The translations under genes and the position numbers were made by a program. From positions 124,001 through 188,000 of the forward strand of contig NZ_CP013419.1 in NCBI RefSeq assembly GCF_001524445.2: a DNA stretch of 64,000 nucleotides. The letters run 5' to 3'. Numbering within the stretch: the stretch's first letter is position 1; each line of letters begins with the position of its first letter. Source of the DNA: Burkholderia savannae. Its GTDB lineage: Bacteria > Pseudomonadota > Gammaproteobacteria > Burkholderiales > Burkholderiaceae. Shown here piece by piece: positions 1-64,000 of this stretch. A model generated the notes under the pieces. The model was not told the origin of the DNA and ran no database searches. It saw only the letters and a list, made by a program, of their open reading frames with translations.

Positions 1-2
1 AG

Positions 3-572
3 ATCGCGTCGATTACATCGCAGTTCCGGCGCCAGCAGTTGGACTCGCTCGACAAGGCGACCCAGCAACTTGCGCAGAGTCGCCACGATGAGACCAAGGC
101 TGATACCCGGCAGAAGTTGCTTAACCTGACTGCGCCCGTGGCGGGCACCGTTCAGCAGTTGCGTGTCCATACATTGGGCGGCGTTGCGACGGCGGCGAGT
201 CCCGTGATGAACATAGTTCCGGACGACGTGATCGAGGTGGAGGCGAATCTGGAGAACAAAGACGTCGGCTTCGTGAAAGCCGGTCAGCCGGCGATCGTCA
301 AGATCGAGGCGTTTCCGTATACGCGCTACGGATTTCTGACGGGAACGGTCGAGTCGGTGTCGAACGACGCAGTCCAGGACCGCAAGCGCGGCCTGACTTT
401 CGTGACGCGAATCCGATTGCCGACCAACCGGATTCGGACGAACGATACGTGGGTCAATCTGACGCCGGGGATGGCGGTGACGGCCGAAATTAAGACCGGC
501 ACGCGCAATGTTGCACGTTATTTTCTGGATTCGGTGATGCAGACGGGGCAGGAGAGCTTACGTGAGCGATAA
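3..572 (+). CDS. HlyD-family periplasmic adaptor subunit of a type I secretion system (5' end outside window)
   Basis: The frame is open from the first bases, so this is the C-terminal part of a longer protein. The visible part starts in the end of a coiled-coil hairpin rich in Q, L and R, followed by the lipoyl/beta-barrel half: APVAGTVQQL, then a segment on VEANLENKDVGFVKAGQPAIVKIEAF and a closing beta strand with LTPGMAVTAEIKTG. These are hallmarks of HlyD/PrsE-type membrane fusion proteins, which link an inner-membrane ABC exporter to TolC. The next gene is a TolC-type channel whose GTG start overlaps this stop, so the two are translationally coupled. The ABC exporter is presumably upstream and out of view. 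Substrate unknown. Confidence 0.9.
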   Translation: MASITSQFRRQQLDSLDKATQQLAQSRHDETKADTRQKLLNLTAPVAGTVQQLRVHTLGGVATAASPVMNIVPDDVIEVEANLENKDVGFVKAGQPAIVKIEAFPYTRYGFLTGTVESVSNDAVQDRKRGLTFVTRIRLPTNRIRTNDTWVNLTPGMAVTAEIKTGTRNVARYFLDSVMQTGQESLRER

Positions 573-2061
573 GAAGGTGATTTCCCGGCATTTCAATTTA
601 CATGCGGTCTGGTGCGTTTGTTTGCTCGGTGCGCTTAGTCTGTCGGCTAGTTCGATATTTGCGATGGATCCGTTGTTCACTAGCCAGCCTGTTTCAGCCA
701 CGCCCGCGGCGACCGCAGTTGGCGATGGCCATGCTGGCGTATGCACGTTCGACGCGTTGCCGAGCCCGTTGCGGCTGCAGGATGCGATCGAGCGAGCGCT
801 GTGCAATCACCCTAAAACGCGGCAAGCATGGGCGAACGTCAAGATCCAGGCGGCCGCAGTGGGCGCCGGCCGCGCCGGGTTCTTACCGACGCTTACAGGA
901 AACTGGCAAGGGACAAGGGACAATACGACCAGCCAGATCGCCGGTTATCCGCAATACAACTCGAACTACCGAACGAATTTGCAGAACGCTAGTGTATCGC
1001 TCAGCTGGGTGCTGTATGACTTCGGCGGCCGGTTGGCCGCACTGCGCAACGCGTCGGCATTATTGGCCGCCGCGCAGGCCAATCAGCAGGCGACGCTGGA
1101 AGCAGTTTTCGCGACGGTCGCGAAAAATTATTATGCCGCGCAAGCTGCCCAAGGCGCGTTTTCTACTGCGCGAGAAGTCGAGCAAACGGCTCGTGACAGT
1201 TTACGGGCCGCTTCAGCGCGAGTCGATAAGGGTGTGGCGGCGATCAGCGACCAATTGCAGGCACAGACGTCCTATGCCGAGGCGGTGGTCAATCGCACAA
1301 AGGCCGAAGGCGAATGGCAAAGCGCGCTGGGCTTGCTTGCGTCGGATATGAAACTGTCGCCGAATGCGGCGATCACGTTACCGGATGTGGGGGACGGCGT
1401 TGCACCGGATAACGAATTCGGTGAATCCGTGGCCGAACTGATCGCGCAAGCAGAGCGTACGCACCCGAGCGTCGCGGCGGCTCAGGCGCAAATCGATGTC
1501 GCACGTGCGAAAGCCGATCAGACCCGCGCGGAGGGACTGCCTCGGCTGAGTTTAGTTGCGCAATTCAACTACAACAACCAGCCCACCAGCCTGCAACTTG
1601 GTTACCCGGTGTTGCCTGCCAGCCGTCGCGAATGGTACCTGGGCTTCCAGCTGACGATTCCAATTTTCGAAGGCTTTGCGCGCACCTATCAGGTGCGCCA
1701 GGCAAATGCGCAAATCGAATGGCAGCGCGGGGCGTTCGACGAGGCACGTCAGCAGATCGGACTCGATGTCTGGATCGGCTATCAGGCATTACAGAGCGCG
1801 ACGAAGAACCTGGAACACAGTGCGACGCTACGAGAAATCGCCCTGCGTTCATACGACGCGGCGCAGCAGCGCTATCAGATGGGCGTGGGTAATATCCTGG
1901 AACTGCTGAATACGCAATCGTCGCTGGCCGAGGCGAAACTGCAGCGGATTCAGGCACTGACCGATTGGCGCTCAGCCCGGCTGCAACTGGCTGCGAAACT
2001 CGGAAAGCTCGGAATGTGGCGATTGACGAGCAGTGAGCAATCGCGAGGGCAGGGCGTTTGA
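562..2061 (+). CDS. TolC-family outer membrane efflux/secretion channel
   Basis: A 499-residue protein with an N-terminal signal sequence (residues about 10-34, ending in SSSIFA) and two outer-membrane-factor repeats. Repeat landmarks are LQDAIERALCNHPKTRQAWANVK near residue 70, SLSWVLYDFGGR near residue 145 and FQLTIPIFEGF near residue 360. This is the TolC/OEP pattern, and the length is normal. It would form the trimeric outer-membrane tunnel of the type I exporter whose adaptor lies just upstream. The GTG start overlaps the adaptor stop by 11 bases and has GGAGAG in front. It could serve RTX-type protein export or multidrug efflux. The HlyD partner type favours protein export, but that is inference. 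Confidence 0.93.
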   Translation: MSDKKVISRHFNLHAVWCVCLLGALSLSASSIFAMDPLFTSQPVSATPAATAVGDGHAGVCTFDALPSPLRLQDAIERALCNHPKTRQAWANVKIQAAAVGAGRAGFLPTLTGNWQGTRDNTTSQIAGYPQYNSNYRTNLQNASVSLSWVLYDFGGRLAALRNASALLAAAQANQQATLEAVFATVAKNYYAAQAAQGAFSTAREVEQTARDSLRAASARVDKGVAAISDQLQAQTSYAEAVVNRTKAEGEWQSALGLLASDMKLSPNAAITLPDVGDGVAPDNEFGESVAELIAQAERTHPSVAAAQAQIDVARAKADQTRAEGLPRLSLVAQFNYNNQPTSLQLGYPVLPASRREWYLGFQLTIPIFEGFARTYQVRQANAQIEWQRGAFDEARQQIGLDVWIGYQALQSATKNLEHSATLREIALRSYDAAQQRYQMGVGNILELLNTQSSLAEAKLQRIQALTDWRSARLQLAAKLGKLGMWRLTSSEQSRGQGV

Positions 2062-2239
2062 TTGGCATGTTAGGGCTATCCAAGATGCATGCGCCACGAT
2101 GCGATTGTTAGCTAGCCGTAGCGATGTGTCCGAAGCGGCGTTGCGACTATTCGAACGTGAGCCAGGCGACGATCGACGACATGATCGCGGTTCGATCCGT
2201 CTGAACATCTACGGCCGCAGCATTAATACTCAGTTTTGA

Positions 2240-2325
2240 TGGAATATCAAATAAATTAATATATTTGTTTTTCTATAATTTGCCATTTTTAAAGCGAACA
2301 TTTAAATATTAAGGAAATAATACTT
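2240..2325 (+). promoter_or_regulatory. AT-rich promoter and ribosome binding site of the 247-residue protein
   Basis: A sharply AT-rich leader in otherwise GC-rich DNA. It has TATAAT at 2274-2279 as a candidate -10 box with no good -35 box, and AAGGAAATAATACTT just before the ATG as the ribosome binding site. AT-rich promoters of this kind in Burkholderia often belong to acquired, silenced or activator-dependent genes. That last point is inference. Confidence 0.45.
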
Positions 2326-3069
2326 ATGCGAGGCGAAAGTACAAATAACACAATCTTTTATGACAAATTCATAAATGATAAATGCCGCGAGATCCATGAG
2401 CTCCGCTGTCAATTTTTGCGTTCAGAAGGAGAAGACAATCTTTCATACCTTCGAAGATTGCTATGGGGTGGCCACCTGCCCATATTCGACGCCTGCATGG
2501 TGGCTGGGATTTCAGAGACGGAGTTTCACAAAGCGAGGAGGTGGGCAATGCTGGTCCGTGACGAGTACATTGACAGAGAAGTCCTCTCGAGTGGTGTTGG
2601 TTTGCGTCCAATGAATCCCGCAACTGATACGAAGCAGGAATCTGCCCCGCCCCTCCCGCCTAAGAGAAGACAGGCAGGCCTGAATTCGGCGGACCCCGCT
2701 ATGGGGAGCGGAAACGAATCTCACTTGCCGCCTTCTGGAAATAAGGCGATAAGTAAAAAACATGTGCGATTTAATGACGTTGTCAGTGTAGCGGAGGCGT
2801 GCATTGATACGCGAGAGTGCATAATGCCATCTCGGGACGTGCGGAAGTATCGCGGCTCCGTCGACCGGTCGGCAAAGGCCAAAGGTTATGATTGGGCTGA
2901 GGGGTATGATGATCCAGCAGATGGTCCCTTCGTAGCTCCGTCCGTAGCTCGTAAGGGAAATCTACTCGTTCACGCTTCCGCTGTTCATAAAGACGTACGT
3001 CCTGCACCATCTCATTTTTTGTCTTCTGCGGAACGAGAAGTTTCACTGATTTTGACTGCCAGCCAGTAG
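2326..3069 (+). CDS. Protein of unknown family; candidate host-directed protein with eukaryotic-type linear motifs
   Basis: No family recognised; 247 residues, no signal peptide and no membrane segment. Residues 1-95 look folded (alternating charged and aromatic residues). Residues 96-145 are rich in proline, serine and charge and look disordered. Within that stretch, residues 108-114 (PPLPPKR) fit a class II SH3 ligand PxxPx(K/R). Residues 144-151 (KKHVRFND) fit the protein phosphatase 1 docking motif RVxF with a basic lead and acidic tail. Both are eukaryotic partner motifs and can occur by chance. Base composition is lower in GC than the neighbours and the gene stands alone after a type I secretion operon. 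The start is fixed by a good ribosome binding site. It is a real gene by codon use and signals; the function is unknown. Confidence 0.75.
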   Translation: MRGESTNNTIFYDKFINDKCREIHELRCQFLRSEGEDNLSYLRRLLWGGHLPIFDACMVAGISETEFHKARRWAMLVRDEYIDREVLSSGVGLRPMNPATDTKQESAPPLPPKRRQAGLNSADPAMGSGNESHLPPSGNKAISKKHVRFNDVVSVAEACIDTRECIMPSRDVRKYRGSVDRSAKAKGYDWAEGYDDPADGPFVAPSVARKGNLLVHASAVHKDVRPAPSHFLSSAEREVSLILTASQ

Positions 3070-3213
3070 TAGCCTGAGCCCGCCGACTGGGCCCTCGGCC
3101 GCGCCATTGGCAATAGCCGCTGCCGGATACTACCTGGGCCGGCAAAGCCGGCTGACGCTGTAGCGGTCGCGATGCTGATCGTAAGCGATCGTTCATCGAC
3201 GCCCTGTTCTAGC

Positions 3214-3445
3214 GTAAGCGCCCAGCGAAGTCACCCCTCTGCGTAAATTGCCGTCAATCAAGGGGCGACGGGAGCCCAACGATGCGGCAGAAGCGCGGCG
3301 ATGTCGTCGGCGCGATGAGTGGGTAGTCGCTCGAGCACGTCTTTCAGATAGGCGTAGGGATCGTGGCCATTGAGTTGCGCCGATCGAATCAGGCTCATGA
3401 TCGCGGCGGCCCGTTTCCCGGTGCGCAGAGAACCGGCGAACAACC
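3214..3445 (-). pseudogene. 3' remnant of an IS66-family tnpC transposase with its terminal inverted repeat
   Basis: The minus strand encodes the last about 62 residues of an IS66 TnpC: LFAGSLRTGKRAAAIMSLIRS, then GHDPYAYLKDVLERLP and LLPHRW, ending at 3258. The sequence GTAAGCGCCCAGCG starting at 3214 is the IS66 terminal repeat. Upstream of NGLF the transposase is interrupted by the small gene fragment described next, exactly where another IS66 copy in this window (27.9-33.0 kb) is interrupted. Confidence 0.8.
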
Positions 3446-3755
3446 CATTCGCGCGCCCCGTCGCAAGCTCGCGTTCATTCTGCCCATATCGGGCAAGAAG
3501 TTGAAGTCCATTATCGTTGGCATCCGCTGTATGGTCGCCGCGTCAAGGTTCGAGACGTAGAGAATCGCAGCGGCGGCCGCGTGGTGCATGTCGACGCCGG
3601 CCCTGGCGTAGTCAAGGTGGTGGCAGCTTGGATGCTCGATCGGGCCGTGTGTTCAGTCATGGAGCTCGGCGAGCCGAAGGTTACCGTGGCGGTGCTATGC
3701 GTACTGCATCGGCTGCTTGTTGATCGGCGCTTGCGAGCAAACTCGCCGGACGGTG
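3446..3755 (+). pseudogene. Partial copy of the DUF5372-like small gene of a recombinase element
   Basis: The plus-strand translation runs SQARVHSAHIGQEVEVHYRW, HPLYGRRVKVRDVENRSGG, VVKVVAAWMLDRAVCSVMEL and VTVAVLCVLHRLLVDRRL. It is nearly identical to the minus-strand gene at 32226-32765, which partners a large serine recombinase. Here the recombinase is gone: homology stops at about 3755, where IS21-type terminal sequence begins. HPLYGR is reminiscent of the DUF5372 family seen next to such recombinases. Confidence 0.7.
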
Positions 3756-3838
3756 TCACGGATCGGCGTAAAGGAGCCGGGGATGATCGGCGTAATGGCG
3801 CCAGTGGAACTGGGGGTAAAGCGCGGGTTCGAACGGTT

Positions 3839-4627
3839 TCAAGGTTGCGGTTTTTTGCCGTTTTTGGCAACTGTATTTTGGGGCGGATCAGGCATGGGTT
3901 TCGGTGCGCGCCGGCTGTCGCCTTCGAGCACGAGCCGGTAGGCGCCGTGGCGTAATCGATCCAGGGTCGCCGTGCCGAGGATGCGGTTGTCGGGGAACGC
4001 CGCGCCCCATTCGTCGAAGTGCAGATTCGACGTGAGGATCGTCGCCGCGCGCTCGTAACGGGCATCCACGAGATCGTGGAAGTCCTCGTCTTGTGGGGTA
4101 TGCAGGGGTTTGAGCGCGAAGTCATCGACGATCAGCAGCGGCACGCGGGCGTACTGCTGGAACCGGCGTTCGTAGGTACCGGTCGCGCGCGCGGCGTTCA
4201 GCCGCTTGAACAGCTCAGTCTGCGAGATGAACAGTACGTCCCGGCCCTGTCGGGCGGCGCAGTGGCCCAGCGCCTGCGCCAGATGGCTCTTGCCCGTGCC
4301 CGTCTGCCCGGCGATCAGGATCGCGACCTTCTCGTCAAGGTAGCGGCCGGCTGCGAGATCGAAGACGTAGGCTCGGTTCAGGGCGGGCAGCAGGTCGAAG
4401 TCGAAGGACTCGAGTGTCTTGCCGATGGCGAAGCCGGCACGCGAGAGGCGGATGGCGAGCTTGCGGTTCTCGCGACGAGCAACCTCGTCGTGCAACAGCA
4501 TCGCGAGGAACTCGGTGTAGGCAAGCTGCCCGTCGATAGCTTCGCGGTTGCGCGCCTCGAGCGAGTCGAGGATGCCGGACAGGCGAAGCTGCTTGAGGAT
4601 GGTATTCAGTTCGGGACTCGGATTCAT
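3839..4627 (-). CDS. istB: IS21-family helper ATPase IstB
   Basis: A full-length IstB of 262 residues, an AAA+ ATPase that activates the IS21 transposase IstA and selects target DNA. Walker A is AGQTGTGKSHLA near residue 106, Walker B is PLLIVDDFAL near residue 165, and there is an NLHFDEWG/LDRLRHGAYR segment near the end, all typical of the family. The ATG lies five bases beyond the istA stop, the usual tight istA-istB arrangement. IstB is intact but its istA partner is truncated, so the element cannot move by itself. Confidence 0.92.
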   Translation of the reverse strand: MNPSPELNTILKQLRLSGILDSLEARNREAIDGQLAYTEFLAMLLHDEVARRENRKLAIRLSRAGFAIGKTLESFDFDLLPALNRAYVFDLAAGRYLDEKVAILIAGQTGTGKSHLAQALGHCAARQGRDVLFISQTELFKRLNAARATGTYERRFQQYARVPLLIVDDFALKPLHTPQDEDFHDLVDARYERAATILTSNLHFDEWGAAFPDNRILGTATLDRLRHGAYRLVLEGDSRRAPKPMPDPPQNTVAKNGKKPQP

Positions 4628-4631
4628 GGAC

Positions 4632-5155
4632 TCAGTGGATCAGAAGGGATTGGAGGTCACGGCCGAAGCGGCCGCCGTCCTGGTAGGTGCCGCCTGGCGT
4701 CGCAGCAGGACGCGTCGTGGCCTGACCGTCCAGGCCCTTGTCGAGGATGCCCTTGACGGTGCGGTACTTCGGGCTGCTGAAGGCGAGCGCGCGTTCGCAG
4801 GCCGCTTCCAGTCGGGCATCGCCGACCTGCTCGCGCAGCCGGATGAGGCCCTGTGCGCCGCGCAGGTTGACGAGCACCGTGTCGTTGAACAACGCGAGGA
4901 TCACACCGTGGCACGATGGCCCGATCTCCTTCGCGCGCGCCAGGCACCACTGTGGATCGTGTTCGAGCCATGCCTGGGCTTCGGGAGGGTGGTGGTCTCG
5001 TACCGTGTGGCGGCCACCGGCCCGTTGCCGTGGATGAGTCGCGACGAGCTGGTGCTGGTGGTACAACTGGATGACGGTGTCGGTCGCCTTCAGCCAGAGG
5101 GCCTTGCCGACCAGTGCATACGGCACCGAGTAGAGGGTCGGCCGGGATTCATGAA
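4632..5155 (-). pseudogene. istA: IS21-family transposase IstA, C-terminal fragment
   Basis: The reading frame preserves the C-terminal part of IstA: ESRPTLYSVPYALVGKALWLK, then an HQLVATHPRQ segment and DHHPPEAQAWLEHDP. The catalytic core and N-terminal helix-turn-helix are absent. The frame begins abruptly at about 5155, next to unrelated AT-richer DNA. It sits directly upstream of istB in the usual order. It is not the missing half of the istA N-terminal piece at 7.1-7.9 kb, which is a different IS21 type by sequence. Confidence 0.8.
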
Positions 5156-5367
5156 ATTTTCGCCAAAATCACCTTAAGTCAATGATTTTAAATATGAATT
5201 TCAAATTCTGACCAGGGCCATGGGACGCGAAGTTTTTCAGATCCGTATGTGCACGGTCGTAGCCCGAGTCGAGGAAACTCCAGTACCGTCGTGAGGCTTG
5301 GTTGGCAGCGGCGCGGATATGTGGTGGCGTCGTCACCGTTGAGGCTGTAGTTTGCGTCACCGACAGG

Positions 5368-5751
5368 TTATTGCCGCGACGCTTCCCTGGCGTCGCAGAA
5401 AAAGCTCAGGGTATCGTCGTCTTTGATTTTGACGTGCCAATGGCCAACACAGTACTTGGCGTCGGTGAATTCCTCCCGCCAGCGATTCGAAAGCCTCTCG
5501 ATCCATGCACGCCCTTCCGAGGGCATCTGCGGCGAAGCGGCCAACTGCTGCAACATCTGTAGATAACTGGAGTCACCCCAGTGGGAGGTGGCCGCAACGT
5601 GCGCGTTCCAGACGAGCACAACCAGCTTGTATATCTCACGCACCACGGCGATCGGCGTCTCTTCGGTAATGGCCTCGGATAACAGTGGCTCGCCAAAGTA
5701 CAGGATCGTCTCCGATATCTTTTCGGTTTTGCCCGCGCTTGCTTTATTCAT
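5368..5751 (-). CDS. Hypothetical protein, 127 residues
   Basis: I do not recognise the family. The protein is mixed alpha/beta with no signal peptide or membrane span. The centre has REIYKLVVLVWNAHV and the C-terminal part has WREEFTDAKYCVGHWHVKIKDDDTLSFFCDAR, which reads like a natural folded domain rather than a shadow frame. It is stranded between the IS21 remnant and an IS66 fragment, so it is probably a leftover chromosomal or plasmid gene. About 200 bases on its downstream side (5156-5367) hold only a short minus-strand frame of doubtful meaning, and about 170 bases upstream hold nothing recognisable. Confidence 0.55.
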   Translation of the reverse strand: MNKASAGKTEKISETILYFGEPLLSEAITEETPIAVVREIYKLVVLVWNAHVAATSHWGDSSYLQMLQQLAASPQMPSEGRAWIERLSNRWREEFTDAKYCVGHWHVKIKDDDTLSFFCDAREASRQ

Positions 5752-5924
5752 CGTTTCGTTCCGCTTGATTGATGCGCGCCCCCGAAGTTTGCGCCGGCCA
5801 TACGACCATTCGAGGTCGTCGGCGAGCGCACGAATTCGTCATCCCGTATTGAGATCCAATCGGCGAGGCTTTGTGATTTTCAGGCAAGCGTGAGCTGAAG
5901 TTCCTGTCCAGGCATGCACATCTG

Positions 5925-6609
5925 GTACCCGAAGGAGTTCCTCGGAGACTACGCGGGCACGCTGATGACGGACGGCTGGCCTGCGTGGCGGACGGTCAAA
6001 TCGGCCACGCACCTCGGATGCCTTGCGCATGGACGCCGGATGTTCACGGATGCGCTCAAGGGGCAGAAGAACAAACCGAGCCCCCGCATCACGAAGGCGC
6101 TCGAATTCTTCCAGGCGCTGTACCAGGTCGAGACGCTCGCCAAACAGACGTTGCCCGAAGGCGAGACGCTGGCCGATTACCGGTACCGCTTGCGCCAACA
6201 GCACAGCGTGCCGTTGCTAAACGCCTTCAAGAGTTGGCTCGACGAGCTCGCGCCGAAGGTTCTGCCCAAGAGCCTGCTAGGCGAGGCGATCGGCTACTGT
6301 CTCCGGCAATGGCCTTACCTGAGTCGCTATGTGGACGATGGCCGGTTTGCAATAGACAACAACGTCATCGAACGCGACATCAGGCCGTTTGCCACGGCGA
6401 GAAAGTCGTGGCTCTTCAGCGATACGGTCGACGGCGCGAAAGCGAGCGCGATGGTCTACAGCCTGATGCTCACGTGTCGAGCCTGTGGCGTCGATCCCCA
6501 TGCCTATCTGCTGCACGTGCTGACCGAATTGCCGCAGCGCGCACCGGATGCCGATATTGGCGACCTGCTACCGTTCAACTTCGCTCGACAGCAAGCCGTT
6601 ACCGGGTAA
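5925..6609 (+). pseudogene. IS66 transposase TnpC, C-terminal fragment
   Basis: Encodes the last part of the DDE transposase, with FLGDYAGTLMTDGWPAW, GCLAHGRRMF and the DNNVIERDIRPFATARKSWLF signature, ending VTG-stop inside a 13-base palindrome. It matches the C-terminus of the intact TnpC at 11331-12953. The N-terminal half with the zinc-finger-like cysteines and first catalytic residue is missing. Confidence 0.85.
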
Positions 6610-6618
6610 CTCCGATCG

Positions 6619-6879
6619 CTACCGCGCTGGGCCGAAGTATTGGTCCCACTGTTCCGAATCGGGATCGAGTCGGCGCACAATCGCGTCGTCTGCCCGCGCG
6701 ATCAACCGTTCCAGCATCTGGCGCTTCGTTACCGAGTAACGGCGAGCTAACCGCGTCAGAGCAAGATACGCTTCCGTGCTCACCCACATATCCAGACGTC
6801 GATCACCGTTGCCGTCCTTGCCTGCCGTCTCGCGCCTTGCCCGATAAGCCGCCTGCCGCTGCGCCGTCGTTTGCGTCAT
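6619..6879 (-). CDS. Small DNA-binding passenger protein of IS66 (second copy)
   Basis: An 86-residue basic protein identical to the product at 11061-11321. The N-terminus is rich in Q, A and R (MTQTTAQRQAAYRARR). Residues 28-63 (RRLDMWVSTEAYLALTRLAR, then YSVTKRQMLERLIARAD) fit a ribbon-helix-helix fold: one beta strand followed by two helices. Its start lies just downstream of two GTTACCCGGTAAC palindromes at 6894-6906 and 6923-6935, and a third at 6598-6610 lies past its stop. It is read convergently to the tnpC fragment. It is likely a self-regulating repressor; the role is inferred from fold and sites. Confidence 0.75.
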   Translation of the reverse strand: MTQTTAQRQAAYRARRETAGKDGNGDRRLDMWVSTEAYLALTRLARRYSVTKRQMLERLIARADDAIVRRLDPDSEQWDQYFGPAR

Positions 6880-6972
6880 CTCGCATCTCCTTCGTTACCC
6901 GGTAACTATCGATTCGAAACATGTTACCCGGTAACACGTCACCTAACGACGTGTGGCGGATTTAGCGCTTAC

Positions 6973-7124
6973 GGATGAAGTGTAGGCGCGAGCGGTCCGG
7001 ATGGTTTTTGAGCACCAGCACGAGTACGGCACGCAAGGGTCGGTGATCCGCTCGATCGCCGCGAAGATGGGGATGTCGCGCGAGACGCTGCGCAAGTGGG
7101 TCAATCAGGCCGAGTGCGACCGCG
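6973..7124 (+). pseudogene. IS3-family OrfA fragment
   Basis: The plus frame from about 7001 gives HQHEYGTQGSVIRSIAAKMG, then MSRETLRKWVNQAECDRGER, the helix-turn-helix of an IS3-type OrfA. The start codon region is damaged and the frame ends at about 7124, where an IS21 istA fragment on the other strand takes over. Confidence 0.7.
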
Positions 7125-7856
7125 GCGAGCGGCCACGCCGTAATACGCGGCCATCTCGCCGTAAGTGCGATTCAGAATCGGATCGTAGAAGTCGGGCTTG
7201 TGCACGCCGGACTTCAGGTTGTCCGGCACGACAATCTCCACGCAGCCGCCAAGGAACGTGAAGGCCCGGACGTGCGAGCCGATCCAGTCCTCGAGCTGCT
7301 GGCTCCACGTCGCTTCCGCGTACGTGTAGTTCGATGCGCCGAGCGTCGCGACGAACAGCTCGGCTTCGCGGATCTCGCCGGTGTGCGGATCAACGATGCC
7401 GAGCTTGTTGCCCGAGTAATCGACGAACAGCTTCTCGCCGGGCGCATGGGTCTGACGCAGCGTCACCGGCAGAGTCGCCGCCCAACGCTCGTAATGCTCG
7501 CAGAACCAGCTGTAGCCGTAGCCATCGGGCTCCTGGGCCTTGTACTCGTTCCACAACAGATCGAGCGTGACACCCTTCTTGCCCAACTCGCGATGCACCG
7601 TCGGCCAATCGGGCTTCGGGCGCTCGCGGTTCGACGGCGGCGCCGGCGGGAACAGCAGTGCCTCGAGCGCCGCGTCGTCCATCGCCGTCGCCCGTTCGTA
7701 GCTCACTTGCGCCCGTCTGGCCCGATCCAGGTACTCCCAGACCGTCGCCTTGGACGCGCCAATCGTGCGCGCGATTTCGCTTTGGCTGCGCTCGCAGACA
7801 AACCGCAGGCGCAGCACCTCTTTGATCTGACGCATGGATAACCTTGTTCTTGGCAT
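7125..7856 (-). pseudogene. istA: IS21-family transposase IstA, N-terminal fragment
   Basis: Starts MPRTRLSMRQIKEVLRLRFV, the IstA helix-turn-helix region. It runs through the first part of the integrase core (GEKLFVDYSGNKLGIVDPHTGE, then the VVPDNLKSGV motif) and stops at YYGVAA, where the frame enters IS3 DNA at about 7125. Upstream of the start on the minus strand are the tandem 23-base repeats expected at an IS21 left end. The C-terminal half and istB are lost. Confidence 0.85.
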
Positions 7857-7935
7857 TCGTGGCACCCTGGACCAAATCGTCCAGCGTGCCATGGTTATCC
7901 CGCATCGCCGCCGTCCTTCCTACCGTTCGCTTACG

Positions 7936-8037
7936 CGTGGAAAGTGCGTTCGGTTTGCCGTGGAATCAGCGTTCGGTTTGTCGTGGAAACTGCGTTCGGT
8001 TTGCTCTGGAATCCGCGTTCGCTTTGGCCTGGAATAC
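7936..8037 (-). repeat. Four tandem 23-base repeats, terminal sites of an IS21-family element
   Basis: Units begin at 7936, 7959, 7982 and 8005, and a fifth partial unit follows. The consensus is CGTGGAA, three variable bases, then GCGTTCGGTTTG. They lie just upstream of the istA fragment. IS21 elements carry multiple short transposase-binding repeats at their ends, and this fits. They are contiguous with no unique spacers, so this is not a CRISPR array. Confidence 0.75.
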
Positions 8038-8290
8038 GCACAGCACTTCGGTGAGGAGCGCCCCGCACTGCAGGCGTTGCCGGCCGGCACCTTCAACGGC
8101 GTGATCCGGCTCGAGCGGCGCGTGAGCCACGAAGGCCTCGTCTCGGTCGGTGGCAATTACTACAGCGTGCCCGATCGTACGCGCAAGCGCGTGCTCGACG
8201 TCCACAGTCTGGCTCACGAGATCCGTATGTCACGGATCGGCGTAATGGCGCCAGAAGAAACGGGGGTAAAACGCGGAGACAGAGAAACAA
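8038..8290 (+). pseudogene. C-terminal IstA fragment and terminus of another IS21-type element
   Basis: The plus frame to about 8226 reads EERPALQALPAGTFNGVIRL, then VSHEGLVSVGGNYYSVPDRT and VLDVHSLAHEI, an IstA C-terminal domain. It runs straight into the GGATCGGCGTAATGGCGCCAG-type terminal sequence also present at 3757 and 36662. Nothing of the rest of this element is present. Confidence 0.65.
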
Positions 8291-8308
8291 GACCTTCGAA
8301 GCAGACTA

Positions 8309-8436
8309 GTGGTTGGCCGGAAACGAAATGGCCGACGCGAATTTGATGAGGCGGCACGGCAGGAGCTGGTCGAGCTATGCCTGAAGCCGGGTGTGTCCAT
8401 TGTCCGTGCGGCCATGGACCACGATGTCAACCCGAA
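8309..8436 (+). pseudogene. N-terminal fragment of an IS66-type TnpA/OrfA
   Basis: The frame reads GRKRNGRREFDEAARQELVE, then LCLKPGVSIVRAAMDHDVNP. This is the helix-turn-helix opening of IS66/IS3-type small transposase proteins, compare REFKEKVVRAAMQPNVSIAAVALHYRLN at 28.0 kb. It ends at about 8436 without the C-terminal half. Confidence 0.55.
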
Positions 8437-8613
8437 CCACGACGAAGCGAAAAGCGGACAGCTGAACTTAACCGTCATGCAGCTATTTATGTCGATAATT
8501 TACCTTATGTCAAATCACTGAAGCTAGCTGAAACTGGCATTTCTTTTGGGTACGTCGCTTGACTGTCAGTTTTGTCTTACAAATAGTTACAGAATCTAAC
8601 GCGGTCCTCCCCA

Positions 8614-9087
8614 ATGAATGCCGCCGCTTCCCGTCACGGCGCGCTGCCTGATTTCCTCGCGCTAACTGACGGCCTCACCATCCGCCAAATTGCCGAAAAG
8701 CTCCGGTGTTGCACGCGGAGCGTTCGCAATTACATTGCCGGTCGCTCGCCGATCCCGTGGCATCGGGTCGAATTGTTGCGACTGCGTAAAGTCGAGGCAA
8801 ACGCTTCGCAAGCGGCAAATCAAGCTCTTGCTGACGAAATCCCTGTCGAATCGACGATCGAGCCCGATCCGTCCACACCTGACGTGACGCCCGCCGAAAT
8901 TCTCGCGTGGGTCGGCGTGCACGCGCCGCAGTATCTGTCGAGCCAAAGAAGCTTTCGCATGTACGTCCGCGGCTGGAACGTCGCTGACAAGATCCGGTTT
9001 TCAAAGGCGCAAGGCACATTTGCCGCCATTCTGACGAAATGGCGCTTCCTTGTCGTCGATTTGCCGCGGTCATGGAAGTCATGGTGA
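8614..9087 (+). CDS. Phage-associated helix-turn-helix protein, possibly 3' altered
   Basis: A 157-residue protein. Residues 19-45 (LTDGLTIRQIAEKLRCCTRS, then VRNYIAGRSPIP) form a clear helix-turn-helix, followed by a charged linker and a C-terminal domain (SQRSFRMYVRGWNVADKIRF). It is read opposite to the tail genes, and its stop falls at the point where the tape-measure gene is broken. The last residues (PRSWKSW) may therefore be junction sequence. It could be a phage regulator or replication-region protein brought next to the tail by a deletion. I do not recognise a named family. Confidence 0.55.
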   Translation: MNAAASRHGALPDFLALTDGLTIRQIAEKLRCCTRSVRNYIAGRSPIPWHRVELLRLRKVEANASQAANQALADEIPVESTIEPDPSTPDVTPAEILAWVGVHAPQYLSSQRSFRMYVRGWNVADKIRFSKAQGTFAAILTKWRFLVVDLPRSWKSW

Positions 9088-9145
9088 TCCGGTGGCGTCT
9101 TCGCCGACATGGACTCGCCAGCATACCGCTGGCGCGGCAACGATC

Positions 9146-10213
9146 CATGGCCTCGTTCGCGAACTTCATCTGCGACAGGATCGGCGCGGCCATCTGCGCG
9201 TGATGCTCGTCGGCGAAGATCGTCATCGAGTCGCGCATCATGGTCAGATTGTCGGTGTAGCTCGAACCATGCACCTTCATGCCACGGGCGAACTTCTCCG
9301 CGTCCCGCGTCGACTGCTCGCCCAGGCCGAGAGCCTGAATGCGCGCAATTTCGTTCTGCGCTTTCTTGGCTTCGTCCAACGTGCCGCCCAAGCCGCCGAG
9401 GACGCCGGCGCCGGCGGACTTGGCCGCGTAACCGCCGATCGCCATGCCGCCGGCGACGCCCTGTAGCGCCTGCATCTTGCCGCGCGCCGCGCCGAGCTTC
9501 TTCTCACGCTCGGCCATGACTTCGAGCTGGCGCGTCTGCGTCTGCATCGCCGCGGTCGTCTGCACGATGTTCGCGCGCAACGTGCGTTCGTGCTCGGCAA
9601 GATGGCGCGTGCTGATGCCCGCCGCCGTCAATCCGGCGCGTGCATCTCGCAAAGATCGAAGCTTTTCAACGTGAGCCTGTCGCAGCTTGTCGGATGCACG
9701 CGTCGCTGCATCATATTGCTGCCGTAATGCTCGCAGTTGGTTCGCATTGATCGGCGTCTGGCTGGCGAGCTTCTTCTGCTCGGCTTCGAGTCGCTTGATT
9801 TCCTGCCGTGCCTTGAGCTGCTCTGCAACGAGCTGCCGATATTCAGCGGCCAGAACAGACGCCCCGGACTTGTTGCCCGTGAGTCGGTTCATGGTTTGCA
9901 TGACTTTGGCGGTTCGGTCGAATTCGGCACGTGCCGCCTTCAACTGGCTCGCATTCTCAAATTTCCGGCGGGCGGGCCCCTCCAACGCGTCCAACTGCAA
10001 TCGCAATTGCCGAGCCCGATCGCCTGCATGTTGCATTTCGACACTGCTAGCCTTGATGCCACGCTTCAGGTCCCGGAATCCGTCGAGCTTCTTCTGCTCA
10101 CGATTGAGCGCCGCGAGTTGCTCGCGGCTTTCTTTGATGGCAGTTGACATCCCCTTGCTGCCGGCCAACATGTTCTTGAGGGGCTTCGTCATGTTGTCGA
10201 TCATGTCGAACAT
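9146..10213 (-). pseudogene. T: Phage tail tape measure protein (P2 gpT-like), broken at both ends
   Basis: The conserved N-terminal part is present (FDMIDNMTKPLKNMLAGSKG, then long coiled coil with KESREQLAALNREQKKLDGF). Homology runs to SQMKFANEAMD and then stops. The following about 470 bases of open frame are the shadow of the helix-turn-helix gene. At the 5' end, an ancestral start GTGACGATGGACAAC followed by CTGAAACTGCGC appears to be thrown out of frame by two extra bases (GC) near 10227. Most of the tape measure, and genes U and D beyond it, are missing. Confidence 0.8.
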
Positions 10214-10241
10214 GACGCGCAGTTTCAGGCGTTGTCCATCG

Positions 10242-10441
10242 TCACTCGTTTCCGCTACGTATCCGGGCGCGCTCGCGCCAGTCCATCAATTCGGCCAGAG
10301 CAAAGCCGTTCATATCGCGCGGCGTCCAGCCAAACACCGTCGCGATATCGGCCATGGCATCCTCTACGCGTTCGGGAATTCCATGCTCGCTTTCAGCGCC
10401 TTCGGCATCAAAAAACCCGCGAAGATGCCCCCCAATGCAAC
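10242..10441 (-). pseudogene. E': 3' part of phage tail genes E and E' (IS-interrupted), with a -1 frameshift signal
   Basis: Two frames overlap here. The E frame continues after the IS66 insertion as GGIFAGFLMPKALKASMEFP and stops. The -1 frame gives MADIATVFGWTPRDMNGFAL, then AELMDWRERAR, the P2 gpE' domain. The minus strand reads T TTT TTG (plus-strand CAAAAAA at 10409-10415) in the E frame, the slippery heptamer used in P2 to make the E+E' fusion that chaperones the tape measure. The 5' part of E is at 13963-14227. Confidence 0.85.
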
Positions 10442-10967
10442 GTAAGCGCGAATTTAACCCCACCTAGAATCGAAAGCTGAACGAGCGCAGGCTTGCGTCC
10501 GCAACTACAACTTGCGGACGCAACCGATGACACAGAACGAAGTTGATTTCCTGCCACTGCGGGTGACCGGCGTGACCGCGACGGGCAAGCGCAGGTTTGA
10601 CGCCGAGGGTAAGCGCAAGCTGATTGAAGCCTGCCTGCAGCCGGGCGCGTCAATTGCCGGACTGGCGTTGAAGGCGGGTGTGAACGCGAACCAGCTGCAT
10701 AAGTGGATTCAATTGCGCGAACGCGCGAATGCTGCTGTGACGGCGTGCGTCGAGCCCTTGCCATCGGCATTCGTGCCGGTCGTTCCGATCAACGAGGTGG
10801 CACCGGTGCGCACGAACCCCGAGCCGGTGAACGTACGGCGAACGTCACACAGGTACGAAGCGGCGAAGGCAATGACGCCGGCGCGACTATCAGCGCAGTT
10901 GCCCAACGGCGTAACGCTACAGCTCGAATGCGCCGCACACGATGGCGCTCTCGTGAAGGCGATGATC
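10442..10967 (+). repeat. 526-base inverted copy of the IS66 left end (pairs with 13429-13954)
   Basis: The whole stretch reads the same as the reverse complement of 13429-13954, from the terminal repeat through tnpA up to GCGATGATC. There the inner IS66 right end begins. It makes both outer ends of the insertion left-end copies. Confidence 0.85.
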
Positions 10968-10997
10968 GTAAGCGCTAAATCCGCCACACGTCGTTAG
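10527..10997 (+). pseudogene. IS66 TnpA, duplicate copy with altered C-terminus
   Basis: Identical to the TnpA at 13406-13867 as far as DGALVKAMI. It then runs into the inner terminal repeat and ends in a new tail VSAKSATRR. It has the helix-turn-helix KLIEACLQPGASIAGLALKA followed by NANQLHKW, so the DNA-binding part is complete and the product may still bind. It has no adjoining tnpB. Confidence 0.8.
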
Positions 10998-11004
10998 GTG
11001 ACGT

Positions 11005-11046
11005 GTTACCGGGTAACATGTTTCGAATCGATAGTTACCGGGTAAC
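11005..11046 (+). promoter_or_regulatory. Two 13-base palindromic operators ahead of the IS66 passenger gene
   Basis: GTTACCGGGTAAC occurs at 11005-11017 and again at 11034-11046, 29 bases apart. It is followed by AAGGAG and the ATG of the small DNA-binding protein. Related sites lie inside the gene (GTTACTCGGTAAC, 11200-11212) and just past it (11330-11342). Confidence 0.7.
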
Positions 11047-11060
11047 GAAGGAGATGCGAG

Positions 11061-11321
11061 ATGACGCAAACGACGGCGCAGCGGCAGGCGGCTTATCGGG
11101 CAAGGCGCGAGACGGCAGGCAAGGACGGCAACGGTGATCGACGTCTGGATATGTGGGTGAGCACGGAAGCGTATCTTGCTCTGACGCGGTTAGCTCGCCG
11201 TTACTCGGTAACGAAGCGCCAGATGCTGGAACGGTTGATCGCGCGGGCAGACGACGCGATTGTGCGCCGACTCGATCCCGATTCGGAACAGTGGGACCAA
11301 TACTTCGGCCCAGCGCGGTAG
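11061..11321 (+). CDS. Small DNA-binding passenger protein of IS66, likely ribbon-helix-helix repressor
   Basis: An 86-residue protein not part of the standard tnpA-tnpB-tnpC set. The N-terminus is basic and rich in Q and A. RRLDMWVSTEAYLALTRLAR followed by YSVTKRQMLERLIARAD reads as a strand-helix-helix fold, as in ribbon-helix-helix repressors. The C-terminus is acidic and aromatic. The start has a strong AAGGAG. It is read convergently to tnpC, with its stop ten bases from the tnpC stop. Four copies of a GTTAC-N3-GTAAC palindrome surround it, one overlapping the tnpC stop codon. Autoregulation and control of transposition are inferred. Confidence 0.8.
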   Translation: MTQTTAQRQAAYRARRETAGKDGNGDRRLDMWVSTEAYLALTRLARRYSVTKRQMLERLIARADDAIVRRLDPDSEQWDQYFGPAR

Positions 11322-11329
11322 CGATCGGA

Positions 11330-11342
11330 GTTACCCGGTAAC
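11330..11342. promoter_or_regulatory. Palindrome overlapping the IS66 tnpC stop codon
   Basis: GTTACCCGGTAAC lies between the convergent ends of the passenger gene and tnpC. Read on the minus strand it encodes the last TnpC codons V-T-G and the stop. It is the same site as the two upstream operators, so it may let the small protein bind at the 3' end of tnpC. It could also be a weak terminator stem. Confidence 0.5.
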
Positions 11343-12953
11343 GGCTTGCTGTCGAGCGAAGTTGAACGGTAGCAGGTCGCCAATATCGGCATCCGGTGCG
11401 CGCTGCGGCAATTCGGTCAGCACGTGCAGCAGATAGGCATGGGGATCGACGCCACAGGCTCGACACGTGAGCATCAGGCTGTAGACCATCGCGCTCGCTT
11501 TCGCGCCGTCGACCGTATCGCTGAAGAGCCACGACTTTCTCGCCGTGGCAAACGGCCTGATGTCGCGTTCGATGACGTTGTTGTCTATTGCAAACCGGCC
11601 ATCGTCCACATAGCGACTCAGGTAAGGCCATTGCCGGAGACAGTAGCCGATCGCCTCGCCTAGCAGGCTCTTGGGCAGAACCTTCGGCGCGAGCTCGTCG
11701 AGCCAACTCTTGAAGGCGTTTAGCAACGGCACGCTGTGCTGTTGGCGCAAGCGGTACCGGTAATCGGCCAGCGTCTCGCCTTCGGGCAACGTCTGTTTGG
11801 CGAGCGTCTCGACCTGGTACAGCGCCTGGAAGAATTCGAGCGCCTTCGTGATGCGGGGGCTCGGTTTGTTCTTCTGCCCCTTGAGCGCATCCGTGAACAT
11901 CCGGCGTCCATGCGCAAGGCATCCGAGGTGCGTGGCCGATTTGACCGTCCGCCACGCAGGCCAGCCGTCCGTCATCAGCGTGCCCGCGTAGTCTCCGAGG
12001 AACTCCTTCGGGTACTGCTGGCCACGCCCCGGCTGGTACTCAAACAGCACCACCGGCTGCTCGCTATCCTCCGCGCTTCGGTAGACCCACATGTATGACT
12101 TGTCCTGCGCGTTTCGGCCGTTCTCCTTCAGGACCTGGACGGTGGTCTCGTCGCCGTGAATCAGCCACTGGCTGAGCAGAATCTTCTTGAGCGCCTTGAA
12201 CAGGCGCGTGTAGTGAAGCTCGGCGGGGCGGATGATCCAGTTCGCCAGCGTACCGCGGCTGACTGCGATATTCGAGCGTGCGAGCACGTCTTCCATCCGG
12301 TACAGCGGCGTGCCGTCGACATACTTGCCGGCCGTGACGGCGGCGATCATCGATGCACTGGCGTGACTACCCGGCAAGGGCTGCGCCGGCATCGGCGCGA
12401 CCACGATCGGTGTGTGCGTGCCGTGACGCTCGCAGTGCCGACACGCGTACTTGAAACGCGCGTGCTGCAGCACCGAGACCTTGACCTGCATGTGCAACTG
12501 TTCGCTGATTTCCTCGCCCATCCGATGCATTGCCTTGCTGCAGCACGGGCAGATCTTCTGGTCTTCGGGCAGGTCGTACTCGATTCGCTCGCGCGGCAGG
12601 TCCGCGGGCAGCGGTTTGCGGCCACGCTTGCGCGGTTCAGGCTGGCCGGGTTCCGGCAACCCGGTATCGGGCAACGTCAGCGGCTCGCCGTCGTCCTCCT
12701 CGGCCGGCTCAGCGTGGGCTGCCTCTTCGGCCTCGTTGAACACGCGGTCGCGGCGCTTCTCGCTCTTCGGCGCGTACTGTCGGGCCAACGCGAGACGATA
12801 TTGCTCTTCCAGCGCATCCAGGCGCTTGGTCAATTCGTCGATCCTGGCGTCACGCTCGGCAATGACCTGAGCATCGGCCGCCACCCGCTCCTCCAGCTTG
12901 TGGATATAGGCCTTGGCGGTGCGCGGAAGTCGGGGGAGATTGGGAGGGGACAT
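11331..12953 (-). CDS. IS66-family transposase TnpC
   Basis: A full-length DDE transposase of about 540 residues. It has an N-terminal coiled coil (AYIHKLEERVAADAQVIAER), an SEKRRDR linker with acidic stretch, paired cysteines (KICPCCSKAM and YACRHCERHG) of the IS66 zinc-binding domain, then HGDETTVQVL and TLMTDGWPAW with catalytic D residues. The signature NNVIERDIRPFATARKSWLF carries the catalytic E. The ATG at 12953 was chosen over an upstream TTG. Its 3' third is duplicated at 5925-6609. All key residues are present, so it is probably active. Confidence 0.93.
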   Translation of the reverse strand: MSPPNLPRLPRTAKAYIHKLEERVAADAQVIAERDARIDELTKRLDALEEQYRLALARQYAPKSEKRRDRVFNEAEEAAHAEPAEEDDGEPLTLPDTGLPEPGQPEPRKRGRKPLPADLPRERIEYDLPEDQKICPCCSKAMHRMGEEISEQLHMQVKVSVLQHARFKYACRHCERHGTHTPIVVAPMPAQPLPGSHASASMIAAVTAGKYVDGTPLYRMEDVLARSNIAVSRGTLANWIIRPAELHYTRLFKALKKILLSQWLIHGDETTVQVLKENGRNAQDKSYMWVYRSAEDSEQPVVLFEYQPGRGQQYPKEFLGDYAGTLMTDGWPAWRTVKSATHLGCLAHGRRMFTDALKGQKNKPSPRITKALEFFQALYQVETLAKQTLPEGETLADYRYRLRQQHSVPLLNAFKSWLDELAPKVLPKSLLGEAIGYCLRQWPYLSRYVDDGRFAIDNNVIERDIRPFATARKSWLFSDTVDGAKASAMVYSLMLTCRACGVDPHAYLLHVLTELPQRAPDADIGDLLPFNFARQQAVTG

Positions 12954-13052
12954 GCGCTCAACGATAGCGAAACGCAGAGCCAAATAGGTTTACGCGAATT
13001 TGTAACAGCTAAAGCCGCCGTTGTTTACTGGCAACAGCGGCGATACCCTGCT

Positions 13053-13406
13053 TCAGTTCGTGTGGCAGTACTGCCGCGCTGGGTGGCGGCGCACGGCGTC
13101 GATATCGACGCCGTCGAGCAGCAGGTGAAGCTGCTCGGCCGTCAGTTCGATCACGGCTTGCTGACGGCGGGGCCAAACGAAACGGTCGGCCTCGAGGCGT
13201 TTCAATAGGAGCCAGAATCCGGCCCGGTCATACAGCAGAAGCTTCACGCGATCGCGTTTGCGGTTGTGGAACGCGAAGACGGCTCGCGCAAGCGGATCGA
13301 GCAGCATCGACTGCTCGACCAGCGCGACGAGGCTGTTGATGCCGGCGCGGAAGTCGATGGGCTCGCGGTGCAGGTAGATCTGCAGGTCCGCGTCGAAGCG
13401 GAACAT
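13053..13406 (-). CDS. IS66-family accessory protein TnpB
   Basis: A 117-residue TnpB (IS66 Orf2). It starts MFRFDADLQIYLHREPIDFR, then AGINSLVALVEQ, and has FHNRKRDRVKLLLYDRAGFW, the family signature. The ATG shares one base with the tnpA stop (TGATG), so it is translationally coupled. The function of TnpB in IS66 is not settled, but it is needed for efficient transposition in studied members. Confidence 0.93.
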   Translation of the reverse strand: MFRFDADLQIYLHREPIDFRAGINSLVALVEQSMLLDPLARAVFAFHNRKRDRVKLLLYDRAGFWLLLKRLEADRFVWPRRQQAVIELTAEQLHLLLDGVDIDAVRRHPARQYCHTN

Positions 13407-13867
13407 CAGCGTGCCCCCAACGCTTCGATCATCGCCTTCACGAGAGCGCCATCGTGTGCGGCGCATTCGAGCTGTAGCGTTACGCCGTTGGGCAACTGCG
13501 CTGATAGTCGCGCCGGCGTCATTGCCTTCGCCGCTTCGTACCTGTGTGACGTTCGCCGTACGTTCACCGGCTCGGGGTTCGTGCGCACCGGTGCCACCTC
13601 GTTGATCGGAACGACCGGCACGAATGCCGATGGCAAGGGCTCGACGCACGCCGTCACAGCAGCATTCGCGCGTTCGCGCAATTGAATCCACTTATGCAGC
13701 TGGTTCGCGTTCACACCCGCCTTCAACGCCAGTCCGGCAATTGACGCGCCCGGCTGCAGGCAGGCTTCAATCAGCTTGCGCTTACCCTCGGCGTCAAACC
13801 TGCGCTTGCCCGTCGCGGTCACGCCGGTCACCCGCAGTGGCAGGAAATCAACTTCGTTCTGTGTCAT
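13406..13867 (-). CDS. IS66-family accessory protein TnpA
   Basis: A 153-residue TnpA with helix-turn-helix (KLIEACLQPGASIAGLALKA, then NANQLHKWIQ). The C-terminal domain contains LPNGVTLQLECAAHDGALVK. The ATG at 13867 is preferred to an upstream TTG that lies in the terminal region. It is the first gene of tnpA-tnpB-tnpC. An inverted second copy sits at the far end of the insertion. Confidence 0.92.
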   Translation of the reverse strand: MTQNEVDFLPLRVTGVTATGKRRFDAEGKRKLIEACLQPGASIAGLALKAGVNANQLHKWIQLRERANAAVTACVEPLPSAFVPVVPINEVAPVRTNPEPVNVRRTSHRYEAAKAMTPARLSAQLPNGVTLQLECAAHDGALVKAMIEALGAR

Positions 13868-13962
13868 CGGTTGCGTCCGCAAGTTGTAGTTGCGGACGCA
13901 AGCCTGCGCTCGTTCAGCTTTCGATTCTAGGTGGGGTTAAATTCGCGCTTACAATGCAACGA

Positions 13963-14227
13963 GGTCGGCCGGGTCCATGCTGGCCACGTCGAACTCGGAG
14001 AGCGTCGGCGTGCTGATGCGCGGCAGCACCTTACGCAGCGCGTCGACATCGAGGTTCACGAGCGCGGCGAGCGACGTGCCGCGCAGCGCGCCCGACGTCG
14101 GCTTGCGCAGCGTGACCTGCGTAATGGTTTGCCCTTCGCGCTCGATCGGCGTGTCGAGCGTGTGCGTGTTCTCGTCGAGCGTGGCGCGGCCCGTCGTTTC
14201 GATGTTGGCGGTATCGATGGTCGTCAT
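13963..14227 (-). pseudogene. E: Phage tail assembly chaperone gpE, 5' part (interrupted by IS66)
   Basis: Starts MTTIDTANIETTGRATLDEN. The core has REGQTITQVTLRKPTSGALR, then LVNLDVDALRKVLPRISTPT and DVASMDPADLVAL, the P2-like tail assembly protein E. The frame is cut by the IS66 target duplication. Joining across one AATGCAAC copy restores LVALGGIFAGFLMPKAL and the programmed frameshift site at 10409-10415. Confidence 0.88.
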
Positions 14228-14299
14228 GGTGTTTCCTGGTTGGATGTGAAATTGAACGGATGGCCCGCGGTCGCCGCGGGCGTGTGGTTACAGACCCAT

Positions 14300-14507
14300 C
14301 GCGTGGCGAACCATCCGGGTTCCTCTGTGCGGCGACGCGCGACTGCTGGGCACGGCGCAGATCGCGGCCGAGCTCGCGCAGCAATTGACGGCGGGCGGCC
14401 GGCGACAGCTTTGCGAGCAGCCCGCCAGCCCATTTTTCGAGTGATTCAAGACTATTCGTTGGATTTGGCCGACGCCTGTCGCTGCTGTCCGGGTTGATTG
14501 CTTTCAT
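14300..14507 (-). pseudogene. S: Phage virion morphogenesis/tail completion protein gpS, 5' fragment
   Basis: The minus frame starts MKAINPDSSDRRRPNPTNSL and continues KWAGGLLAKLSPAARRQLLR, then DLRRAQQSRVAAQRNPDGS. This is the N-terminal half of P2 gpS-type proteins. After NPDGS the homology stops and the frame runs into the E leader. A deletion has therefore fused S to the region just upstream of E, removing V, W, J, I, H, G, FI and FII. Confidence 0.75.
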
Positions 14508-14563
14508 CGTTGCCTGGACGTCACAGCGTGCTTTTACTTATCGATTGTTGACGGATACGCGGA

Positions 14564-15301
14564 TCATTGTTGCCAGGCGGCGACATCGGAGAACGGACTG
14601 CCGGAGTCAATGGCGTAAATCGAATCGATATCCAATTCAATATCCCTCTGATCAAATGCGCTTCGCAGTTTAATCAGCCTGTTAGGTTGGTCGCTTTCCA
14701 GTAGCCGCCCCTGCTCAATTGAATAAATCATTGGATCATAAAAATCTCCGTATAGCGTTACATATTCTCTAGCAGGTATGGCCTTCAATTTCTCTTCGAT
14801 TGTTTCGCTGGGGTAATTTTCGCTCCACATGCATGCATCGTGCTTGATGGCGTACATGTACATTGCAATCTGTCGAATGATTCCGTCGCCCTCGCTCTGC
14901 AAGGCGGCTTGAAGCGTTCTGACTGCGCCTCTCCAACAATCCATCTTAATTTTGTTCTCCTGAGACGTTCTGCCCCAGCGAAATCGGAAGCTAAGCGGCG
15001 TCACTGCGCGCTGCCATGAAGAAAGGAACTCATTTTTTACCCTTTCTATTAATTTTTCGCCGGACAAAGAATCGATTTCAACCCTGAATCTCTCTATGCC
15101 AGACGGCTGATGCTTGATAAAAATGGCCACTATCTTGGAGAATTCAATATCCGCGTGCCTGTAATTGTCCCGCTTGATCGTTGCAATTTCTGCCTCTTGA
15201 TTGACGGCGCATGCAATTCCGACAATATTATCTCCGGAAACGGTTATCACGCTAATGATGCATCCCCTTTCAATGAGGGAGATGCACTTATTCCGGTCCA
15301 T
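14564..15301 (-). CDS. Hypothetical cargo (moron-type) protein between phage genes R and S
   Basis: A 245-residue soluble protein, no recognised family. The base composition is clearly AT-richer than the flanking phage genes. The N-terminus reads IERGCIISVITVSGDNIVGI, which could be a beta-barrel or SH3-like strand pair. The middle is helical with FRFRWGRTSQENKIKMDCWR and CMWSENYPSETIEEKLKAIP. P2-like phages keep non-essential host-fitness or exclusion genes in such spots. The gene is intact while its phage neighbours are broken. Function unknown. Confidence 0.65.
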   Translation of the reverse strand: MDRNKCISLIERGCIISVITVSGDNIVGIACAVNQEAEIATIKRDNYRHADIEFSKIVAIFIKHQPSGIERFRVEIDSLSGEKLIERVKNEFLSSWQRAVTPLSFRFRWGRTSQENKIKMDCWRGAVRTLQAALQSEGDGIIRQIAMYMYAIKHDACMWSENYPSETIEEKLKAIPAREYVTLYGDFYDPMIYSIEQGRLLESDQPNRLIKLRSAFDQRDIELDIDSIYAIDSGSPFSDVAAWQQ

Positions 15302-15477
15302 GGCTTCTCCTCGTAGTCGCAGAACCTATAAATGCTAGCGCACGTGGCCAGAAGACGGGAAACGTTGGGCCAAACTTTCACGTTCGTTTTGACATCCGAA
15401 TCAGAAGTCAGGATTGAATTAAGATTCGATTTTAAAAAGCCAATTCGGCTCAAGGGGCCAACGAATCGAACCTTGGT

Positions 15478-15897
15478 TTAGTCTGCGAGCCACGGCTCGC
15501 TCGCGTCGTCGATATGCTCGACCGTTCGGTTGCCGGCTTCGTCCGTTCCGACCACGATGCTTTCCGACAGCTTCACTTTTAGCCCGAGGTCGACGGCGTT
15601 GTTCGACAGGATGTCCGCGACAAACGTGATGCCGTCGCGGCGCTCGTCGCGGTTCGTCACGAGGTCCGGCTGATTCGAGCGCGCCCATTCGACGACGGCA
15701 ATCATCACGTCGTCCGCGCTGCCGACGAAATCGCGAATGATGATCTCGCACTCGTATTCGTAGTCGAACGACGCGGTTCGCGTGCCCGTCGCCTCGATCC
15801 GGCCCTCGTTGACGAACACGAGCAGTTGATCTGGCGACGCGCTGAGCTGCGGCAACGCGGCGACGAGCGCCGCACGCAGGCTGTTCGGCTTATTCAT
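15478..15897 (-). CDS. R: Phage tail completion protein gpR (P2-like)
   Basis: A 139-residue protein of the P2 gpR family, required with gpS for tail completion in P2. It starts MNKPNSLRAALVAALPQLSA, has DQLLVFVNEGRIEATGTRTA and FDYEYECEIIIRDFVGSADD, and ends EPWLAD. It is intact and of usual length. The start overlaps the end of the Rz1-like gene, as in P2-type lysis-R arrangements. The following about 175 bases before the cargo gene hold nothing recognisable. Confidence 0.9.
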   Translation of the reverse strand: MNKPNSLRAALVAALPQLSASPDQLLVFVNEGRIEATGTRTASFDYEYECEIIIRDFVGSADDVMIAVVEWARSNQPDLVTNRDERRDGITFVADILSNNAVDLGLKVKLSESIVVGTDEAGNRTVEHIDDASEPWLAD

Positions 15898-16165
15898 GGC
15901 CGCCCGCCTGCCGCACGCGCGCCTGACACGTCGTGATCATGTCGACTTCGGACGCGCAGCGCGCCCACGCCGCGCGCGCGACGTGCAGCGCGTCGCTCAG
16001 TTCACCGTTGGTTCGTGGCGCCATCGCCGGCATCGTGCAGGGCGTCACCGCCACGCACTCGTTGAGCGAAATCGTCGGCGCCATTGAGGGCGGGGCTTGC
16101 GTGCAGGCGCACAACGTCGTCAGGCAGAGCGCCAGCAGCCCAGGTGCGCACGGCGGCGTTTTCAT
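15890..16165 (-). CDS. lysC: Rz1-like outer-membrane spanin subunit (LysC)
   Basis: A short lipoprotein. The hydrophobic signal MKTPPCAPGLLALCLTTLCA is followed by Cys in CACTQAPP, then a proline-rich mature part. The start lies inside the Rz-like gene in another reading frame, the classic embedded Rz/Rz1 layout. The product would sit in the outer membrane and pair with the inner-membrane spanin to fuse the two membranes at lysis. Confidence 0.8.
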   Translation of the reverse strand: MKTPPCAPGLLALCLTTLCACTQAPPSMAPTISLNECVAVTPCTMPAMAPRTNGELSDALHVARAAWARCASEVDMITTCQARVRQAGGHE

Positions 16166-16442
16166 CGATCAGTCTCCGCAGTTCGTTTCGATAGGTCGCG
16201 AGCGTCGCGTCGACGCCGGCCCGCCCGCGGTCGAGCTGCTCGCGTTGCGCGTCCTTCGCCTTGGCGTCGGCCAACAGACGCTCGATGACGGCGGCGCTCG
16301 CTTGCGCGTCGTGATTCGCACGGCGTGCGTCGTCGGTCGCCCGGTCGAGCTGCGCGCGCAGCGCGCGGCCGTGCTGGCAGCTCGCGACCAACGCAATCAG
16401 CGCGAGCAGCGCCAGCCACGGTGTCAGGCGCGAGAAATTCAT
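16002..16442 (-). CDS. lysB: Rz-like inner-membrane spanin subunit (LysB)
   Basis: A 146-residue protein with one N-terminal membrane span (LTPWLALLALIALVASC) and a periplasmic coiled coil full of A, R, D and E (AQLDRATDDARRANHDAQAS, then ERLLADAKAKDAQREQL). This is the i-spanin design. The start overlaps the endolysin stop by four bases. Its 3' half contains the start of the Rz1-like gene in a different frame. Confidence 0.85.
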   Translation of the reverse strand: MNFSRLTPWLALLALIALVASCQHGRALRAQLDRATDDARRANHDAQASAAVIERLLADAKAKDAQREQLDRGRAGVDATLATYRNELRRLIDENAAVRTWAAGALPDDVVRLHASPALNGADDFAQRVRGGDALHDAGDGATNQR

Positions 16443-17251
16443 GCGGCCGCCTTGCCGGTGCCGGCGTACTTCACGTACGCGCGGTCGAGCTTCACGTCAT
16501 ACAGGTTGATCGCGAAATCCGAGCCGTTGTAGCCTTCCGCAAACGCCGCCCACTTCCGGGCCCGGAGCGCGGCCAGCAGCTTCTTGTCGGCCGCGACGTA
16601 CCGCACGAACGCGTCGAGGTGCTCGGCTTCGCCCAGCTCCATGCGGGACACGAATTCGTCGACGCTCGCGTAGCTAAGGCGCTTCCAGTGATACGCCATG
16701 ATCTGGAATGCGCCCCAGCTCGCCGACTCGTAAGCGGACGCCGCGTCGATGCGCGCCGCGGTGTCGAGCCGCACGTATTCGGCGGCGCCGCCCTGGTAGC
16801 CGCCGCGCTTCGGATTGACGACGCCCGGCCAACGTGCGGCGGCCGCATCCGCCGCGTCCTTGCCGAGATTCACGCCGAGCCGCTGATACATGACATGCCG
16901 CTCGAACAGGATTTTGGGCCGACCATCGTCCAGAAAGCCCACGCCGCGCGACTCGACTTCGTTGACGGCGCGCACGCACGCGAGGGATACGCCGAGCGTC
17001 GCGGCCGCGCGCGTGAGGTCGCCGTCCGTCAGGTGCTTCGGGTCGCGCTGCCCGCTGGCGAGCACGCGGTACGTCTTCGGGCCGGCGATGCCGTCAACGA
17101 CGAGGCCCGCGGTCGCTTGCAACGTCTGAACGGCACGCTCGGTCTGTTCGTCGTAGAGATGCGACACATCGAGCGAGTAGCCGGCGCGCACGAGGCGCTG
17201 CTGCAGTAGCCCGACTTCCGCGCCGTGATCGTTGAATCGCAGGATGTTCAC
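16439..17251 (-). CDS. Phage endolysin, N-acetylmuramidase with peptidoglycan-binding domain
   Basis: A 270-residue two-domain lysin. Residues 1-65 form a peptidoglycan-binding (PG_binding_1) domain: GAEVGLLQQRLVRAGYSLDV, then VDGIAGPKTYRVL. The rest is a DUF3380-type N-acetylmuramidase with VNEVESRGVGFLDDGRPKIL (likely catalytic E), FERHVMYQRL and SYESASWGAFQIMAYHWK-like segments. There is no signal peptide, so it depends on the holins just upstream. The start overlaps the holin stop by four bases. It looks functional. Confidence 0.92.
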   Translation of the reverse strand: MNILRFNDHGAEVGLLQQRLVRAGYSLDVSHLYDEQTERAVQTLQATAGLVVDGIAGPKTYRVLASGQRDPKHLTDGDLTRAAATLGVSLACVRAVNEVESRGVGFLDDGRPKILFERHVMYQRLGVNLGKDAADAAAARWPGVVNPKRGGYQGGAAEYVRLDTAARIDAASAYESASWGAFQIMAYHWKRLSYASVDEFVSRMELGEAEHLDAFVRYVAADKKLLAALRARKWAAFAEGYNGSDFAINLYDVKLDRAYVKYAGTGKAAA

Positions 17252-17520
17252 GCTTCGTCACTCCGTAGAAGGCGCGCGACGTTGCCGCGCGCGAGGTACA
17301 CCAACGCGGCGAACAGAACCGCGAGCGCCGCGTGAAAGAAGCCGGTCGGCTTCGGATGAAACAGCAGCTCGATGGCTGAGCCGCCCGAAATCGCGACCAT
17401 CACCCAGGCCGCCCACGCGACGTGGAAGCGATGCCGCGCGCCGTTCTTGCGGTAGGTCAGCACGCGCACGATGACGGCGAGGTGCGCGGCGAGCGCGACG
17501 AGTGCGGACGAGACATGCAC
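17248..17520 (-). CDS. Phage holin-like membrane protein, 90 residues
   Basis: A small membrane protein with three hydrophobic segments (residues about 4-22, 35-53 and 59-78) and a basic C-terminal tail RGNVARLLRSDEA. It fits a three-span phage holin family. It lies between a second holin candidate and the endolysin. The stop overlaps the endolysin start, typical of P2-like Burkholderia lysis cassettes. Confidence 0.8.
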   Translation of the reverse strand: MHVSSALVALAAHLAVIVRVLTYRKNGARHRFHVAWAAWVMVAISGGSAIELLFHPKPTGFFHAALAVLFAALVYLARGNVARLLRSDEA

Positions 17521-17521
17521 G

Positions 17522-17866
17522 TCAATCTCCCTTCCTGAACAGCGCGAACAGGTCCACGCCCTTCACGCGCTCGATCAGCGTCAGCGTGACCGCGATCACG
17601 AGCGCGGCCGCGAAGAACACGGCGACGCTCGTCGAGCGGATCGGCACCGCGTGGATGATCTCGGGCGCGGCGAGATAGCCCATCACGAGCGAGATGAGCA
17701 TGTACGCGGCGCGCTTCGCGAGGCTGAGGTCTTTCGACGTGACGACGACGAGCGCCGCGCCCGCGAACGCGCCGATCAGCGCGTCGCCGTCCACGCCCGG
17801 CGCGATGCCGGCGAGGCCGACCGCGGCGAACAGCGCCGCGGCCGAGGTGGTGTTCGGTTCAGCCAT
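17522..17866 (-). CDS. Putative phage holin/antiholin, 114 residues
   Basis: A membrane protein with hydrophobic helices at about residues 9-23, 31-45, 50-65 and 78-100 and a charged tail ending FRKGD. Its place is directly ahead of the 90-residue holin. Two adjacent membrane proteins ahead of a lysin usually act as holin and antiholin or pinholin. Which is which cannot be told from sequence. Confidence 0.75.
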   Translation of the reverse strand: MAEPNTTSAAALFAAVGLAGIAPGVDGDALIGAFAGAALVVVTSKDLSLAKRAAYMLISLVMGYLAAPEIIHAVPIRSTSVAVFFAAALVIAVTLTLIERVKGVDLFALFRKGD

Positions 17867-17881
17867 TCAATCGGCTCCAGG

Positions 17882-18088
17882 TCAGTCAAACAGTTGCAGC
17901 AGCGGCTTCGTCGGCTCGATCGCGCTGCGCTCCGGCATCTCCACGACGGTTCCCATCGGCAGCACGACGCCGAGCTAGGCGAGGCCGGGGTTCGCGTCGA
18001 GCACGGCTTCGACCGTGCCCGCCGTGCTGCCGTAGTGCCGCCAGCACAGCGCGTCGAGCGTTTCGCCTTGTAGTGCCGCTACCTTCAT
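17882..18088 (-). pseudogene. X: Phage tail protein gpX with a premature stop
   Basis: The minus frame reads MKVAALQGETLDALCWRHYG, then STAGTVEAVLDANPGLA, then TAG, then LGVVLPMGTVVEMPERSAIE, then PTKPLLQLFD. This is a complete P2 gpX-type LysM-like protein except that codon 38 (plus-strand 17975-17977) is TAG, most simply from a GAG or similar codon. The start overlaps the stop of the upstream gene (ATGA). Confidence 0.85.
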
Positions 18089-18336
18089 TTCCCGAGCGCC
18101 TGCCCGTCGCGATCGAACTGGCTGAGCACGCGCGGCTTGATTCGAGCTCGCCGGCGCGCGATCACGTCGGTCCGTATGGCCGCCTCAGCGCCGACGCGAT
18201 CCAAGCAACAGGCGATCTCGCACCAGAACAGGGCGGCGCCGCGCCGCTGCACTTGGAATGCGCTGACGAATAACAGCGCTTCGCCGCGCGGGCGGGCCCG
18301 CGTAATCTGCCGAATGCGATACATGGGGCGGCCCAT
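18085..18336 (-). CDS. Small phage protein between L and X, unknown role
   Basis: An 83-residue protein starting MGRPMYRIRQITRARPRGEA, with FVSAFQVQRRGAALFWCEIA and ending FDRDGQALGK. It is coupled on both sides: its ATG overlaps the L stop (TGATG) and its stop overlaps the X start. That makes it a genuine member of the L-X operon. I do not recognise the family. Confidence 0.6.
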   Translation of the reverse strand: MGRPMYRIRQITRARPRGEALLFVSAFQVQRRGAALFWCEIACCLDRVGAEAAIRTDVIARRRARIKPRVLSQFDRDGQALGK

Positions 18337-18685
18337 CAGATCAGCTCCACGGTCGAGCGCGCGATGCCGAGGATGTCGCTGATCGCCCACCGCGCATTGC
18401 GGCGCGCGTCGTCGACCGTCGCCGCCAGATCGGCCGCGACCTGCCCGCCGCTCTTCGTCGTGTCGTAGCCGCGGTATTTCTCCGTCACGTCCGCGTGCGT
18501 CAGGTGGTACACCGCGCGCCGATAGCGGGCAACGTGCGCGGATTCGCCATCGATATGCGGCGCCGGTACGTCGGCGAGCGTCGCCGCGCCCGCCGCGCGC
18601 TGCCGTGCGCGCCACGCGGCAAGCTCATCGTTCACGGTCAGCATCGCGTCGCGCGCGGCGTGCCGCAAGGAATCGGACCTGAACC
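18336..18685 (-). pseudogene. L: Phage head completion protein gpL, 5' truncated
   Basis: The frame encodes SLRHAARDAMLTVNDELAAW, then VPAPHIDGESAHVARYRRAV and YHLTHADVTEKYRGYDTTKS, then DDARRNARWAISDILGI, the P2 gpL family. Upstream of SDSLRHA the sequence is that of gene P read on the other strand, so the start and the leader are lost. The deletion took M, N and O, the major capsid, scaffold and small terminase genes. Confidence 0.85.
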
Positions 18686-19462
18686 CGAAGATTGCGTCGC
18701 GCACCGCCGGCCCGAAACGCCGCGCGCCGCGCAACGAAATCAGCAAGGAACAGCACGAGCGCATCATCGAAGCGTTCCGCGATTCGCTGTTCGACTATCA
18801 GAAGGTTTGGTATCGGAACGGGGATCAGCGCACGCGCAACATTCTGAAATCGCGGCAGATCGGCGCAACGTGGTACTTCGCGCGCGAAGCGCTCGTCGAC
18901 GCGCTTGACACCGACCGCAATCAGATCTTCCTATCGGCCAGCAAGGCGCAGGCGCACGTCTTCAAGCAATACATCACGCAGTTCGCGCGCGATGCCGCCG
19001 ACGTCGAGCTCACGGGCGACCCGATCATCTTGCCGAGCGGCGCGACGCTGTACTCCCTGGGGACGAACGCACGCACCGCGCAGTCGTACCACGGCAACTT
19101 CTATTTCGATGAATACTTTTGGGTGCCGAAGTTCCGCGAGTTGAACAAGGTTGCGTCGGGCATGGCGATGCACAAGCGCTGGCGCAAGACCTACTTCAGC
19201 ACGCCGTCGAGTGTCAGGCACGAGGCGTTCGCGTTTTGGAGCGGCGCGCACGCGAATCGCGGCCGCGCCGCGGGCGAGCGCATCCAGATCGACACGAGCC
19301 ACGAGGCGCTCGTGCGCGGCATGTTGTGCGAGGACGCGCAGTGGCGGCAGATTGTGACCGTGCTCGACGCGATCGCGGGCGGCTGCGACCTGTTTGACAT
19401 CGACGAACTGCGCCGCGAATACAGCGCCGAGGAATTCGCGAACCTGCTGATGTGCCACTTCA
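18680..19462 (+). pseudogene. P: Phage terminase large subunit gpP, both ends missing
   Basis: The plus frame reads LNPKIASRTAGPKRRAPRNE, then NILKSRQIGATWYFAREALV (ATPase motor, adenine/Walker region) and QIFLSASKAQAHVFKQYITQ, then FYFDEYFWVPKFRELN (Walker B DE). It continues to EFANLLMCHFSAV and is then joined out of frame to the portal gene. The N-terminal start and the nuclease domain are missing. Confidence 0.88.
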
Positions 19463-20291
19463 GCGCTGTTCTTCAAGGCGAACGTGCTCGCGTCGACGTT
19501 CCGCCCGCACCGCTGGCTGTCGCGGCACGCATTCGAGCGGTGGGCGCTCGATTTCCTGACGTTCGGCAACGGCTACCTGGAGCGCCGCCGCAGCATGGTC
19601 GGCGGCACGTTGCGATTCGAGCCCGCGCTCGCGAAGTACGTGCGACGCAAGGCCGATTTCAGCGGCTTCGTGTACGTGAACGGCTGGCAGGATCGGCACG
19701 AGTTCGAGCCCGGCAGCGTGTTCCAGCTCGTGCGGCCGGACATCAATCAGGAGGTCTACGGCCTGCCGGAGTACCTGAGCTCGCTGCACTCGGCCTGGCT
19801 GAACGAATCGTCGACGCTGTTCCGGCGAAAGTACTACGAGAACGGCAGCCACGCCGGCTTCATCCTGTACATGACCGACGCCGCGCAAAAGCAGGACGAC
19901 GTCGACAACATGCGCGACGCGTTGAAGAACGCGAAGGGGCCGGGCAACTTCCGCAACGTGTTCATGTACGCGCCGGGCGGGAAGAAAGACGGCATCCAGC
20001 TTATCCCCGTGTCCGAGGTCGCCGCGAAGGACGAATTCTTCAACATCAAGAACGTGACGCGCGACGATCTGCTCGCCGCGCACCGCGTGCCGCGTGCCGC
20101 CTCAGCTGCTCGGCATCGTGCCGAGCAACTCGGGCGGGTTCGGCACGCCGGACACCGCCGCGCGCGTGTTCGGGCGCAACGAAATCAGGCCGCTACAGGC
20201 CCGCTTCGCCGAGCTGAACGACTGGCTGGGCGAGGAGGTCGTGAGGTTCGACGATTACGAGATTCCGCTGGCGCCGGTCGCGGCATCATAG
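19463..20291 (+). pseudogene. Q: Phage portal protein gpQ, 5' truncated and frameshifted
   Basis: The frame reads ALFFKANVLASTFRPHRWLS, then LTFGNGYLERRRSMVGGTLR and IHQEVYGLPEYL-like portal core as far as LLAAHRVP. There a tandem GTGCCGCGTGCCGC (near 20085-20098) shifts the frame. Removing one 7-base copy gives HRVPPQLLGIVPSNSGGFGT, then the normal C-terminus ending APVAAS at 20291. The N-terminus was lost in the P-Q deletion. Confidence 0.88.
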
Positions 20292-20301
20292 GTGGCAGGC
20301 G

Positions 20302-20661
20302 TCACGCATGCGCGGCACGATCGAGCACTTCTCGGGCCGCGCGCCTTAACACCTCTTCCGACCACTGATTGACACTCTCCCCCGACACAGCCGCCGCGAT
20401 GCCGACAACCGCATGCACTTCCGGGTTGATACGCAACATCAACTTACCCGATGCGGGCTTCTGAGGCGTCCGGTTCGTGTGCTTGCAGTCTTCCAGATAG
20501 TGATCAATGGCTGCGTGGAAATCCGCAGTCAGCTCGTCGACGGTTTCGCCGTGAAAACTGATTTTGTCGTCCACGCCGAGCACGTGACCGACAAAAATCT
20601 TGTCGCGCCCGTCGAAATCTACGCGGGCGAAATATCCCTTGTAATTCATTGCGTTGGTCAT
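20302..20661 (-). CDS. hicB: HicB-family antitoxin
   Basis: A 119-residue antitoxin. The N-terminal HicB fold has YKGYFARVDFDGRDKIFVGH, then FHGETVDELTADFHAAIDHY. The C-terminal ribbon-helix-helix DNA-binding part has LMLRINPEVHAVVGIAAAVS, then SVNQWSEEVLRRAA. It neutralises HicA and represses the operon. The ATG overlaps the hicA stop (ATGA). The pair lies beyond phage gene Q and is read towards it, a usual site for accessory genes. Confidence 0.92.
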   Translation of the reverse strand: MTNAMNYKGYFARVDFDGRDKIFVGHVLGVDDKISFHGETVDELTADFHAAIDHYLEDCKHTNRTPQKPASGKLMLRINPEVHAVVGIAAAVSGESVNQWSEEVLRRAAREVLDRAAHA

Positions 20662-20912
20662 GGTTTGATCCCCAATTCGATGAACCAGTCGCGCAAATCT
20701 TCCACCTGATACCGCTTTGCCTCTTTACCCGGATGAGGGCGATGTAGGTAGCGGCGCGTCCCGTTCAATTCGAAGGCGATGCGCGACCCTGCGCCCTCAT
20801 TGATGTCGCCGCCCAACGCGACAACCAGCGATTCGATGTCAGCGAATACGATGCCGCCCAAGGTCGGCTTCGTAAAGATCGCCGCGAGCGTTCGGGCGTG
20901 TTTCGTTTTCAT
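20658..20912 (-). CDS. hicA: HicA-family mRNA interferase toxin
   Basis: An 84-residue basic protein with the HicA double-stranded RNA-binding-like fold: LAAIFTKPTLGGIVFADIES, then GGDINEGAGSRIAFELNGTR and YLHRPHPGKEAKRYQVEDLR. The usual GSH catalytic position reads GSR here, with histidines slightly further on. This is the HRPHP-type subfamily, so loss of activity should not be assumed. The ATG at 20912 is preferred to an upstream TTG. Confidence 0.9.
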   Translation of the reverse strand: MKTKHARTLAAIFTKPTLGGIVFADIESLVVALGGDINEGAGSRIAFELNGTRRYLHRPHPGKEAKRYQVEDLRDWFIELGIKP

Positions 20913-20920
20913 GTTGGAAT

Positions 20921-20939
20921 GATAGCGCAAAGTGCTATC
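20921..20939. promoter_or_regulatory. Inverted repeat upstream of hicA, candidate HicB operator
   Basis: GATAGC and GCTATC arms are separated by seven bases (GATAGCGCAAAGTGCTATC), nine bases ahead of the hicA ATG. HicB-type antitoxins bind palindromes in this position. This is inferred from position only. Confidence 0.5.
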
Positions 20940-21393
20940 TCGGTGCTAGCGAAAAATGATATCTGCAATCTGTCCTGAGCATGCTGGGTGCGATCCTTGT
21001 GCGTCTGGCGACGGCGCGAATAGTGGGCCTACAACGGCTTTGCATTCGCGAGGCACCCCAACCCTGGACCGTACGCCACGAGCGGCACAACGAGGCCGTG
21101 GCGCGTCCGGGAGCGGGGTGTTTGGGGTCAGGCTCTTCCGCGCGCAGCCAGGCCCCAAGGTGGCCTTTGCGCGGTCCCCCTCCTCGCCTGCACGCTTTCT
21201 TGATGGGGCAGTTTTCATGCATCGGTCGCCTGCCGCGCGAGCGCCCACTGGCGCGGGTTTCGGGCGATTTTGCATCGTGGAAAATTCGTGCGTCTTCGTG
21301 CACTTTGATGCGAAATTTGGCACCGCTATTGCGGCTCGCGCAATGGCACCAATGCATCAGGGCGACGGTGGTAGCCCAACAGGAAAAAACAAA
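20940..21393. other. About 450 bases with no convincing gene
   Basis: A plus-strand frame is open through this stretch (from 20956 towards 21522) but its composition (many A, R, P, G, S runs) is not clearly coding. Several frames overlap without start signals. It may be phage intergenic or regulatory DNA. No RNA gene was recognised. Confidence 0.4.
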
Positions 21394-21522
21394 ATGAACC
21401 GCTTGTTTAACCAGCCGCGTATCGATGCAGCAAAGCTACTCAAATGCCCTGAGGCGATGACCGAGCGCTTGAGCCAAATCCGCGCGCCGCTCATCGCTCC
21501 GCTCACGACCGGCTCGCCTTGA
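21394..21522 (+). CDS. Small protein, 42 residues
   Basis: An ATG preceded by AGGAAAAAACAAA encodes MNRLFNQPRIDAAKLLKCPE, then AMTERLSQIRAPLIAPLTTG. The ribosome binding site and the sensible composition suggest a small phage-type gene. It runs in the same frame as the doubtful upstream open frame. Family unknown. Confidence 0.4.
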   Translation: MNRLFNQPRIDAAKLLKCPEAMTERLSQIRAPLIAPLTTGSP

Positions 21523-21536
21523 TTGGTGGAAACCGA

Positions 21537-21694
21537 ATGCCGCGCAGAACAACCCAGGACGACGAGCGGGACGCCTTCGAGTCGTTCCGGCGACATTTCT
21601 CAATCCCGGACGGAGAGGTTAAGTTCGGGGACAGGCCTGATGTCATAATTGACGGTTCGCGCAAGATTGGCATTGAGATCACCGATGAACCGCA
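21537..21694 (+). pseudogene. 5' fragment of a nuclease-like protein cut by an IS3 element
   Basis: The frame reads MPRRTTQDDERDAFESFRRH, then FSIPDGEVKFGDRPDVIIDG, then RKIGIEITDEPHR. The PDVII...IGIEIT pattern resembles the start of PD-(D/E)XK-type endonuclease-like proteins. Homology ends where IS3-type terminal sequence (TGGTGGAGGCTCCAACTC) begins. The rest is gone. Confidence 0.5.
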
Positions 21695-22117
21695 CCGGAT
21701 TTGGTGGAGGCTCCAACTCTTGAGAGAATGGAGCCATGAACAAGTCGAACAAGTTTTCTGCTGAAGTCCGAGAACGTGCAGTCCGCAGGTGCGCGAGCAT
21801 CGCGACGAGTATCCGTCACAGTGGGCGGCGATTGAATCCATCGCCCCCAAGATCGGCTGCACGAGCCAGACATTGTTGGGGTGGGTCAAACGAGAAGAAG
21901 TCGATTGCGGCGAGCGTGAGGGGGTCACCACGTCGGAACGTGAACGCCTCAAGGCACTGGAGCGTGAGAACAAGGAACTGCGCCGTGCCAATGAGATTCT
22001 GAAGCTAGCGAGCGCATTTTTCGCCCAGGCGGAGCTCGACCGCCGCCTGAAGTCCTGAAGGCCTTTATCGATCAGCATCGCGACACCTTCGGGGTCGAGC
22101 CGATCTGCAAGGTCTTG
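21695..22117 (+). pseudogene. IS3-family element remnant (frameshifted orfA and start of orfB)
   Basis: orfA starts [17 protein letters not shown] at 21736, then loses two bases near 21788. It continues in another frame as [20 protein letters not shown], then [16 protein letters not shown] and [20 protein letters not shown], the IS3 OrfA leucine zipper. The start of orfB follows (KAFIDQHRDTFGVEPICKVL) and is cut at 22117 by the IS5-type fragment. Confidence 0.85.
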
Positions 22118-22504
22118 CGGACCGGCGCGAACGTCAACGACGTCACGCAGTTGCTGCCGCTGATCGACGCGATTCCGCCGATTCGCGGATTGCGTGGCCA
22201 CCCATTGCAGAGACCGCGTGTGGTCTACGCCGATCGCGGTTACGACTCCGAGCGACATCGACGCGCGTTGCGCGATCGCGGTATCGAGCCCGTGATCGCC
22301 AAGCGCCGTACCGAACATGGCAACGGCCTTGGCAAATATCGCTGGGTCGTCGAGCGCACGCATGCCTGGCTGCATCACTTCCGTCGCCTCCGTATTCGTT
22401 TCGAGCGCCGTGCTGACATTCACGGCGCGTTCCTCAAACTCGGTTGCCGCCTGATCTGCTGGAATACCCTCCGGCGCGCCCAGCAGCCTTTTTGAAACCG
22501 TCTC
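22118..22504 (+). pseudogene. C-terminal fragment and right end of an IS5/IS427-type element
   Basis: Encodes TGANVNDVTQLLPLIDAIPP, then RPRVVYADRGYDSERHRRAL and KYRWVVERTHAWLHHFRRLR, ending LRRAQQPF. It then has the terminal repeat GAAACCGTCTC (22494-22504). It is about 99 percent identical by eye to 26414-26800 of the complete element, in the same orientation. Confidence 0.85.
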
Positions 22505-23109
22505 TTAGTAGTAACCGATTCGCTATGCGGCTTGATTCAGGCTCATCCGGTTCTCGCCAAGAATATGCGAGGCCCTTGTAAATATCGCAACATCATTCCG
22601 CCAAAAAATGGCCGTCGCGTAGGGATCTCCGGATTATTCAAGGCGGACCTGGCGCAAAAAATTCAATCACTTGCACGATAATCTCTTGAACTCGGGAACC
22701 CCATTTTCACGCGTGTACCCGCGTAGGTCCCGCGAGTAGACGCGAGAATCGGTTGGGGACGTCTGCGGGCGTGCCCATGCCTTGCTTGTGCGCGCAGAAT
22801 GGAGAATATTTTTCTACTCGGCTCTCTTTGAGGCTCGTCAACATCGGGGGCGATTCCAGGTTGATGATGTTTTCATGTTGTCGCGGTGTTTCGTTGCCCA
22901 CAAAGCCTCTGTCGCGACTTATCGTTATTGGTGTCGGAGTCAATTTGATATTTGGCAAAATAATTTCGACTAAATTGGTCAATTTCAGAGTAGAAAAATA
23001 TTCTGCAAATGATATTTTTTGTCGCACTATTTTGGATGTTAATTCTATGCCCTATTGAATATAATATAATTCACAATTAATTAGGGCAACCAGATAAAAA
23101 GGTGGCGAA
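22505..23109. other. Gene-free region upstream of the cysteine desulfidase gene, with long inverted repeat
   Basis: No convincing gene. The frames at 22707-23027 (minus) and 22753-23058 (plus) are mirror images caused by an inverted repeat: 22802-22819 (GAGAATATTTTTCTACTC) pairs with 22988-23005. The last 150 bases are AT-rich. TATAAT occurs at 23060-23065 and 23065-23070, and AAAAAGGTGGCGAA precedes the ATG at 23110. Confidence 0.5.
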
Positions 23110-24378
23110 ATGGACTCGAAATCAATGATCAGCTGGCTGCAAAGGGAAGTAACGCCGGCCCTTGGATGTACCGAACCGGTCGCGATTGCATTTGCTGCGG
23201 CGCTGGCCATGCGATACCTGAAGGAGCCGATAGTAGAGATCAGCGGAGTTGTCTCCGAAAATCTCTACAAAAACGCGATGGGTGTGACCATTCCCGGCGC
23301 GGGTGTTTCGGGCGTACAGTTTGCCGCGGCACTGGGCGCATTTGGGGGCGACGCAGCGCAAGGACTTCAGGTATTCAAGAATATTACTTCCAAACAGGTT
23401 GCCCAGGCACGCCGGCTGATTGAGGAAGGTAGGGTTTCGATTCTGGCAAAGGCAACGCCTGATTTTATTCATGTCGACCTCACGTTGCGTAGCGAAGTTA
23501 GTAAATGCCGGGTGATTTCGAATGGTGGCCATACCAACGTCACATATCTTGCCGTTAATGATGTAGTACAGATTTCCTGTAATGATGCGCCGCACCGAAA
23601 CAGTGAATTATTTGAGAATTTCACATTGCGGGAGGCTTTTGAGTTTGTGCAATTCGAAGACTTTGAGCATATCGCGTTCATGCTCGATGCGGCCAAAGTA
23701 AATGAAGAATTGTCCGCAGAAGGGAAAAGGCAAAAATATGGCATGAGCGTCGGCAGAACGTTCTCCGAGGCCATCTCGCAGGGAATGCTACAGGATGATC
23801 TGCTCAGTCGGATTGTGGTCGACGCGACCTGTGCATCCGATGCGCGCATGGGCGGCGCAGCGCTGCCGGCCATGACCAACTTCGGCTCTGGCAACCAGGG
23901 CATTGTCGCCACCATGCCGATGGTGACCGTTGCGCGATACCTGAAGGCCAGTCTGGACGATTTGGCCCGGGCACTGACGCTTTCGCATCTGGTCGCAATC
24001 TCGATTCATGCCCGGTACACCCGGCTATCGGCTCTGTGCGCAGCGTCAACCGCGGCGATGGGTGCCGCTGCCGGCATGAGCTGGCTCTTCACGCGTGACT
24101 TCGGGACAATTGGGCGCGCGATTTCGAACATGGTCAGCGACGTTAGCGGAATCATCTGCGACGGCGCTTCCAACAGCTGCGCAATGAAGGTGTCAACCGC
24201 CGTCACGAGTGCATTCAAGGCCGTTCTCTTGGCAAGGAACGGTATCCGGGCTAGCACGAGTGACGGCATCGTCTGCGACGACGTTGAAGAAACGATCAAT
24301 AACCTGTGCCTGCTTGTGACGCGTCCGATGACGCATACCGACAAGGCCATCATCCGGATCATGTCCGCAAAGCGGTAG
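23110..24378 (+). CDS. L-cysteine desulfidase / iron-sulfur serine dehydratase alpha-like protein (UPF0597 family)
   Basis: A 422-residue cytoplasmic enzyme of the CyuA/YhaM type. GCTEPVAIAFAAALA holds Cys20, the first iron-sulfur ligand. Further on are SNGGHTNVTYL, GGAALPAMTNFGSGNQG and, near residue 345-357, GIICDGASNSCAMKVSTAV with two cysteines, the remaining cluster ligands. The family removes sulfide (or ammonia) from L-cysteine (or L-serine), giving pyruvate. It is followed after 31 bases by azlC and azlD in one operon, suggesting amino acid breakdown coupled to export. Length and ligands are complete, so it is likely active. Cysteine versus serine preference cannot be told. Confidence 0.88.
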   Translation: MDSKSMISWLQREVTPALGCTEPVAIAFAAALAMRYLKEPIVEISGVVSENLYKNAMGVTIPGAGVSGVQFAAALGAFGGDAAQGLQVFKNITSKQVAQARRLIEEGRVSILAKATPDFIHVDLTLRSEVSKCRVISNGGHTNVTYLAVNDVVQISCNDAPHRNSELFENFTLREAFEFVQFEDFEHIAFMLDAAKVNEELSAEGKRQKYGMSVGRTFSEAISQGMLQDDLLSRIVVDATCASDARMGGAALPAMTNFGSGNQGIVATMPMVTVARYLKASLDDLARALTLSHLVAISIHARYTRLSALCAASTAAMGAAAGMSWLFTRDFGTIGRAISNMVSDVSGIICDGASNSCAMKVSTAVTSAFKAVLLARNGIRASTSDGIVCDDVEETINNLCLLVTRPMTHTDKAIIRIMSAKR

Positions 24379-24409
24379 CGCGCCGCAGTCTTTGAAAAGG
24401 AGATTCCCC

Positions 24410-25156
24410 ATGAAAGTCCATCCTTTCGTTAGCGGCGCGAAGGCAATCTTCCCGCTGTGCGTCGGCAATTTTCCATTTTCCTTTATCGTCGGGGCGTTGA
24501 GCGTCACCGCTGGCATGAGCGTATGGCAAAGCACGGCCTGGGCCGGCATTGTCATCGCCGGTTCTTCCCAGATGCTCGCGCTGAACATGCTCAAGATTGG
24601 TGGCTCACTCGGTGTTGTGATCCTGACGACGGCTGTTATCAATCTCAGGCATGTCCTTTACAGCGCGTCTATGTCCGAAAAGGTCAAAGAGTATTCCTTT
24701 CTCACCAAATGCATGATGGCCTACGCATTGACCGACGAAGTTTACGCCACGACCATCAAGCGCATGGACGGTGACGGTCAACAAAAGCCGGGGTTTTATC
24801 TGTCGGTTATGTTCATCTTCTGGCTGTCGTGGATCGGGGCCGATCTGCTGGGTGCTATGGCTGGCTCGTCGTTTCCCGACATCCAGCGCTATGGTCTCGA
24901 CTTTGCGATGGTTGCAGCCTTCATCGCAATCGTAATGCCTCAGATCCGCAGCCGTGCCTGTATTATTGCAGCGGCCGTTGCGTCCGTCTCGGGCGTACTG
25001 CTGGTAATCCTGCCTTATTCGCTTGGGATCGTGGCTGCGTCGCTGCTGGGAATCAGTGCCGGGCTTTACGTGGACTTTGCGGAGGAGAAGAAAGCGGCCA
25101 TCAGCGCGGTGGCACTGGCGGGCTTGCCCGATGGAGCACAAAAATGGACAGCGTGA
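24410..25156 (+). CDS. azlC: AzlC-family amino acid permease
   Basis: A 248-residue membrane protein with the AzlC signature: GAKAIFPLCVGNFPFSFIVG near the start, then AGSSQMLALNML and INLRHVLYSASMSEK, with YALTDEVYATT in the middle. Six or seven membrane spans are visible. AzlC and AzlD form a two-subunit exporter of branched-chain or related amino acids. The ATG is well placed after AAGGAGATTCCCC. It overlaps azlD by 13 bases. Coupling to a cysteine desulfidase-like gene suggests export of a toxic or surplus amino acid; the substrate is unknown. Confidence 0.93.
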   Translation: MKVHPFVSGAKAIFPLCVGNFPFSFIVGALSVTAGMSVWQSTAWAGIVIAGSSQMLALNMLKIGGSLGVVILTTAVINLRHVLYSASMSEKVKEYSFLTKCMMAYALTDEVYATTIKRMDGDGQQKPGFYLSVMFIFWLSWIGADLLGAMAGSSFPDIQRYGLDFAMVAAFIAIVMPQIRSRACIIAAAVASVSGVLLVILPYSLGIVAASLLGISAGLYVDFAEEKKAAISAVALAGLPDGAQKWTA

Positions 25157-25464
25157 CCTTTATCCTGTTGATGGCCGGTATGGCCGCAGTGACCTTCCTG
25201 ATCCGGTTTTCGTTTATCGGATTGTCCGGGAGGATACATATGTCCGAACGTGTGAAAAAGACGCTTCGATTCGTGCCCGTAACGGTATTGCCGGCCATCA
25301 TCGCCGTACAGATCCTCGACGTGAATTCACACATGGAATTCAACCTGCACAACCCGAAGGTAGTAGCCGCCATCATCTGTGCGCTTGTCAGCCTGCGCTT
25401 CGGGATGATCTGGGTCGTGGTGAGCGGCGTCGGTTCCCTGATCCTGTTGACCCGTTTCCTGTAG
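25144..25464 (+). CDS. azlD: AzlD-family exporter subunit
   Basis: A 106-residue small membrane partner of AzlC. MDSVTFILLMAGMAAVTFLI is followed by RFSFIGLSGRIHMSERVKKT, then LRFVPVTVLPAIIAVQIL and SLRFGMIWVVVSGVGSLILL, typical of AzlD with three or four spans. The start lies inside the azlC end, so the two are translationally coupled. Confidence 0.92.
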   Translation: MDSVTFILLMAGMAAVTFLIRFSFIGLSGRIHMSERVKKTLRFVPVTVLPAIIAVQILDVNSHMEFNLHNPKVVAAIICALVSLRFGMIWVVVSGVGSLILLTRFL

Positions 25465-25478
25465 GGGGATTCGAGGAG

Positions 25479-25517
25479 ATGGCTACTACTAAGATTTCCG
25501 AAAGAAATGTCACATAG
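25479..25517 (+). pseudogene. Start of a lost third gene after azlD
   Basis: GGGGGATTCGAGGAG precedes an ATG that encodes only MATTKISERNVT before a TAG. Just beyond, DNA of an IS630 fragment starts, so a third operon gene was probably cut off here. It is short and could be chance. Confidence 0.3.
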
Positions 25518-25519
25518 CC

Positions 25520-25711
25520 GCGTATTGGTATTCGGGTTGGCGAAAGAAGGATTTCACCAGCGCGGGCTGGGCGCGGAGCGCCGATGGCGAGCCGTTTCAT
25601 CTCGTCCTTGGTCTGCACGAGGCGTTTGGAGGCGCTGCGCATCACTTGCGCCCAAACCTGTTCGTCGAGGTTCAGGTGCGGCGAGTACTGCGGCAGATAG
25701 ATCAGTTTCAG
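25520..25711 (-). pseudogene. IS630-family transposase, C-terminal fragment
   Basis: The minus strand reads LKLIYLPQYSPHLNLDEQVW, then AQVMRSASKRLVQTKDEMKR, the end of the DDE domain of IS630-type transposases (YSPxLNxxE). The rest of the gene is missing. Confidence 0.75.
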
Positions 25712-25886
25712 GGTAAGTCAGTATGACTTTCCGTGGGGCATTGGCTGGCTTGGCGTGGGGAATCCAACGCGGGTTAGCATCGCCGCCAGAGCCGCACGGT
25801 GTGGACAGGCCACACCCGGCAACTTCCACCACGGAGGCCAGCATGGGAAACAATAGCACGGTGTACGTTGGGCTGGATGTGCATAA

Positions 25887-26800
25887 GAGACGGTTTCAAA
25901 AAGGGCCCCTGGGGCTGTTAACTTTCGCGGCGAGCTGTTAACCTCAGGCATCGGAACAACCGAGACCGAGGAGATGGCCAAGCCGATCATCGACGACGAA
26001 TTGTGGACACTGATCGAACCGCTGCTGCGGCGACCCAAGCCGCGGCGCGAGAAGAACCCAGGGCGCCTGCCGGTTTCGAATCGCGCTGCGTTGACTGGCA
26101 TCCTGTTTGTCCTCAAGACCGGACTGCGCTGGCGCGACCTGCCTGCCGAGATGGGTTGCGGCTCGGGCGTGACATGTTGGCGACGGTTACGCGACTGGCA
26201 GGCCGCAGACGTATGGGATCGCTTGCACGAGCTGCTTCTTGCGAAGCTGCGAGCAGCAGACCAGATCGACTTCTCTCGAGCTGCGATCGATTCATCCTCG
26301 ATCCGTGCCGTTGGGGCGGGCCAAAAACTGGGCCAAACCCTACCGATCGTGCGCGACCCGGTTCCAAGCACCACATCGTCACCGACGCCAACGGCACCCC
26401 GCTCGCCGCGATCCTGACCGGCGCGAACGTCAACGACGTCACGCAGTTGCTGCCGCTGATCGACGCGATTCCGCCGATTCGCGGATTGCGTGGCCACCCA
26501 TTGCAGAGACCGCGTGTGGTCTACGCCGATCGCGGTTACGACTCCGAGCGACATCGACGCGCGTTGCGCGATCGCGGTATCGAGCCCGTGATCGCCAAGC
26601 GCCGTACCGAACATGGCAGCGGCCTTGGCAAATATCGCTGGGTCGTCGAGCGCACGCATGCCTGGCTGCATCACTTCCGTCGCCTCCGTATTCGTTTCGA
26701 GCGCCGTGCTGACATTCACGGCGCGTTCCTCAAACTCGGTTGCTGCCTGATCTGCTGGAATACCCTCCGGCGCGCCCAGCAGCCTTTATGAAACCGTCTC
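25887..26800 (+). mobile_element. IS5/IS427-type insertion element, 914 bases
   Basis: The ends are perfect 11-base inverted repeats (GAGACGGTTTC and GAAACCGTCTC), flanked by the 3-base duplication TAA (25884-25886 and 26801-26803), as expected for the TNA targets of the IS427 group. It lies inside the IS110 transposase gene. Its 3' 387 bases also occur at 22118-22504. Confidence 0.92.
25974..26791 (+). CDS. IS5-family (IS427 group) transposase in two overlapping frames
   Basis: The first frame starts MAKPIIDDELWTLIEPLLRR and has GILFVLKTGLRWRDLPAEMG, then IDSSSIRA with the first catalytic D. The second frame (-1) takes over at CCAAAAAC (26321-26328) and gives KTGPNPTDRARPGSKHHIVT, then VYADRGYDS and VVERTHAWLHHFRR with the remaining D and E. 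A -1 shift on the A run would give one full transposase of about 270 residues. Programmed frameshifting is normal in this group, so this is probably an intact gene rather than a pseudogene. Confidence 0.85.
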
Positions 26801-27863
26801 TAAGGAATCGATCACGATCGCCTATGCAATCGACGCAGGCGAAGTCGAGTTGCAGGGCAAGACCGGCACGACGCCAACGGAAATCGATCGCTTGTGCAAG
26901 CGATTGCAATCGAAAGCCCGACATGTACGTGTCGCCTTTGAGGCTGGTCCCTGCGGCTACGGTCTGTACCGACGTCTGGTCAAGCAAGGCTTCGACTGTA
27001 TGGTATGCGCACCGTCGCTGATTCCAAGGAAGCCCGGGGAACGGGTGAAGACGGACCGGCGCGACGCGATTAAGTTGACGCGCTCCCTTCGCGCAGGAGA
27101 TCTGTCGGCCGTGTATGTGCCGAGCGTCGAAGACGAAGCCTTCAGGGATCTCGCGCGGAGCTGGGCGTCTGCCAGGGACGACTTGCGGCACGCACGGCAG
27201 CGGCTGAAGTCCTTTCTGCTATCGCACGGTGTGCACTACATCGGGCGAGCGGACTGGGGTGCTGCACATCGACGCTGGCTGAGCAAATATTCATTCGAGA
27301 GTGCATGGCGGCAACTCGCGTTTGACGAACATCGCCGCACGATCGAGGATCGTCTGGCGCAATGCGACCGGCTGGTAGACGGCGTTACGCGAAGCCGTGG
27401 TCGAGTGGAGTTTCTATCCGGCGGTGCTGGCGTTGCCGGCGATGCGCGGCATCCAGTTCATCACGGCGGTGGGCATGCTGTCCGAGCTCGGTGATCTGTC
27501 GCGCTTCGAGCATCCACGCCAGTTGATGGCCTGGCTTGGCATCACGCCCTCGGAGCATTCGTCCGGAGGCACGCGACGCCAGGGTGGTATCACCACGGCC
27601 GGCAACAGTTATGCGAGAAAGCTGCTGGTTGAAGCCGCTTGGAGTTATCGGCATCCGGCACGCGTAGGCAAAACACTACAGCCTCGACACGAAGGTATTC
27701 CGAAGGAAATCATCGATCGTGCGTGGGACGCGCAGGTAAGGCTATGCAAGAAGTATCGCAAGCTCGCTACACGAGGCAAGAACGTCAACGTTGCCGTGGT
27801 GGCTGTCGCGCGGGAACTGGCGGGCTTCGTCTGGGATATCGGTCGCCTGGCGATGTCTCTGCG

Positions 27864-27909
27864 TGTTTGCAGATGCCAAGATGACGACCGCGCTGCTCGA
27901 CCGTCTTAC
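27864..27909 (+). pseudogene. istB: istB fragment ahead of the IS66 insertion
   Basis: The frame reads VFADAKMTTALLDRL, the C-terminal IstB motif, and continues after the IS66 element at 32988 as THHCHSVETGNDSYRF. The IS66 target duplication CGTCTTAC (27902-27909) is in this gene. On the left it abuts the IS110 end. Confidence 0.7.
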
Positions 27910-27997
27910 GTAAGCCCCCGGTGAAGTCATCTTGTCCAGTCGCTTCGTGACCGCGAGGATCGTGTCCACCAGATTTTTAAGTGGACACGTGTACACC

Positions 27998-28390
27998 ATG
28001 GAAGGCAACGAGGTTGAAGGGCTGGAACTGATAGAGCCGACGCGACGGCGTCGGCATAGCCGCGAGTTTAAGGAGAAGGTCGTGCGCGCGGCGATGCAGC
28101 CGAACGTATCCATCGCGGCGGTCGCGTTGCATTACCGGCTGAACGCCAACCTTGTGCGTCGCTGGGTCGTTGCACGGCAGAAGCCGGACGTGATCGAACC
28201 GGCGGCCGTAGAAGCACTCGCAGCACCGCAGGCGGCATTCGTGCCGCTCCAGTTGGAAGCGTCGTCCGCGTCGGCGGGGCTGTCGGAGATCCGGATCGAG
28301 GTTCGTCGGGGCGCCGCCATAGTCACGGTGCATTGGCCGGCGTCGGCGGCCGTCGAGTGCGCGGCGTGGCTGCGGGACTGGCTGAGATGA
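27998..28390 (+). CDS. IS66-family accessory protein TnpA
   Basis: A 130-residue TnpA starting MEGNEVEGLELIEPTRRRRH, with the helix-turn-helix REFKEKVVRAAMQPNVSIAA, then VALHYRLNANLVRRWV. The C-terminal domain has IRIEVRRGAAIVTVHWPASA. The start at 27998 was chosen because an upstream ATG at 27932 reads terminal DNA. It overlaps tnpB by four bases (ATGA). Confidence 0.9.
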   Translation: MEGNEVEGLELIEPTRRRRHSREFKEKVVRAAMQPNVSIAAVALHYRLNANLVRRWVVARQKPDVIEPAAVEALAAPQAAFVPLQLEASSASAGLSEIRIEVRRGAAIVTVHWPASAAVECAAWLRDWLR

Positions 28391-28722
28391 TCCGCATCGA
28401 TGCGATCTGGCTCGCGACGGAGCCGGTCGACATGCGCTCCGGTGCGGATACGTTGCTGGCCCGGGTGGTGAAGGTGTTCGGCGCAGTGCGGCCGCATCAC
28501 GCGTATCTGTTTGCCAATCGGCATTCCACACGGATGAAGGTGCTGGTCTACGATGGGCTGGGCATCTGGCTGGCCGCGCGTCGGCTGAACAAGGGCCGCT
28601 TCATCTGGAGCGATGGTGAACAGTCGGTTTCCTTGCCGTTGAATGCCGAGCAACTGCGCGCGCTGGTCACGGGTCTGCCGTGGCGGACGCTAACGCCCGA
28701 TCACGCGATTACCGTGATATGA
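28387..28722 (+). CDS. IS66-family accessory protein TnpB
   Basis: A 111-residue TnpB: MIRIDAIWLATEPVDMRSGA, then HHAYLFANRHSTRMKVLVYD, then GLGIWLAARRLNKGRFIW, the full family signature. It is coupled to tnpA by ATGA and lies 63 bases ahead of tnpC. Confidence 0.92.
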   Translation: MIRIDAIWLATEPVDMRSGADTLLARVVKVFGAVRPHHAYLFANRHSTRMKVLVYDGLGIWLAARRLNKGRFIWSDGEQSVSLPLNAEQLRALVTGLPWRTLTPDHAITVI

Positions 28723-28785
28723 GGCGCACCGGGACGTAAACAGTTTCGCTTCCGTGCCGGAGTGGCCTCTGGCAGACTGGCCTGC

Positions 28786-30146
28786 ATGGACTTGCCCACC
28801 GACCTCGACGCCCTGAGCCCGGAACAGTTGCGTGCGTTGGCCGCGCACCTGATCGTGCAGGTCACCGAGCAAGAGCGGGAGGCTGGCGAGCGAGAGCGGG
28901 AGCTGCAGTATCGGCAAACGCGTATCGATCAACTGACGCACGAACTCTCCGTGCTCAAGCGCCTGCAATTCGGCAAGCGCAGCGAGCGGCTCGATGCCGA
29001 ACAGATGAGCCTGCTCGACGAGGCGATCGACGCAGACCTGGCGGCACTGGAAGCCGAACTCGAACAGCTTCAACCGGCCACGACTGCCGCTGAGCCTCGG
29101 CAACAGCCGAAGCGTGTGCCCTTGCCATCGAAACTGCCGCGTACGGACATCCATCACGAACCGGAAGACACCACGTGCCAGTGCGGTTGCCAGCGGGAGC
29201 GCGTGGGCGAAGACATCAGCGAGAAGCTGGACTATGCGCCAGGCGTGTTCACGGTCGAGCGGCATATCCGCGGCAAGTGGGCCTGTCGGCACTGCGGGAC
29301 CCTGATCCAGGCACCGATCCCGCCTCACGTCATCGACAAGGGTATCCCGACCACCGGGCTGTTGGCGCAGGTGCTGGTTGCCAAATACGGCGACCACCTG
29401 CCGCTGTATCGGCAGGAACGCATCTTTGCCCGCGCGGGCCTGGCGGTCCCGCAATCGACGCTCGGCGCGTGGGTCGGCATCTGCGGTGTACGGTTGCAAC
29501 CACTGGTCGATGCGCTTCGCGAAGAGCTCCTGCAGCGCGACGTGCTGCACGCCGACGAGACGCCGGTGCAGATGCTGTCGCCCGGCAAGGGCAAGACGCA
29601 TCGGGCTTACCTGTGGGCGTACAGCACGACGCCATTCGCCGATCTGAAGGCCGTGGTCTACGACTTCGCCGGCAGCCGTGCCGGCGAACATGCCCGAAAG
29701 TTCATGGGAGCGTGGTGCGGCAAGCTCATGTGCGATGACTATAGCGGCTACAAGGCCGGATTCGAACTGGGCATCACGGAAATCGGATGCGTCGCTCACG
29801 CCCGCCGGAAATTCTACGAGCTGCACGTCAACCACAAGAGCCAGATCGCCGAGCAGGCGCTGAAATACTTCGGCGCACTCTACGACGTCGAGCGTGACGT
29901 CGCCGAACTGAAGCCCGATCGAAGACAGGCCATCCGCCAGCAGCGATCCAGACCCGTTGCCGATGCGTTGCACGCCTGGATGGTGACCCAGCGCAAGCTC
30001 GTTGCCGAAGGATCGGCAATCGCAAAGGCGCTCGACTACAGCCTGAAGCGTTGGGAAGCGCTCACGCGCTATCTCGATGACGGGCACGTGCCCATCGACA
30101 ATAACTGGCTGGAGAACCAGATTCGACCATGGGCGATGGGGCGTTC
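28786..30146 (+). pseudogene. IS66-family transposase TnpC, 5' part (split by a recombinase element)
   Basis: Starts MDLPTDLDALSPEQLRALAA, followed by coiled coil, zinc-type cysteines (TTCQCGCQRERVG and WACRHCGTLIQ), VLHADETPVQM and LMCDDYSGYKAG with catalytic D residues, and IDNNWLENQIRPWAMGR with the catalytic E. At 30146 it enters the recombinase element and reads on as junk to 30330. The missing end, NWLFAGSLRAGQRAAAIMSL onward, is at 32743-32935. Joining TC (30145-30146) to G (32743) restores GRSNWLFAGS in frame. Confidence 0.92.
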
Positions 30147-32229
30147 ATTGTGCACCTCCTTCCGAAACCTCGGTAAACATTGGGAGTTGCCCTTCAACGT
30201 CGTTGCGACACGGGCGATGTTTGCGCGTCAGCGCCGCCGTAACAGCTTCACTGCGCAGATCGCTCGCGCGAATCTGCCACGGGGCATCGGGCATTACCTG
30301 CTCGGCAGGCAGAACCTTATCGTTGATTAGACGCCGGATCATATAGTGGGTAACGCCAAGCGCTTTCGCCGCCTCGGACATCGTCAACCAGTCACCATCC
30401 TTCTCTGCCGACTTGTACGCATAGATGTTGCGCACTCGCCGTACGGAGCTGACGCGATGCGCAGTCCAGGTCTTGCCTTGGCCCGTACGTATCCCCATCC
30501 GGTTTAGTGATGCGGCAATATCCTGATCAGACCATCGGGTTGCCATGCTGCGCATGACTGCGAGCGCTTCGTCGGACGTGCTGCATCCGTGCTCGCCGGT
30601 CTTGGGTTTGCGGATCCGCACCTGCGAGTGCTGACCACCTTGCCAGTGAATCGTGAGAATGACTTCACGCGTTGACTCGTTCACGTCTGCGACTATATCG
30701 ACGATCAGCACCCGAACCAGCTGCTGGCGCATGCGCATGGTGACGCCTGGAGCATTCCAGGCGGCATCGAGGTCCTCGGCGAGCTTCGTAAAGTCAGGAG
30801 CAGCGATTGGTGCCGCCGATGTGCGCGTTGTCTCCAGGCGCGCTTGGCAGGCCTGTACACGACGCAACGCTGCCTCCCAATTCTTCTCCAACTGCGCGGC
30901 GATCAGACGGTTATCGGGATCGCAGGCGGCGTAGCGTCGCTCTGCCAGCGTGGCTTCGTACTGAGCCTGCTGCAGTTCAAGTTCGATGATTCGCCGCTGC
31001 TCGCTCAGGGTATCCATAAGCATCTGCTCGGCCTGCAAGGCCGCCTCTATCGCCACTGGCTCCACGACACGCATCAGTTCTCTCGCGATCGCGGCGTCTA
31101 TGCGAGAGCCACCGAAGCTCATGCACTTCGGTGGCAGGTCAAAGCGATAGCATCGGTAGACCGGTCGCGGTGTGCGTCCAGTATAGGCCACCGACAGACG
31201 GCGTCCGCAGCGCGCGCATCCAAGTAGTCCTGCCAGCAGGGCTCGCCCACCACGCCCCGATTTTACGTCGCCTGCCTTGCCATAGGCGTTTGCGGCGAGC
31301 AGCTTCTGATTGCGCTCGAATTCTGCCCAGTCGATGTAGCCTTCGTGGTGCTCTTTGAGCAGAACCTCCCACTCCTCGAACGGCTTGCGGTGCTTGTAGG
31401 TCTTATGTGCACGGCCATCGACGATGGTCGTCTGCTTCCCACTCTTGCCATATGCGTAGGCCCCGGCATAGAACGGATTCCTGAGCACCGAGATCACGTT
31501 ACGGTAACGTATCAGCGTCCAGTCGAAATGCGTCAGGGTCCTGCCATCGGTCGGACGCGGAAAGTGGATTTGTTCGGCCTGTAACGACAGGAAAGCCTGC
31601 CGTGCGCTACCCAGTTCGCGAAAGCGAGTGAAGATCATGCGTATCACTTCCTGCAGCCGTTGGTTGGGATCAAGACCCAGGCCGACATCACGATGCCAGA
31701 GATAGCCAATCGGCACGCTGATGCGCAATTCACCGCGCTGAGCCTTGGAACGCGCGGCATCCAGCATGCGCGTTCGAAGCACGTTGAGCTCGAATTCGCT
31801 AATGCTGCCCTTCATGCCGAGCAGCAGCCGGTCGTTCGGTCGGCAGGGATCGTACACGCCATCAAGGTCGATGACCCGCGCCTCGACGAGACCACACAGT
31901 TCGAGCAGATGGTGCCAGTCGCGCCCGTTACGGGCAAGACGTGATGCATCCAGGCAAAGGACAGCTCCGACTTCACCGGCACAGAGCAATGCCACCAGGC
32001 GCTCAAAGCCGGGCCGGGCCACCGTTCCGCTCGCCGATCGACCCAGATCATCGTCGATGACCTCGATATCGCGAAACCCGCGGCGCTTTGCTTCTCCCAC
32101 GAGTTCGTACTGGCGACGCTGGCTCTCGAGATTCATCTGGACCTGGGCCTGCGTCGACTGACGGACATAAACTACTGCCTTGCGCTGGAGAAGGGGCGCC
32201 GGCAAACGATCAGCGTTCGTCATCGTCAC
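30145..32229 (-). CDS. Large serine recombinase
   Basis: A 694-residue recombinase. The N-terminal resolvase domain has AVVYVRQSTQAQVQMNLESQ with the catalytic Ser and LCLDASRLARNGRDWHHLLE with the catalytic arginines. The Recombinase domain follows (YLWHRDVGLGLDPNQRLQEV, then FYAGAYAYGK). Next are a zinc ribbon (LLGCARCGRRLSVAYTGRTP, then YRCYR) and a coiled coil (QRRIIELELQQAQYEATLAE). A C-terminal extension holds a second helix-turn-helix (MSEAAKALGVTHYMIRRLIN). The stop codon TGA lies exactly on the left junction with IS66 tnpC. Length and motifs suggest it is active. It is probably the integrase/excisionase of the element. Confidence 0.92.
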   Translation of the reverse strand: MTMTNADRLPAPLLQRKAVVYVRQSTQAQVQMNLESQRRQYELVGEAKRRGFRDIEVIDDDLGRSASGTVARPGFERLVALLCAGEVGAVLCLDASRLARNGRDWHHLLELCGLVEARVIDLDGVYDPCRPNDRLLLGMKGSISEFELNVLRTRMLDAARSKAQRGELRISVPIGYLWHRDVGLGLDPNQRLQEVIRMIFTRFRELGSARQAFLSLQAEQIHFPRPTDGRTLTHFDWTLIRYRNVISVLRNPFYAGAYAYGKSGKQTTIVDGRAHKTYKHRKPFEEWEVLLKEHHEGYIDWAEFERNQKLLAANAYGKAGDVKSGRGGRALLAGLLGCARCGRRLSVAYTGRTPRPVYRCYRFDLPPKCMSFGGSRIDAAIARELMRVVEPVAIEAALQAEQMLMDTLSEQRRIIELELQQAQYEATLAERRYAACDPDNRLIAAQLEKNWEAALRRVQACQARLETTRTSAAPIAAPDFTKLAEDLDAAWNAPGVTMRMRQQLVRVLIVDIVADVNESTREVILTIHWQGGQHSQVRIRKPKTGEHGCSTSDEALAVMRSMATRWSDQDIAASLNRMGIRTGQGKTWTAHRVSSVRRVRNIYAYKSAEKDGDWLTMSEAAKALGVTHYMIRRLINDKVLPAEQVMPDAPWQIRASDLRSEAVTAALTRKHRPCRNDVEGQLPMFTEVSEGGAQ

Positions 32230-32742
32230 GCTCCTTCCCGGTGGTTGCGCCGGCGGCTTGGATCAGCAGGCTTGCAAGATGCGTGATTACCTTTGCGCGT
32301 TGCGCCGTGTTCATTCCCTGAAGCTCGACGTTGTCGAACACCATGTTCATCTGGCGCGGCGTCACCGCCGGCGATTGCGGTCGTGCTGGAACACCCCTTG
32401 GCAGCTGGCCCATTGCGTTTCTCCCGGACGATGGTGGAACTGTCCGGCGAGTTTGCTCGCAAGCGCCGATCAACAAGCAGCCGATGCAGGGCGCATAGCA
32501 CCGCCACGGTAACCCTCGGCTCGCCGAGCTCCATGGCGGAACACACTGCGCGATCCAGCATCCACGCTGCCACCACCTTGACTATTCCAGGGCCCGCGTC
32601 GACATGCACCACGCGGCCGCCGCTGCGATTCTCTACGTCTCGAACCTTGACGCGGCGACCATACAGCGGATGCCAACGATAATGGACTTCAACTTCTTGC
32701 CCGATATGGGCAGAATGAATGCGAGCTTGCGACTGGCCGCTC
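30147..32742 (-). mobile_element. Serine-recombinase mobile element inserted in IS66 tnpC
   Basis: About 2.6 kb holding two minus-strand genes: a large serine recombinase and a DUF5372-like gene overlapping it by four bases. The boundaries are defined by the tnpC reading frame on both sides. The flanks GCGT-TC-ATTG and CCGC-TC-GAAC share the dinucleotide TC (30145-30146 and 32741-32742), a plausible crossover core. No inverted repeats and no target duplication are seen, which fits serine-recombinase integration. Confidence 0.8.
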
Positions 32743-32765
32743 GAACTGGCTGTTCGCTGGCTCAC
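32226..32765 (-). CDS. DUF5372-like protein partnered with the recombinase
   Basis: A 179-residue protein of unknown function. The core is GQEVEVHYRWHPLYGRRVKV, then RDVENRSGGRVVHVDAGPGI, then VKVVAAWMLDRAVCSAMELG, and the C-terminus is unstructured. HPLYGR and the beta-rich core resemble the DUF5372 family found beside such recombinases. Its GTG start at 32765 lies in tnpC sequence outside the element, so expression may use a target-supplied start. A closer start inside the element was not found. The stop overlaps the recombinase ATG. A partial copy is at 3446-3755. Confidence 0.75.
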   Translation of the reverse strand: MSQRTASSSGQSQARIHSAHIGQEVEVHYRWHPLYGRRVKVRDVENRSGGRVVHVDAGPGIVKVVAAWMLDRAVCSAMELGEPRVTVAVLCALHRLLVDRRLRANSPDSSTIVREKRNGPAAKGCSSTTAIAGGDAAPDEHGVRQRRASGNEHGATRKGNHASCKPADPSRRRNHREGA

Positions 32766-32935
32766 TGCGCGCAGGACAACGTGCAGCCGCGATCATGAGC
32801 CTGATCCGGTCGGCGCAGCTTAACGGGCATGATCCGTACGCCTACCTGAAAGACGTGCTCACCCGACCGCCCACGCATCGTGCCAACGACATCGCGTCGC
32901 TGCTTCCGCATCGCTGGACGCTCGCCGCGGCTTGA
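32743..32935 (+). pseudogene. IS66 transposase TnpC, 3' part
   Basis: Frame NWLFAGSLRAGQRAAAIMSL, then NGHDPYAYLKDVLTRPPTHR, then LLPHRWTLAAA-stop. It completes the split tnpC of 28786-30146. The IS66 right terminal repeat follows at 32979. Confidence 0.88.
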
Positions 32936-32987
32936 TCAGCGGCACCTCCCGAGCCTCGGTGCCTTTACCGGGTGCTTACCGTCTTAC

Positions 32988-33168
32988 GCATCACTGTCAC
33001 AGTGTAGAAACAGGCAACGATAGCTATCGTTTCAGAAACAGTACAACGCAACCAAAAAAGGAGATAAAGAAAGCAAGGATACCCACCGAATAACCCCAAA
33101 GCTGGTCCAACGGGTGGGTCAGAATTCAATGCAAACCGTGGGTCAGGATTCCGTGCAAATCAACATTT
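32988..33168 (+). pseudogene. istB: istB 3' end and IS21-family terminal repeats
   Basis: The frame continues THHCHSVETGNDSYRFRNST and stops at 33093, the C-terminus of IstB. Two repeats of GGGTCAG(A/G)ATTC followed by GTGCAAA-like sequence, ending GTGCAAATCAACA at about 33168, are IS21 terminal sites. The IS66 inserted in this istB. Confidence 0.75.
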
Positions 33169-34040
33169 AGGGGGCAAAATCACGAAAACAACCGGCACTC
33201 TTTCATTTAAATTACGCTTAGCCGTGACGGCTGGATATCCGTCGTCTTATGTCAACTCCGTGAAAATTATCGAGGTTGCCTTCATATCGACGATCCTTTA
33301 CCTGACTATGTGTGCCGGCATCACACGGAAGTGAGAGGTGGCATCGTCGGCGCTCAAATACAAGGCGATCAATTCTCTCATTCTCTAGATAAAGCAATCA
33401 ATTTTCCAAAATTGTCAATCGGTAGATTCCCAACCCCTATATTATGTCATCTGCATTTCGCAATTCTTTCATTTTGCATTGCGATAAGATAATTGCTTTA
33501 TTCCCAACAAAGACTTTTCGATTCACAAACAATTCCCCTCATTTTAATGCATATGTAATGCTTATTTTGCGAATTCCGCAAGGCTCCCGCGGACAATTTC
33601 CCAATATGTAGGATGACGAAATAGATAGACTAATAGCATGTTTGGAAGTGCAAATTCTCGCCCCTTCAGCCTCCCCGATGAAGAGTACCGTTCCAAAAAA
33701 AGCCGTCGCCAAGGCACGCAAGCGCGGTCCAGATGGGCTGGAATTCGCCATTTCATCAATTTTCACACGGGCTCTAAGCAGACCAGTTGATGCGCTCAAG
33801 AGAGCGATGGAGGGAGATCATCCAGATTCTTTTCGTAGATTGACAACAATCTGTCCAAGACACCATATTGTTTACAAAGTTATGTGTATATACTTGTACC
33901 CGCACTAGTAGATGATCGGCGTCCGCCATTACCTTAGTAGCTTAACGAATTGCGGTCGATCACTTGTGCATGGATGGTGAGCACGTTGTCGTTCAAGGCG
34001 CGAGCGCCTGTTATGGCTCGCAGAGTCAGACCCTCACGTG
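33169..34040. other. AT-rich intergenic region, no clear gene
   Basis: About 870 bases, markedly AT-rich between 33.2 and 33.9 kb. Frames of 60-88 codons exist on both strands (33310-33492, 33539-33799, 33642-33908), but none has a good ribosome binding site or recognisable product. The plus-strand frame at 33642-33908 has a basic KKAVAKARKRG stretch and is the least unlikely. Composition suggests acquired DNA. Confidence 0.45.
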
Positions 34041-35561
34041 ATGAGTGACGCCATGCCGGAAGCCTCGCCGTCGACTGCCCCGGACTCCGAACCCAAGGAA
34101 GTCCAACCCGCCGCCCCCCTTCGCTGGGGACTCTTCGCCGCCATCGGTGTCCTGATCGTCGTCCTTGCATTGCCGCTGCCTGGCGACCTGCCCATCGCCG
34201 GCCAGCGGATGCTCGCAATCCTTGCCTTTGCGATCGTCGTATGGATTACCGAGGCCGTTTCGTATGAAGCCAGTGCGATCATGATCACGTCGCTCATGGC
34301 CGCGCTCATCGGACATGCACCAAAGATCACCGATCCGTCAACGCTCTACGGCACCTCTACCGCGCTTGGCATGGCGCTCGCGGGCTTTGCAAACACCGCA
34401 CTAGCACTCGTCGCCGCCGCTCTCTTTATCTCGGCGGCAATGACGGTAACCGGGCTCGATCGACGAATCGCACTCGTCACGTTGTCCGTGATCGGTACAA
34501 GCACCCAGCGCATCCTTATCGGCAGCATCGCCGTGACGATTGCGCTGTCGCTTGTCGTACCGAGCGCGACAGCCCGCAGTGCCTGTGTGGTTCCCATCAT
34601 GATGGGCATCATCACCGCGTTCGGGGTCGACAAGAAATCGAACATCGCGGCCGGCATCATGATTACCGTCGCGCAGGCAACGAGTATCTGGAATGTCGGT
34701 ATCCAGACGGCCGCGGCACAAAACCTGCTGACGGTGGGGTTCATGGGTAAGCTGCTCGGCGAACGCGTCACTTGGCTCCAGTGGCTGATTGCCGGCGCAC
34801 CGTGGGCGATTGTTATGTCGGTCGTGCTCTTCTTCCTCGTGCGCTTCATGCTGCCTTCCGAGACCGAAACGATCCCGGGTGGCAAGGAAGCAGTCCAGCG
34901 CGAACTGACGGCACTCGGACCAATGACGGGTGCGCAGAAGCGGCTCGCCGCAGTTTCGATCGGCTTGCTGCTCTTCTGGGCAACGGAAGGCAAGCTGCAT
35001 CAGGTCGACACAGCGAGCATCACGTTCGTCGGCCTCGTGATCCTGATGCTGCCCAAGCTGGGCGTGATGGACTGGAAGACTATGCAGCAGCGCACCCCGT
35101 GGGGCACGCTCATCGTGTTCGGCGTCGGCATCAGCCTCGGCACCGCGCTGCTGACCACACAGGCGGGCCAATGGCTAGGCAAGTTCGTCGTCACGCATTC
35201 GGGGCTTGCCGACCAAGGCGCGCTCGCGATTTTCGCAATCCTGAGCGCGTTCCTGATCGTGATTCACCTGGGCTTTGCGAGCGCAACGGCATTGACGGCC
35301 GCGTTGCTACCCATTCTGATATCGGTCCTACAAACGTTACCTGGTAACGTGAATCGCGTCGGTATCACGATGCTGCTCGGCTTCACGGTCAGCTTCGGCT
35401 TCATCCTTCCGATCAATGCGCCGCAGAACATGGTCTGTCTTGGCACCGATACGTTCAACGGCCGTCAATTCGGGCGCATCGGCATCCCGGTGACGATCAT
35501 CGGCTACGCGCTAATGCTTGTCTTCGCGGAAACCTACTGGCGCTGGCTCGACTGGCTGTAG
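34041..35561 (+). CDS. DASS-family (SLC13) divalent anion:sodium symporter
   Basis: A 506-residue membrane protein with about 11-12 spans. The family marks are RMLAILAFAIVVWITEAVSY near residue 55, LVVPSATARSACVVPIMMGI near residue 175 (one of the paired SNT-like motifs), and the C-terminal counterpart GFILPINAPQNMVCLGTDTF. These carriers import di- or tricarboxylates such as succinate, malate or citrate. It is followed after 13 bases by a malate/lactate dehydrogenase gene, suggesting uptake and oxidation of a hydroxy-acid. ATG 34041 was chosen; a GTG sits one codon before. It also resembles SbtA-type sulfate carriers only distantly. Confidence 0.88.
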   Translation: MSDAMPEASPSTAPDSEPKEVQPAAPLRWGLFAAIGVLIVVLALPLPGDLPIAGQRMLAILAFAIVVWITEAVSYEASAIMITSLMAALIGHAPKITDPSTLYGTSTALGMALAGFANTALALVAAALFISAAMTVTGLDRRIALVTLSVIGTSTQRILIGSIAVTIALSLVVPSATARSACVVPIMMGIITAFGVDKKSNIAAGIMITVAQATSIWNVGIQTAAAQNLLTVGFMGKLLGERVTWLQWLIAGAPWAIVMSVVLFFLVRFMLPSETETIPGGKEAVQRELTALGPMTGAQKRLAAVSIGLLLFWATEGKLHQVDTASITFVGLVILMLPKLGVMDWKTMQQRTPWGTLIVFGVGISLGTALLTTQAGQWLGKFVVTHSGLADQGALAIFAILSAFLIVIHLGFASATALTAALLPILISVLQTLPGNVNRVGITMLLGFTVSFGFILPINAPQNMVCLGTDTFNGRQFGRIGIPVTIIGYALMLVFAETYWRWLDWL

Positions 35562-35574
35562 ACAGAGGCATCCG

Positions 35575-36624
35575 ATGAAACTTCTGATCGAATCCGCGCA
35601 CCAATTTGCGTTCGACATCCTGACCCGGCTCGACGTGCCAGATGACATCGCCAACGATGTCGCCGAACATCTCGTCGAATCGGACCGCTGTGGCTACGCC
35701 AGTCACGGCATCTCTATCCTGCCGAACTACCGCCGGGCAATCGAGACGGCGAACGTTGATCCGACAGGCCGCGCCGAATGCGTACTCGACCGCGATACGC
35801 TGATGGTGTTTAATGGCCACCGCGGGTTCGGTCAGCATGTCGGCAAAACCGTGATGCGGGCAGCCATCGAACGTGTGCGCGATCACGGCCACTGTATAGT
35901 GACGCTACGCCATTCACACCATCTGGGACGCATGGGGCACTACGGAGAGATGGTCGCCGGCAACGGTTTCGTGCTTCTCAGCTTTACGAACGTCACGAAC
36001 CGCCCGCCCGTCGTCGCGCCATACGGCGGCCGCATCGCAAGGCTGACGACAAATCCCCTCTGCTTTGCCGGCCCGATGCCGAACGGGCGCCCGCCGATGG
36101 TCGTCGATATCGCGACGAGCGCAATCGCAATCAACAAGGCGCGTGTGCTCGCCGAGCGCGGTGAGCCAGCACCCGAGAATAGCATCATTGACAAGAACGG
36201 CAACCCGACGACGGACGCGTCCGTGATGTTCGCGGAGGATCCCGGCGCGCTGTTACCGTTCGGCGCACACAAGGGCTATGCGCTCGGCCTGGTCGCGGAA
36301 TTGCTGGCAGGGGTCCTGTCGGGTGGCGGCACAATTCAACCGGAGAATCCGCGCGGCGGCGTTGCGACGAACAATCTGTTCGGAATATTGATCAACCCCG
36401 AACTCGATCTCGGCCTGAGCTGGCAGGCTGGTGAAATCGAGGCATTTCTGCGGTATCTGCACGATACGCCAACGGCGCCGGGCTTCGATCGGGTTCAGTA
36501 TCCCGGCGAGTACGAGGCGGCGAATCGCGCTCGCGCGGCGACCCACATCGACATTGCCCCAACGATTTGGTCACATCTGACGAGACTCGGCCAGTCGCTC
36601 AAAGTCGAGGTGCCAAGCGTGTAA
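35575..36624 (+). CDS. Ldh_2-family malate/lactate-type dehydrogenase (YbiC-like)
   Basis: A 349-residue NAD(P)-dependent dehydrogenase of the malate/L-sulfolactate family. Landmarks are DRCGYASHGISILPNYRRAI near residue 40, MVFNGHRGFGQHVG, the IVTLRHSHHLGRMGHYGEMV substrate-site segment near residue 105, PMPNGRPPMVVDIATSAIAI, and GAHKGYALGLVAELLAGVLS with the conserved Lys-Gly. The family oxidises 2-hydroxy acids to 2-oxo acids. It forms an operon with the DASS transporter just upstream. The exact substrate is unknown. Confidence 0.9.
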   Translation: MKLLIESAHQFAFDILTRLDVPDDIANDVAEHLVESDRCGYASHGISILPNYRRAIETANVDPTGRAECVLDRDTLMVFNGHRGFGQHVGKTVMRAAIERVRDHGHCIVTLRHSHHLGRMGHYGEMVAGNGFVLLSFTNVTNRPPVVAPYGGRIARLTTNPLCFAGPMPNGRPPMVVDIATSAIAINKARVLAERGEPAPENSIIDKNGNPTTDASVMFAEDPGALLPFGAHKGYALGLVAELLAGVLSGGGTIQPENPRGGVATNNLFGILINPELDLGLSWQAGEIEAFLRYLHDTPTAPGFDRVQYPGEYEAANRARAATHIDIAPTIWSHLTRLGQSLKVEVPSV

Positions 36625-36981
36625 TACCAGGGGACGAAGCAAAAAAAGGAAAACCTGCTGTCGCGGATCGGCGTAGTGGCCCCGGGGATGATCGCCGTAA
36701 TGACGCCAGCAGAAACGGGGGTAAAACGCGGATTCGATTCGAACGGTTGCGAGAGTGCTATTCGGGCACCCCGACGGGCCAGCGCGAGGCGCTGTAAGCC
36801 CTGTCGCAACGCAAGGCATGTCGCTACCTGGGACTGAGTCGCCGGGCGGCGACCTAGATGTAGACCACATTAAAAGTGTCACCGTTACGACAGCAAATGT
36901 GTCAATCCGCGAACGTGCGGATCGCTGAAAACGCCAATGCCTTGTTAGATAAGGGTGGCGCTGAATAGCCCGTCCGCGCAG
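36625..36981. other. IS21 terminus and IS3 orfB fragments between the dehydrogenase and the autotransporter
   Basis: 36660-36745 repeats the IS21 terminal motif (GGATCGGCGTAGTGG, GATCGCCGTAATGACGCC, GGGGTAAAACGCGG) seen at 3757 and 8227. 36770-36860 encodes REALSQRKACRYLGLSRRAA in broken frames, an IS3 OrfB start. No gene. Confidence 0.6.
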
Positions 36982-38022
36982 TCACTGTAGCCAACTCATC
37001 CCAACGCCTATCGTCTTTCCTTCCGAGCTCAACCCGATCCCTGTCCGGACCTTCAGATTGCTCGAGAGCCATGCTGTGCCTCCAAGCGCCATCGCATGGT
37101 AACCTTTGTAGGAACCCACACCAATGCCGATCGACAACGTCTTGTTCCTGTCGACGTCGGGGATCATCGTCAACGCAGTCGCGGCAGCCACGCCCGCGTA
37201 TGCACTACGTGCGGTAGCATCGATCTGCCGCTGCAATTCGCCGAAGCGGCGTTCCGATTGAACCGTTATTGTCTTTAATGCCGAATTGAGCTGGTTCACA
37301 TTTACCGCATCTGTTCCTTCTGTACCTGGCGCAACATGCACGATCTGGCGTTCGCCGCCGGCTTGTTCGACCGACACCGTGTTGTCTCGCGTCGCCTGCG
37401 AGCCTGCCCCCAGTGCGACTGAGTCGACGCCCGAGGCGGCGGCATCCGCGCCCAGCGCAATCGGCCTTTCGGCTTTCGCGCTCGAGATCCAATCGGGCGC
37501 AACCGCATCTTCCCATTCCCCCTCGAACTCATCGCGTCCGCTGCCGAACAATTCGTTGTCTGATTTCCCGGTCGATTCGGGCGAAATATTGCTCGAATAG
37601 CCCTCAATTTTGCTCAGATAGCCTTTAGTAACGTCTAGATGCTCCTTAATAGAGCTCTGTTTGATCTCGAGTTCACTCTCAACGTCGTTAACGATTTTCG
37701 AATACCACTCAATGATTTTCAAATAATCATCATCTACGAGACTGTCCTTCATTTTCCGTATATTATTCTCAATTTCACCCATAGATATATTATAATTGTC
37801 ATTTTTCGAAATACCGTGCGAAACAGGCATTGCATATGCGAAACCGACCGACGCGCACAAAGTAGCGCACACACTTGCTGATCGAATTCCGCTCCAGCCA
37901 TTTTTCCCACTCACGATATCGACGAACCGGATTTCTGGCCAGGATGCACCAGCCCGATCATGCCGCGCGCGATGCACCGCGAACTGTTTCACCCGCTTCC
38001 GAAACCACCCCGATGCTTCCAT
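36982..38022 (-). CDS. Trimeric autotransporter paralogous to BimA, with an acidic coiled-coil passenger
   Basis: A 346-residue protein. A long N-terminal leader has a hydrophobic core at residues 46-64 (IRSASVCATLCASVGFAYA). The passenger (residues 66-180) is AT-rich, acidic and helical, with ENNIRKMKDSLVDDD, ESELEIKQSSIKEHLD and RDEFEGEWEDAVAPDW. Then come head/neck motifs ALGADAAASGVDSVALGAGS, HVAPGTEGTDAVNVNQLNSA and a YadA-type four-strand anchor ending GVGMSWLQ. The C-terminal 160 residues closely match those of BimA at 43.3-43.8 kb. The passenger does not. It probably displays a short helical trimer at the surface. EWED at residues 169-172 resembles the acidic Arp2/3-binding end of WASP proteins. 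Confidence 0.85.
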   Translation of the reverse strand: MEASGWFRKRVKQFAVHRARHDRAGASWPEIRFVDIVSGKNGWSGIRSASVCATLCASVGFAYAMPVSHGISKNDNYNISMGEIENNIRKMKDSLVDDDYLKIIEWYSKIVNDVESELEIKQSSIKEHLDVTKGYLSKIEGYSSNISPESTGKSDNELFGSGRDEFEGEWEDAVAPDWISSAKAERPIALGADAAASGVDSVALGAGSQATRDNTVSVEQAGGERQIVHVAPGTEGTDAVNVNQLNSALKTITVQSERRFGELQRQIDATARSAYAGVAAATALTMIPDVDRNKTLSIGIGVGSYKGYHAMALGGTAWLSSNLKVRTGIGLSSEGKTIGVGMSWLQ

Positions 38023-38181
38023 TCAAATCACCTCGCAAAAATTGACTGTCGTACGACGACCGAGCATTCCGCCCCTACAGTCGATCGGAACAATCGGCAT
38101 ACCTATCTCGTGCAAACTTTTGATGTCGACCGTCCAGCTATCCAGTCGGCCCTGAACAATTCACTTTGAACGACGACGGCG
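38023..38181. other. Leader region of the second autotransporter
   Basis: Short AT-richer stretch between the autotransporter start and the IS5-type remnant. No gene is seen. It must contain the promoter of the autotransporter unless that gene is silent. Confidence 0.35.
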
Positions 38182-39293
38182 TTACGCGCCGCCCGTCATC
38201 ATCAGGTTCCCGCCAATGACGCGCGCCAGAATCAGAGCGCAAAGAAGCCGCAGCTTCCTGAGGATCATCCGCAGGTTATGGCCGGCGCCGCACAGCACCG
38301 CATGAATCGCGTCGCCCAGCGCCCCTTTGAGCCAGTTCCGATCGAGCTTGCCGTCGGCCTTCATGTGGCCGATGGCCGGCTCAATGGCGCTACGGCGCCG
38401 GATCATGGCGCGCAGGCCGCGTGTAATGCCGCGCCGCAAACCCGGGTGATAGACCTGCACGCCATCGACGGCGACGCCCTTGTAGCCGCGATCGACCACG
38501 GCAATTTCCGGTTGAACGTCGCTCAGGATCGCTGCCTGTTCCAAGGCTTTGGCCAGCGTGTGTCCGTCGTACGGATTGCCCGGCATCGAGTTGCCGCTCG
38601 ACGTCTCGCATCACACGCCCCACGCGCGAACGCAAAGTCCGCAGCGCCTTCCTCATCCGCTTGTACTGCTTCGCATGCGCGTAGCGGCCAATCTGGCTCG
38701 CCAGACGAGGCGCTTCGCGGTTGTAGTTCTGCCGCAGCTTCAGCCCGTGCCGAGCGGCGGCCTTCACCAGATGTTCCCGGCAGCGTTCCAGCAGGCGCGA
38801 ATCGCTCGGATGGGCAATCGCCTTCTCCATCACCGTTGTGTCAACGATCACTCGCTTCAGGCTCGCGCTCTTGATGACGCTGGCCCGTTTGGCCGCTTCG
38901 ATCGTCTCGGCCAACAGTTCTTCAACACCGGCCTCACCCAGGCGCTTCCTCCAGCGCGTCAGGCTCGATGGATCGATCGGCGGCTTCGTCTGCAAGTACG
39001 TCTCGCCCGTGAACACCTGCCAATACAGGTTCTCCAGCCATTGCCAGACCACGTCTTCGTCTGACAGGTCGAATGCGTGCTGCAAGTACAGCAGCCCCGC
39101 AACCAGGCGCGGCGAGGTCGCCGGCCGGCCCCGGTTCGAAACGAAGCTCACGCTCATCATCGCGCTCAACCGATCCCAATCGATCCCAATCGATCAGCTC
39201 GGCTAACCGCACCAGCGGATGCTTCAGGTTGATCTGCTCGCGCAGCGGTTGGCGGAAGAAATCTCCCTCCGTCACCGGCGTCTTCGGCCCCAT
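38182..39293 (-). pseudogene. IS5-family transposase, frameshifted and internally deleted
   Basis: The 5' part reads MGPKTPVTEGDFFRQPLREQ, then INLKHPLVRLAELIDWDR. A tandem 11-base GATTGGGATCG duplication (38.17-39.19 kb side, near 39170-39192) throws it out of frame. The next frame reads SAMMSVSFVSNRGRPATSPR, then LEHAFDLSDEDVV-like core and VIVDTTVMEKAIAHPSDSRL with a catalytic D. A deletion near 38590 then joins it out of frame to MPGNPYDGHTLAKALEQAAI, then IAVVDRGYKGV and AIEPAIGHMKADGKLDRNWL. Three lesions make it dead. Confidence 0.85.
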
Positions 39294-39833
39294 CCAGACC
39301 TCGTCAGAATTTGCAGGAAACACGCGTCAATATGACTGCACCTTGCAATTCCCACAACACCGCTTCAGCCCACGAGCCTTGCTGTATAAGCCTTGGCGGA
39401 TTGTTCAGGGCCGACTATCCAGGCGCAGGACGCTCGCACTTTCACGTTCATTCTCTCCACGAACATGCGCGACCGAATCGGGAAAACACTTGATTTTCCG
39501 GGCGAGCGATTACGATTCACACCCCGTATACGCGGCCGGAGCCGGACATTGCACCCGATGCATCGACCTCGATCGTTAGTAGATGCCGTTCATTCCTGTT
39601 CCTTTCATTTGAACACGTTTCGACTTCGATCAAAGCGACGCCGCCGAATAGCCAAATATCGGTTGTTTCCCCGACGCCCGGACATCAATTGCCTGAAACA
39701 ATTGTGCCTCTGAATCGCCTGCTGAATGACCTACTTCTGTCATCGAGGCTGCGCCGCACGCACTCTCCGATACGAACAACAGTCATCCAGGTATCCGAAT
39801 CACTTCGGATGGTGGCAAAAAGGGACCTACTGC
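39294..39833. other. Upstream region of the amidase gene, no gene seen
   Basis: About 540 bases with only short open frames of poor composition. It probably holds the right end of the dead IS5-type element and the promoter of the amidase gene. No terminal repeat could be set with confidence. Confidence 0.4.
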
Positions 39834-40841
39834 ATGAGCAAACAACGTCAAGCGCCACGCAATGGCACCGCTAACGCGGAACGGCGCCATTTCCTTGCGC
39901 GCGCTCCGCTATTCGCCGCAGGCACGCTCGCGTTGCCCGCGGTCACTGCATATGCTGCTGGTGAGGACGCACGCAATGCACGTTACGCGATCGACAAGTC
40001 AATCTCGTCGCCGAATCAGGACTCGCGCGTACGCACGCTCGTGCTGCATTACACCGCACAATCGCTCGCGCGCTCCGTCGCGCTGCTGACAGATCCGGCG
40101 CGGCCGGTGAGCACGCACTATCTCGTGCCCGATGCGGCCGATGACGGCAAGCGCTTCGGTGTCTATGAACTCGTGCCGGAATCTGGCCGCGCGTGGCACG
40201 CCGGCGTCAGCTATTGGCAAGGCGAGCGACTGCTGAACGCGAGTTCCATCGGCATCGAGATCGTTAATATCGGATTCCCGGAAGATGATGAACATATCCC
40301 GCTGATGAAGCGGCGATGGTCTCCATATCCCAGCGCGCAGATTGTGGTGATCGGAGAACTCGCAGCCGATATCGTAGCGCGCCACCAAATACCTCCCCAC
40401 CGGGTTGTCGGCCATGCGGACATCACTCCTGGGCGCAAGGTCGATCCGGGGCCGCGATTCCCGTGGAAAGTGCTGTACGAACAATACGGCGTGGGAGCAT
40501 GGCCTGATGCGGAGGCCGTTGAGTACTACCGCAATCGCCGGCCATTCGACTGGAATTTCAGCGAACTACAGGCCAAGTTACTTGCGTACGGGTACGACAC
40601 GCCGCAAAGCGGCATTTTCGACGCACAGACGAAGGATGTTGTCACAGCATTCCAGATGCACTTCCGCCCTACGCAATACGACGGTTTTCCTGATACCGAA
40701 ACCGTCGCGATTCTCGATGCGCTCCTAGAAAAGTACTTCGGCCGCGACAACCCGCGATTGCGCGACACGATGGCGCCCGAGCCCAAATCAGGCGATCACC
40801 CCCTCGCGGGGAATTCGCAGGATGCGGGCCCGGCCGCCTAG
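39834..40841 (+). CDS. N-acetylmuramoyl-L-alanine amidase (AmiD-like) with peptidoglycan-binding domain
   Basis: A 335-residue exported enzyme. The N-terminus ERRHFLARAPLFAAGTLALP ending AYA is a twin-arginine-like signal. The amidase_2 domain has TLVLHYTAQSLARSVALLTD (zinc His), SVSTHYLV-like PVSTHYLVPD, SSIGIEIVNIGFPEDD and RVVGHADITPGRKVDPGPRF (second zinc His and the K/D pair). A C-terminal peptidoglycan-binding domain covers FSELQAKLLAYGYDTPQSGI and DVVTAFQMHFRP. It cleaves the amide between MurNAc and the stem peptide in wall fragments. It lies just upstream of bimC and could help autotransporter passage or recycling; that is inference. Confidence 0.92.
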   Translation: MSKQRQAPRNGTANAERRHFLARAPLFAAGTLALPAVTAYAAGEDARNARYAIDKSISSPNQDSRVRTLVLHYTAQSLARSVALLTDPARPVSTHYLVPDAADDGKRFGVYELVPESGRAWHAGVSYWQGERLLNASSIGIEIVNIGFPEDDEHIPLMKRRWSPYPSAQIVVIGELAADIVARHQIPPHRVVGHADITPGRKVDPGPRFPWKVLYEQYGVGAWPDAEAVEYYRNRRPFDWNFSELQAKLLAYGYDTPQSGIFDAQTKDVVTAFQMHFRPTQYDGFPDTETVAILDALLEKYFGRDNPRLRDTMAPEPKSGDHPLAGNSQDAGPAA

Positions 40842-40954
40842 CGCCTATCCAGCGCGCTGATGCCGCGAACGGGAAGTAGCGCATCGACGATTGCGGCGCG
40901 GACGTACCTGCTTCCGCCCGCGTTACGACACGCCACTGAGTAACAATTGTAATC

Positions 40955-42280
40955 ATGCACTTATCCCCGTCGTATTCCGATGTAAATACCAAGCAAAACG
41001 CACACAACGTACCGAAAGTCACGTTCTCCGGTTCGTCACCGAAGCTGGATGGACAGGCGCCATCGGCACTCGACCCTCATCCACCTACACGTCAGCCGTC
41101 GGTCATGACGAACAAAGTGGACCCGCGGGGTTTCGTGGCGCCTCCAGACATGCCGACGTGGTCCGGCACCGAAGGTATGCATTTCGACTTCAACGACGGC
41201 TGCCGCGTGCTGCTGCCGGACGGTGACTGGACGGTCCGCCTGTGCGACATACACACTGATACGCCACTGTTCGACACGCAGATCGGCGCAGGCATCGTGA
41301 CGAGCACGAGGAAGCACTTCGTACCGTTCCTGATCGAAATCGACTCGGGCGGCAAGCGCGTGTTCAAGCATCAGCTCGACGCGCACGGCAAGCCCGTGCT
41401 CATTCAGTTCGAAGCGGGCCGGCTCGGCGAAGCGCTCGGCTGGTTCGGCTATGCCGTGAAATTTCAACGGCAACATCGCTGCAAGCTGACGTGCTCGATG
41501 CACGCGTCGCTGATCTCGCTGCTGAAGCCCGGCTATCCGGACATCGAGTTCGTGACGCCCGACCTCGTCAAGCCCGAGTGCTACTACGCGACATACCGAC
41601 TCGGGCGCTTCGTCGGCGACGAAGCGCGCGCGTACCAGCCGAGCGCACCGCAGCTCGTCGGAATGCACCGCAGCGCCGCATACATGCTAGGCGTCGATCC
41701 GCGCGAGGTGCCGCCACGCATCGAGTTGCTCGACGATAGCAGGCCCTTTGCAGGCCGCTATGTCTGCATCGCCGCGCAAAGCGCGCTGCGCTGCGCGCGC
41801 TGGGAGCGGCCTGGCGGCTGGCGGGAATTGCAACGGTTCCTGACGGCGACCGGCTACCGGATCGTCTGCGTCGACTCGCCTTCGCCGGATGTCGTCGACG
41901 AAAGCAGCGCGCTCGCGGATGTCGCGCATTGCCTGCCGCCCGACGCGCCGTGGACCGAGCGCGCGCGCTGGCTGCGCCACGCGGCCTGCCTGATCGGCGT
42001 GCCCGGCGATCTCTCGTGGCTCGCGTGGGCGGTCGGCACGCCAGTCGTGCTGATCAGCGGGTTCACGCATCCGGTCAGCGAGTTCGACACGCCGTACCGC
42101 GTGATCAACTTCCATGCATGCAATAGCTGCTGGAACGACGCGAGCGCGCGCTTCGACGATGCCGATGCGTCGTCGTGCCCGCGTCATGCGGGGACGTTGC
42201 GGCAGTTCGAATGTGCGCGGCTCGTGAGCGTCGAGCAGATCAAGCATGCGATTCGATCGATTCCTGGTATCGCCGGCTGA
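40955..42280 (+). CDS. bimC: BimC, TibC-like iron-binding heptosyltransferase-family protein
   Basis: A 441-residue protein of the TibC/autotransporter heptosyltransferase family. GEALGWFGYAVKFQRQHRCK near residue 155 and DPREVPPRIELLDDSRPFAG lead into a glycosyltransferase-9-like half (CLIGVPGDLSWLAWAVGTPV, then VLISGFTHPVSEFDTPYRVI). At the end, Cys389, Cys392, Cys408 and Cys420 (HACNSCW...SSCPRH...FECARL) have the 3-16-12 spacing of the iron-binding cysteines in TibC. In B. thailandensis the homologue works with BimA and is needed for actin-based motility. The start is uncertain: ATG 41105 is an alternative and neither has a clear ribosome binding site. Confidence 0.88.
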   Translation: MHLSPSYSDVNTKQNAHNVPKVTFSGSSPKLDGQAPSALDPHPPTRQPSVMTNKVDPRGFVAPPDMPTWSGTEGMHFDFNDGCRVLLPDGDWTVRLCDIHTDTPLFDTQIGAGIVTSTRKHFVPFLIEIDSGGKRVFKHQLDAHGKPVLIQFEAGRLGEALGWFGYAVKFQRQHRCKLTCSMHASLISLLKPGYPDIEFVTPDLVKPECYYATYRLGRFVGDEARAYQPSAPQLVGMHRSAAYMLGVDPREVPPRIELLDDSRPFAGRYVCIAAQSALRCARWERPGGWRELQRFLTATGYRIVCVDSPSPDVVDESSALADVAHCLPPDAPWTERARWLRHAACLIGVPGDLSWLAWAVGTPVVLISGFTHPVSEFDTPYRVINFHACNSCWNDASARFDDADASSCPRHAGTLRQFECARLVSVEQIKHAIRSIPGIAG

Positions 42281-42328
42281 TTCCGGCAACCGACAATCAG
42301 CCTCGCTCATTCCGTACATCCTCACCGT

Positions 42329-43789
42329 ATGAAATATCACCGCCTTCCTCTCGCTCATTCTCGACAAGACGCCGGGCAAGCTGCATCGACTGTCCAATCT
42401 CGGCGATTCGCACGTTTGTTGTGCTCGTCCATCGCTCCGCTGGTGCTTGGATTTCCCACGGACGCATTCACCGCCGATGAAGCAGTGACTTCGCCTTTCA
42501 ATCGAGACACGTCGAATGGTGCACGTGGAAATCTGCTCGATGAGATAAGGAGAGGCGTGCAGCTGAGACATGTTTCAGTCCCCGAACGAAATCCGAATGG
42601 CTCGGGCGGCTCGGCAATCGCGGAGATGATGAGGCGAGCGATGAACGCACGCTTCTCGGCATTCGAATTGTCACCGCCCCCCTCCCTATCACCCTCCACG
42701 CCATGGTCGGACGACGAGTCTTCCCCACCGACGCCGATCCCGACGCAACCGGTATCGCGCCTCGAGTCTGCGGTGATCACCCCGCATCATCCCTCGTTCC
42801 CGAGTTCGCCTCACGTTTCCGTCGAGTCGCCCTCGCCGCAACCGTCAAATGCGTCGTCTCCGCGAACGCCGCCATCTCCGCTCGCGATGTCTTCGCCATC
42901 GCGAGAATCGCCGGAGTCCGCGTTCACGCACTGGCCAGAACCGCCGACACCGCTGCACGAAAGCCCGGAACGATCGCCGATTGCGTCGCCGCATGCCGCG
43001 TCGCCCGTCATGTACCCTGACCGAACGCAGCGAAGACCGTTCGCGTTGCAAAAGCCCCCGCAGGGGCCATCATGGCGTAAGAGAGCTGTGCCTGGAGCAC
43101 ACCCCGGTCCGCAATTGTCCGCTCAGCCGATACCGGCCCATCTCGCCGCGCCAGCTTCCGAATCCGCGAAATATGTCGCGATCAATTCCGTGTCGGCCGG
43201 CGCATCAGCAACAGGCACCAACGCGATTGCGATCGGTGCCGACGCACGAGCGCCAGGCCACGAATCGCTTGCGCACGGTCGGCGCGCGCAAGCTGGCGGC
43301 GCCCGTTCAGTCGCGATCGGCGTCGGAGCAATCGCATCCGGTCAAAACACCGTTGCGCTCGGCGCCGATTCCGTGGCGGACCGCGACGATACGGTATCCG
43401 TCGGCCAACGCGGCCGCGAACGCCAAATCGTCCACGTCGCGCCCGGCACCGAGCCCACCGACGCCGTCAACGTCACGCAACTCCGTGCGGCGATGTCGGA
43501 TACGACCGCCTACACGAACCGGCGCATCGGCGACCTTCAGCAGAGCATCACCGACACCGCGCGCGACGCGTATTCCGGCGTCGCGGCCGCGACCGCGCTG
43601 ACGATGATTCCAGACGTCGACCGCGACAAGACGTTGTCGATCGGCGTCGGCGGCGCAGTCTACAAGGGCCATCGCGCCGTCGCGCTCGGCGGCACCGCGC
43701 GCATCAGCGAAAACCTCAAGGTGCGGGCGGGCGTCGCGATGAGCGCGGGCGGCAATACGGTCGGCGTCGGCATGAGCTGGCAATGGTGA
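42329..43789 (+). CDS. bimA: BimA, trimeric autotransporter that nucleates host actin
   Basis: A 486-residue protein. An extended signal region is at residues 1-49 (FARLLCSSIAPLVLGFPTDA core). Residues 66-82 (RGNLLDEIRRGVQLRHV) match the WASP-homology-2 actin-binding motif almost residue for residue. Residues 93-112 (GGSAIAEMMRRAMNARFSAF) match the amphipathic connector of N-WASP, and W126 with DDES forms a brief acidic patch. Residues 115-290 are proline/serine-rich. The head repeats (TNAIAIGADARA, ARSVAIGVGAIA, QNTVALGADSVA) precede the neck HVAPGTEPTDAVNVTQLRAA and the YadA anchor ending GVGMSWQW. It sits at one pole and drives actin tails. In this group it is controlled by VirAG. Confidence 0.93.
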   Translation: MKYHRLPLAHSRQDAGQAASTVQSRRFARLLCSSIAPLVLGFPTDAFTADEAVTSPFNRDTSNGARGNLLDEIRRGVQLRHVSVPERNPNGSGGSAIAEMMRRAMNARFSAFELSPPPSLSPSTPWSDDESSPPTPIPTQPVSRLESAVITPHHPSFPSSPHVSVESPSPQPSNASSPRTPPSPLAMSSPSRESPESAFTHWPEPPTPLHESPERSPIASPHAASPVMYPDRTQRRPFALQKPPQGPSWRKRAVPGAHPGPQLSAQPIPAHLAAPASESAKYVAINSVSAGASATGTNAIAIGADARAPGHESLAHGRRAQAGGARSVAIGVGAIASGQNTVALGADSVADRDDTVSVGQRGRERQIVHVAPGTEPTDAVNVTQLRAAMSDTTAYTNRRIGDLQQSITDTARDAYSGVAAATALTMIPDVDRDKTLSIGVGGAVYKGHRAVALGGTARISENLKVRAGVAMSAGGNTVGVGMSWQW

Positions 43790-43838
43790 GCACCCTCCGG
43801 CGCGCACCGCACACATCGTCAAGGAGGCACACGACACG

Positions 43839-44198
43839 ATGAAACTCCCAATCCGTCGTCTCAAAGCCCTCCTGGCGCTCGCGTTGTCGATTGCGAGCCT
43901 CAGCGGCTGCAATCGCGACGCCGAATCCATGCCCGCCGCGAATGTCGACGCCGGCGCGTCAGCCTCGCGAGGTTGGCCCATCTACATGGAGGAGTTCAAC
44001 GAAAGCATCCGATCGATGAGCGGCGAGCACAAGACTGGCGTGTACATCAATCGCGGCTGGGGCGTCTTCAACACGGCCAAGACGGTGCCATCCACCGACT
44101 CGGCGCCCGCTCCGCCGACCGACGCAAGCGGCACTCACCTCACGCCCTTGCATGCGCATCGGTCGAATGCGCCGGCCGCCAATTCGCAGCTCCCCTGA
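43839..44198 (+). CDS. Small lipoprotein downstream of bimA
   Basis: A 119-residue protein. The signal MKLPIRRLKALLALALSIAS ends with the lipobox LSGC (Cys24 lipidated). The mature part has SRGWPIYMEEFNESIRSMSG, then EHKTGVYINRGWGVFNTAKT, followed by a disordered proline/alanine-rich tail. It follows bimA after 49 bases on the same strand with AAGGAGG ahead of it, so it is probably co-transcribed. The next gene (tssA) is convergent. The role is unknown; candidate partner of BimA at the outer membrane. Confidence 0.75.
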   Translation: MKLPIRRLKALLALALSIASLSGCNRDAESMPAANVDAGASASRGWPIYMEEFNESIRSMSGEHKTGVYINRGWGVFNTAKTVPSTDSAPAPPTDASGTHLTPLHAHRSNAPAANSQLP

Positions 44199-44419
44199 TC
44201 CGGTCGCGCCGTGACGTTCCGCCCGCGAGTAGTCGGGCCCGTCGCGGCGCGCTCTTCGCTCGCCGCTTGCGCAACGCATACCGTACAACGACTACCGCGC
44301 TCCCGTCTCGCACGATCGCCGTCCAACCGACACGCGAGCGACCGGAACGGGCTGGCGCCGGCATGCTCCGTGCATGTGCGCACGAGCACTACATCGCGTG
44401 TCGTTCCGCACACCTCGTT

Positions 44420-46126
44420 TCACGTCGACAACCGCATCGCCCGCGCCGCGTCGACGCTCGCGATATCGTCGAGCACCCCCTGCGCGTGCACCGAATCACG
44501 ATCGCGCCGAATCAGCAGCGCGTATGCAGCCGACAGGCCGTCGAGCGCCAGCCCGGGATCCCACGCGAGCAAGTCGTGCCGGCGGATCGGATCGATCACG
44601 CCGCGCGCGAACGCTTCCGGGATCTCGTGCGCCCAATGATCGCGCACGAACTCGCACAATCGGATGCGCGCCTTCAGCCGGCATTCCGCGCTCGGTGCGC
44701 GATCGATCGCCTCCTGAATCGCATGCAGCGCGCGATCGAGCTGACCGTTTGCGGTGAGCGCACGTGCACGGTCGACGGCATCGTCGGCACAAGTTTCGTG
44801 CGCGTCGCTCCGCGTACGATCCGGTTCCTCTGTCATCGGTGAAGACGACGGCGACGCCGCGTCCGCCGCGCCGATCGGCGCAGAAAGCCCGGCGAGCCAC
44901 GCACGCGTGGCATCGTCGGCAAACGGCGTGCCGTCCGCGAATTTCAACGCGTCGAGGCCCGGCAGCCGTCCAAGCAGCGCTCGAACTGCCGTCTCCACTT
45001 CGCGTTGCGCATCAGCGCAGTCGCTGCCCGCGCGCGCGAGCGCGCACGCAGCGATCCGTTGCAAATCCAGCCAGAGCGGAAACGCCTGGGCGTGCTCTTC
45101 GGCGAAGCGAATTGCATCCGCGGGCTCGCCGTGCACGTCGATGCCTTTCGCCACGTCGACGATCTGCGCATTCGGCGCTGGGATCCGCGTCCGCCCGCCG
45201 TCCACTTCCGTATCCGGCAACGCGCGCACTTTCGACCAGCAGGCGAAGCGGCGCAGGCGGAAGCTGCGCGCGTCGGTCCAATCGGCTTGCGCGAACGCCA
45301 TCGCGATGCGATGCAAATGCGCAAGCACATCGTCGAGCGCGCGCTCGCGGCCAGTCGCGTCGTTGAGCAACACCGGTTGCCTGGCGGCGTCCACGTTCGC
45401 GCGCCTCCCCGTGCGACCGGCCAACTCTGCCGATACATGCTCGGCAGAGGCATCCGCGATGTTCGCGGACGCTTCGTCCATCGCATCGAGCACGTTCGCT
45501 GCATCCGTTTCATCCGGATCGACAGGCAGCCGGTCCGCGAACGCGGTCACCGCGCGCATCGTCGGCGCATCGTCGTCGCGCTCGGCCAGCAGCGCGTCGA
45601 TCCGCCGCGCGGCTGCACGCAATTGATCGATCAATTCGGTAGGGCAAGCACCGCCGCATGCGACGGTCCCCGCGTCCCGCATCGCGTCGAGGCGATCGAG
45701 CAGCCACTGCAGCGCCCCTCGCCTCGCCCGCATCCGTGACAAGGGCGGCGACATCGCATCCCAATGGCGTTCGATGAGATCGCCGACCACCTCGAGGCCG
45801 CAGCGCAGCCCGGCTGCGCCGCCGATCTGCAGCAGCGCTCCGGCCAGATAGCAGCCGACGAGCAAATCCTTGCCTCTGTCGCGAAGCAGTTCCGTCGCGA
45901 CGTTCGCCACCGAGCTCCAGTCAACCCGCCCGCCCGCGCCCGGCGATGCGAGCCTCGCGACCTCCGTCTGCAGCGCGTCGAAGCGCGCGTCGTTGCGCAC
46001 GTCGCCCCCCGTGGGCGCGTCCGGATCGACGTCCGTGCGCCCCAGCACTAAGAGCGCTTCGAAATCCACGTTCATACACGCGCCCGATGACGCACTCCCG
46101 AGCTGACGCCGTGCGCTCACGCCCAT
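44420..46126 (-). CDS. tssA: Type VI secretion system protein TssA (T6SS-5)
   Basis: About 568 residues. The N-terminal ImpA_N domain starts near MNVDFEALLVLGRTDVDPDA, then RWDWSSVANVATELLRDRGK-like and GCYLAGALLQIGGAAGLRCG. A middle part is rich in acidic residues. The C-terminal VasJ-like part has AMAFAQADWTDARSFRLRRF and FPLWLDLQRIAACALARAGS. TssA caps the growing sheath. It is last in the minus-strand virA-virG-tssA unit. ATG 46126 was chosen: it overlaps the virG stop and has GGAGA in front. ATG 46075 is the alternative (551 residues) but lacks a ribosome binding site. Confidence 0.88.
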   Translation of the reverse strand: MGVSARRQLGSASSGACMNVDFEALLVLGRTDVDPDAPTGGDVRNDARFDALQTEVARLASPGAGGRVDWSSVANVATELLRDRGKDLLVGCYLAGALLQIGGAAGLRCGLEVVGDLIERHWDAMSPPLSRMRARRGALQWLLDRLDAMRDAGTVACGGACPTELIDQLRAAARRIDALLAERDDDAPTMRAVTAFADRLPVDPDETDAANVLDAMDEASANIADASAEHVSAELAGRTGRRANVDAARQPVLLNDATGRERALDDVLAHLHRIAMAFAQADWTDARSFRLRRFACWSKVRALPDTEVDGGRTRIPAPNAQIVDVAKGIDVHGEPADAIRFAEEHAQAFPLWLDLQRIAACALARAGSDCADAQREVETAVRALLGRLPGLDALKFADGTPFADDATRAWLAGLSAPIGAADAASPSSSPMTEEPDRTRSDAHETCADDAVDRARALTANGQLDRALHAIQEAIDRAPSAECRLKARIRLCEFVRDHWAHEIPEAFARGVIDPIRRHDLLAWDPGLALDGLSAAYALLIRRDRDSVHAQGVLDDIASVDAARAMRLST

Positions 46127-46851
46127 ACCGTCTCCACGTTTTTTGCTGCGAAGTAGTACCCGACGCCGCGTTCGGTCTGAATCAGTTCGGGACGCTTCGG
46201 ATCCTTCTCGATCTTTTTGCGCAACCGCCAAATCTGCACGTCGACCGCGCGATCGAACACGTCGTCGAATGCGCGAGTGCATTCGAGCAATTGCGCACGC
46301 GTGACGATGCGCGACGGCGAACCGAGAAAGAACGCAAGCAGATTGAATTCGCCGACCGTCAGCGGGACTTCGCGCGCGTCGCATGTCGATAGGCGACGCG
46401 TATTCATGTTCAGTGTCCAGCCGTCGAAACGGTATGCGCGCGGATGCCTGCCGCGCCGCACGGGGGCCGTCGACGGCTCGGCTCTACGCCACAGCGCACG
46501 CATCCGTGCAAGCACCTCGCGCAGTGAGTACGGCTTCACGACGTAGTCATCCGCGCCGAATTCTAGGCCTATGATGCGATCCGCCTCTTCGTTTCGGCCC
46601 GTCACGCAGATGAGCGGGAAGCGCTGCGAATCGCGCCAGCTCAACAGCACGTCGATGCCATCTCCGTCCGGCAGGCCGAGATCGAGCAGCACCATTTCGT
46701 ATTCGCGCCGACCAACCGATTCGACGGCCGCCGCAGCCGTTCCTACGCCGTCCACGGACATACCGTGGCCCGACAAATAATTGCAAAGCACACGCCGCAA
46801 CGGCTCGTCGTCCTCGACGACGAGCACCGCTGGCAATTTTGTCGTATTCAT
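46117..46851 (-). CDS. virG: VirG, response regulator of T6SS-5 and bim genes
   Basis: A 244-residue OmpR/PhoB-type regulator. The receiver has VVEDDEPLRRVLCNYL (acidic pocket), phospho-acceptor Asp57 in MVLLDLGLPDGDGIDVLLSW, Thr in ICVTGRNEEADRI and Lys in VVKPYSLREVLARM. The C-terminal winged helix has VPLTVGEFNLLAFFLGSPSR, then RAVDVQIWRLRKKIEKDPKR and TERGVGYYFA. It binds DNA as a dimer, usually to direct repeats 10-11 bases apart. The ATG overlaps the virA stop (ATGA) and has AGGAGA. An in-frame upstream ATG lies inside virA and was rejected. Confidence 0.95.
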   Translation of the reverse strand: MNTTKLPAVLVVEDDEPLRRVLCNYLSGHGMSVDGVGTAAAAVESVGRREYEMVLLDLGLPDGDGIDVLLSWRDSQRFPLICVTGRNEEADRIIGLEFGADDYVVKPYSLREVLARMRALWRRAEPSTAPVRRGRHPRAYRFDGWTLNMNTRRLSTCDAREVPLTVGEFNLLAFFLGSPSRIVTRAQLLECTRAFDDVFDRAVDVQIWRLRKKIEKDPKRPELIQTERGVGYYFAAKNVETVWA

Positions 46852-48650
46852 CGTCCCATCTCCTGTGCTGCGTCGCACGCGCCGATGTCGGTTTCGCCAG
46901 ACGCACCTGTCCAGCGCGCCGCCGGCAACGTGAGTCGGAAGCGGCTACCCGCGCCGCGCTCCGTCGCGACGGCGATTTGTCCGCGATGCGCGATCGCTGC
47001 CCCCGCGACGATCGCGAGGCCGAGCCCCGTGCCCGGTGCGCCGCGCCGGTTCGAATAGAACGGCTCGAAAATGCGGTCGAGCGGTTCGACGTCGATACCG
47101 TCGCCGTCGTCGCTCACCTCGATCCATACGCCGTTCGACATCGACGGCTCGCCGATCGCGACATCGAATTCGTCTGGGGCCAGCGCGTGGCAATCGCTCG
47201 CGCCGATGCGCACGACGACCGTCCCACGCGCCGCGCGCACCGCATTACCGACGAGATTGAGGACCGCGCGCGCGATCTGACTGCGATCGGCAAATACGAT
47301 GTGTCGCGCTTCACCACACAGGGCATCATCACACCTCGCGTCACCGCATGCGTCATCGCCACACCGAACGATCTCGACGCCGCGCACGGCTGCCGCACGA
47401 GCCGAGCCAAGCGCCTCGTCAACGACCTCATCGACACTCACCCTCGTCAACACGGGTTCGCCGCGGCGCGCGGCAAGCAGGATCTGCGTCGTCAGATCGC
47501 GGCCACGTTCGACCACGCGATGAATTTCGTCTATCGATTCGTCCGCACCCACGCCAGCCGCGAGCCGATCGGAAGCGTATTCGGCATAGCAGTTGATCGT
47601 CGTCAGCACGTTATTGAAGTCGTGAACGATTCCGCCCGCGAAAAAACCGAGCGACTCGAAGCGGCGCGACCGCTCGATCTGCCTCGCGAGCCGTCTGCGC
47701 TCGCCGGTCGCGATCGCGATGCACATCGACAGGATCGCGACGCCGATCAGATCGACCTGTAGCGCCCATACGCCACGGCCATCGTAATGAAATGCATACG
47801 GGCCGCGACCACCAAGCGTCATCGCGATGAGGCTGATCGCCGCGCCCGCATTGAGCTGAGACGCGAGCACGAGCCCGCCTTCGAGCGCCGCCCAGCACAA
47901 CGACAGCGCGAGCAACGCGCGCGCGACTTCGCCCTGGTCGCTCCAAATCGACGCGAAGCATAGCGAACCGAAAGCCGCGAGCGCGGGCAGCCAGTTGCGG
48001 TGCTGCGCCCATATCGTAAGGCAAGCGCGCACTTGCCACGTGATGAGTGCGGGCAACAACGTGAGCAGTGCGAGCGCGTTTGCTGCATAGGCGCGCGACC
48101 ATTCGTTCAACCACTCGCGATCGTTCATCCACATGGACAGAACCGCCGCGGCGAACGTCGCGTGCATTGCCGCCGCGCCAACCGGCAACAACAGCACGAA
48201 CATCGCGAAGCCGCGCAGCGTATCCACGCCGCCGTCCGGCATCACGTAGCGCCGCACAAGCCACGCACCCACCACAGCCTCGACGACGTTGACGGCCGCG
48301 AACAGCGCGTCGACGCACCACGGCACCCAGTCGAGCGAGCCCGCGATCAGCAGCGTGACGTACAGCGAAGCCGCGCCCAGCCATCGCGTCAGCGGTCGAC
48401 GGCAATGCAGCAGCAGCGCGATGCCCAGCACCGGTGCGGGCCACACGACGGCCGACAGCGCGTGATTGAGCGATGTGCACGCACCAGGCCGCGACAGCAG
48501 ATGATTCGCGTAGAACAGCAACAATAACAGCGCCGCCGCATTCAGCGCACCGCCCTGCGTGAACGCGCGATCGGCGCGCCGCAAAGGCTGCGTGATGCGT
48601 GCGGGCCGGGCCTGTCGCGAAAGGCTGGCATCGATGAAATTTCCGTGCAT
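46848..48650 (-). CDS. virA: VirA, membrane sensor histidine kinase of T6SS-5
   Basis: A 600-residue kinase. Eight or so membrane spans occupy residues 35-310. Cys58, just after the first span (LLSRPGACTSLN), is in the position expected for the glutathione-responsive cysteine reported for B. pseudomallei VirA. The kinase core has the H-box FFAGGIVHDFNNVLTTINCY (His about 343), N-box NLVGNAVRAARGTVVVRIGA, G1 VSDDGDGIDVEPLDR and G2 GTGLGLAIVAGAAIAHRGQI. It phosphorylates VirG. It is transcribed away from tssB; the shared upstream region holds candidate VirG sites. Confidence 0.95.
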   Translation of the reverse strand: MHGNFIDASLSRQARPARITQPLRRADRAFTQGGALNAAALLLLLFYANHLLSRPGACTSLNHALSAVVWPAPVLGIALLLHCRRPLTRWLGAASLYVTLLIAGSLDWVPWCVDALFAAVNVVEAVVGAWLVRRYVMPDGGVDTLRGFAMFVLLLPVGAAAMHATFAAAVLSMWMNDREWLNEWSRAYAANALALLTLLPALITWQVRACLTIWAQHRNWLPALAAFGSLCFASIWSDQGEVARALLALSLCWAALEGGLVLASQLNAGAAISLIAMTLGGRGPYAFHYDGRGVWALQVDLIGVAILSMCIAIATGERRRLARQIERSRRFESLGFFAGGIVHDFNNVLTTINCYAEYASDRLAAGVGADESIDEIHRVVERGRDLTTQILLAARRGEPVLTRVSVDEVVDEALGSARAAAVRGVEIVRCGDDACGDARCDDALCGEARHIVFADRSQIARAVLNLVGNAVRAARGTVVVRIGASDCHALAPDEFDVAIGEPSMSNGVWIEVSDDGDGIDVEPLDRIFEPFYSNRRGAPGTGLGLAIVAGAAIAHRGQIAVATERGAGSRFRLTLPAARWTGASGETDIGACDAAQEMGR

Positions 48651-48929
48651 AGGTCAGTCAGAAGTGGGCGAATACTAAATCGTCTTCGTTTCGGATATCA
48701 ACCTATCTTAACAATGCAGCGCACGATTCCTTTCATCCGCAACGAAAGCGGCACGAGGCAACCAAAAATTGGAACCCCGCGACTAACGCCGGTTCCATCT
48801 TTCCTTCGATACTTGTCTCACTGATGTCATTTCTGAGCCTTTTCTGAGCGTTTCATGCAAAACGCCGAACGCATCCGTAACCCATACTCAGCCGTCGCTC
48901 ACGAGCGACAACGAAGAGGAGAACCCAAC
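48651..48929. promoter_or_regulatory. Divergent virA / tssB promoter region with candidate VirG repeats
   Basis: Contains two perfect direct repeats TTTCTGAGC (48830-48838 and 48841-48849) whose starts are 11 bases apart, one DNA turn, the layout used by OmpR-type regulators. A 7-base dyad TGGAACC/GGTTCCA lies at 48770-48776 and 48791-48797. An in-frame ATG at 48855 lies in this leader but is too far from any ribosome binding site. The GTG of tssB has GAGGAG. Confidence 0.55.
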
Positions 48930-49424
48930 GTGACAACGAACGGATCCGTCGCACCGAAAGAGCGGGTCAACATCGTCTATCGCCCCGCGATCGGCGATGC
49001 AAAAGCGGCAGTCGAACTTCCGCTCAAGGTGCTTGTGCTCGGTGAATTCTCGACGGCTGACAACAAACCGCCGCTCGAGGAGCTTACCCCCGTCAACATC
49101 GACAAGGACGACTTCAACAACGTGATGAAGGCGCAGAATCTACGACTCGCGATAGGCGTGCCGAACCTGCTCGACGATCAGGCTAGCGAAGACGATCATC
49201 TGCCCGTCACGCTCGGCTTCGATTCGATCGACGATTTCTCGCCCGACGCGATCGTCGAGAAGGTGCCCGAACTTAAACAGCTCATCGCACTACGCGACGC
49301 GTTGAAAGCGCTGAAAGGTCCACTCGGCAACATTCCGGGCTTTCGCAAGCGCATCCACGAGATCGTGACCGACAAGGCAGCGCGCAAGCAGTTGCTCGCC
49401 GAGCTCGGCCTCGACAACCAATGA
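48930..49424 (+). CDS. tssB: Type VI secretion sheath small subunit TssB (T6SS-5)
   Basis: A 164-residue TssB/VipA: VAPKERVNIVYRPAIGDAKA, then ELPLKVLVLGEFSTADNKPP, VNIDKDDFNNVMKAQNLRLA, then LTLGFDSIDDFSPDAIVEKV-like and LGNIPGFRKRIHEIV. It forms the contractile sheath with TssC. The start is taken as GTG (AGAGGAGAACCCAAC in front). An in-frame ATG 75 bases upstream would add 25 residues without a ribosome binding site. It is the first gene of the plus-strand cluster and overlaps tssC by four bases. Confidence 0.95.
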   Translation: MTTNGSVAPKERVNIVYRPAIGDAKAAVELPLKVLVLGEFSTADNKPPLEELTPVNIDKDDFNNVMKAQNLRLAIGVPNLLDDQASEDDHLPVTLGFDSIDDFSPDAIVEKVPELKQLIALRDALKALKGPLGNIPGFRKRIHEIVTDKAARKQLLAELGLDNQ

Positions 49425-50962
49425 ACCGCGACGCAAAAGACATGATCATGGAAGGCGAACACTTGCAAACCCAGAAGGTCGCCGATGTGTCGGACGCGGC
49501 GAGTCCCGACGCCGCGACATCCGACACGCCCGCATCCCTGCTCGACGAACTGATCGAGGCCGCGCGCGTGAAGCGCGACGAGGACGCGTATTCGGTAACG
49601 CGTCACGGCATTCAGGCATTCATTACACACCTGGCAACGCCCAAGCGCCCGATCGAGACCGTGAGCCAGACGACTGTCGACGACATGATTGCCGAGATCG
49701 ATCGCAAGCTGTGCCAGCAGGTAGACGCGATCCTGCATCATCCGGATTTTCAGCAACTCGAATCGACGTGGCGCTCGTTGAAATTCCTCGTCGAGCGCAC
49801 AGATTTCCGCGAGAACATCAAGATTCAGTTCCTCGACGTCGCTAAGACCACGCTTCTCGACGATTTCGACGATTCGCCCGACATCACGAAATCCAGTCTG
49901 TACCAGAAGGTCTACACGGCCGAGTACGGCCAGTTCGGCGGCCAGCCGATCGGCGCGATCGTCGCGAACTACACGTTTGGACCCGGCGCGCAAGACGTCA
50001 AGCTGCTGCAATTCGTCGCAAGCACGTCGGCGATGGCGCATACGCCGTTCATCGCGGCGGCGGAACCCGCGTTCTTCGGCATTGATTCGTTTGGCAAGCT
50101 GCCGAACGTGAAGGATCTGTCGTCGCTCTTCGAGGGGCCGCAATTCACGAAATGGAACGCGTTTCGCGAGAGCGAGGATGCTCGCTACGTCGGCCTCACG
50201 CTGCCGCGCTTCCTGCTGCGGCTGCCCTACGGTGCGAACACGACGCCCGTCAAGCGCTTCAACTACGACGAGCGCGTCGACGGCGGCGATACAGACTTCC
50301 TATGGGGCAACGCCGCGTTCGCGTTCGCGACACGGCTCACCGCGAGCTTCGCCGACTATCGCTGGTGCGCGAACGTGATCGGCCCGAAAGGCGGCGGCAC
50401 GGTCGCCGATCTGCCGCTCTATGCATACGAGGCCATGGGCGAGATCCAGAACAAGATCCCGACCGACGTGCTGATTTCCGAGCGCCGCGAGTTCGAGCTC
50501 GCTGAGCAGGGCTTCATCGCACTCACGATGCGCAAGCACAGCGACAACGCCGCGTTCTTCTCCGCCAATTCGACGCAGAAGCCGAAATTCTTCGGCATTA
50601 GTAAGGAAGGCAAGGATGCCGAACTGAATTACCGGCTCGGCACCCAGCTTCCGTACATCTTCGTCGTCAACCGGCTCGCCCATTACATCAAGGTCATTCA
50701 GCGCGAGAACATCGGCACGTGGAAGGAGCGCGGCGATCTCGAGCAGGAGCTCAACCAGTGGATTCGCCAGTACGTCGCGGACATGGACAACCCCACCGAG
50801 GGCGTGCGTAGCCGCCGGCCGCTGCGCCAGGCGGAGATCTTCGTGTCGGACGTCGAGGGCGAGCCGGGCTGGTACCGCGTCGACATGAAGGTGCGGCCGC
50901 ATTTCAAGTACATGGGCGCGTCGTTCACGCTGTCGCTCGTCGGCAAGCTCGAAAAGCGCTGA
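49421..50962 (+). CDS. tssC: Type VI secretion sheath large subunit TssC (T6SS-5)
   Basis: A 513-residue TssC/VipB of normal length. It has VDDMIAEIDRKLCQQVDAIL, then HHPDFQQLESTWRSLKFLVE, the LYQKVYTAEYGQFGGQPIGA motif, GLTLPRFLLRLPYGANTTPV, then FLWGNAAFAFATRLTASFAD and the C-terminal RQAEIFVSDVEGEPGWYRVD. It polymerises with TssB around the Hcp tube. ATGA overlap with tssB shows translational coupling. The following 183 bases carry the separate hcp leader. Confidence 0.96.
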   Translation: MNRDAKDMIMEGEHLQTQKVADVSDAASPDAATSDTPASLLDELIEAARVKRDEDAYSVTRHGIQAFITHLATPKRPIETVSQTTVDDMIAEIDRKLCQQVDAILHHPDFQQLESTWRSLKFLVERTDFRENIKIQFLDVAKTTLLDDFDDSPDITKSSLYQKVYTAEYGQFGGQPIGAIVANYTFGPGAQDVKLLQFVASTSAMAHTPFIAAAEPAFFGIDSFGKLPNVKDLSSLFEGPQFTKWNAFRESEDARYVGLTLPRFLLRLPYGANTTPVKRFNYDERVDGGDTDFLWGNAAFAFATRLTASFADYRWCANVIGPKGGGTVADLPLYAYEAMGEIQNKIPTDVLISERREFELAEQGFIALTMRKHSDNAAFFSANSTQKPKFFGISKEGKDAELNYRLGTQLPYIFVVNRLAHYIKVIQRENIGTWKERGDLEQELNQWIRQYVADMDNPTEGVRSRRPLRQAEIFVSDVEGEPGWYRVDMKVRPHFKYMGASFTLSLVGKLEKR

Positions 50963-51145
50963 CGGTGCGCGGCCGCCGGCGCACCGCACCGAATGTTTCA
51001 TCCGAGATGTTCGAGCACTGCACCGAAACGGAAATCCATTCCGCGCCGCCAATAATCGTTTCACGTCAGCGGCCCCGCATAGGGCCGCGACGTTCGTCAA
51101 TCCGGTGCGCCGCGCGGCGCGCCGCCACACCAGGAGGAATTCGCC

Positions 51146-51634
51146 ATGCCGATGCCGTGCTATCTCACGCTCGAAGGGCAAACCCAGGGAAACATCGAGG
51201 GTTCCGTCGACATCCAGGGGCACGAGGGCAAGATTCTCATCCAGGCCGTCGAGCACACGATCGAGATCCCCAAAAGCCCGCAAACGGGTCTGCCGACGGG
51301 CAAGCGCATCCACGGACCGATGACGCTGACGAAGGAAATCGACAAGTCGTCGCCGAAGCTGTCGCAGGCGCTCGCGTCCGGTGAGCAGATGAAATCGGTC
51401 GCGCTCGAGTTCTACCGGATTCTGAAGGAGGGGAAAGAAGAGCACTACTACACGGTCAAGCTCGAGAATGCGATCCTGACGAGCATCCGCTCGTGGACGC
51501 CGAACTGCCTCGTGCTCGACAACAAGCAGCTCGGCCACATGGAAGACGTGTCGTTCACATACGAGAAGATCACATGGACCTACGTGCCGGACGGCATCGA
51601 GGCCGAGGACTCATGGCGCGCGCCGAAGGTATGA
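51146..51634 (+). CDS. hcp: Hcp tube protein of T6SS-5
   Basis: A 162-residue Hcp: MPMPCYLTLEGQTQGNIEGS, then VEHTIEIPKSPQTGLPTGKR, IHGPMTLTKEIDKSSPKLSQ, then ALEFYRILKEGKEEHYYTVK and EDVSFTYEKITWTYVPDGIE. It forms hexamer rings that stack into the inner tube and is the usual secreted marker of the system. A strong CAGGAGGAATTCGCC precedes the ATG. tssE overlaps its end. Confidence 0.96.
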   Translation: MPMPCYLTLEGQTQGNIEGSVDIQGHEGKILIQAVEHTIEIPKSPQTGLPTGKRIHGPMTLTKEIDKSSPKLSQALASGEQMKSVALEFYRILKEGKEEHYYTVKLENAILTSIRSWTPNCLVLDNKQLGHMEDVSFTYEKITWTYVPDGIEAEDSWRAPKV

Positions 51635-52083
51635 CCGCTCGCACGCCTGCCCGCCCCCCGGCGGGCGAGCTCCGCCTGCTCGAGCGGATCACGGCCTGGG
51701 AAGCGGGTGGCGAGCACAGCTGCATCCCGCGCGCGGACGTGCTCGCGCGCTCGGTCATCGATCATCTGCGCCGCATCTTGAACACGCGGCAGGGCCACGT
51801 GCCGATCGATCCGGCCTTCGGCGTGCCGGACTTCACGAATCTCGCGGGCGGTTTTGCGCAAGGGTCCGCCCGCGAGATTGAAACGCAGATCGAACGCGTG
51901 ATCAAGTGCTACGAACCTCGACTGAGATCGCCGCGCGTCGTGCTCGCCGAGCGTCCGCTCGATGCGGCGACGCTGCACTTCAGTCTCGACGCGCTGCTCG
52001 TGCTCGACACACATGAAGTGTCGGCACGCTTTCTGACAACCATCAGCGGCAACGGAAAGATCGATATTCAAACGACTTCCTGA
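51613..52083 (+). CDS. tssE: Type VI baseplate protein TssE (T6SS-5)
   Basis: A 156-residue gp25-like baseplate protein: LRLLERITAWEAGGEHSCIP, then SVIDHLRRILNTRQGHVPID, PAFGVPDFTNLAGGFAQGSA, then IEKVIKCYEPRL-like and LRSPRVVLAERPLDAATLHF. The start is taken at 51613, with GAGG in front. ATG 51631, which overlaps the hcp stop as ATGA, is equally possible and loses six residues. Confidence 0.93.
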   Translation: MARAEGMTARTPARPPAGELRLLERITAWEAGGEHSCIPRADVLARSVIDHLRRILNTRQGHVPIDPAFGVPDFTNLAGGFAQGSAREIETQIERVIKCYEPRLRSPRVVLAERPLDAATLHFSLDALLVLDTHEVSARFLTTISGNGKIDIQTTS

Positions 52084-52111
52084 ATGCACGCGATTTCGCC
52101 GCGAGTCCATC

Positions 52112-53842
52112 ATGACCACCACGCTGAATCGCTATTTCGAGGACGAGCTGCTCCGTCTGCGCGAACTCGCCTCCGAATTCGGCCGCGCACACCCGCTGCT
52201 CGCGCCAATGCTCGGCGCGCCGTCGGGCGACCCTGACGTTGAGCGGCTGCTCGAAGGCGTCGCGTTCCTGACGGGGCTCGCCCGGCAAAAGCTCGACGAC
52301 GGCCTTCCGGAGCTCGTCCAGGGACTCGCGAACCTGCTGTTTCCGCACTCACTACGCCCGGTTCCGGCGGCAACACTGATCGCTTTCGAGCCGCGCGGCG
52401 CGCTGCGCGAGCGCGCGATCGTCGGGGCCGGCACCGAGATCGAATCGATGCCCGTCGACGGCACGGCCTGCCGGTTCCGCACGTGCGTCGACCTCGACAT
52501 CGAGCCGATTGCACTCGCCGACTGCCGTTTCGTTCCGTCCGCGGGCGACGCACCCGCCCTGCGCCTCGACTTCGAGATGCTCGGCATCGACGCAAGCGAA
52601 TGGGACGCGACGCGCATCCGCCTGTTCGTCGGTGGCGAGCGGCTGCACGCGAGTCGGCTGTTCACGCTGCTGATGCGAAACGTCGCATCGGTCGACATCA
52701 CGTGCGGCCCTCCGGATCGACCTGGCCCGCGCATCGCACTCGGCGGCGGCACATTGCGGCCGGCGGGCTTCGACGACGCGCTGCTGCCCTGCCCCGACCG
52801 CGCGTTTCCGGGCTTCCGGCTGCTGCACGAATACTTCGCGTTCGCCGAGAAATTCCTGTTCGTCGAACTGACCGGCCTCGAGCGCTGGCGCGCCGCCCGC
52901 TCAGGCACGCAGTTCAGCGTGTGGCTCGCGCTCGACTGCGCGCCCGACTGGTTGTCGGGCGTCGATCGCGACAGCTTCCGGCTGAACGTCGCTGCCGCGC
53001 TGAACCTGTTTCCGCACGAGGCGGTGCCGATCCAGCACGAGCATCGTGCGACCGACTACCGGCTGCAGCCCGAAGGGGACGCACGCGGCCACTGCCGGAT
53101 CTTTTCCGTCGATCGCGTGGTTGGCTATCGTCCGGGCCATCCGTGCGATCGGCATTACGTACCGTTCGGCGTCGTGGGCGACGCCGCAAGCTATCGGCTG
53201 ATTCGCCGCACGGCGCTCGACGGGCGCAGACACAACGTCCATCTCGCGCTCGCCTATCCACCCGGCGAGGCACTCGCGACCGAGACACTGTCGGTCGACC
53301 TGTCGTGCACGAACGGCACGCTGCCCGCGAGCCTGAAGATTGGCGACGTGTGCCGCCCGACTGACAGTTCGCCCGAATGTTTCGCGTTCACCAACATCAC
53401 GCCCGTGAGCCCGTCGATCGACCCGCCGCTCGGCGAGCCTCTTCTTTGGCGGACGATCGGTCTTCTCGCGCTGAATTTCCTGTCGCTTGGAAGCACCGAC
53501 AGCCTGAAGCAGATGCTCGCGCTCCACGCGTTCGCCGAGTACCGCGAGGACGCGCGCGCGCAAGGCGATCGCCGCCGCATCGACGGGATCGAGTCAGTCG
53601 ACGTACAGGCTGAGACGCGGATTGTCGGTGAGCGGATGCTAAGCGGCCAGCGCGTCGCGCTGCGCTGCCGCTCGGACGCGTTCGGCGGCACCGGAGAGCT
53701 GTATCTGTTCGGCTGCGTGCTCGAGCGCTTTCTGTCCGACTACGCGGCGATCAACACATACATGCGCGTCGAGATCGACGCGTCGCCCGACGGCGAGCGT
53801 TTCGCTTGGCCGCCGAGGATGGGAACGCAATGCCTGCTCTAG
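52112..53842 (+). CDS. tssF: Type VI baseplate protein TssF (T6SS-5)
   Basis: A 576-residue TssF/ImpG: NRYFEDELLRLRELASEFGR, then AHPLLAPMLGAPSGDPDVER, FLTGLARQKLDDGLPELVQG, then LLHEYFAFAEKFLFVELTGL and LWRTIGLLALNFLSLGSTDS, the usual family marks. Normal length. With TssG and TssE it builds the wedge around the VgrG hub. It overlaps tssG by 13 bases. Confidence 0.95.
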   Translation: MTTTLNRYFEDELLRLRELASEFGRAHPLLAPMLGAPSGDPDVERLLEGVAFLTGLARQKLDDGLPELVQGLANLLFPHSLRPVPAATLIAFEPRGALRERAIVGAGTEIESMPVDGTACRFRTCVDLDIEPIALADCRFVPSAGDAPALRLDFEMLGIDASEWDATRIRLFVGGERLHASRLFTLLMRNVASVDITCGPPDRPGPRIALGGGTLRPAGFDDALLPCPDRAFPGFRLLHEYFAFAEKFLFVELTGLERWRAARSGTQFSVWLALDCAPDWLSGVDRDSFRLNVAAALNLFPHEAVPIQHEHRATDYRLQPEGDARGHCRIFSVDRVVGYRPGHPCDRHYVPFGVVGDAASYRLIRRTALDGRRHNVHLALAYPPGEALATETLSVDLSCTNGTLPASLKIGDVCRPTDSSPECFAFTNITPVSPSIDPPLGEPLLWRTIGLLALNFLSLGSTDSLKQMLALHAFAEYREDARAQGDRRRIDGIESVDVQAETRIVGERMLSGQRVALRCRSDAFGGTGELYLFGCVLERFLSDYAAINTYMRVEIDASPDGERFAWPPRMGTQCLL

Positions 53843-54849
53843 AACCTGTCCTGCTCGGCGAGGCGAAGCACTTCGCGTATTTCCAGGCGATCCGGCTGCT
53901 GCGTCGCATTGTCCGCGAACGGCGCGGCGACGCCGTAGGTGGACCCGCCGCGCCGATGCCAATCCATACGCGGCCGAATCTCGCGCTGTCGTTTCCGGAC
54001 ACCGACGTCGAGCGCATCGACAAGGCTGAAGACGGCGGCTACCGGGTCATCGCGAACTTCTTCGGGCTGTACGGCGTATCGTCGCCACTGCCGACGTTCT
54101 ATACCGAAGACCTGATTGACGAAGCGTCCAAAGGCCGCCACGCGGCGCGAAGCTTCCTCGACGTGCTGCATCGCGTGCTCTATCCGCTGCTGTTCGACGC
54201 ATGGCTCAAGTACCGGCTGTCGCTGCGGATCGTCGAGGATCACGACGCGGCCGCGCTGCGTCCGCTCTATGCGCTCGCGGGCGTTGACGTGCGCACCGCG
54301 CGCGACGCGGGCCTGCACGAGCACGCGCTGCTGCGACACGTCGGGTTGCTGAGCCAGCGGCCGCGTTCGGCGGCCGGATTACGCGCGCTGCTCGCCGACG
54401 TGCTCGCGCCCTCGACGGTCGACATCGAGCAGTGTGTGCCGCAATGGCTGCCGATTCCCGTTGATCAGCGCACTCGCGTCGGCGCGAACGCGCATCGGCT
54501 CGGCGTCGATGCGCGCGTTGGCGAGCGAATGCGCGACGACGGCGGGCGGCTGCGCATCGTGCTCGGCGATGTGCCGGGCCCGCTGTTTCGCGAGCTAATG
54601 CCGTGCGGCGACGCGTTTCGCCGGCTCCGGTTCCTCGCTCGCCTCTATTTGACGCTACCGTTCGTCGTCGACGTCGAGGTACGCGTGCGTACGCGCGACG
54701 CGGGCCCCGCGCGCTGCGGCGGCGACGCATGGTCGCGCGTCGGACTCGACGCGTGGCTGGGCGGCCCTTCTGCCAAACACGCGACGTCGCCTGAATTCCG
54801 TCTTCCGACTTCCCCCTTTGATCAAGCGAGACCCCATCATGCTGGTTGA
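53830..54849 (+). CDS. tssG: Type VI baseplate protein TssG (T6SS-5)
   Basis: A 339-residue TssG/ImpH: VLLGEAKHFAYFQAIRLLRR, then HTRPNLALSFPDTDVERIDK, IANFFGLYGVSSPLPTFYTE, then DLIDEASKGRHAARSFLDVL and QRPRSAAGLRALLADVLAPS. ATG 53830 was taken because the upstream in-frame codon at 53806 is TTG. It overlaps tssF and clpV at its ends, which implies tight translational coupling. Confidence 0.94.
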   Translation: MPALEPVLLGEAKHFAYFQAIRLLRRIVRERRGDAVGGPAAPMPIHTRPNLALSFPDTDVERIDKAEDGGYRVIANFFGLYGVSSPLPTFYTEDLIDEASKGRHAARSFLDVLHRVLYPLLFDAWLKYRLSLRIVEDHDAAALRPLYALAGVDVRTARDAGLHEHALLRHVGLLSQRPRSAAGLRALLADVLAPSTVDIEQCVPQWLPIPVDQRTRVGANAHRLGVDARVGERMRDDGGRLRIVLGDVPGPLFRELMPCGDAFRRLRFLARLYLTLPFVVDVEVRVRTRDAGPARCGGDAWSRVGLDAWLGGPSAKHATSPEFRLPTSPFDQARPHHAG

Positions 54850-57544
54850 CCTGAAGCCGTTGATCGAACAGCTCAACCCCTATTGCCGAACGTCGCTCGA
54901 AAACGCGATCGGCGCATGCGTCGCGCGCCGGCACGACGACGTCACCGTCGAGCACTTGCTCGCGCGGCTGTGCGACGAACCGTCGGCTGACGTCGCGCTG
55001 CTGCTGCGCGCGATCGGGGTCGACGCGGCGCGCCTGCGCCGGCAAGCCGACGCGGCGCTCGACGCACGGCAGGCGGGCGACGGCGGCCGCCCCGCGTTCG
55101 CGCCGTCGCTGCTCGCGCTGCTGCAAGACGCATGGCTGATCGCGTCGCTCGAGCTCGGCGAAACGCGAATCCGCTCGGCGGCGGTGCTCGCCGCCGCGGT
55201 CGCGCGCGCCGCGCGGCAGCCATCGCCCGGCTGCGACGACGTGTTGCAGTCGCTACGCAAGGACGCGCTTCTCGCGCACTTCACTGACACGTGCGCGCAA
55301 TCGGTCGAATCGACACAAACGCGCGCGCGCGACGGCGCGCCGGGCGGTGCGCACGATGGGTCGAGCGCGATCGCCCGCTATTGCGAGGACTTCACCGCGA
55401 AGGCCCGCGCCGGCGGGATCGATCCCGTGTTCGGCCGTGACGCCGAAATCCGTCAGATCGTCGACATCCTCGCGCGGCGGCGCAAGAACAATCCAGTGTG
55501 CGTCGGCGAGCCGGGCGTCGGCAAGACGGCCGTCGTCGAGGGGCTCGCGCTGCGGATCGCCGAAGGCGACGTGCCGGCGACGCTGCGGCACGCGACGCTG
55601 CTCGGTCTCGATCTCGGGCTGCTTCAGGCGGGCGCGAGCGTCAAGGGCGAATTCGAGCAGCGGCTCAAGCGCGTGATCGCCGAAATTCGCGCGTCGCAAA
55701 CGCCCGTTGTGCTATTCGTCGACGAGGCGCACACGCTGGTCGGCGCAGGCGGCCCGGCGGGCACATCCGATGCGGCGAGCCTGCTGAAGCCCGCGCTCGC
55801 GCGGGGCGAGCTGCGCACGATCGCGGCGACGACGTGGAGCGAATACAAGAAGTATTTCGAAAAGGATGCGGCGCTCGCCCGACGCTTTCAGCCAGTGAAG
55901 CTCGACAGCCCCGATGTCGCGACGTCGGTGATGATTCTGCGCGGCCTGAAGGACCGCTATCAGGACGCGCACGGCGTGACGATCCGCGACGACGCGCTCG
56001 TCGCGGCAGCCGAGCTGTCGGATCGCTACATCACGGGCCGGCAGTTGCCGGACAAGGCGATCGACCTGCTTGACACGGCCTGCGCACGCGTGAAAGTTCG
56101 CCTGCAGACGAAGCCCGCCGCGCTTGAGGACGCGGAGCGCGCGATCCAGGCGCTCGAGCGCGAGCGTCGCGCGCTGCGACAGGACCTCGCCGATCGTTGC
56201 GAGCCGGACACGCCGCGCGTCGCCGACATCGCGGACGAGCTCGTCGCGCAGTCCACGCGCGCCGACGCGTTACGGGACGCATGGGCGGCACAACGCGACG
56301 CGGCGCAAGCGCTCGTCGACGCGCGCCGCGCATGCTGTGCGATCGCGGATACCGCAGCGCATGCACGAACCGATTCGGATGTGCGCGCCGCTTCGAACGC
56401 CCAGGCCGATTCGAATTCGCATGCCGACGCGCGCGACCGCGCGAAGCGCGCGCTCGCCGACGCGACCCATCGCTTCAAGCACGCGCAGCGCGACGCCCAG
56501 CTCGTGCGGATCGACGTCGATCCGCACGCGATCGCCGACGTCGTGGCTGACTGGACCGGCATCGCGGCCGGCAAGCTGCGCCGCGACCGTGCGAACGTGA
56601 TGCTGCGACTCGCCGACACGCTCAAGCGCCGCATCCGCGGCCAGGATCACGCGATCGAGCAGATCGCGGAAGCCGTCAAGACAAGCGCGGCCGGCGTGCA
56701 TGATCCGCGTCGACCGCTCGGCGTGTTCCTGCTCGCGGGGCCGTCGGGCGTCGGCAAAACCGAAACCGCGATCGCCGTCGCCGACGCGCTGTTCGGCGAC
56801 GAGCGCTCGATCGTCGTCGTCAACATGAGCGAGTTTCAGGAGCGGCACGAAGTCAGCCGTTTGATCGGCTCACCACCCGGCTACGTCGGCTACGGCGAAG
56901 GCGGGATGCTGACCGAGGCGGTGCGCCAGCGGCCCTATTCGGTCGTGCTGCTCGACGAAGTCGAGAAAGCCCACCCGGATGTGTTGAATCTGTTCTACCA
57001 GGTCTTCGATAAGGGCTCGCTGTCCGACGGCGAAGGCAAGGAAGTCGACTTTGCGAACACGGTGATCTTCCTGACGTCGAATCTCGGCGCGGGTGCAATC
57101 GCCAATCTAGTCGCGGACGGCGGCCGGCCAGACGCGGACGAGATGCGCGCGGCGATCCGGCCGACTCTGTCGCACCATTTCAAGCCCGCGCTGCTCGCGC
57201 GGATGGCCGTGATTCCGTATGCGACGCTCGCGCCCGACACGCTCGTGGACATCGCGCGGCTGAAGTTCGAACGCATTACGGCGCGCGTCGCTGCGCAGCA
57301 TGGAACGCGCGTCGTCTGTGACGACGCCGTCGTCGCGCACGTCGCTGCGCACTGTACCGAAGTCGAATCGGGCGCGCGCAACGTCGACTTCGTCCTGCAA
57401 CGTCACGTGCTGCCTGCGCTCGCGCAGCACATTCTCGTGCGCGCGTGCGATGCGACGCCTACATCCGCGATCCGCGTCGCGGTCGACGCCGACGGCTGCT
57501 TCGCTGTCTCGACCGACGAGCCGGCCACGTCCAACGCGTCCTGA
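54839..57544 (+). CDS. clpV: Type VI AAA+ ATPase ClpV/TssH (T6SS-5)
   Basis: A 901-residue double-ring ATPase. The N-domain reads [20 protein letters not shown], then [20 protein letters not shown]. Walker A of the first ring is [13 protein letters not shown] near residue 223, with [14 protein letters not shown] as Walker B. An unusually alanine/arginine/aspartate-rich middle coiled coil follows (residues about 425-575). Walker A of the second ring is [13 protein letters not shown] near residue 634, with [20 protein letters not shown]. It disassembles contracted sheath for reuse. ATG 54839 was chosen over an upstream TTG. It overlaps tssG by 11 bases. Confidence 0.95.
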
Positions 57545-57570
57545 CGCCCCCCGCTGCCCAGGAGTTCCCG

Positions 57571-60555
57571 ATGTCTTCGTCCCACCAACTGATAGCCGAC
57601 GCGGCGTCCGCGAACGCGCGGCGCTTCGCATTCGTCAGCGACGCGTACGGCGACATGACGTTTGAAGTCGTCGACGTGACCGGGCGCGAGGCGATCTCGC
57701 AGCCGTACCGATTCGAGCTGACGCTCATAAGCGCGGAGCCCCAAATCGACTTCACAAAGATGCTGAGCCGCGCGGCGACGCTGACGATCCGCCCGCAGTA
57801 TGGCAACGCCAACACGACGCGCTATTCCGGTGTGCTCGCCGAGTTCGACCAGCTGAACGGCTTTCGCAACCGTACCGTCTATCGTGCGGTACTCGTGCCG
57901 CGCCTCTGGCAGTTGTCGCAGTACAAAGTGTCCGACGTCTACCTGAACGAACAGACGATTCCGGACATCGTGAAGAGGGTGCTGCGCGCCGCGTCGTTCG
58001 GCGGCCGTGACTACCGGTTCCGGCACGGCGGCGCCTATCGGAAGCGCAGCTTCGTCTGCCAGTACGACGAAAGCCATCTCGATTTCGTGTCGCGCTGGAT
58101 GGAAAAGGAAGGCATCTATTACTACTTCGAGCAGGACGGCGCGCGCGACACGCTCGTGATTGTCGACGAGCGCCGCCATCAGCCGGGCCCCGCCGACGAT
58201 CTCGCACTCCGCTACCTGCCCCCGACGGATTTCGACACGGGCATCGACGCAAACCGCGTGCAGGCGTTCGCGTGCCGCGCGAAGCCGCTGCCACGCGAAG
58301 TTGTGCTACGCGATTTCAATCACCGAAAAGCGGAGCTACCGCTCGAAGTCCGCGAGAGCGTGTCACGCGACGGCGTCGGCGAACGGGTGTCAAGCGACGA
58401 GCATTTTCATACGAAGGAGGAAGGCCAGCGCTATGCGAAGCTGCGCGCCGAGGCGCTGATCTGCGAAGGCCGCCGATTCGCGGGCGAAGCGACCGCGACC
58501 GGGCTGCGCGCAGGCCGCTTCATCGCGCTCTCGGGCCACTATCGTACGGATTTCGACGGCCGCTATCTGGTGACGGCGGTCACGCACCGCGGCTCGCAGG
58601 CGTGCCTGCTGTTTCCCGATCTCGACACGCCGTTCGGCGCGACGCCGCGCGAAGTCGTCTACCGCAGCGAATTCGACGCGATTCCCGCGAACGTCCAGTA
58701 CCGGCCACCGCGCACGACTCCGAAGCCGCAAGCGGCGGGCGTCGTCAGCGCGATCGTCGACGGCGAGGGCAGCGGCAAGCTCGCCGAACTCGACGAATAC
58801 GGGCAATACAAAGTGCGCTTTCCGTTTGCACATACCGCCCATCCGGCGAATAAGGGCTCCGCACGGATTCGGATGGCGACGCCGTATTCGGGCCGCGACC
58901 GTGGCATGCATCTGCCGCTCCTGAAGCAGACCGAGGTAAAGATCGCATTCGACGGCGGCGATCCCGACCGCCCCGTCATTGTCGGCGCGGTGCCCAATTC
59001 GTCGCACCACAGCGTCGTGACGCGCAAAAATCCCGCCGCGCACCGGATCATGACCGAACACAACCAGCTCTACATGAAGGACGGCAGCGACGCAGCGACG
59101 TGGTTGCACGCGCCGAACAACCATATCGGCATCGGCGCGGTCGGGCCGAGCGACGGGCTCGCGCTTCTCACGTCCGGCAACAAGTTCGATTTCTCGCTCG
59201 GCAACGCGTACAGCTTCTCGGGTGGACTCAAATGCAAAGTGTCGATGGGCGGCAACACCGACGTCTACGTCGGCGTGCGCAACAGTCTCGACATTAGCGC
59301 GAATTTCATGACGACGCTGCAAGGCAACCTGCACTGGATGCTGCCCGGCAGCCGGGCCTACGAGATCAACGACAGCGCGTCGACGCTGCTACAGACGCTC
59401 CACAAGCAGTCCGCAACGCGTGCTATCCGGCTGTCCGCGGGGCAGGACGCGTCTGCCGTGCTGCAAAAGCAGCTCGATAAGCTGAAAGGCACGGTCCGCA
59501 AGTTCATGATCGTGTCGGGCCTCGCGAATGTAGGGGCAGCAGCAGCCGCGGCAGCGCTCATCAAGGGCAGCGATGCAAGCGCCGATTTGCCATGGGAGAG
59601 CTTCGGCGTGTCTGCCGGACAGTTCGCCGGCGCGACTGCCGTCAGCGCCGGCCTAATGGCGACATCCCGCGCGCTGCTGATGAACATCGCAAAGCTGCAG
59701 GCGACGCTGCCGCTCATCGCCGACCTGTCGCTCGGCAAGCACGGCATCGCCCTCGCGGCGAAGAACCTGGCGCACGCGACCCGGATGTCGTTGACCGTAG
59801 ACGGCGTCACGTGGTCAACGCACGGCAAAGGGCCGGGCGCAGCCGATGTCGCCATGAGCGTCGGCAAAGGCCATTGGGGCGTCGAATCGGCGAAACATGC
59901 GCACGTCCACGCGAACGACACGGTGCTGTTCGCGGTACCGGCCGATCCGGCGACCAAGCTCGACCTCAAGGACCTGATCGGGCTGCGTCAGAATCTCGAC
60001 GCATGTCTGAAGGACATCGCCGATCTCGAAGCCGACATCTCGGAGCACCAAGTACTGTCGACCGATCAAAACGCGTTCGGCGTGAGTGCGCTCGTGCCGA
60101 CGCCACCGTCGCCGGCCGACGCAGTCGAGGCGATCGCGATCAAGGCCAAAGAGGCGAAGCTCGTCGAGCTGAACGCAAAGCAGAAGCTGGTCGCGCTAAA
60201 GATCGACAACCTGCAGCAAAAATTCGTGAAGCACGTAAAGAATCTGAGCGCCGTGCGGATAAGCGCATCCGACGCGGAGCTCGGCTTCAAGGGCAACCGG
60301 CTCGTCGCGACAGCCGACGGCGTCACGCTCGCCCACGCGCAGGGCAAGGCGAAGCTCGACGTCAGTGAAACGAAGATCGGCGTCGAAGCGGGCAAATCGA
60401 GCGTCGAGGTCGACGAAGGAAAGATTGCGGCCGAGTGCGGCTCGACGGCGCTCAAGCTCGGCAGCGACGGCGCGATCAATGTGCGTGCGACGAACCTCAA
60501 GCTGAGCGGCAGCGCGTCGGTGAAGATCGACGGCCAACTGATCCAGCTCGGCTGA
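57571..60555 (+). CDS. vgrG: VgrG spike of T6SS-5 with fusogenic C-terminal extension
   Basis: A 994-residue spike. The gp27-like base has VTGREAISQPYRFELTLISA, then RVLRAASFGGRDYRFRHGGA and YDESHLDFVSRWMEKEGIYY. The gp5-like OB domain has KVRFPFAHTAHPANKGSARI, then GRDRGMHLPLLKQTEVKIAF, DGGDPDRPVIVGAVPNSSHH. After a repeat-rich spike, a C-terminal extension of about 370 residues has two hydrophobic helices (FMIVSGLANVGAAAAAAALI near 645 and FAGATAVSAGLMATSRALLM near 685). In B. pseudomallei and B. thailandensis, VgrG5 has such an extension and needs it for host cell fusion. The start has CCAGGAGTTCCCG. Confidence 0.94.
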   Translation: MSSSHQLIADAASANARRFAFVSDAYGDMTFEVVDVTGREAISQPYRFELTLISAEPQIDFTKMLSRAATLTIRPQYGNANTTRYSGVLAEFDQLNGFRNRTVYRAVLVPRLWQLSQYKVSDVYLNEQTIPDIVKRVLRAASFGGRDYRFRHGGAYRKRSFVCQYDESHLDFVSRWMEKEGIYYYFEQDGARDTLVIVDERRHQPGPADDLALRYLPPTDFDTGIDANRVQAFACRAKPLPREVVLRDFNHRKAELPLEVRESVSRDGVGERVSSDEHFHTKEEGQRYAKLRAEALICEGRRFAGEATATGLRAGRFIALSGHYRTDFDGRYLVTAVTHRGSQACLLFPDLDTPFGATPREVVYRSEFDAIPANVQYRPPRTTPKPQAAGVVSAIVDGEGSGKLAELDEYGQYKVRFPFAHTAHPANKGSARIRMATPYSGRDRGMHLPLLKQTEVKIAFDGGDPDRPVIVGAVPNSSHHSVVTRKNPAAHRIMTEHNQLYMKDGSDAATWLHAPNNHIGIGAVGPSDGLALLTSGNKFDFSLGNAYSFSGGLKCKVSMGGNTDVYVGVRNSLDISANFMTTLQGNLHWMLPGSRAYEINDSASTLLQTLHKQSATRAIRLSAGQDASAVLQKQLDKLKGTVRKFMIVSGLANVGAAAAAAALIKGSDASADLPWESFGVSAGQFAGATAVSAGLMATSRALLMNIAKLQATLPLIADLSLGKHGIALAAKNLAHATRMSLTVDGVTWSTHGKGPGAADVAMSVGKGHWGVESAKHAHVHANDTVLFAVPADPATKLDLKDLIGLRQNLDACLKDIADLEADISEHQVLSTDQNAFGVSALVPTPPSPADAVEAIAIKAKEAKLVELNAKQKLVALKIDNLQQKFVKHVKNLSAVRISASDAELGFKGNRLVATADGVTLAHAQGKAKLDVSETKIGVEAGKSSVEVDEGKIAAECGSTALKLGSDGAINVRATNLKLSGSASVKIDGQLIQLG

Positions 60556-60580
60556 TCTGATCACTCGTACGAATTCCTTC

Positions 60581-63142
60581 ATGAAAATTGTCAAACCCAA
60601 TACGCTTGCACTGCTCTACCGAACACTGCGCTTCGAAGGCGTCGACCGGCTGTCGATCGGCGCGCTCGCGCTCTTTCCGCTGCGCGCTGACGCACCTGTC
60701 GGCCCTGATGACCTCGCGACCGAGACAGAGCTCTGGCAAGTTGCACAACAGATGTTCGACGAACACGCACTGCTTGACGAAGGCTTTCCGAAGCCGGCAG
60801 GTGAATTTCTCGTCTACGGCAACGTGTATGCACCTGCGTGCGAACGCGGCGCGCGCACGTCTATCGCGGTACGCGCGCGCATCGGTGCGACGTGCAAGGA
60901 ACGGCTCGTCGACGTGCGAGCGTCCGCGCCGCTTGCCGATTTCCGCGCGTTGCTGGCCTCGGATCGCGAGCGTGTGCGCCATCTCGGGCCATTGGACGCC
61001 CGCTGGCAGGCGAATCATTGGCCTCATCTCCCCCCCGGCACACGCGCCGAGTACTTCCACGCAGCGCCACGCGACCAACGGATCGCCGGATTCTGGCGCG
61101 GCGGCGAGAGCATCGAGCTCGTCAATATGCATGCGGATCGGCCGATCATCGCGGGCGCGCTACCGCGTCTGCGGGCGCGCTGCTTCGTCGAGCGCATGGT
61201 CGGCGGCGTCGCGCGCGTTGACACGTGTCCAATGCGTGCGGAAACCGTCTGGCTGTTCCCCGGCGCGGTCTGCGGAATCATCCTGTATCGCGCGCTCGCT
61301 GCGATCGACGACGAAGACGGCGATGATGTCGTGCGCGTGATCGCCGGCTGGGAATGCGCCGACGCTCCGCCGCTGGCCGACGATGCTTACATCGGCCAGC
61401 CGATGATCGAAGATCGGCGTCCGCTCGCGAACGCCGCCGCGCTGGCAGAAAGCGTCGACGATGAAGCGCGCGCCAATACTGGCCCCGACGTGGACCGTAT
61501 GGCGGCCGTGTCGGCCTCGCACACGAAACCGCCTGTACTGGACCTGTCCGAGCTCGAACGGGATGCGGCGGCACTCGCCGTACAAACCGACGCGTTGCTC
61601 GCCGAACACGGCCTGACCGAAGCCGATATCACGCGGCTACTGCCCGCGCGCGTCGCACCCACCGACCTGAACTTGGACGAACTCGCCGCGCTCGCAGCGG
61701 AACTCAACGCGCAGACCGAGCAATGGCAAACGCAGTGTTGCGCATCAGCGGTAGCCGGCGTGCAAAACGCCACTCCGCCGTCGTCATCGTCTCCTTGGTC
61801 GCCGGAATCGGACGACGCACCACTCGTCAAACTGCTCCGGCAAGCCGACGCGCAAGCCCGCGCGCTCGTCGAGCAGCTCGGCTTATCGCGCGCGCAGGTG
61901 CAGGCGGCTGCGCACGACCGGCCCGAGCTTGCCGCGCTCGTGGACGCGCTCGATGCACCGCTCGACCTCGGCGCGCTAACGACAGGCCTCGCGGCGCCCG
62001 GTAACCGCGAAGCGATTGCACCGGATGCGCTGGTCGCCCCCGAACAGCCGCCCGCCAATCAGCTCGACGATGCCGCGCTAGCGCTCCCCGCCGCTTCGCA
62101 GATCAGCGGTGCGGCGCCCGCGCCCCCGCTCACGCGCGAGTTGGTCATCGAACGCCACGCCCATGGGCTCGGCTTCGCCGGCCTCGATCTGAGCGATCTG
62201 GATCTCTCGTCGGCAGCGCTCGAGCACGCGGATTTCCGCGATGCACACCTCGAGCGAACCTGCTTCGCAGGCTGCAAGCTGTCCGGCGCGTCGTTCGAGC
62301 GCGCCCTGATGTCGCATGCGGACTTCTCGAACGCGGACCTGAGCGAGACGACGCTTGTACAAGCGTCCGCGCCCGATGCATCGTTCCGAGGCGCCACGCT
62401 CGACCGCGCGCGCCTCGACCGCACCGACTTCACCAACTGCGACTTCACGCGCGCGTCGCTCGTCGACAGCCGCTGCGTGGGAGCGCAATTCGATGCAAGC
62501 GCGATGTCTGCGCTCACCGCCGCGCGACTCGATGGCGCGCATGCGAGCTTTGCTGGCTGCACACTCGACGCCGCCGATTTCACGTCCGCGCGCTTGCCGC
62601 GCGCGAACTTCCAGCACGCAACGCTTACGGACGCAACGTTCGCGTCGGCGCAATGTGACGGCGTCGAATGGCATGCCGCGCAAGCGCCGCACGCTCGATT
62701 TCACGCGGCATCGCTGCGCGGATCGCGCGCGGACGCGGCGACGTCGTTCCGGCAGGCCAACCTGAGCAGGGCGTCGCTCGACGATGCGAACTGGGACGGC
62801 GCGGACCTGAGTCACGCGAATCTGCACAAGGCGACGCTCGATCGCGCGAGCCTCGTTCATGCGATCGCGAGCGGCACGCAACTGACCCTGACAAGCGCAC
62901 GGCACGCCGATCTGGCAAAGGCCGATCTATCACACGCGGACATGCGCTTCTCGAACCTGTTCGGCACATCGCTACGCCGCACACGGCTCAACGGTGCCCA
63001 ACTTCAATCGAGCAACCTGTACGGCGCCGATTGCTATGGCACGGCGCTCAGCCGATCACAGTTCGACGGCGCGAACGTCTATCGAACCCTGCTTGACGTG
63101 CCGGTCCACCTCTTAACAGAAATCGCCCGCCGATCCATTTGA
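60581..63142 (+). CDS. tagB: TagB-type pentapeptide-repeat protein of T6SS-5 (DUF2169 + pentapeptides)
   Basis: An 853-residue protein. The N-terminal about 280 residues form a DUF2169 domain (KPNTLALLYRTLRFEGVDRL, then FLVYGNVYAPA, LGPLDARWQANHWPHLPPGT and ELVNMHADRPIIAG), which in other T6SS acts as VgrG-loading chaperone. Residues 290-525 are a helical linker. Residues 530-853 are A(D/N)Lxx pentapeptide repeats forming a right-handed beta-helix. It follows vgrG after 25 bases, so it probably docks on the VgrG tip. Named by position and architecture against the B. pseudomallei cluster. Confidence 0.88.
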   Translation: MKIVKPNTLALLYRTLRFEGVDRLSIGALALFPLRADAPVGPDDLATETELWQVAQQMFDEHALLDEGFPKPAGEFLVYGNVYAPACERGARTSIAVRARIGATCKERLVDVRASAPLADFRALLASDRERVRHLGPLDARWQANHWPHLPPGTRAEYFHAAPRDQRIAGFWRGGESIELVNMHADRPIIAGALPRLRARCFVERMVGGVARVDTCPMRAETVWLFPGAVCGIILYRALAAIDDEDGDDVVRVIAGWECADAPPLADDAYIGQPMIEDRRPLANAAALAESVDDEARANTGPDVDRMAAVSASHTKPPVLDLSELERDAAALAVQTDALLAEHGLTEADITRLLPARVAPTDLNLDELAALAAELNAQTEQWQTQCCASAVAGVQNATPPSSSSPWSPESDDAPLVKLLRQADAQARALVEQLGLSRAQVQAAAHDRPELAALVDALDAPLDLGALTTGLAAPGNREAIAPDALVAPEQPPANQLDDAALALPAASQISGAAPAPPLTRELVIERHAHGLGFAGLDLSDLDLSSAALEHADFRDAHLERTCFAGCKLSGASFERALMSHADFSNADLSETTLVQASAPDASFRGATLDRARLDRTDFTNCDFTRASLVDSRCVGAQFDASAMSALTAARLDGAHASFAGCTLDAADFTSARLPRANFQHATLTDATFASAQCDGVEWHAAQAPHARFHAASLRGSRADAATSFRQANLSRASLDDANWDGADLSHANLHKATLDRASLVHAIASGTQLTLTSARHADLAKADLSHADMRFSNLFGTSLRRTRLNGAQLQSSNLYGADCYGTALSRSQFDGANVYRTLLDVPVHLLTEIARRSI

Positions 63143-63150
63143 CGATACCG

Positions 63151-64000
63151 ATGTCCGACATCCTTCAGGCGGCACTTGCCACCCTCGCCGACACCCGCAC
63201 ACTATCCGGCGTCGATCTTTCGTATGCCGATCTTTCGCGGCGCGACCTGTCCGTCTGCACATTCGACCGCGTGATCTTGCGCGGCGCGAACCTCTCGGGA
63301 TCGCAGCTCGACACGACGTGCTGGCTGCATTGCGACCTGACGGGCGCACGCGTTGACGGCGCAACACTCGGCGGATCGAGCTGGCACGCGGTCGCGTTGC
63401 ACGGCGCGAGCCTGTGCGCGACAACGGGAGACGCGTTTGCGATGACAGACGCCGATCTCGCCGAAGCGACGCTAACCGACACGCTTTGGGCGCGCTCGAC
63501 GTTCGAGCGCTGCGACCTCACTGCCGCACAGTGCACAGGGGCAAAGCTGCAGCGTTGCGAAACCGTCGATTGCCGCTTCGAGCACACCAACTTCGCGAAC
63601 GCCGAACTCGAGCGCTTCGCAGCGATGCACGCCGACCTGTCGACCGCCCGCTTTGACGCCACGCGTCTGACGAACGCGCTCCTCACTAACGCGGATCTGT
63701 GCGGGCAACGCTTCGACCACTGCGAACTAACAATGACGCATTTCAACGGCGCAAAGCTGTCCGGCAGTGATTTCAGCAGCGCATCGCTCGTGCAGACGAT
63801 GTTCTTCGATGCCGACCTCGAATGCGCGACGCTCGCTGGTGCGCGCGGCCGCCATACTCGCTTCGCGGACGCGACGCTCGTTGGCGCCAACCTCACCGGG
63901 GCGGCATTCGACGAAACTGATTTCGCGCGCGCGCGCTTGTCTTCAGCAAACGCCCGTGGGTTGCGTGCACAGATGTCGCTCTTCGCGCATGCCGATTGCG
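63151..64000 (+). CDS. tagC: TagC-type pentapeptide-repeat protein of T6SS-5 (3' end outside window)
   Basis: Starts MSDILQAALATLADTRTLSG and consists from residue 18 almost wholly of five-residue repeats (VDLSYADLSRRDLSVCTFDR, then GANLTGAAFDETDFARARLS). The frame is open to the window end, 283 codons visible. It begins eight bases after the TagB stop. No DUF2169 domain is present, unlike the gene before it. The pair is typical of T6SS-5; the exact role is not known. Confidence 0.87.
   Translation, partial: MSDILQAALATLADTRTLSGVDLSYADLSRRDLSVCTFDRVILRGANLSGSQLDTTCWLHCDLTGARVDGATLGGSSWHAVALHGASLCATTGDAFAMTDADLAEATLTDTLWARSTFERCDLTAAQCTGAKLQRCETVDCRFEHTNFANAELERFAAMHADLSTARFDATRLTNALLTNADLCGQRFDHCELTMTHFNGAKLSGSDFSSASLVQTMFFDADLECATLAGARGRHTRFADATLVGANLTGAAFDETDFARARLSSANARGLRAQMSLFAHADC

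What the first reader, a model, noticed from the sequence alone, without database searches (positions are those of the whole stretch)
30145..32742. Serine-recombinase element docked inside IS66 tnpC; excision predicted to restore the gene exactly
The tnpC frame is split at GRS/NWLF. The flanks share the dinucleotide TC (30145-30146, 32741-32742). Joining them gives ...GGG CGT TCG AAC TGG..., i.e. GRSNWLFAGS, the conserved IS66 sequence, with no base gained or lost. The recombinase stop codon falls on the junction itself and the partner gene borrows its start from tnpC. This looks like an element that parasitises a conserved site in transposases, so it can ride with IS66 and still allow repair by excision.
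Basis: partly seen in the sequence, partly recalled or inferred. Interest (0 to 1): 0.7.

Follow-up and report, generated by a model that had tools for sequence, protein, structure and literature searches.

The report
Serine-recombinase parasite of IS66 transposase genes
A small mobile DNA element inserts itself at one conserved spot inside the transposase genes of other mobile elements, and one of its own genes appears to become whole only when the element pops out as a circle.

Summary
Of 90 copies (window plus 89 relatives), 69 lie between complementary tnpC halves (60 antisense, 9 sense) and 16 more have tnpC on at least one side. The 2-bp core agrees at both ends in 71 of 84 (two anchors hand-corrected). 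Two Rhizobium plasmids with the empty site lack exactly the element plus one GC. Three copies identical over 2,579 bp sit in three divergent tnpC genes of one genome.

Beyond the finding: orfA lacks a start at its own end in nearly all copies. An ATG lies at the other end, in frame across the modelled circle junction in 80 of 82 copies and, with ends set by eye, in 11 of 11 distant rows. Relatives 33-46% identical sit in other mobile-element genes (tnpB, istA, istB, IS3 orfB and others), which suggests an IS-parasitising superfamily. Function is inferred; no circle was seen.

The parts
27902..27909 (.). 8-bp target-site duplication, left of the IS66 (CGTCTTAC)
27910..27929 (+). left terminal inverted repeat of the host IS66
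   Evidence: 17 of 20 with the right end
27932..28390 (+). IS66 tnpA-like orf (HTH_Tnp_1)
28333..28722 (+). IS66 tnpB
   Evidence: TnpB_IS66 E 6.5e-27
28762..30134 (+). N-terminal part of tnpC up to and including the left core
30133..30134 (.). left core dinucleotide GC
30135..32728 (-). the element between the cores (2,594 bp; 2,596 with one core)
   Evidence: ends placed by comparison of 84 copies
30145..30155 (.). end repeat at the recombinase 3' end (TCATTGTGCAC), 10 nt inside the core; contains recombinase stop and the proposed orfA start
30146..30148 (-). ATG start codon proposed for orfA in the circle; Shine-Dalgarno-like GGAGGTG at 30153-30159
   Evidence: same layout in the 82 relatives (the anchor used there itself contains ATG)
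30145..32229 (-). large serine recombinase, 694 aa, with Zn ribbon (just above cut-off) and a C-terminal HTH_17/excisionase-like stretch (below cut-offs)
32210..32413 (-). orfB, small orf of about 67 aa overlapping the recombinase start
   Evidence: 'hypothetical protein' at this place in several plasmid records
32226..32717 (-). orfA body; conserved domain about the first 85 codons (to about 32463)
32708..32718 (.). end repeat at the orfA end (TCATTCTGCCC on the minus strand), 10 nt inside the core
32729..32730 (.). right core dinucleotide GC
32729..32936 (+). C-terminal part of tnpC
32960..32979 (-). right terminal inverted repeat of the host IS66
32980..32987 (.). 8-bp target-site duplication, right of the IS66 (CGTCTTAC)
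3453..3754 (-). remnant of a second copy: the orfA end of the element abutting the C-part of another IS66 tnpC (GRANGLF, by reading)

Best explanation
A compact autonomous site-specific element (orfA, orfB, large serine recombinase; about 2.6 kb). The recombinase recombines a circular form (attP, made of the two element ends) with a conserved DNA site in IS66 tnpC, by a 2-bp staggered exchange at the first two bases of the codon, usually Ala, of RPxA-xGRKN, just after the NNxxER motif (its role as catalytic-Glu motif is recalled). Because the core is usually GC (palindromic), it can enter in either orientation. Leaving by the reverse reaction would give back an uninterrupted tnpC. orfA spans attP: its start lies at one end and its body at the other, so insertion separates them and circularisation makes the gene whole, giving a closed operon orfA-orfB-recombinase-orfA. 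Shown by sequence: ends, core, target, empty alleles, recent movement between divergent tnpC genes, recurring junction geometry. Inferred: that the recombinase does the reaction, that the circle exists, that orfA is made in the circle and helps (re)integration or establishment. Related clades use the same design on other mobile-element genes, so the general strategy is to live in transposase genes: abundant, mobile and dispensable to the cell.
For: Target: 69 of 90 copies between complementary tnpC halves; tnpC N-part alignments stop at residues 455-457 of the window protein in nearly all loci with a match. Core: identical at both ends in 71 of 84, incl. 9 non-GC (two anchors hand-corrected). 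Empty alleles: joined L087 flanks match two Rhizobium plasmids as uninterrupted tnpC at 99.8% and 99.3% over 402 nt; difference = element plus one GC. Movement: 3 copies identical over 2,579 bp in R. johnstonii 3841 (L087, L088, L089) with no blastn match in the flanks but 49 bp between two of them; L067/L068 identical over 2,585 bp, flanks without match. One genome with what looks like the same tnpC occupied and empty (L172, L160). orfA: joined ends give an open frame in 80 of 82; 11 of 11 distant rows (10 different elements) fit start + 11 nt + core + 11 nt + orfA in frame, with equal cores TT, GG, GT, TC, CT or GA. Body under selection: substitutions by codon position 5944:6075:14200. Target clusters with recombinase clade (13 changes against a shuffled mean of 27.5).
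Against: No circle junction was found: 0 of 399 genomes of the order, 0 of 12 carrier genomes, 0 in viral contigs (exact patterns only). 13 of 84 core pairs differ (one, L108, because its ends were misplaced). L054 and L104 are not in tnpC; L058 and L106 have C-parts on both sides. The host gene of L089 is a decayed remnant known by motif and reading only (the same copy, L131, had no TnpC hit). The ATG count is partly built in, since the anchor used to set that end contains ATG; starts and ends were set by eye, and for L108 one of two possible core placements was taken. 43 of 83 copies have some in-frame start upstream in place, and 21 of 85 have a possible start within the first 15 codons of the body. 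Codons 1-5 show no third-position bias. Absence of stops at the junction is uninformative: other frames lack them too. The fixed spacing may be held by the att site rather than by the frame. No experiment.
Confidence: 0.82

Rival explanations
1. As above for the element, but orfA is expressed in place from start codons and promoters borrowed from the interrupted tnpC, or from internal starts; the ATG at the other end is only the tail of a recombinase binding site.
For: 43 of 83 copies have an in-frame ATG/GTG/TTG upstream in place and 21 of 85 one within the first 15 codons; the ATG lies within the conserved end repeat, so it could be kept for binding.
Against: 37 of 83 have no start before a stop in place; a start at the fixed place fits in 11 of 11 distant rows with different end sequences, three of them with GTG; the frame fits in 80 of 82.
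Confidence: 0.2
2. A passenger gene of IS66 moved only by IS66, not an element with its own mobility.
For: IS66-plus-element units with 8-bp duplications.
Against: Identical elements in divergent tnpC genes, sharp ends inside tnpC, empty alleles.
Confidence: 0.03
3. A programmed, host-beneficial insertion, excised to switch IS66 on (like nitrogen-fixation elements of heterocysts).
For: Best NCBIfam match is XisF (E 1.1e-26); the empty allele is an uninterrupted gene.
Against: XisF score 93.9 against cut-off 375; scattered occurrence (4 of 65 genomes of the genus at E up to 1e-150, the window's own included), many different tnpC hosts; the gene is itself a parasite gene.
Confidence: 0.03
4. Remnant of a phage or integrative conjugative element that kept only its integrase.
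For: Large serine recombinases are typical phage and ICE integrases (established knowledge).
Against: Recurrent 2.4-2.6 kb size in the 84 copies with both ends; one relative found in the viral collection, 43% identical.
Confidence: 0.04

Closest known systems
Large serine recombinase (phiC31/Bxb1/TndX type) integrative elements
   Same: Resolvase, Recombinase and Zn-ribbon domains; 2-bp core; sharp junctions inside coding genes
   Different: Very small, no cargo seen; target is a transposase gene; C-terminal HTH_17/excisionase-like stretch; a gene spanning attP. The large survey PMC10083194 (12 of 22 passages read) names competence genes, a magnesium chelatase and a prolyl isomerase as targets; its main text does not contain IS66, and the passages I saw name no transposase gene as target
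Integration-dependent immunity of mycobacteriophage BPs and relatives
   Same: A gene is cut by integration because the attachment site lies in it. [quoted passage not shown] that the site lies in the repressor gene is recalled
   Different: There the 3' end of a phage repressor gene is removed (recalled); here the start codon is separated and the gene would be whole only in the circle
phiRv1 of Mycobacterium in REP13E12 repeats (recalled, no call)
   Same: Serine integrase that targets a repetitive mobile-like element
   Different: A prophage-like element in one host group and one repeat family
fdxN element and XisF of heterocystous cyanobacteria
   Same: Serine recombinase in an element interrupting a gene
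   Different: Score far below the family cut-off; no developmental role known here
DUF5372 (PF17342)
   Same: Occupies the orfA position in relatives L111 and L112 (E 6.3e-23, 7.7e-26)
   Different: The window's and five close-family orfA proteins had no match to it

Membership tests
Large serine recombinases | N-terminal Resolvase domain followed by Recombinase domain and Zn ribbon | tested here: met
   PF00239 87.8 bits, PF07508 70.9 bits, PF13408 25.7 bits (cut-off 25.3)
Large serine recombinases | Short identical core at both junctions, one copy in the empty site | tested here: met
   71 of 84 cores equal (two anchors hand-corrected); empty site has one copy
Large serine recombinases | Catalysed strand exchange | not testable with these tools
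   needs an assay
TndX-like multi-targeting clade | DUF4368 domain, reported in 63% of that clade (PMC10083194, passage) | tested here: not met
   no DUF4368 among Pfam matches up to E 0.01
XisF (fdxN element recombinase) | NF041201 score above 375 | tested here: not met
   93.9 bits
SCCmec Ccr recombinases | NF047344/343/347 above cut-off | tested here: not met
   48.5, 47.5, 25.5 bits against 700, 900, 900
DUF5372 | PF17342 match of orfA | tested here: not met
   none for the window or five close relatives; met in L111 and L112
IS66 (the host element) | tnpA, tnpB, tnpC, terminal repeats, 8-bp duplication | tested here: met
IS-parasitising superfamily proposed here | start codon + 11 nt + core + 11 nt + orfA in frame across joined ends | tested here: inconclusive
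   not joined for the window itself; relatives: 80 of 82; 11 of 11 rows, ends set by eye

The most novel reading that the evidence does not exclude
A previously undescribed superfamily of minimal serine-recombinase elements that live in the genes of other mobile elements. Each clade is specialised on one conserved coding motif: IS66 tnpC just after its catalytic Glu, IS66 tnpB at three places, the catalytic-Glu region of IS21 istA, IS3 orfB and probably an ISNCY transposase, the Walker A motif of istB, perhaps IS4/IS5-type transposases and the reverse transcriptase of group II introns. A gene that is whole only in the circular form serves as a switch telling the element that it is out.
Probability: 0.58. 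Interest if true: 0.9.

Novelty: new variant of a known kind. Interest (0 to 1): 0.8.

Why it matters
It would be a widespread parasite of transposons that carries its own address for a conserved part of transposase genes. That bears on how IS elements are kept in check, offers a set of small recombinases with readable, clade-specific target motifs, and gives a clean model of a gene activated by DNA circularisation. It may also explain many 'broken' IS66 and IS21 genes and orphan 'recombinase family protein' plus 'hypothetical protein' pairs in rhizobial and burkholderial replicons.

Tried and rejected
Stop-free junction as evidence for orfA: rejected, since other frames are stop-free too (0, 0 and 1 of 64 distinct junctions with a stop). 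attB as a strong palindrome: CGnCC-type matches at 8, 9 and 11 nt from the core, no more than column make-up predicts (62 sites). orfA fold: AlphaFold pLDDT 86, Foldseek best E 0.057; the list mixes ribosomal, photosystem and Tudor/SH3-like parts, too weak to name a function. Circle or tandem junction in assemblies: none. Literature: ten searches; titles and abstract starts of the listings showed no description of such elements, and only PMC10083194 was opened (passages). The library holds open-licence PMC papers only, so subscription papers and ISfinder entries are not excluded. 'DUF5372' gave no paper.

Not identified: flanks of L114, L123, L140, L147/L151, L033, L042, and of fragments such as L145, L146, L149, L150, L154, L156. 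L054 and L104 flanks are not tnpC; by eye L104 sits in an unrelated gene.
Full report
WHAT IS THERE. The window carries an IS66 element (27910-32979) with imperfect terminal repeats (17 of 20) and an exact 8-bp duplication CGTCTTAC on both sides. Its tnpC is interrupted by a segment with a 694-aa large serine recombinase on the opposite strand, a small orf (orfB) and an upstream frame (orfA). The recombinase has the Resolvase and Recombinase domains, a Zn ribbon just above cut-off and, at the C-terminus, an HTH_17/excisionase-like stretch below cut-off; that region aligns in all eight proteins.

WHERE IT IS INSERTED. With the window that is 90. By fuzzy motif, 69 have the complementary N- and C-parts of tnpC on the two sides, 60 with the recombinase antisense and 9 sense. 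The other 21: seven lack one end by contig limits or an unfound end motif and show the N-part on the other (L035, L049, L061, L062, L066, L081, L107); L046 shows the C-part next to a contig end; L043, L089 and L105 have decayed or frameshifted tnpC by reading; L058 and L106 have C-parts on both sides; L031, L034 and L053 have tnpC on one side and another sequence on the other (in L031 another recombinase, in L053 a tnpA-like stretch by eye); L033 and L042 have an unidentified flank and a contig end; L054 and L104 have no tnpC; L108 is in istB. So 85 of 90 have tnpC on at least one side. Near-copies exist: the nine sense rows are five insertions (L100-L103 one, L079/L080 one), and L082/L083, L094/L099, L020/L021 are pairs, so independent events are fewer than these counts.

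THE CORE. Aligning ends shows one design: 10 nt, then TCATTSTGCCCAT..., and at the other end ...GCACAATGA then 10 nt, with a 2-bp core outside. In 84 loci with both ends the cores agree in 69; two anchors (L052, L059) were set wrongly and read GC/GC by hand, giving 71: 62 GC and 9 others (GG, CA, AC twice, GT twice, CC three times). Thirteen differ; one of them is L108, whose ends are set differently. The core is the first two bases of the codon that is usually Ala in RPxA-xGRKN. Uninterrupted relatives in the same genus agree: right after the core codon they read TGRSNWLF (L158, L160, L161, L176) or TGRANWLF (L175), as the window's right flank does; 8 of the 20 fetched loci were read, of which 5 are uninterrupted, 2 occupied and 1 short.

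IT MOVES BY ITSELF. L087 (R. johnstonii 3841, pRL12) has allelic empty sites in two other strains (402-nt joined query at 99.8% and 99.3%); occupied and empty differ by the element and one GC, and the neighbourhood is collinear. A second joined query (L057) found only 84-88% full-length uninterrupted relatives. The same R. johnstonii genome has three copies identical over 2,579 bp whose flanks share no blastn match except 49 bp between two of them; L067 and L068 likewise over 2,585 bp. The third R. johnstonii copy (L089 = L131) lies in a decayed tnpC seen by motif and reading only; it had no TnpC hit. In one same-genus genome (G052) what looks like the same tnpC occurs occupied (L172) and empty (L160). 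In the window's own genome two remnants of the element's orfA end abut two other tnpC genes (L002, L003, by reading). Within the genus, 4 of 65 genomes, the window's own included, have the recombinase at E up to 1e-150.

A GENE ACROSS THE CIRCLE JUNCTION. The orfA frame is conserved from the very end of the element (30 rows; domain alignment of 55) and shows third-position bias overall (5944:6075:14200 over 839 pairs), though not in the first five codons read there. It lacks a start at that end: 7 of 83 copies have a possible start within the 10-nt end, 43 have one somewhere upstream in place, 37 have none before a stop, 3 reach a contig edge; 21 of 85 have a possible start within the first 15 codons of the body. 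At the other end the 82 scored copies (window left out) have an ATG overlapping or following the recombinase stop, preceded by a purine-rich stretch by reading. Since the anchor used to set that end contains ATG, this count is partly built in. Joined as a circle the frame is open in 80 of 82 with both cores tried (failures L031 with one core, L090 by a frameshift). In 11 rows of distant relatives (10 different elements, chosen because both ends could be set by eye) the same rule holds: start, 11 nt, core, 11 nt, orfA, with equal cores; for L108 one of two possible core placements was taken, and three starts are GTG. Control that failed to discriminate: stops are rare in all junction frames. 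In L111 the record's DUF5372 gene begins at the element's edge. AlphaFold gives a small beta-barrel with helices (pLDDT 86); PDB matches are weak (best E 0.057).

RELATIVES LIVE IN OTHER MOBILE-ELEMENT GENES. Sixteen more distant plasmid loci (L111-L126, picked from the listings), L012-L014 from the own genome, L108, and loci of four carrier genomes were examined with IS proteins. Matches on both sides: tnpB near residue 50 (L115, L116, L139) and 63-75 (L113, L152); istA near 255 (L014, L111, L124, L141, L144); istB near 109 (L117, L119; L108 by eye) and near 220 (L148); tnpC near 490 (L118, L122); IS3 orfB (L013, by eye). One side only: tnpB (L126, L143, L155), istA (L012), an ISNCY-like transposase (L112, 53% to an annotated one; L134 by resemblance), IS3-type transposase (L120, L121, rve matches), DDE_Tnp_1 (L125), reverse transcriptase (L133, RVT_1 E 1.3e-10; L137 looks like a copy). 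Carrier genomes also gave further close copies split in tnpC at 476-479 of a 550-aa reference (L127, L128, L129, L130, L135). Unidentified: L114, L123, L140, L147/L151 and fragments not classed. A 45-row tree shows targets clustering by clade, 13 changes against a shuffled mean of 27.5, with istA not one group and some long branches. Several sites lie at catalytic motifs (after NNxxER in tnpC; DKAKVE in istA; SPQSNGMAE in IS3; Walker A in istB); the motif roles are recalled knowledge.

WHAT IT IS LIKE. A large-serine-recombinase element by domains and att logic, not a member of the XisF, Ccr or TndX-type groups (DUF4368 absent). Of PMC10083194 I read passages only. Precedent for a gene cut by its own attachment site: mycobacteriophage BPs (PMC4557955, abstract start in a search listing; detail recalled).

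VERDICT. Observation partly right, interpretation partly supported and extended. The mechanism (recombinase action, circle, role of orfA) is inferred.

Noticed in passing
window 3453-3754 and locus L002: Two partial copies of the element's orfA end, each abutting the C-part of a different IS66 tnpC, in the same replicon.
   Followed up: yes
L012, L013, L014 (own genome): Three copies of a 3.3-kb sister element (recombinase about 35-36% identical) in istA of IS21 (both halves at L014) and IS3 orfB (L013, by eye).
   Followed up: partly
L133 793-1302: A relative whose 3' flank matches reverse transcriptase (RVT_1), by resemblance of the group II intron type.
   Followed up: partly
L058, L106: tnpC C-parts on both sides of the element, as if two inverted copies had recombined.
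   Followed up: no
L027, L031, L034, L037, L039, L045, L054, L058, L064, L072, L073, L084: Twelve close copies with different cores at the two ends, possibly mismatched integrations or later recombination.
   Followed up: no
window 36982-38022: Trimeric autotransporter C-part resembling BimA, below the curated cut-off.
   Followed up: no
window 40955-42280: Autotransporter heptosyltransferase family protein (TIGR04414).
   Followed up: no
L020 and L021: 5,073-bp identical IS66-plus-element block in two replicons, with an 8-bp duplication only at L021 (by reading).
   Followed up: partly
L104: Copy with equal GC cores in what looks by eye like a gene unrelated to mobile elements; an off-target integration.
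   Followed up: partly
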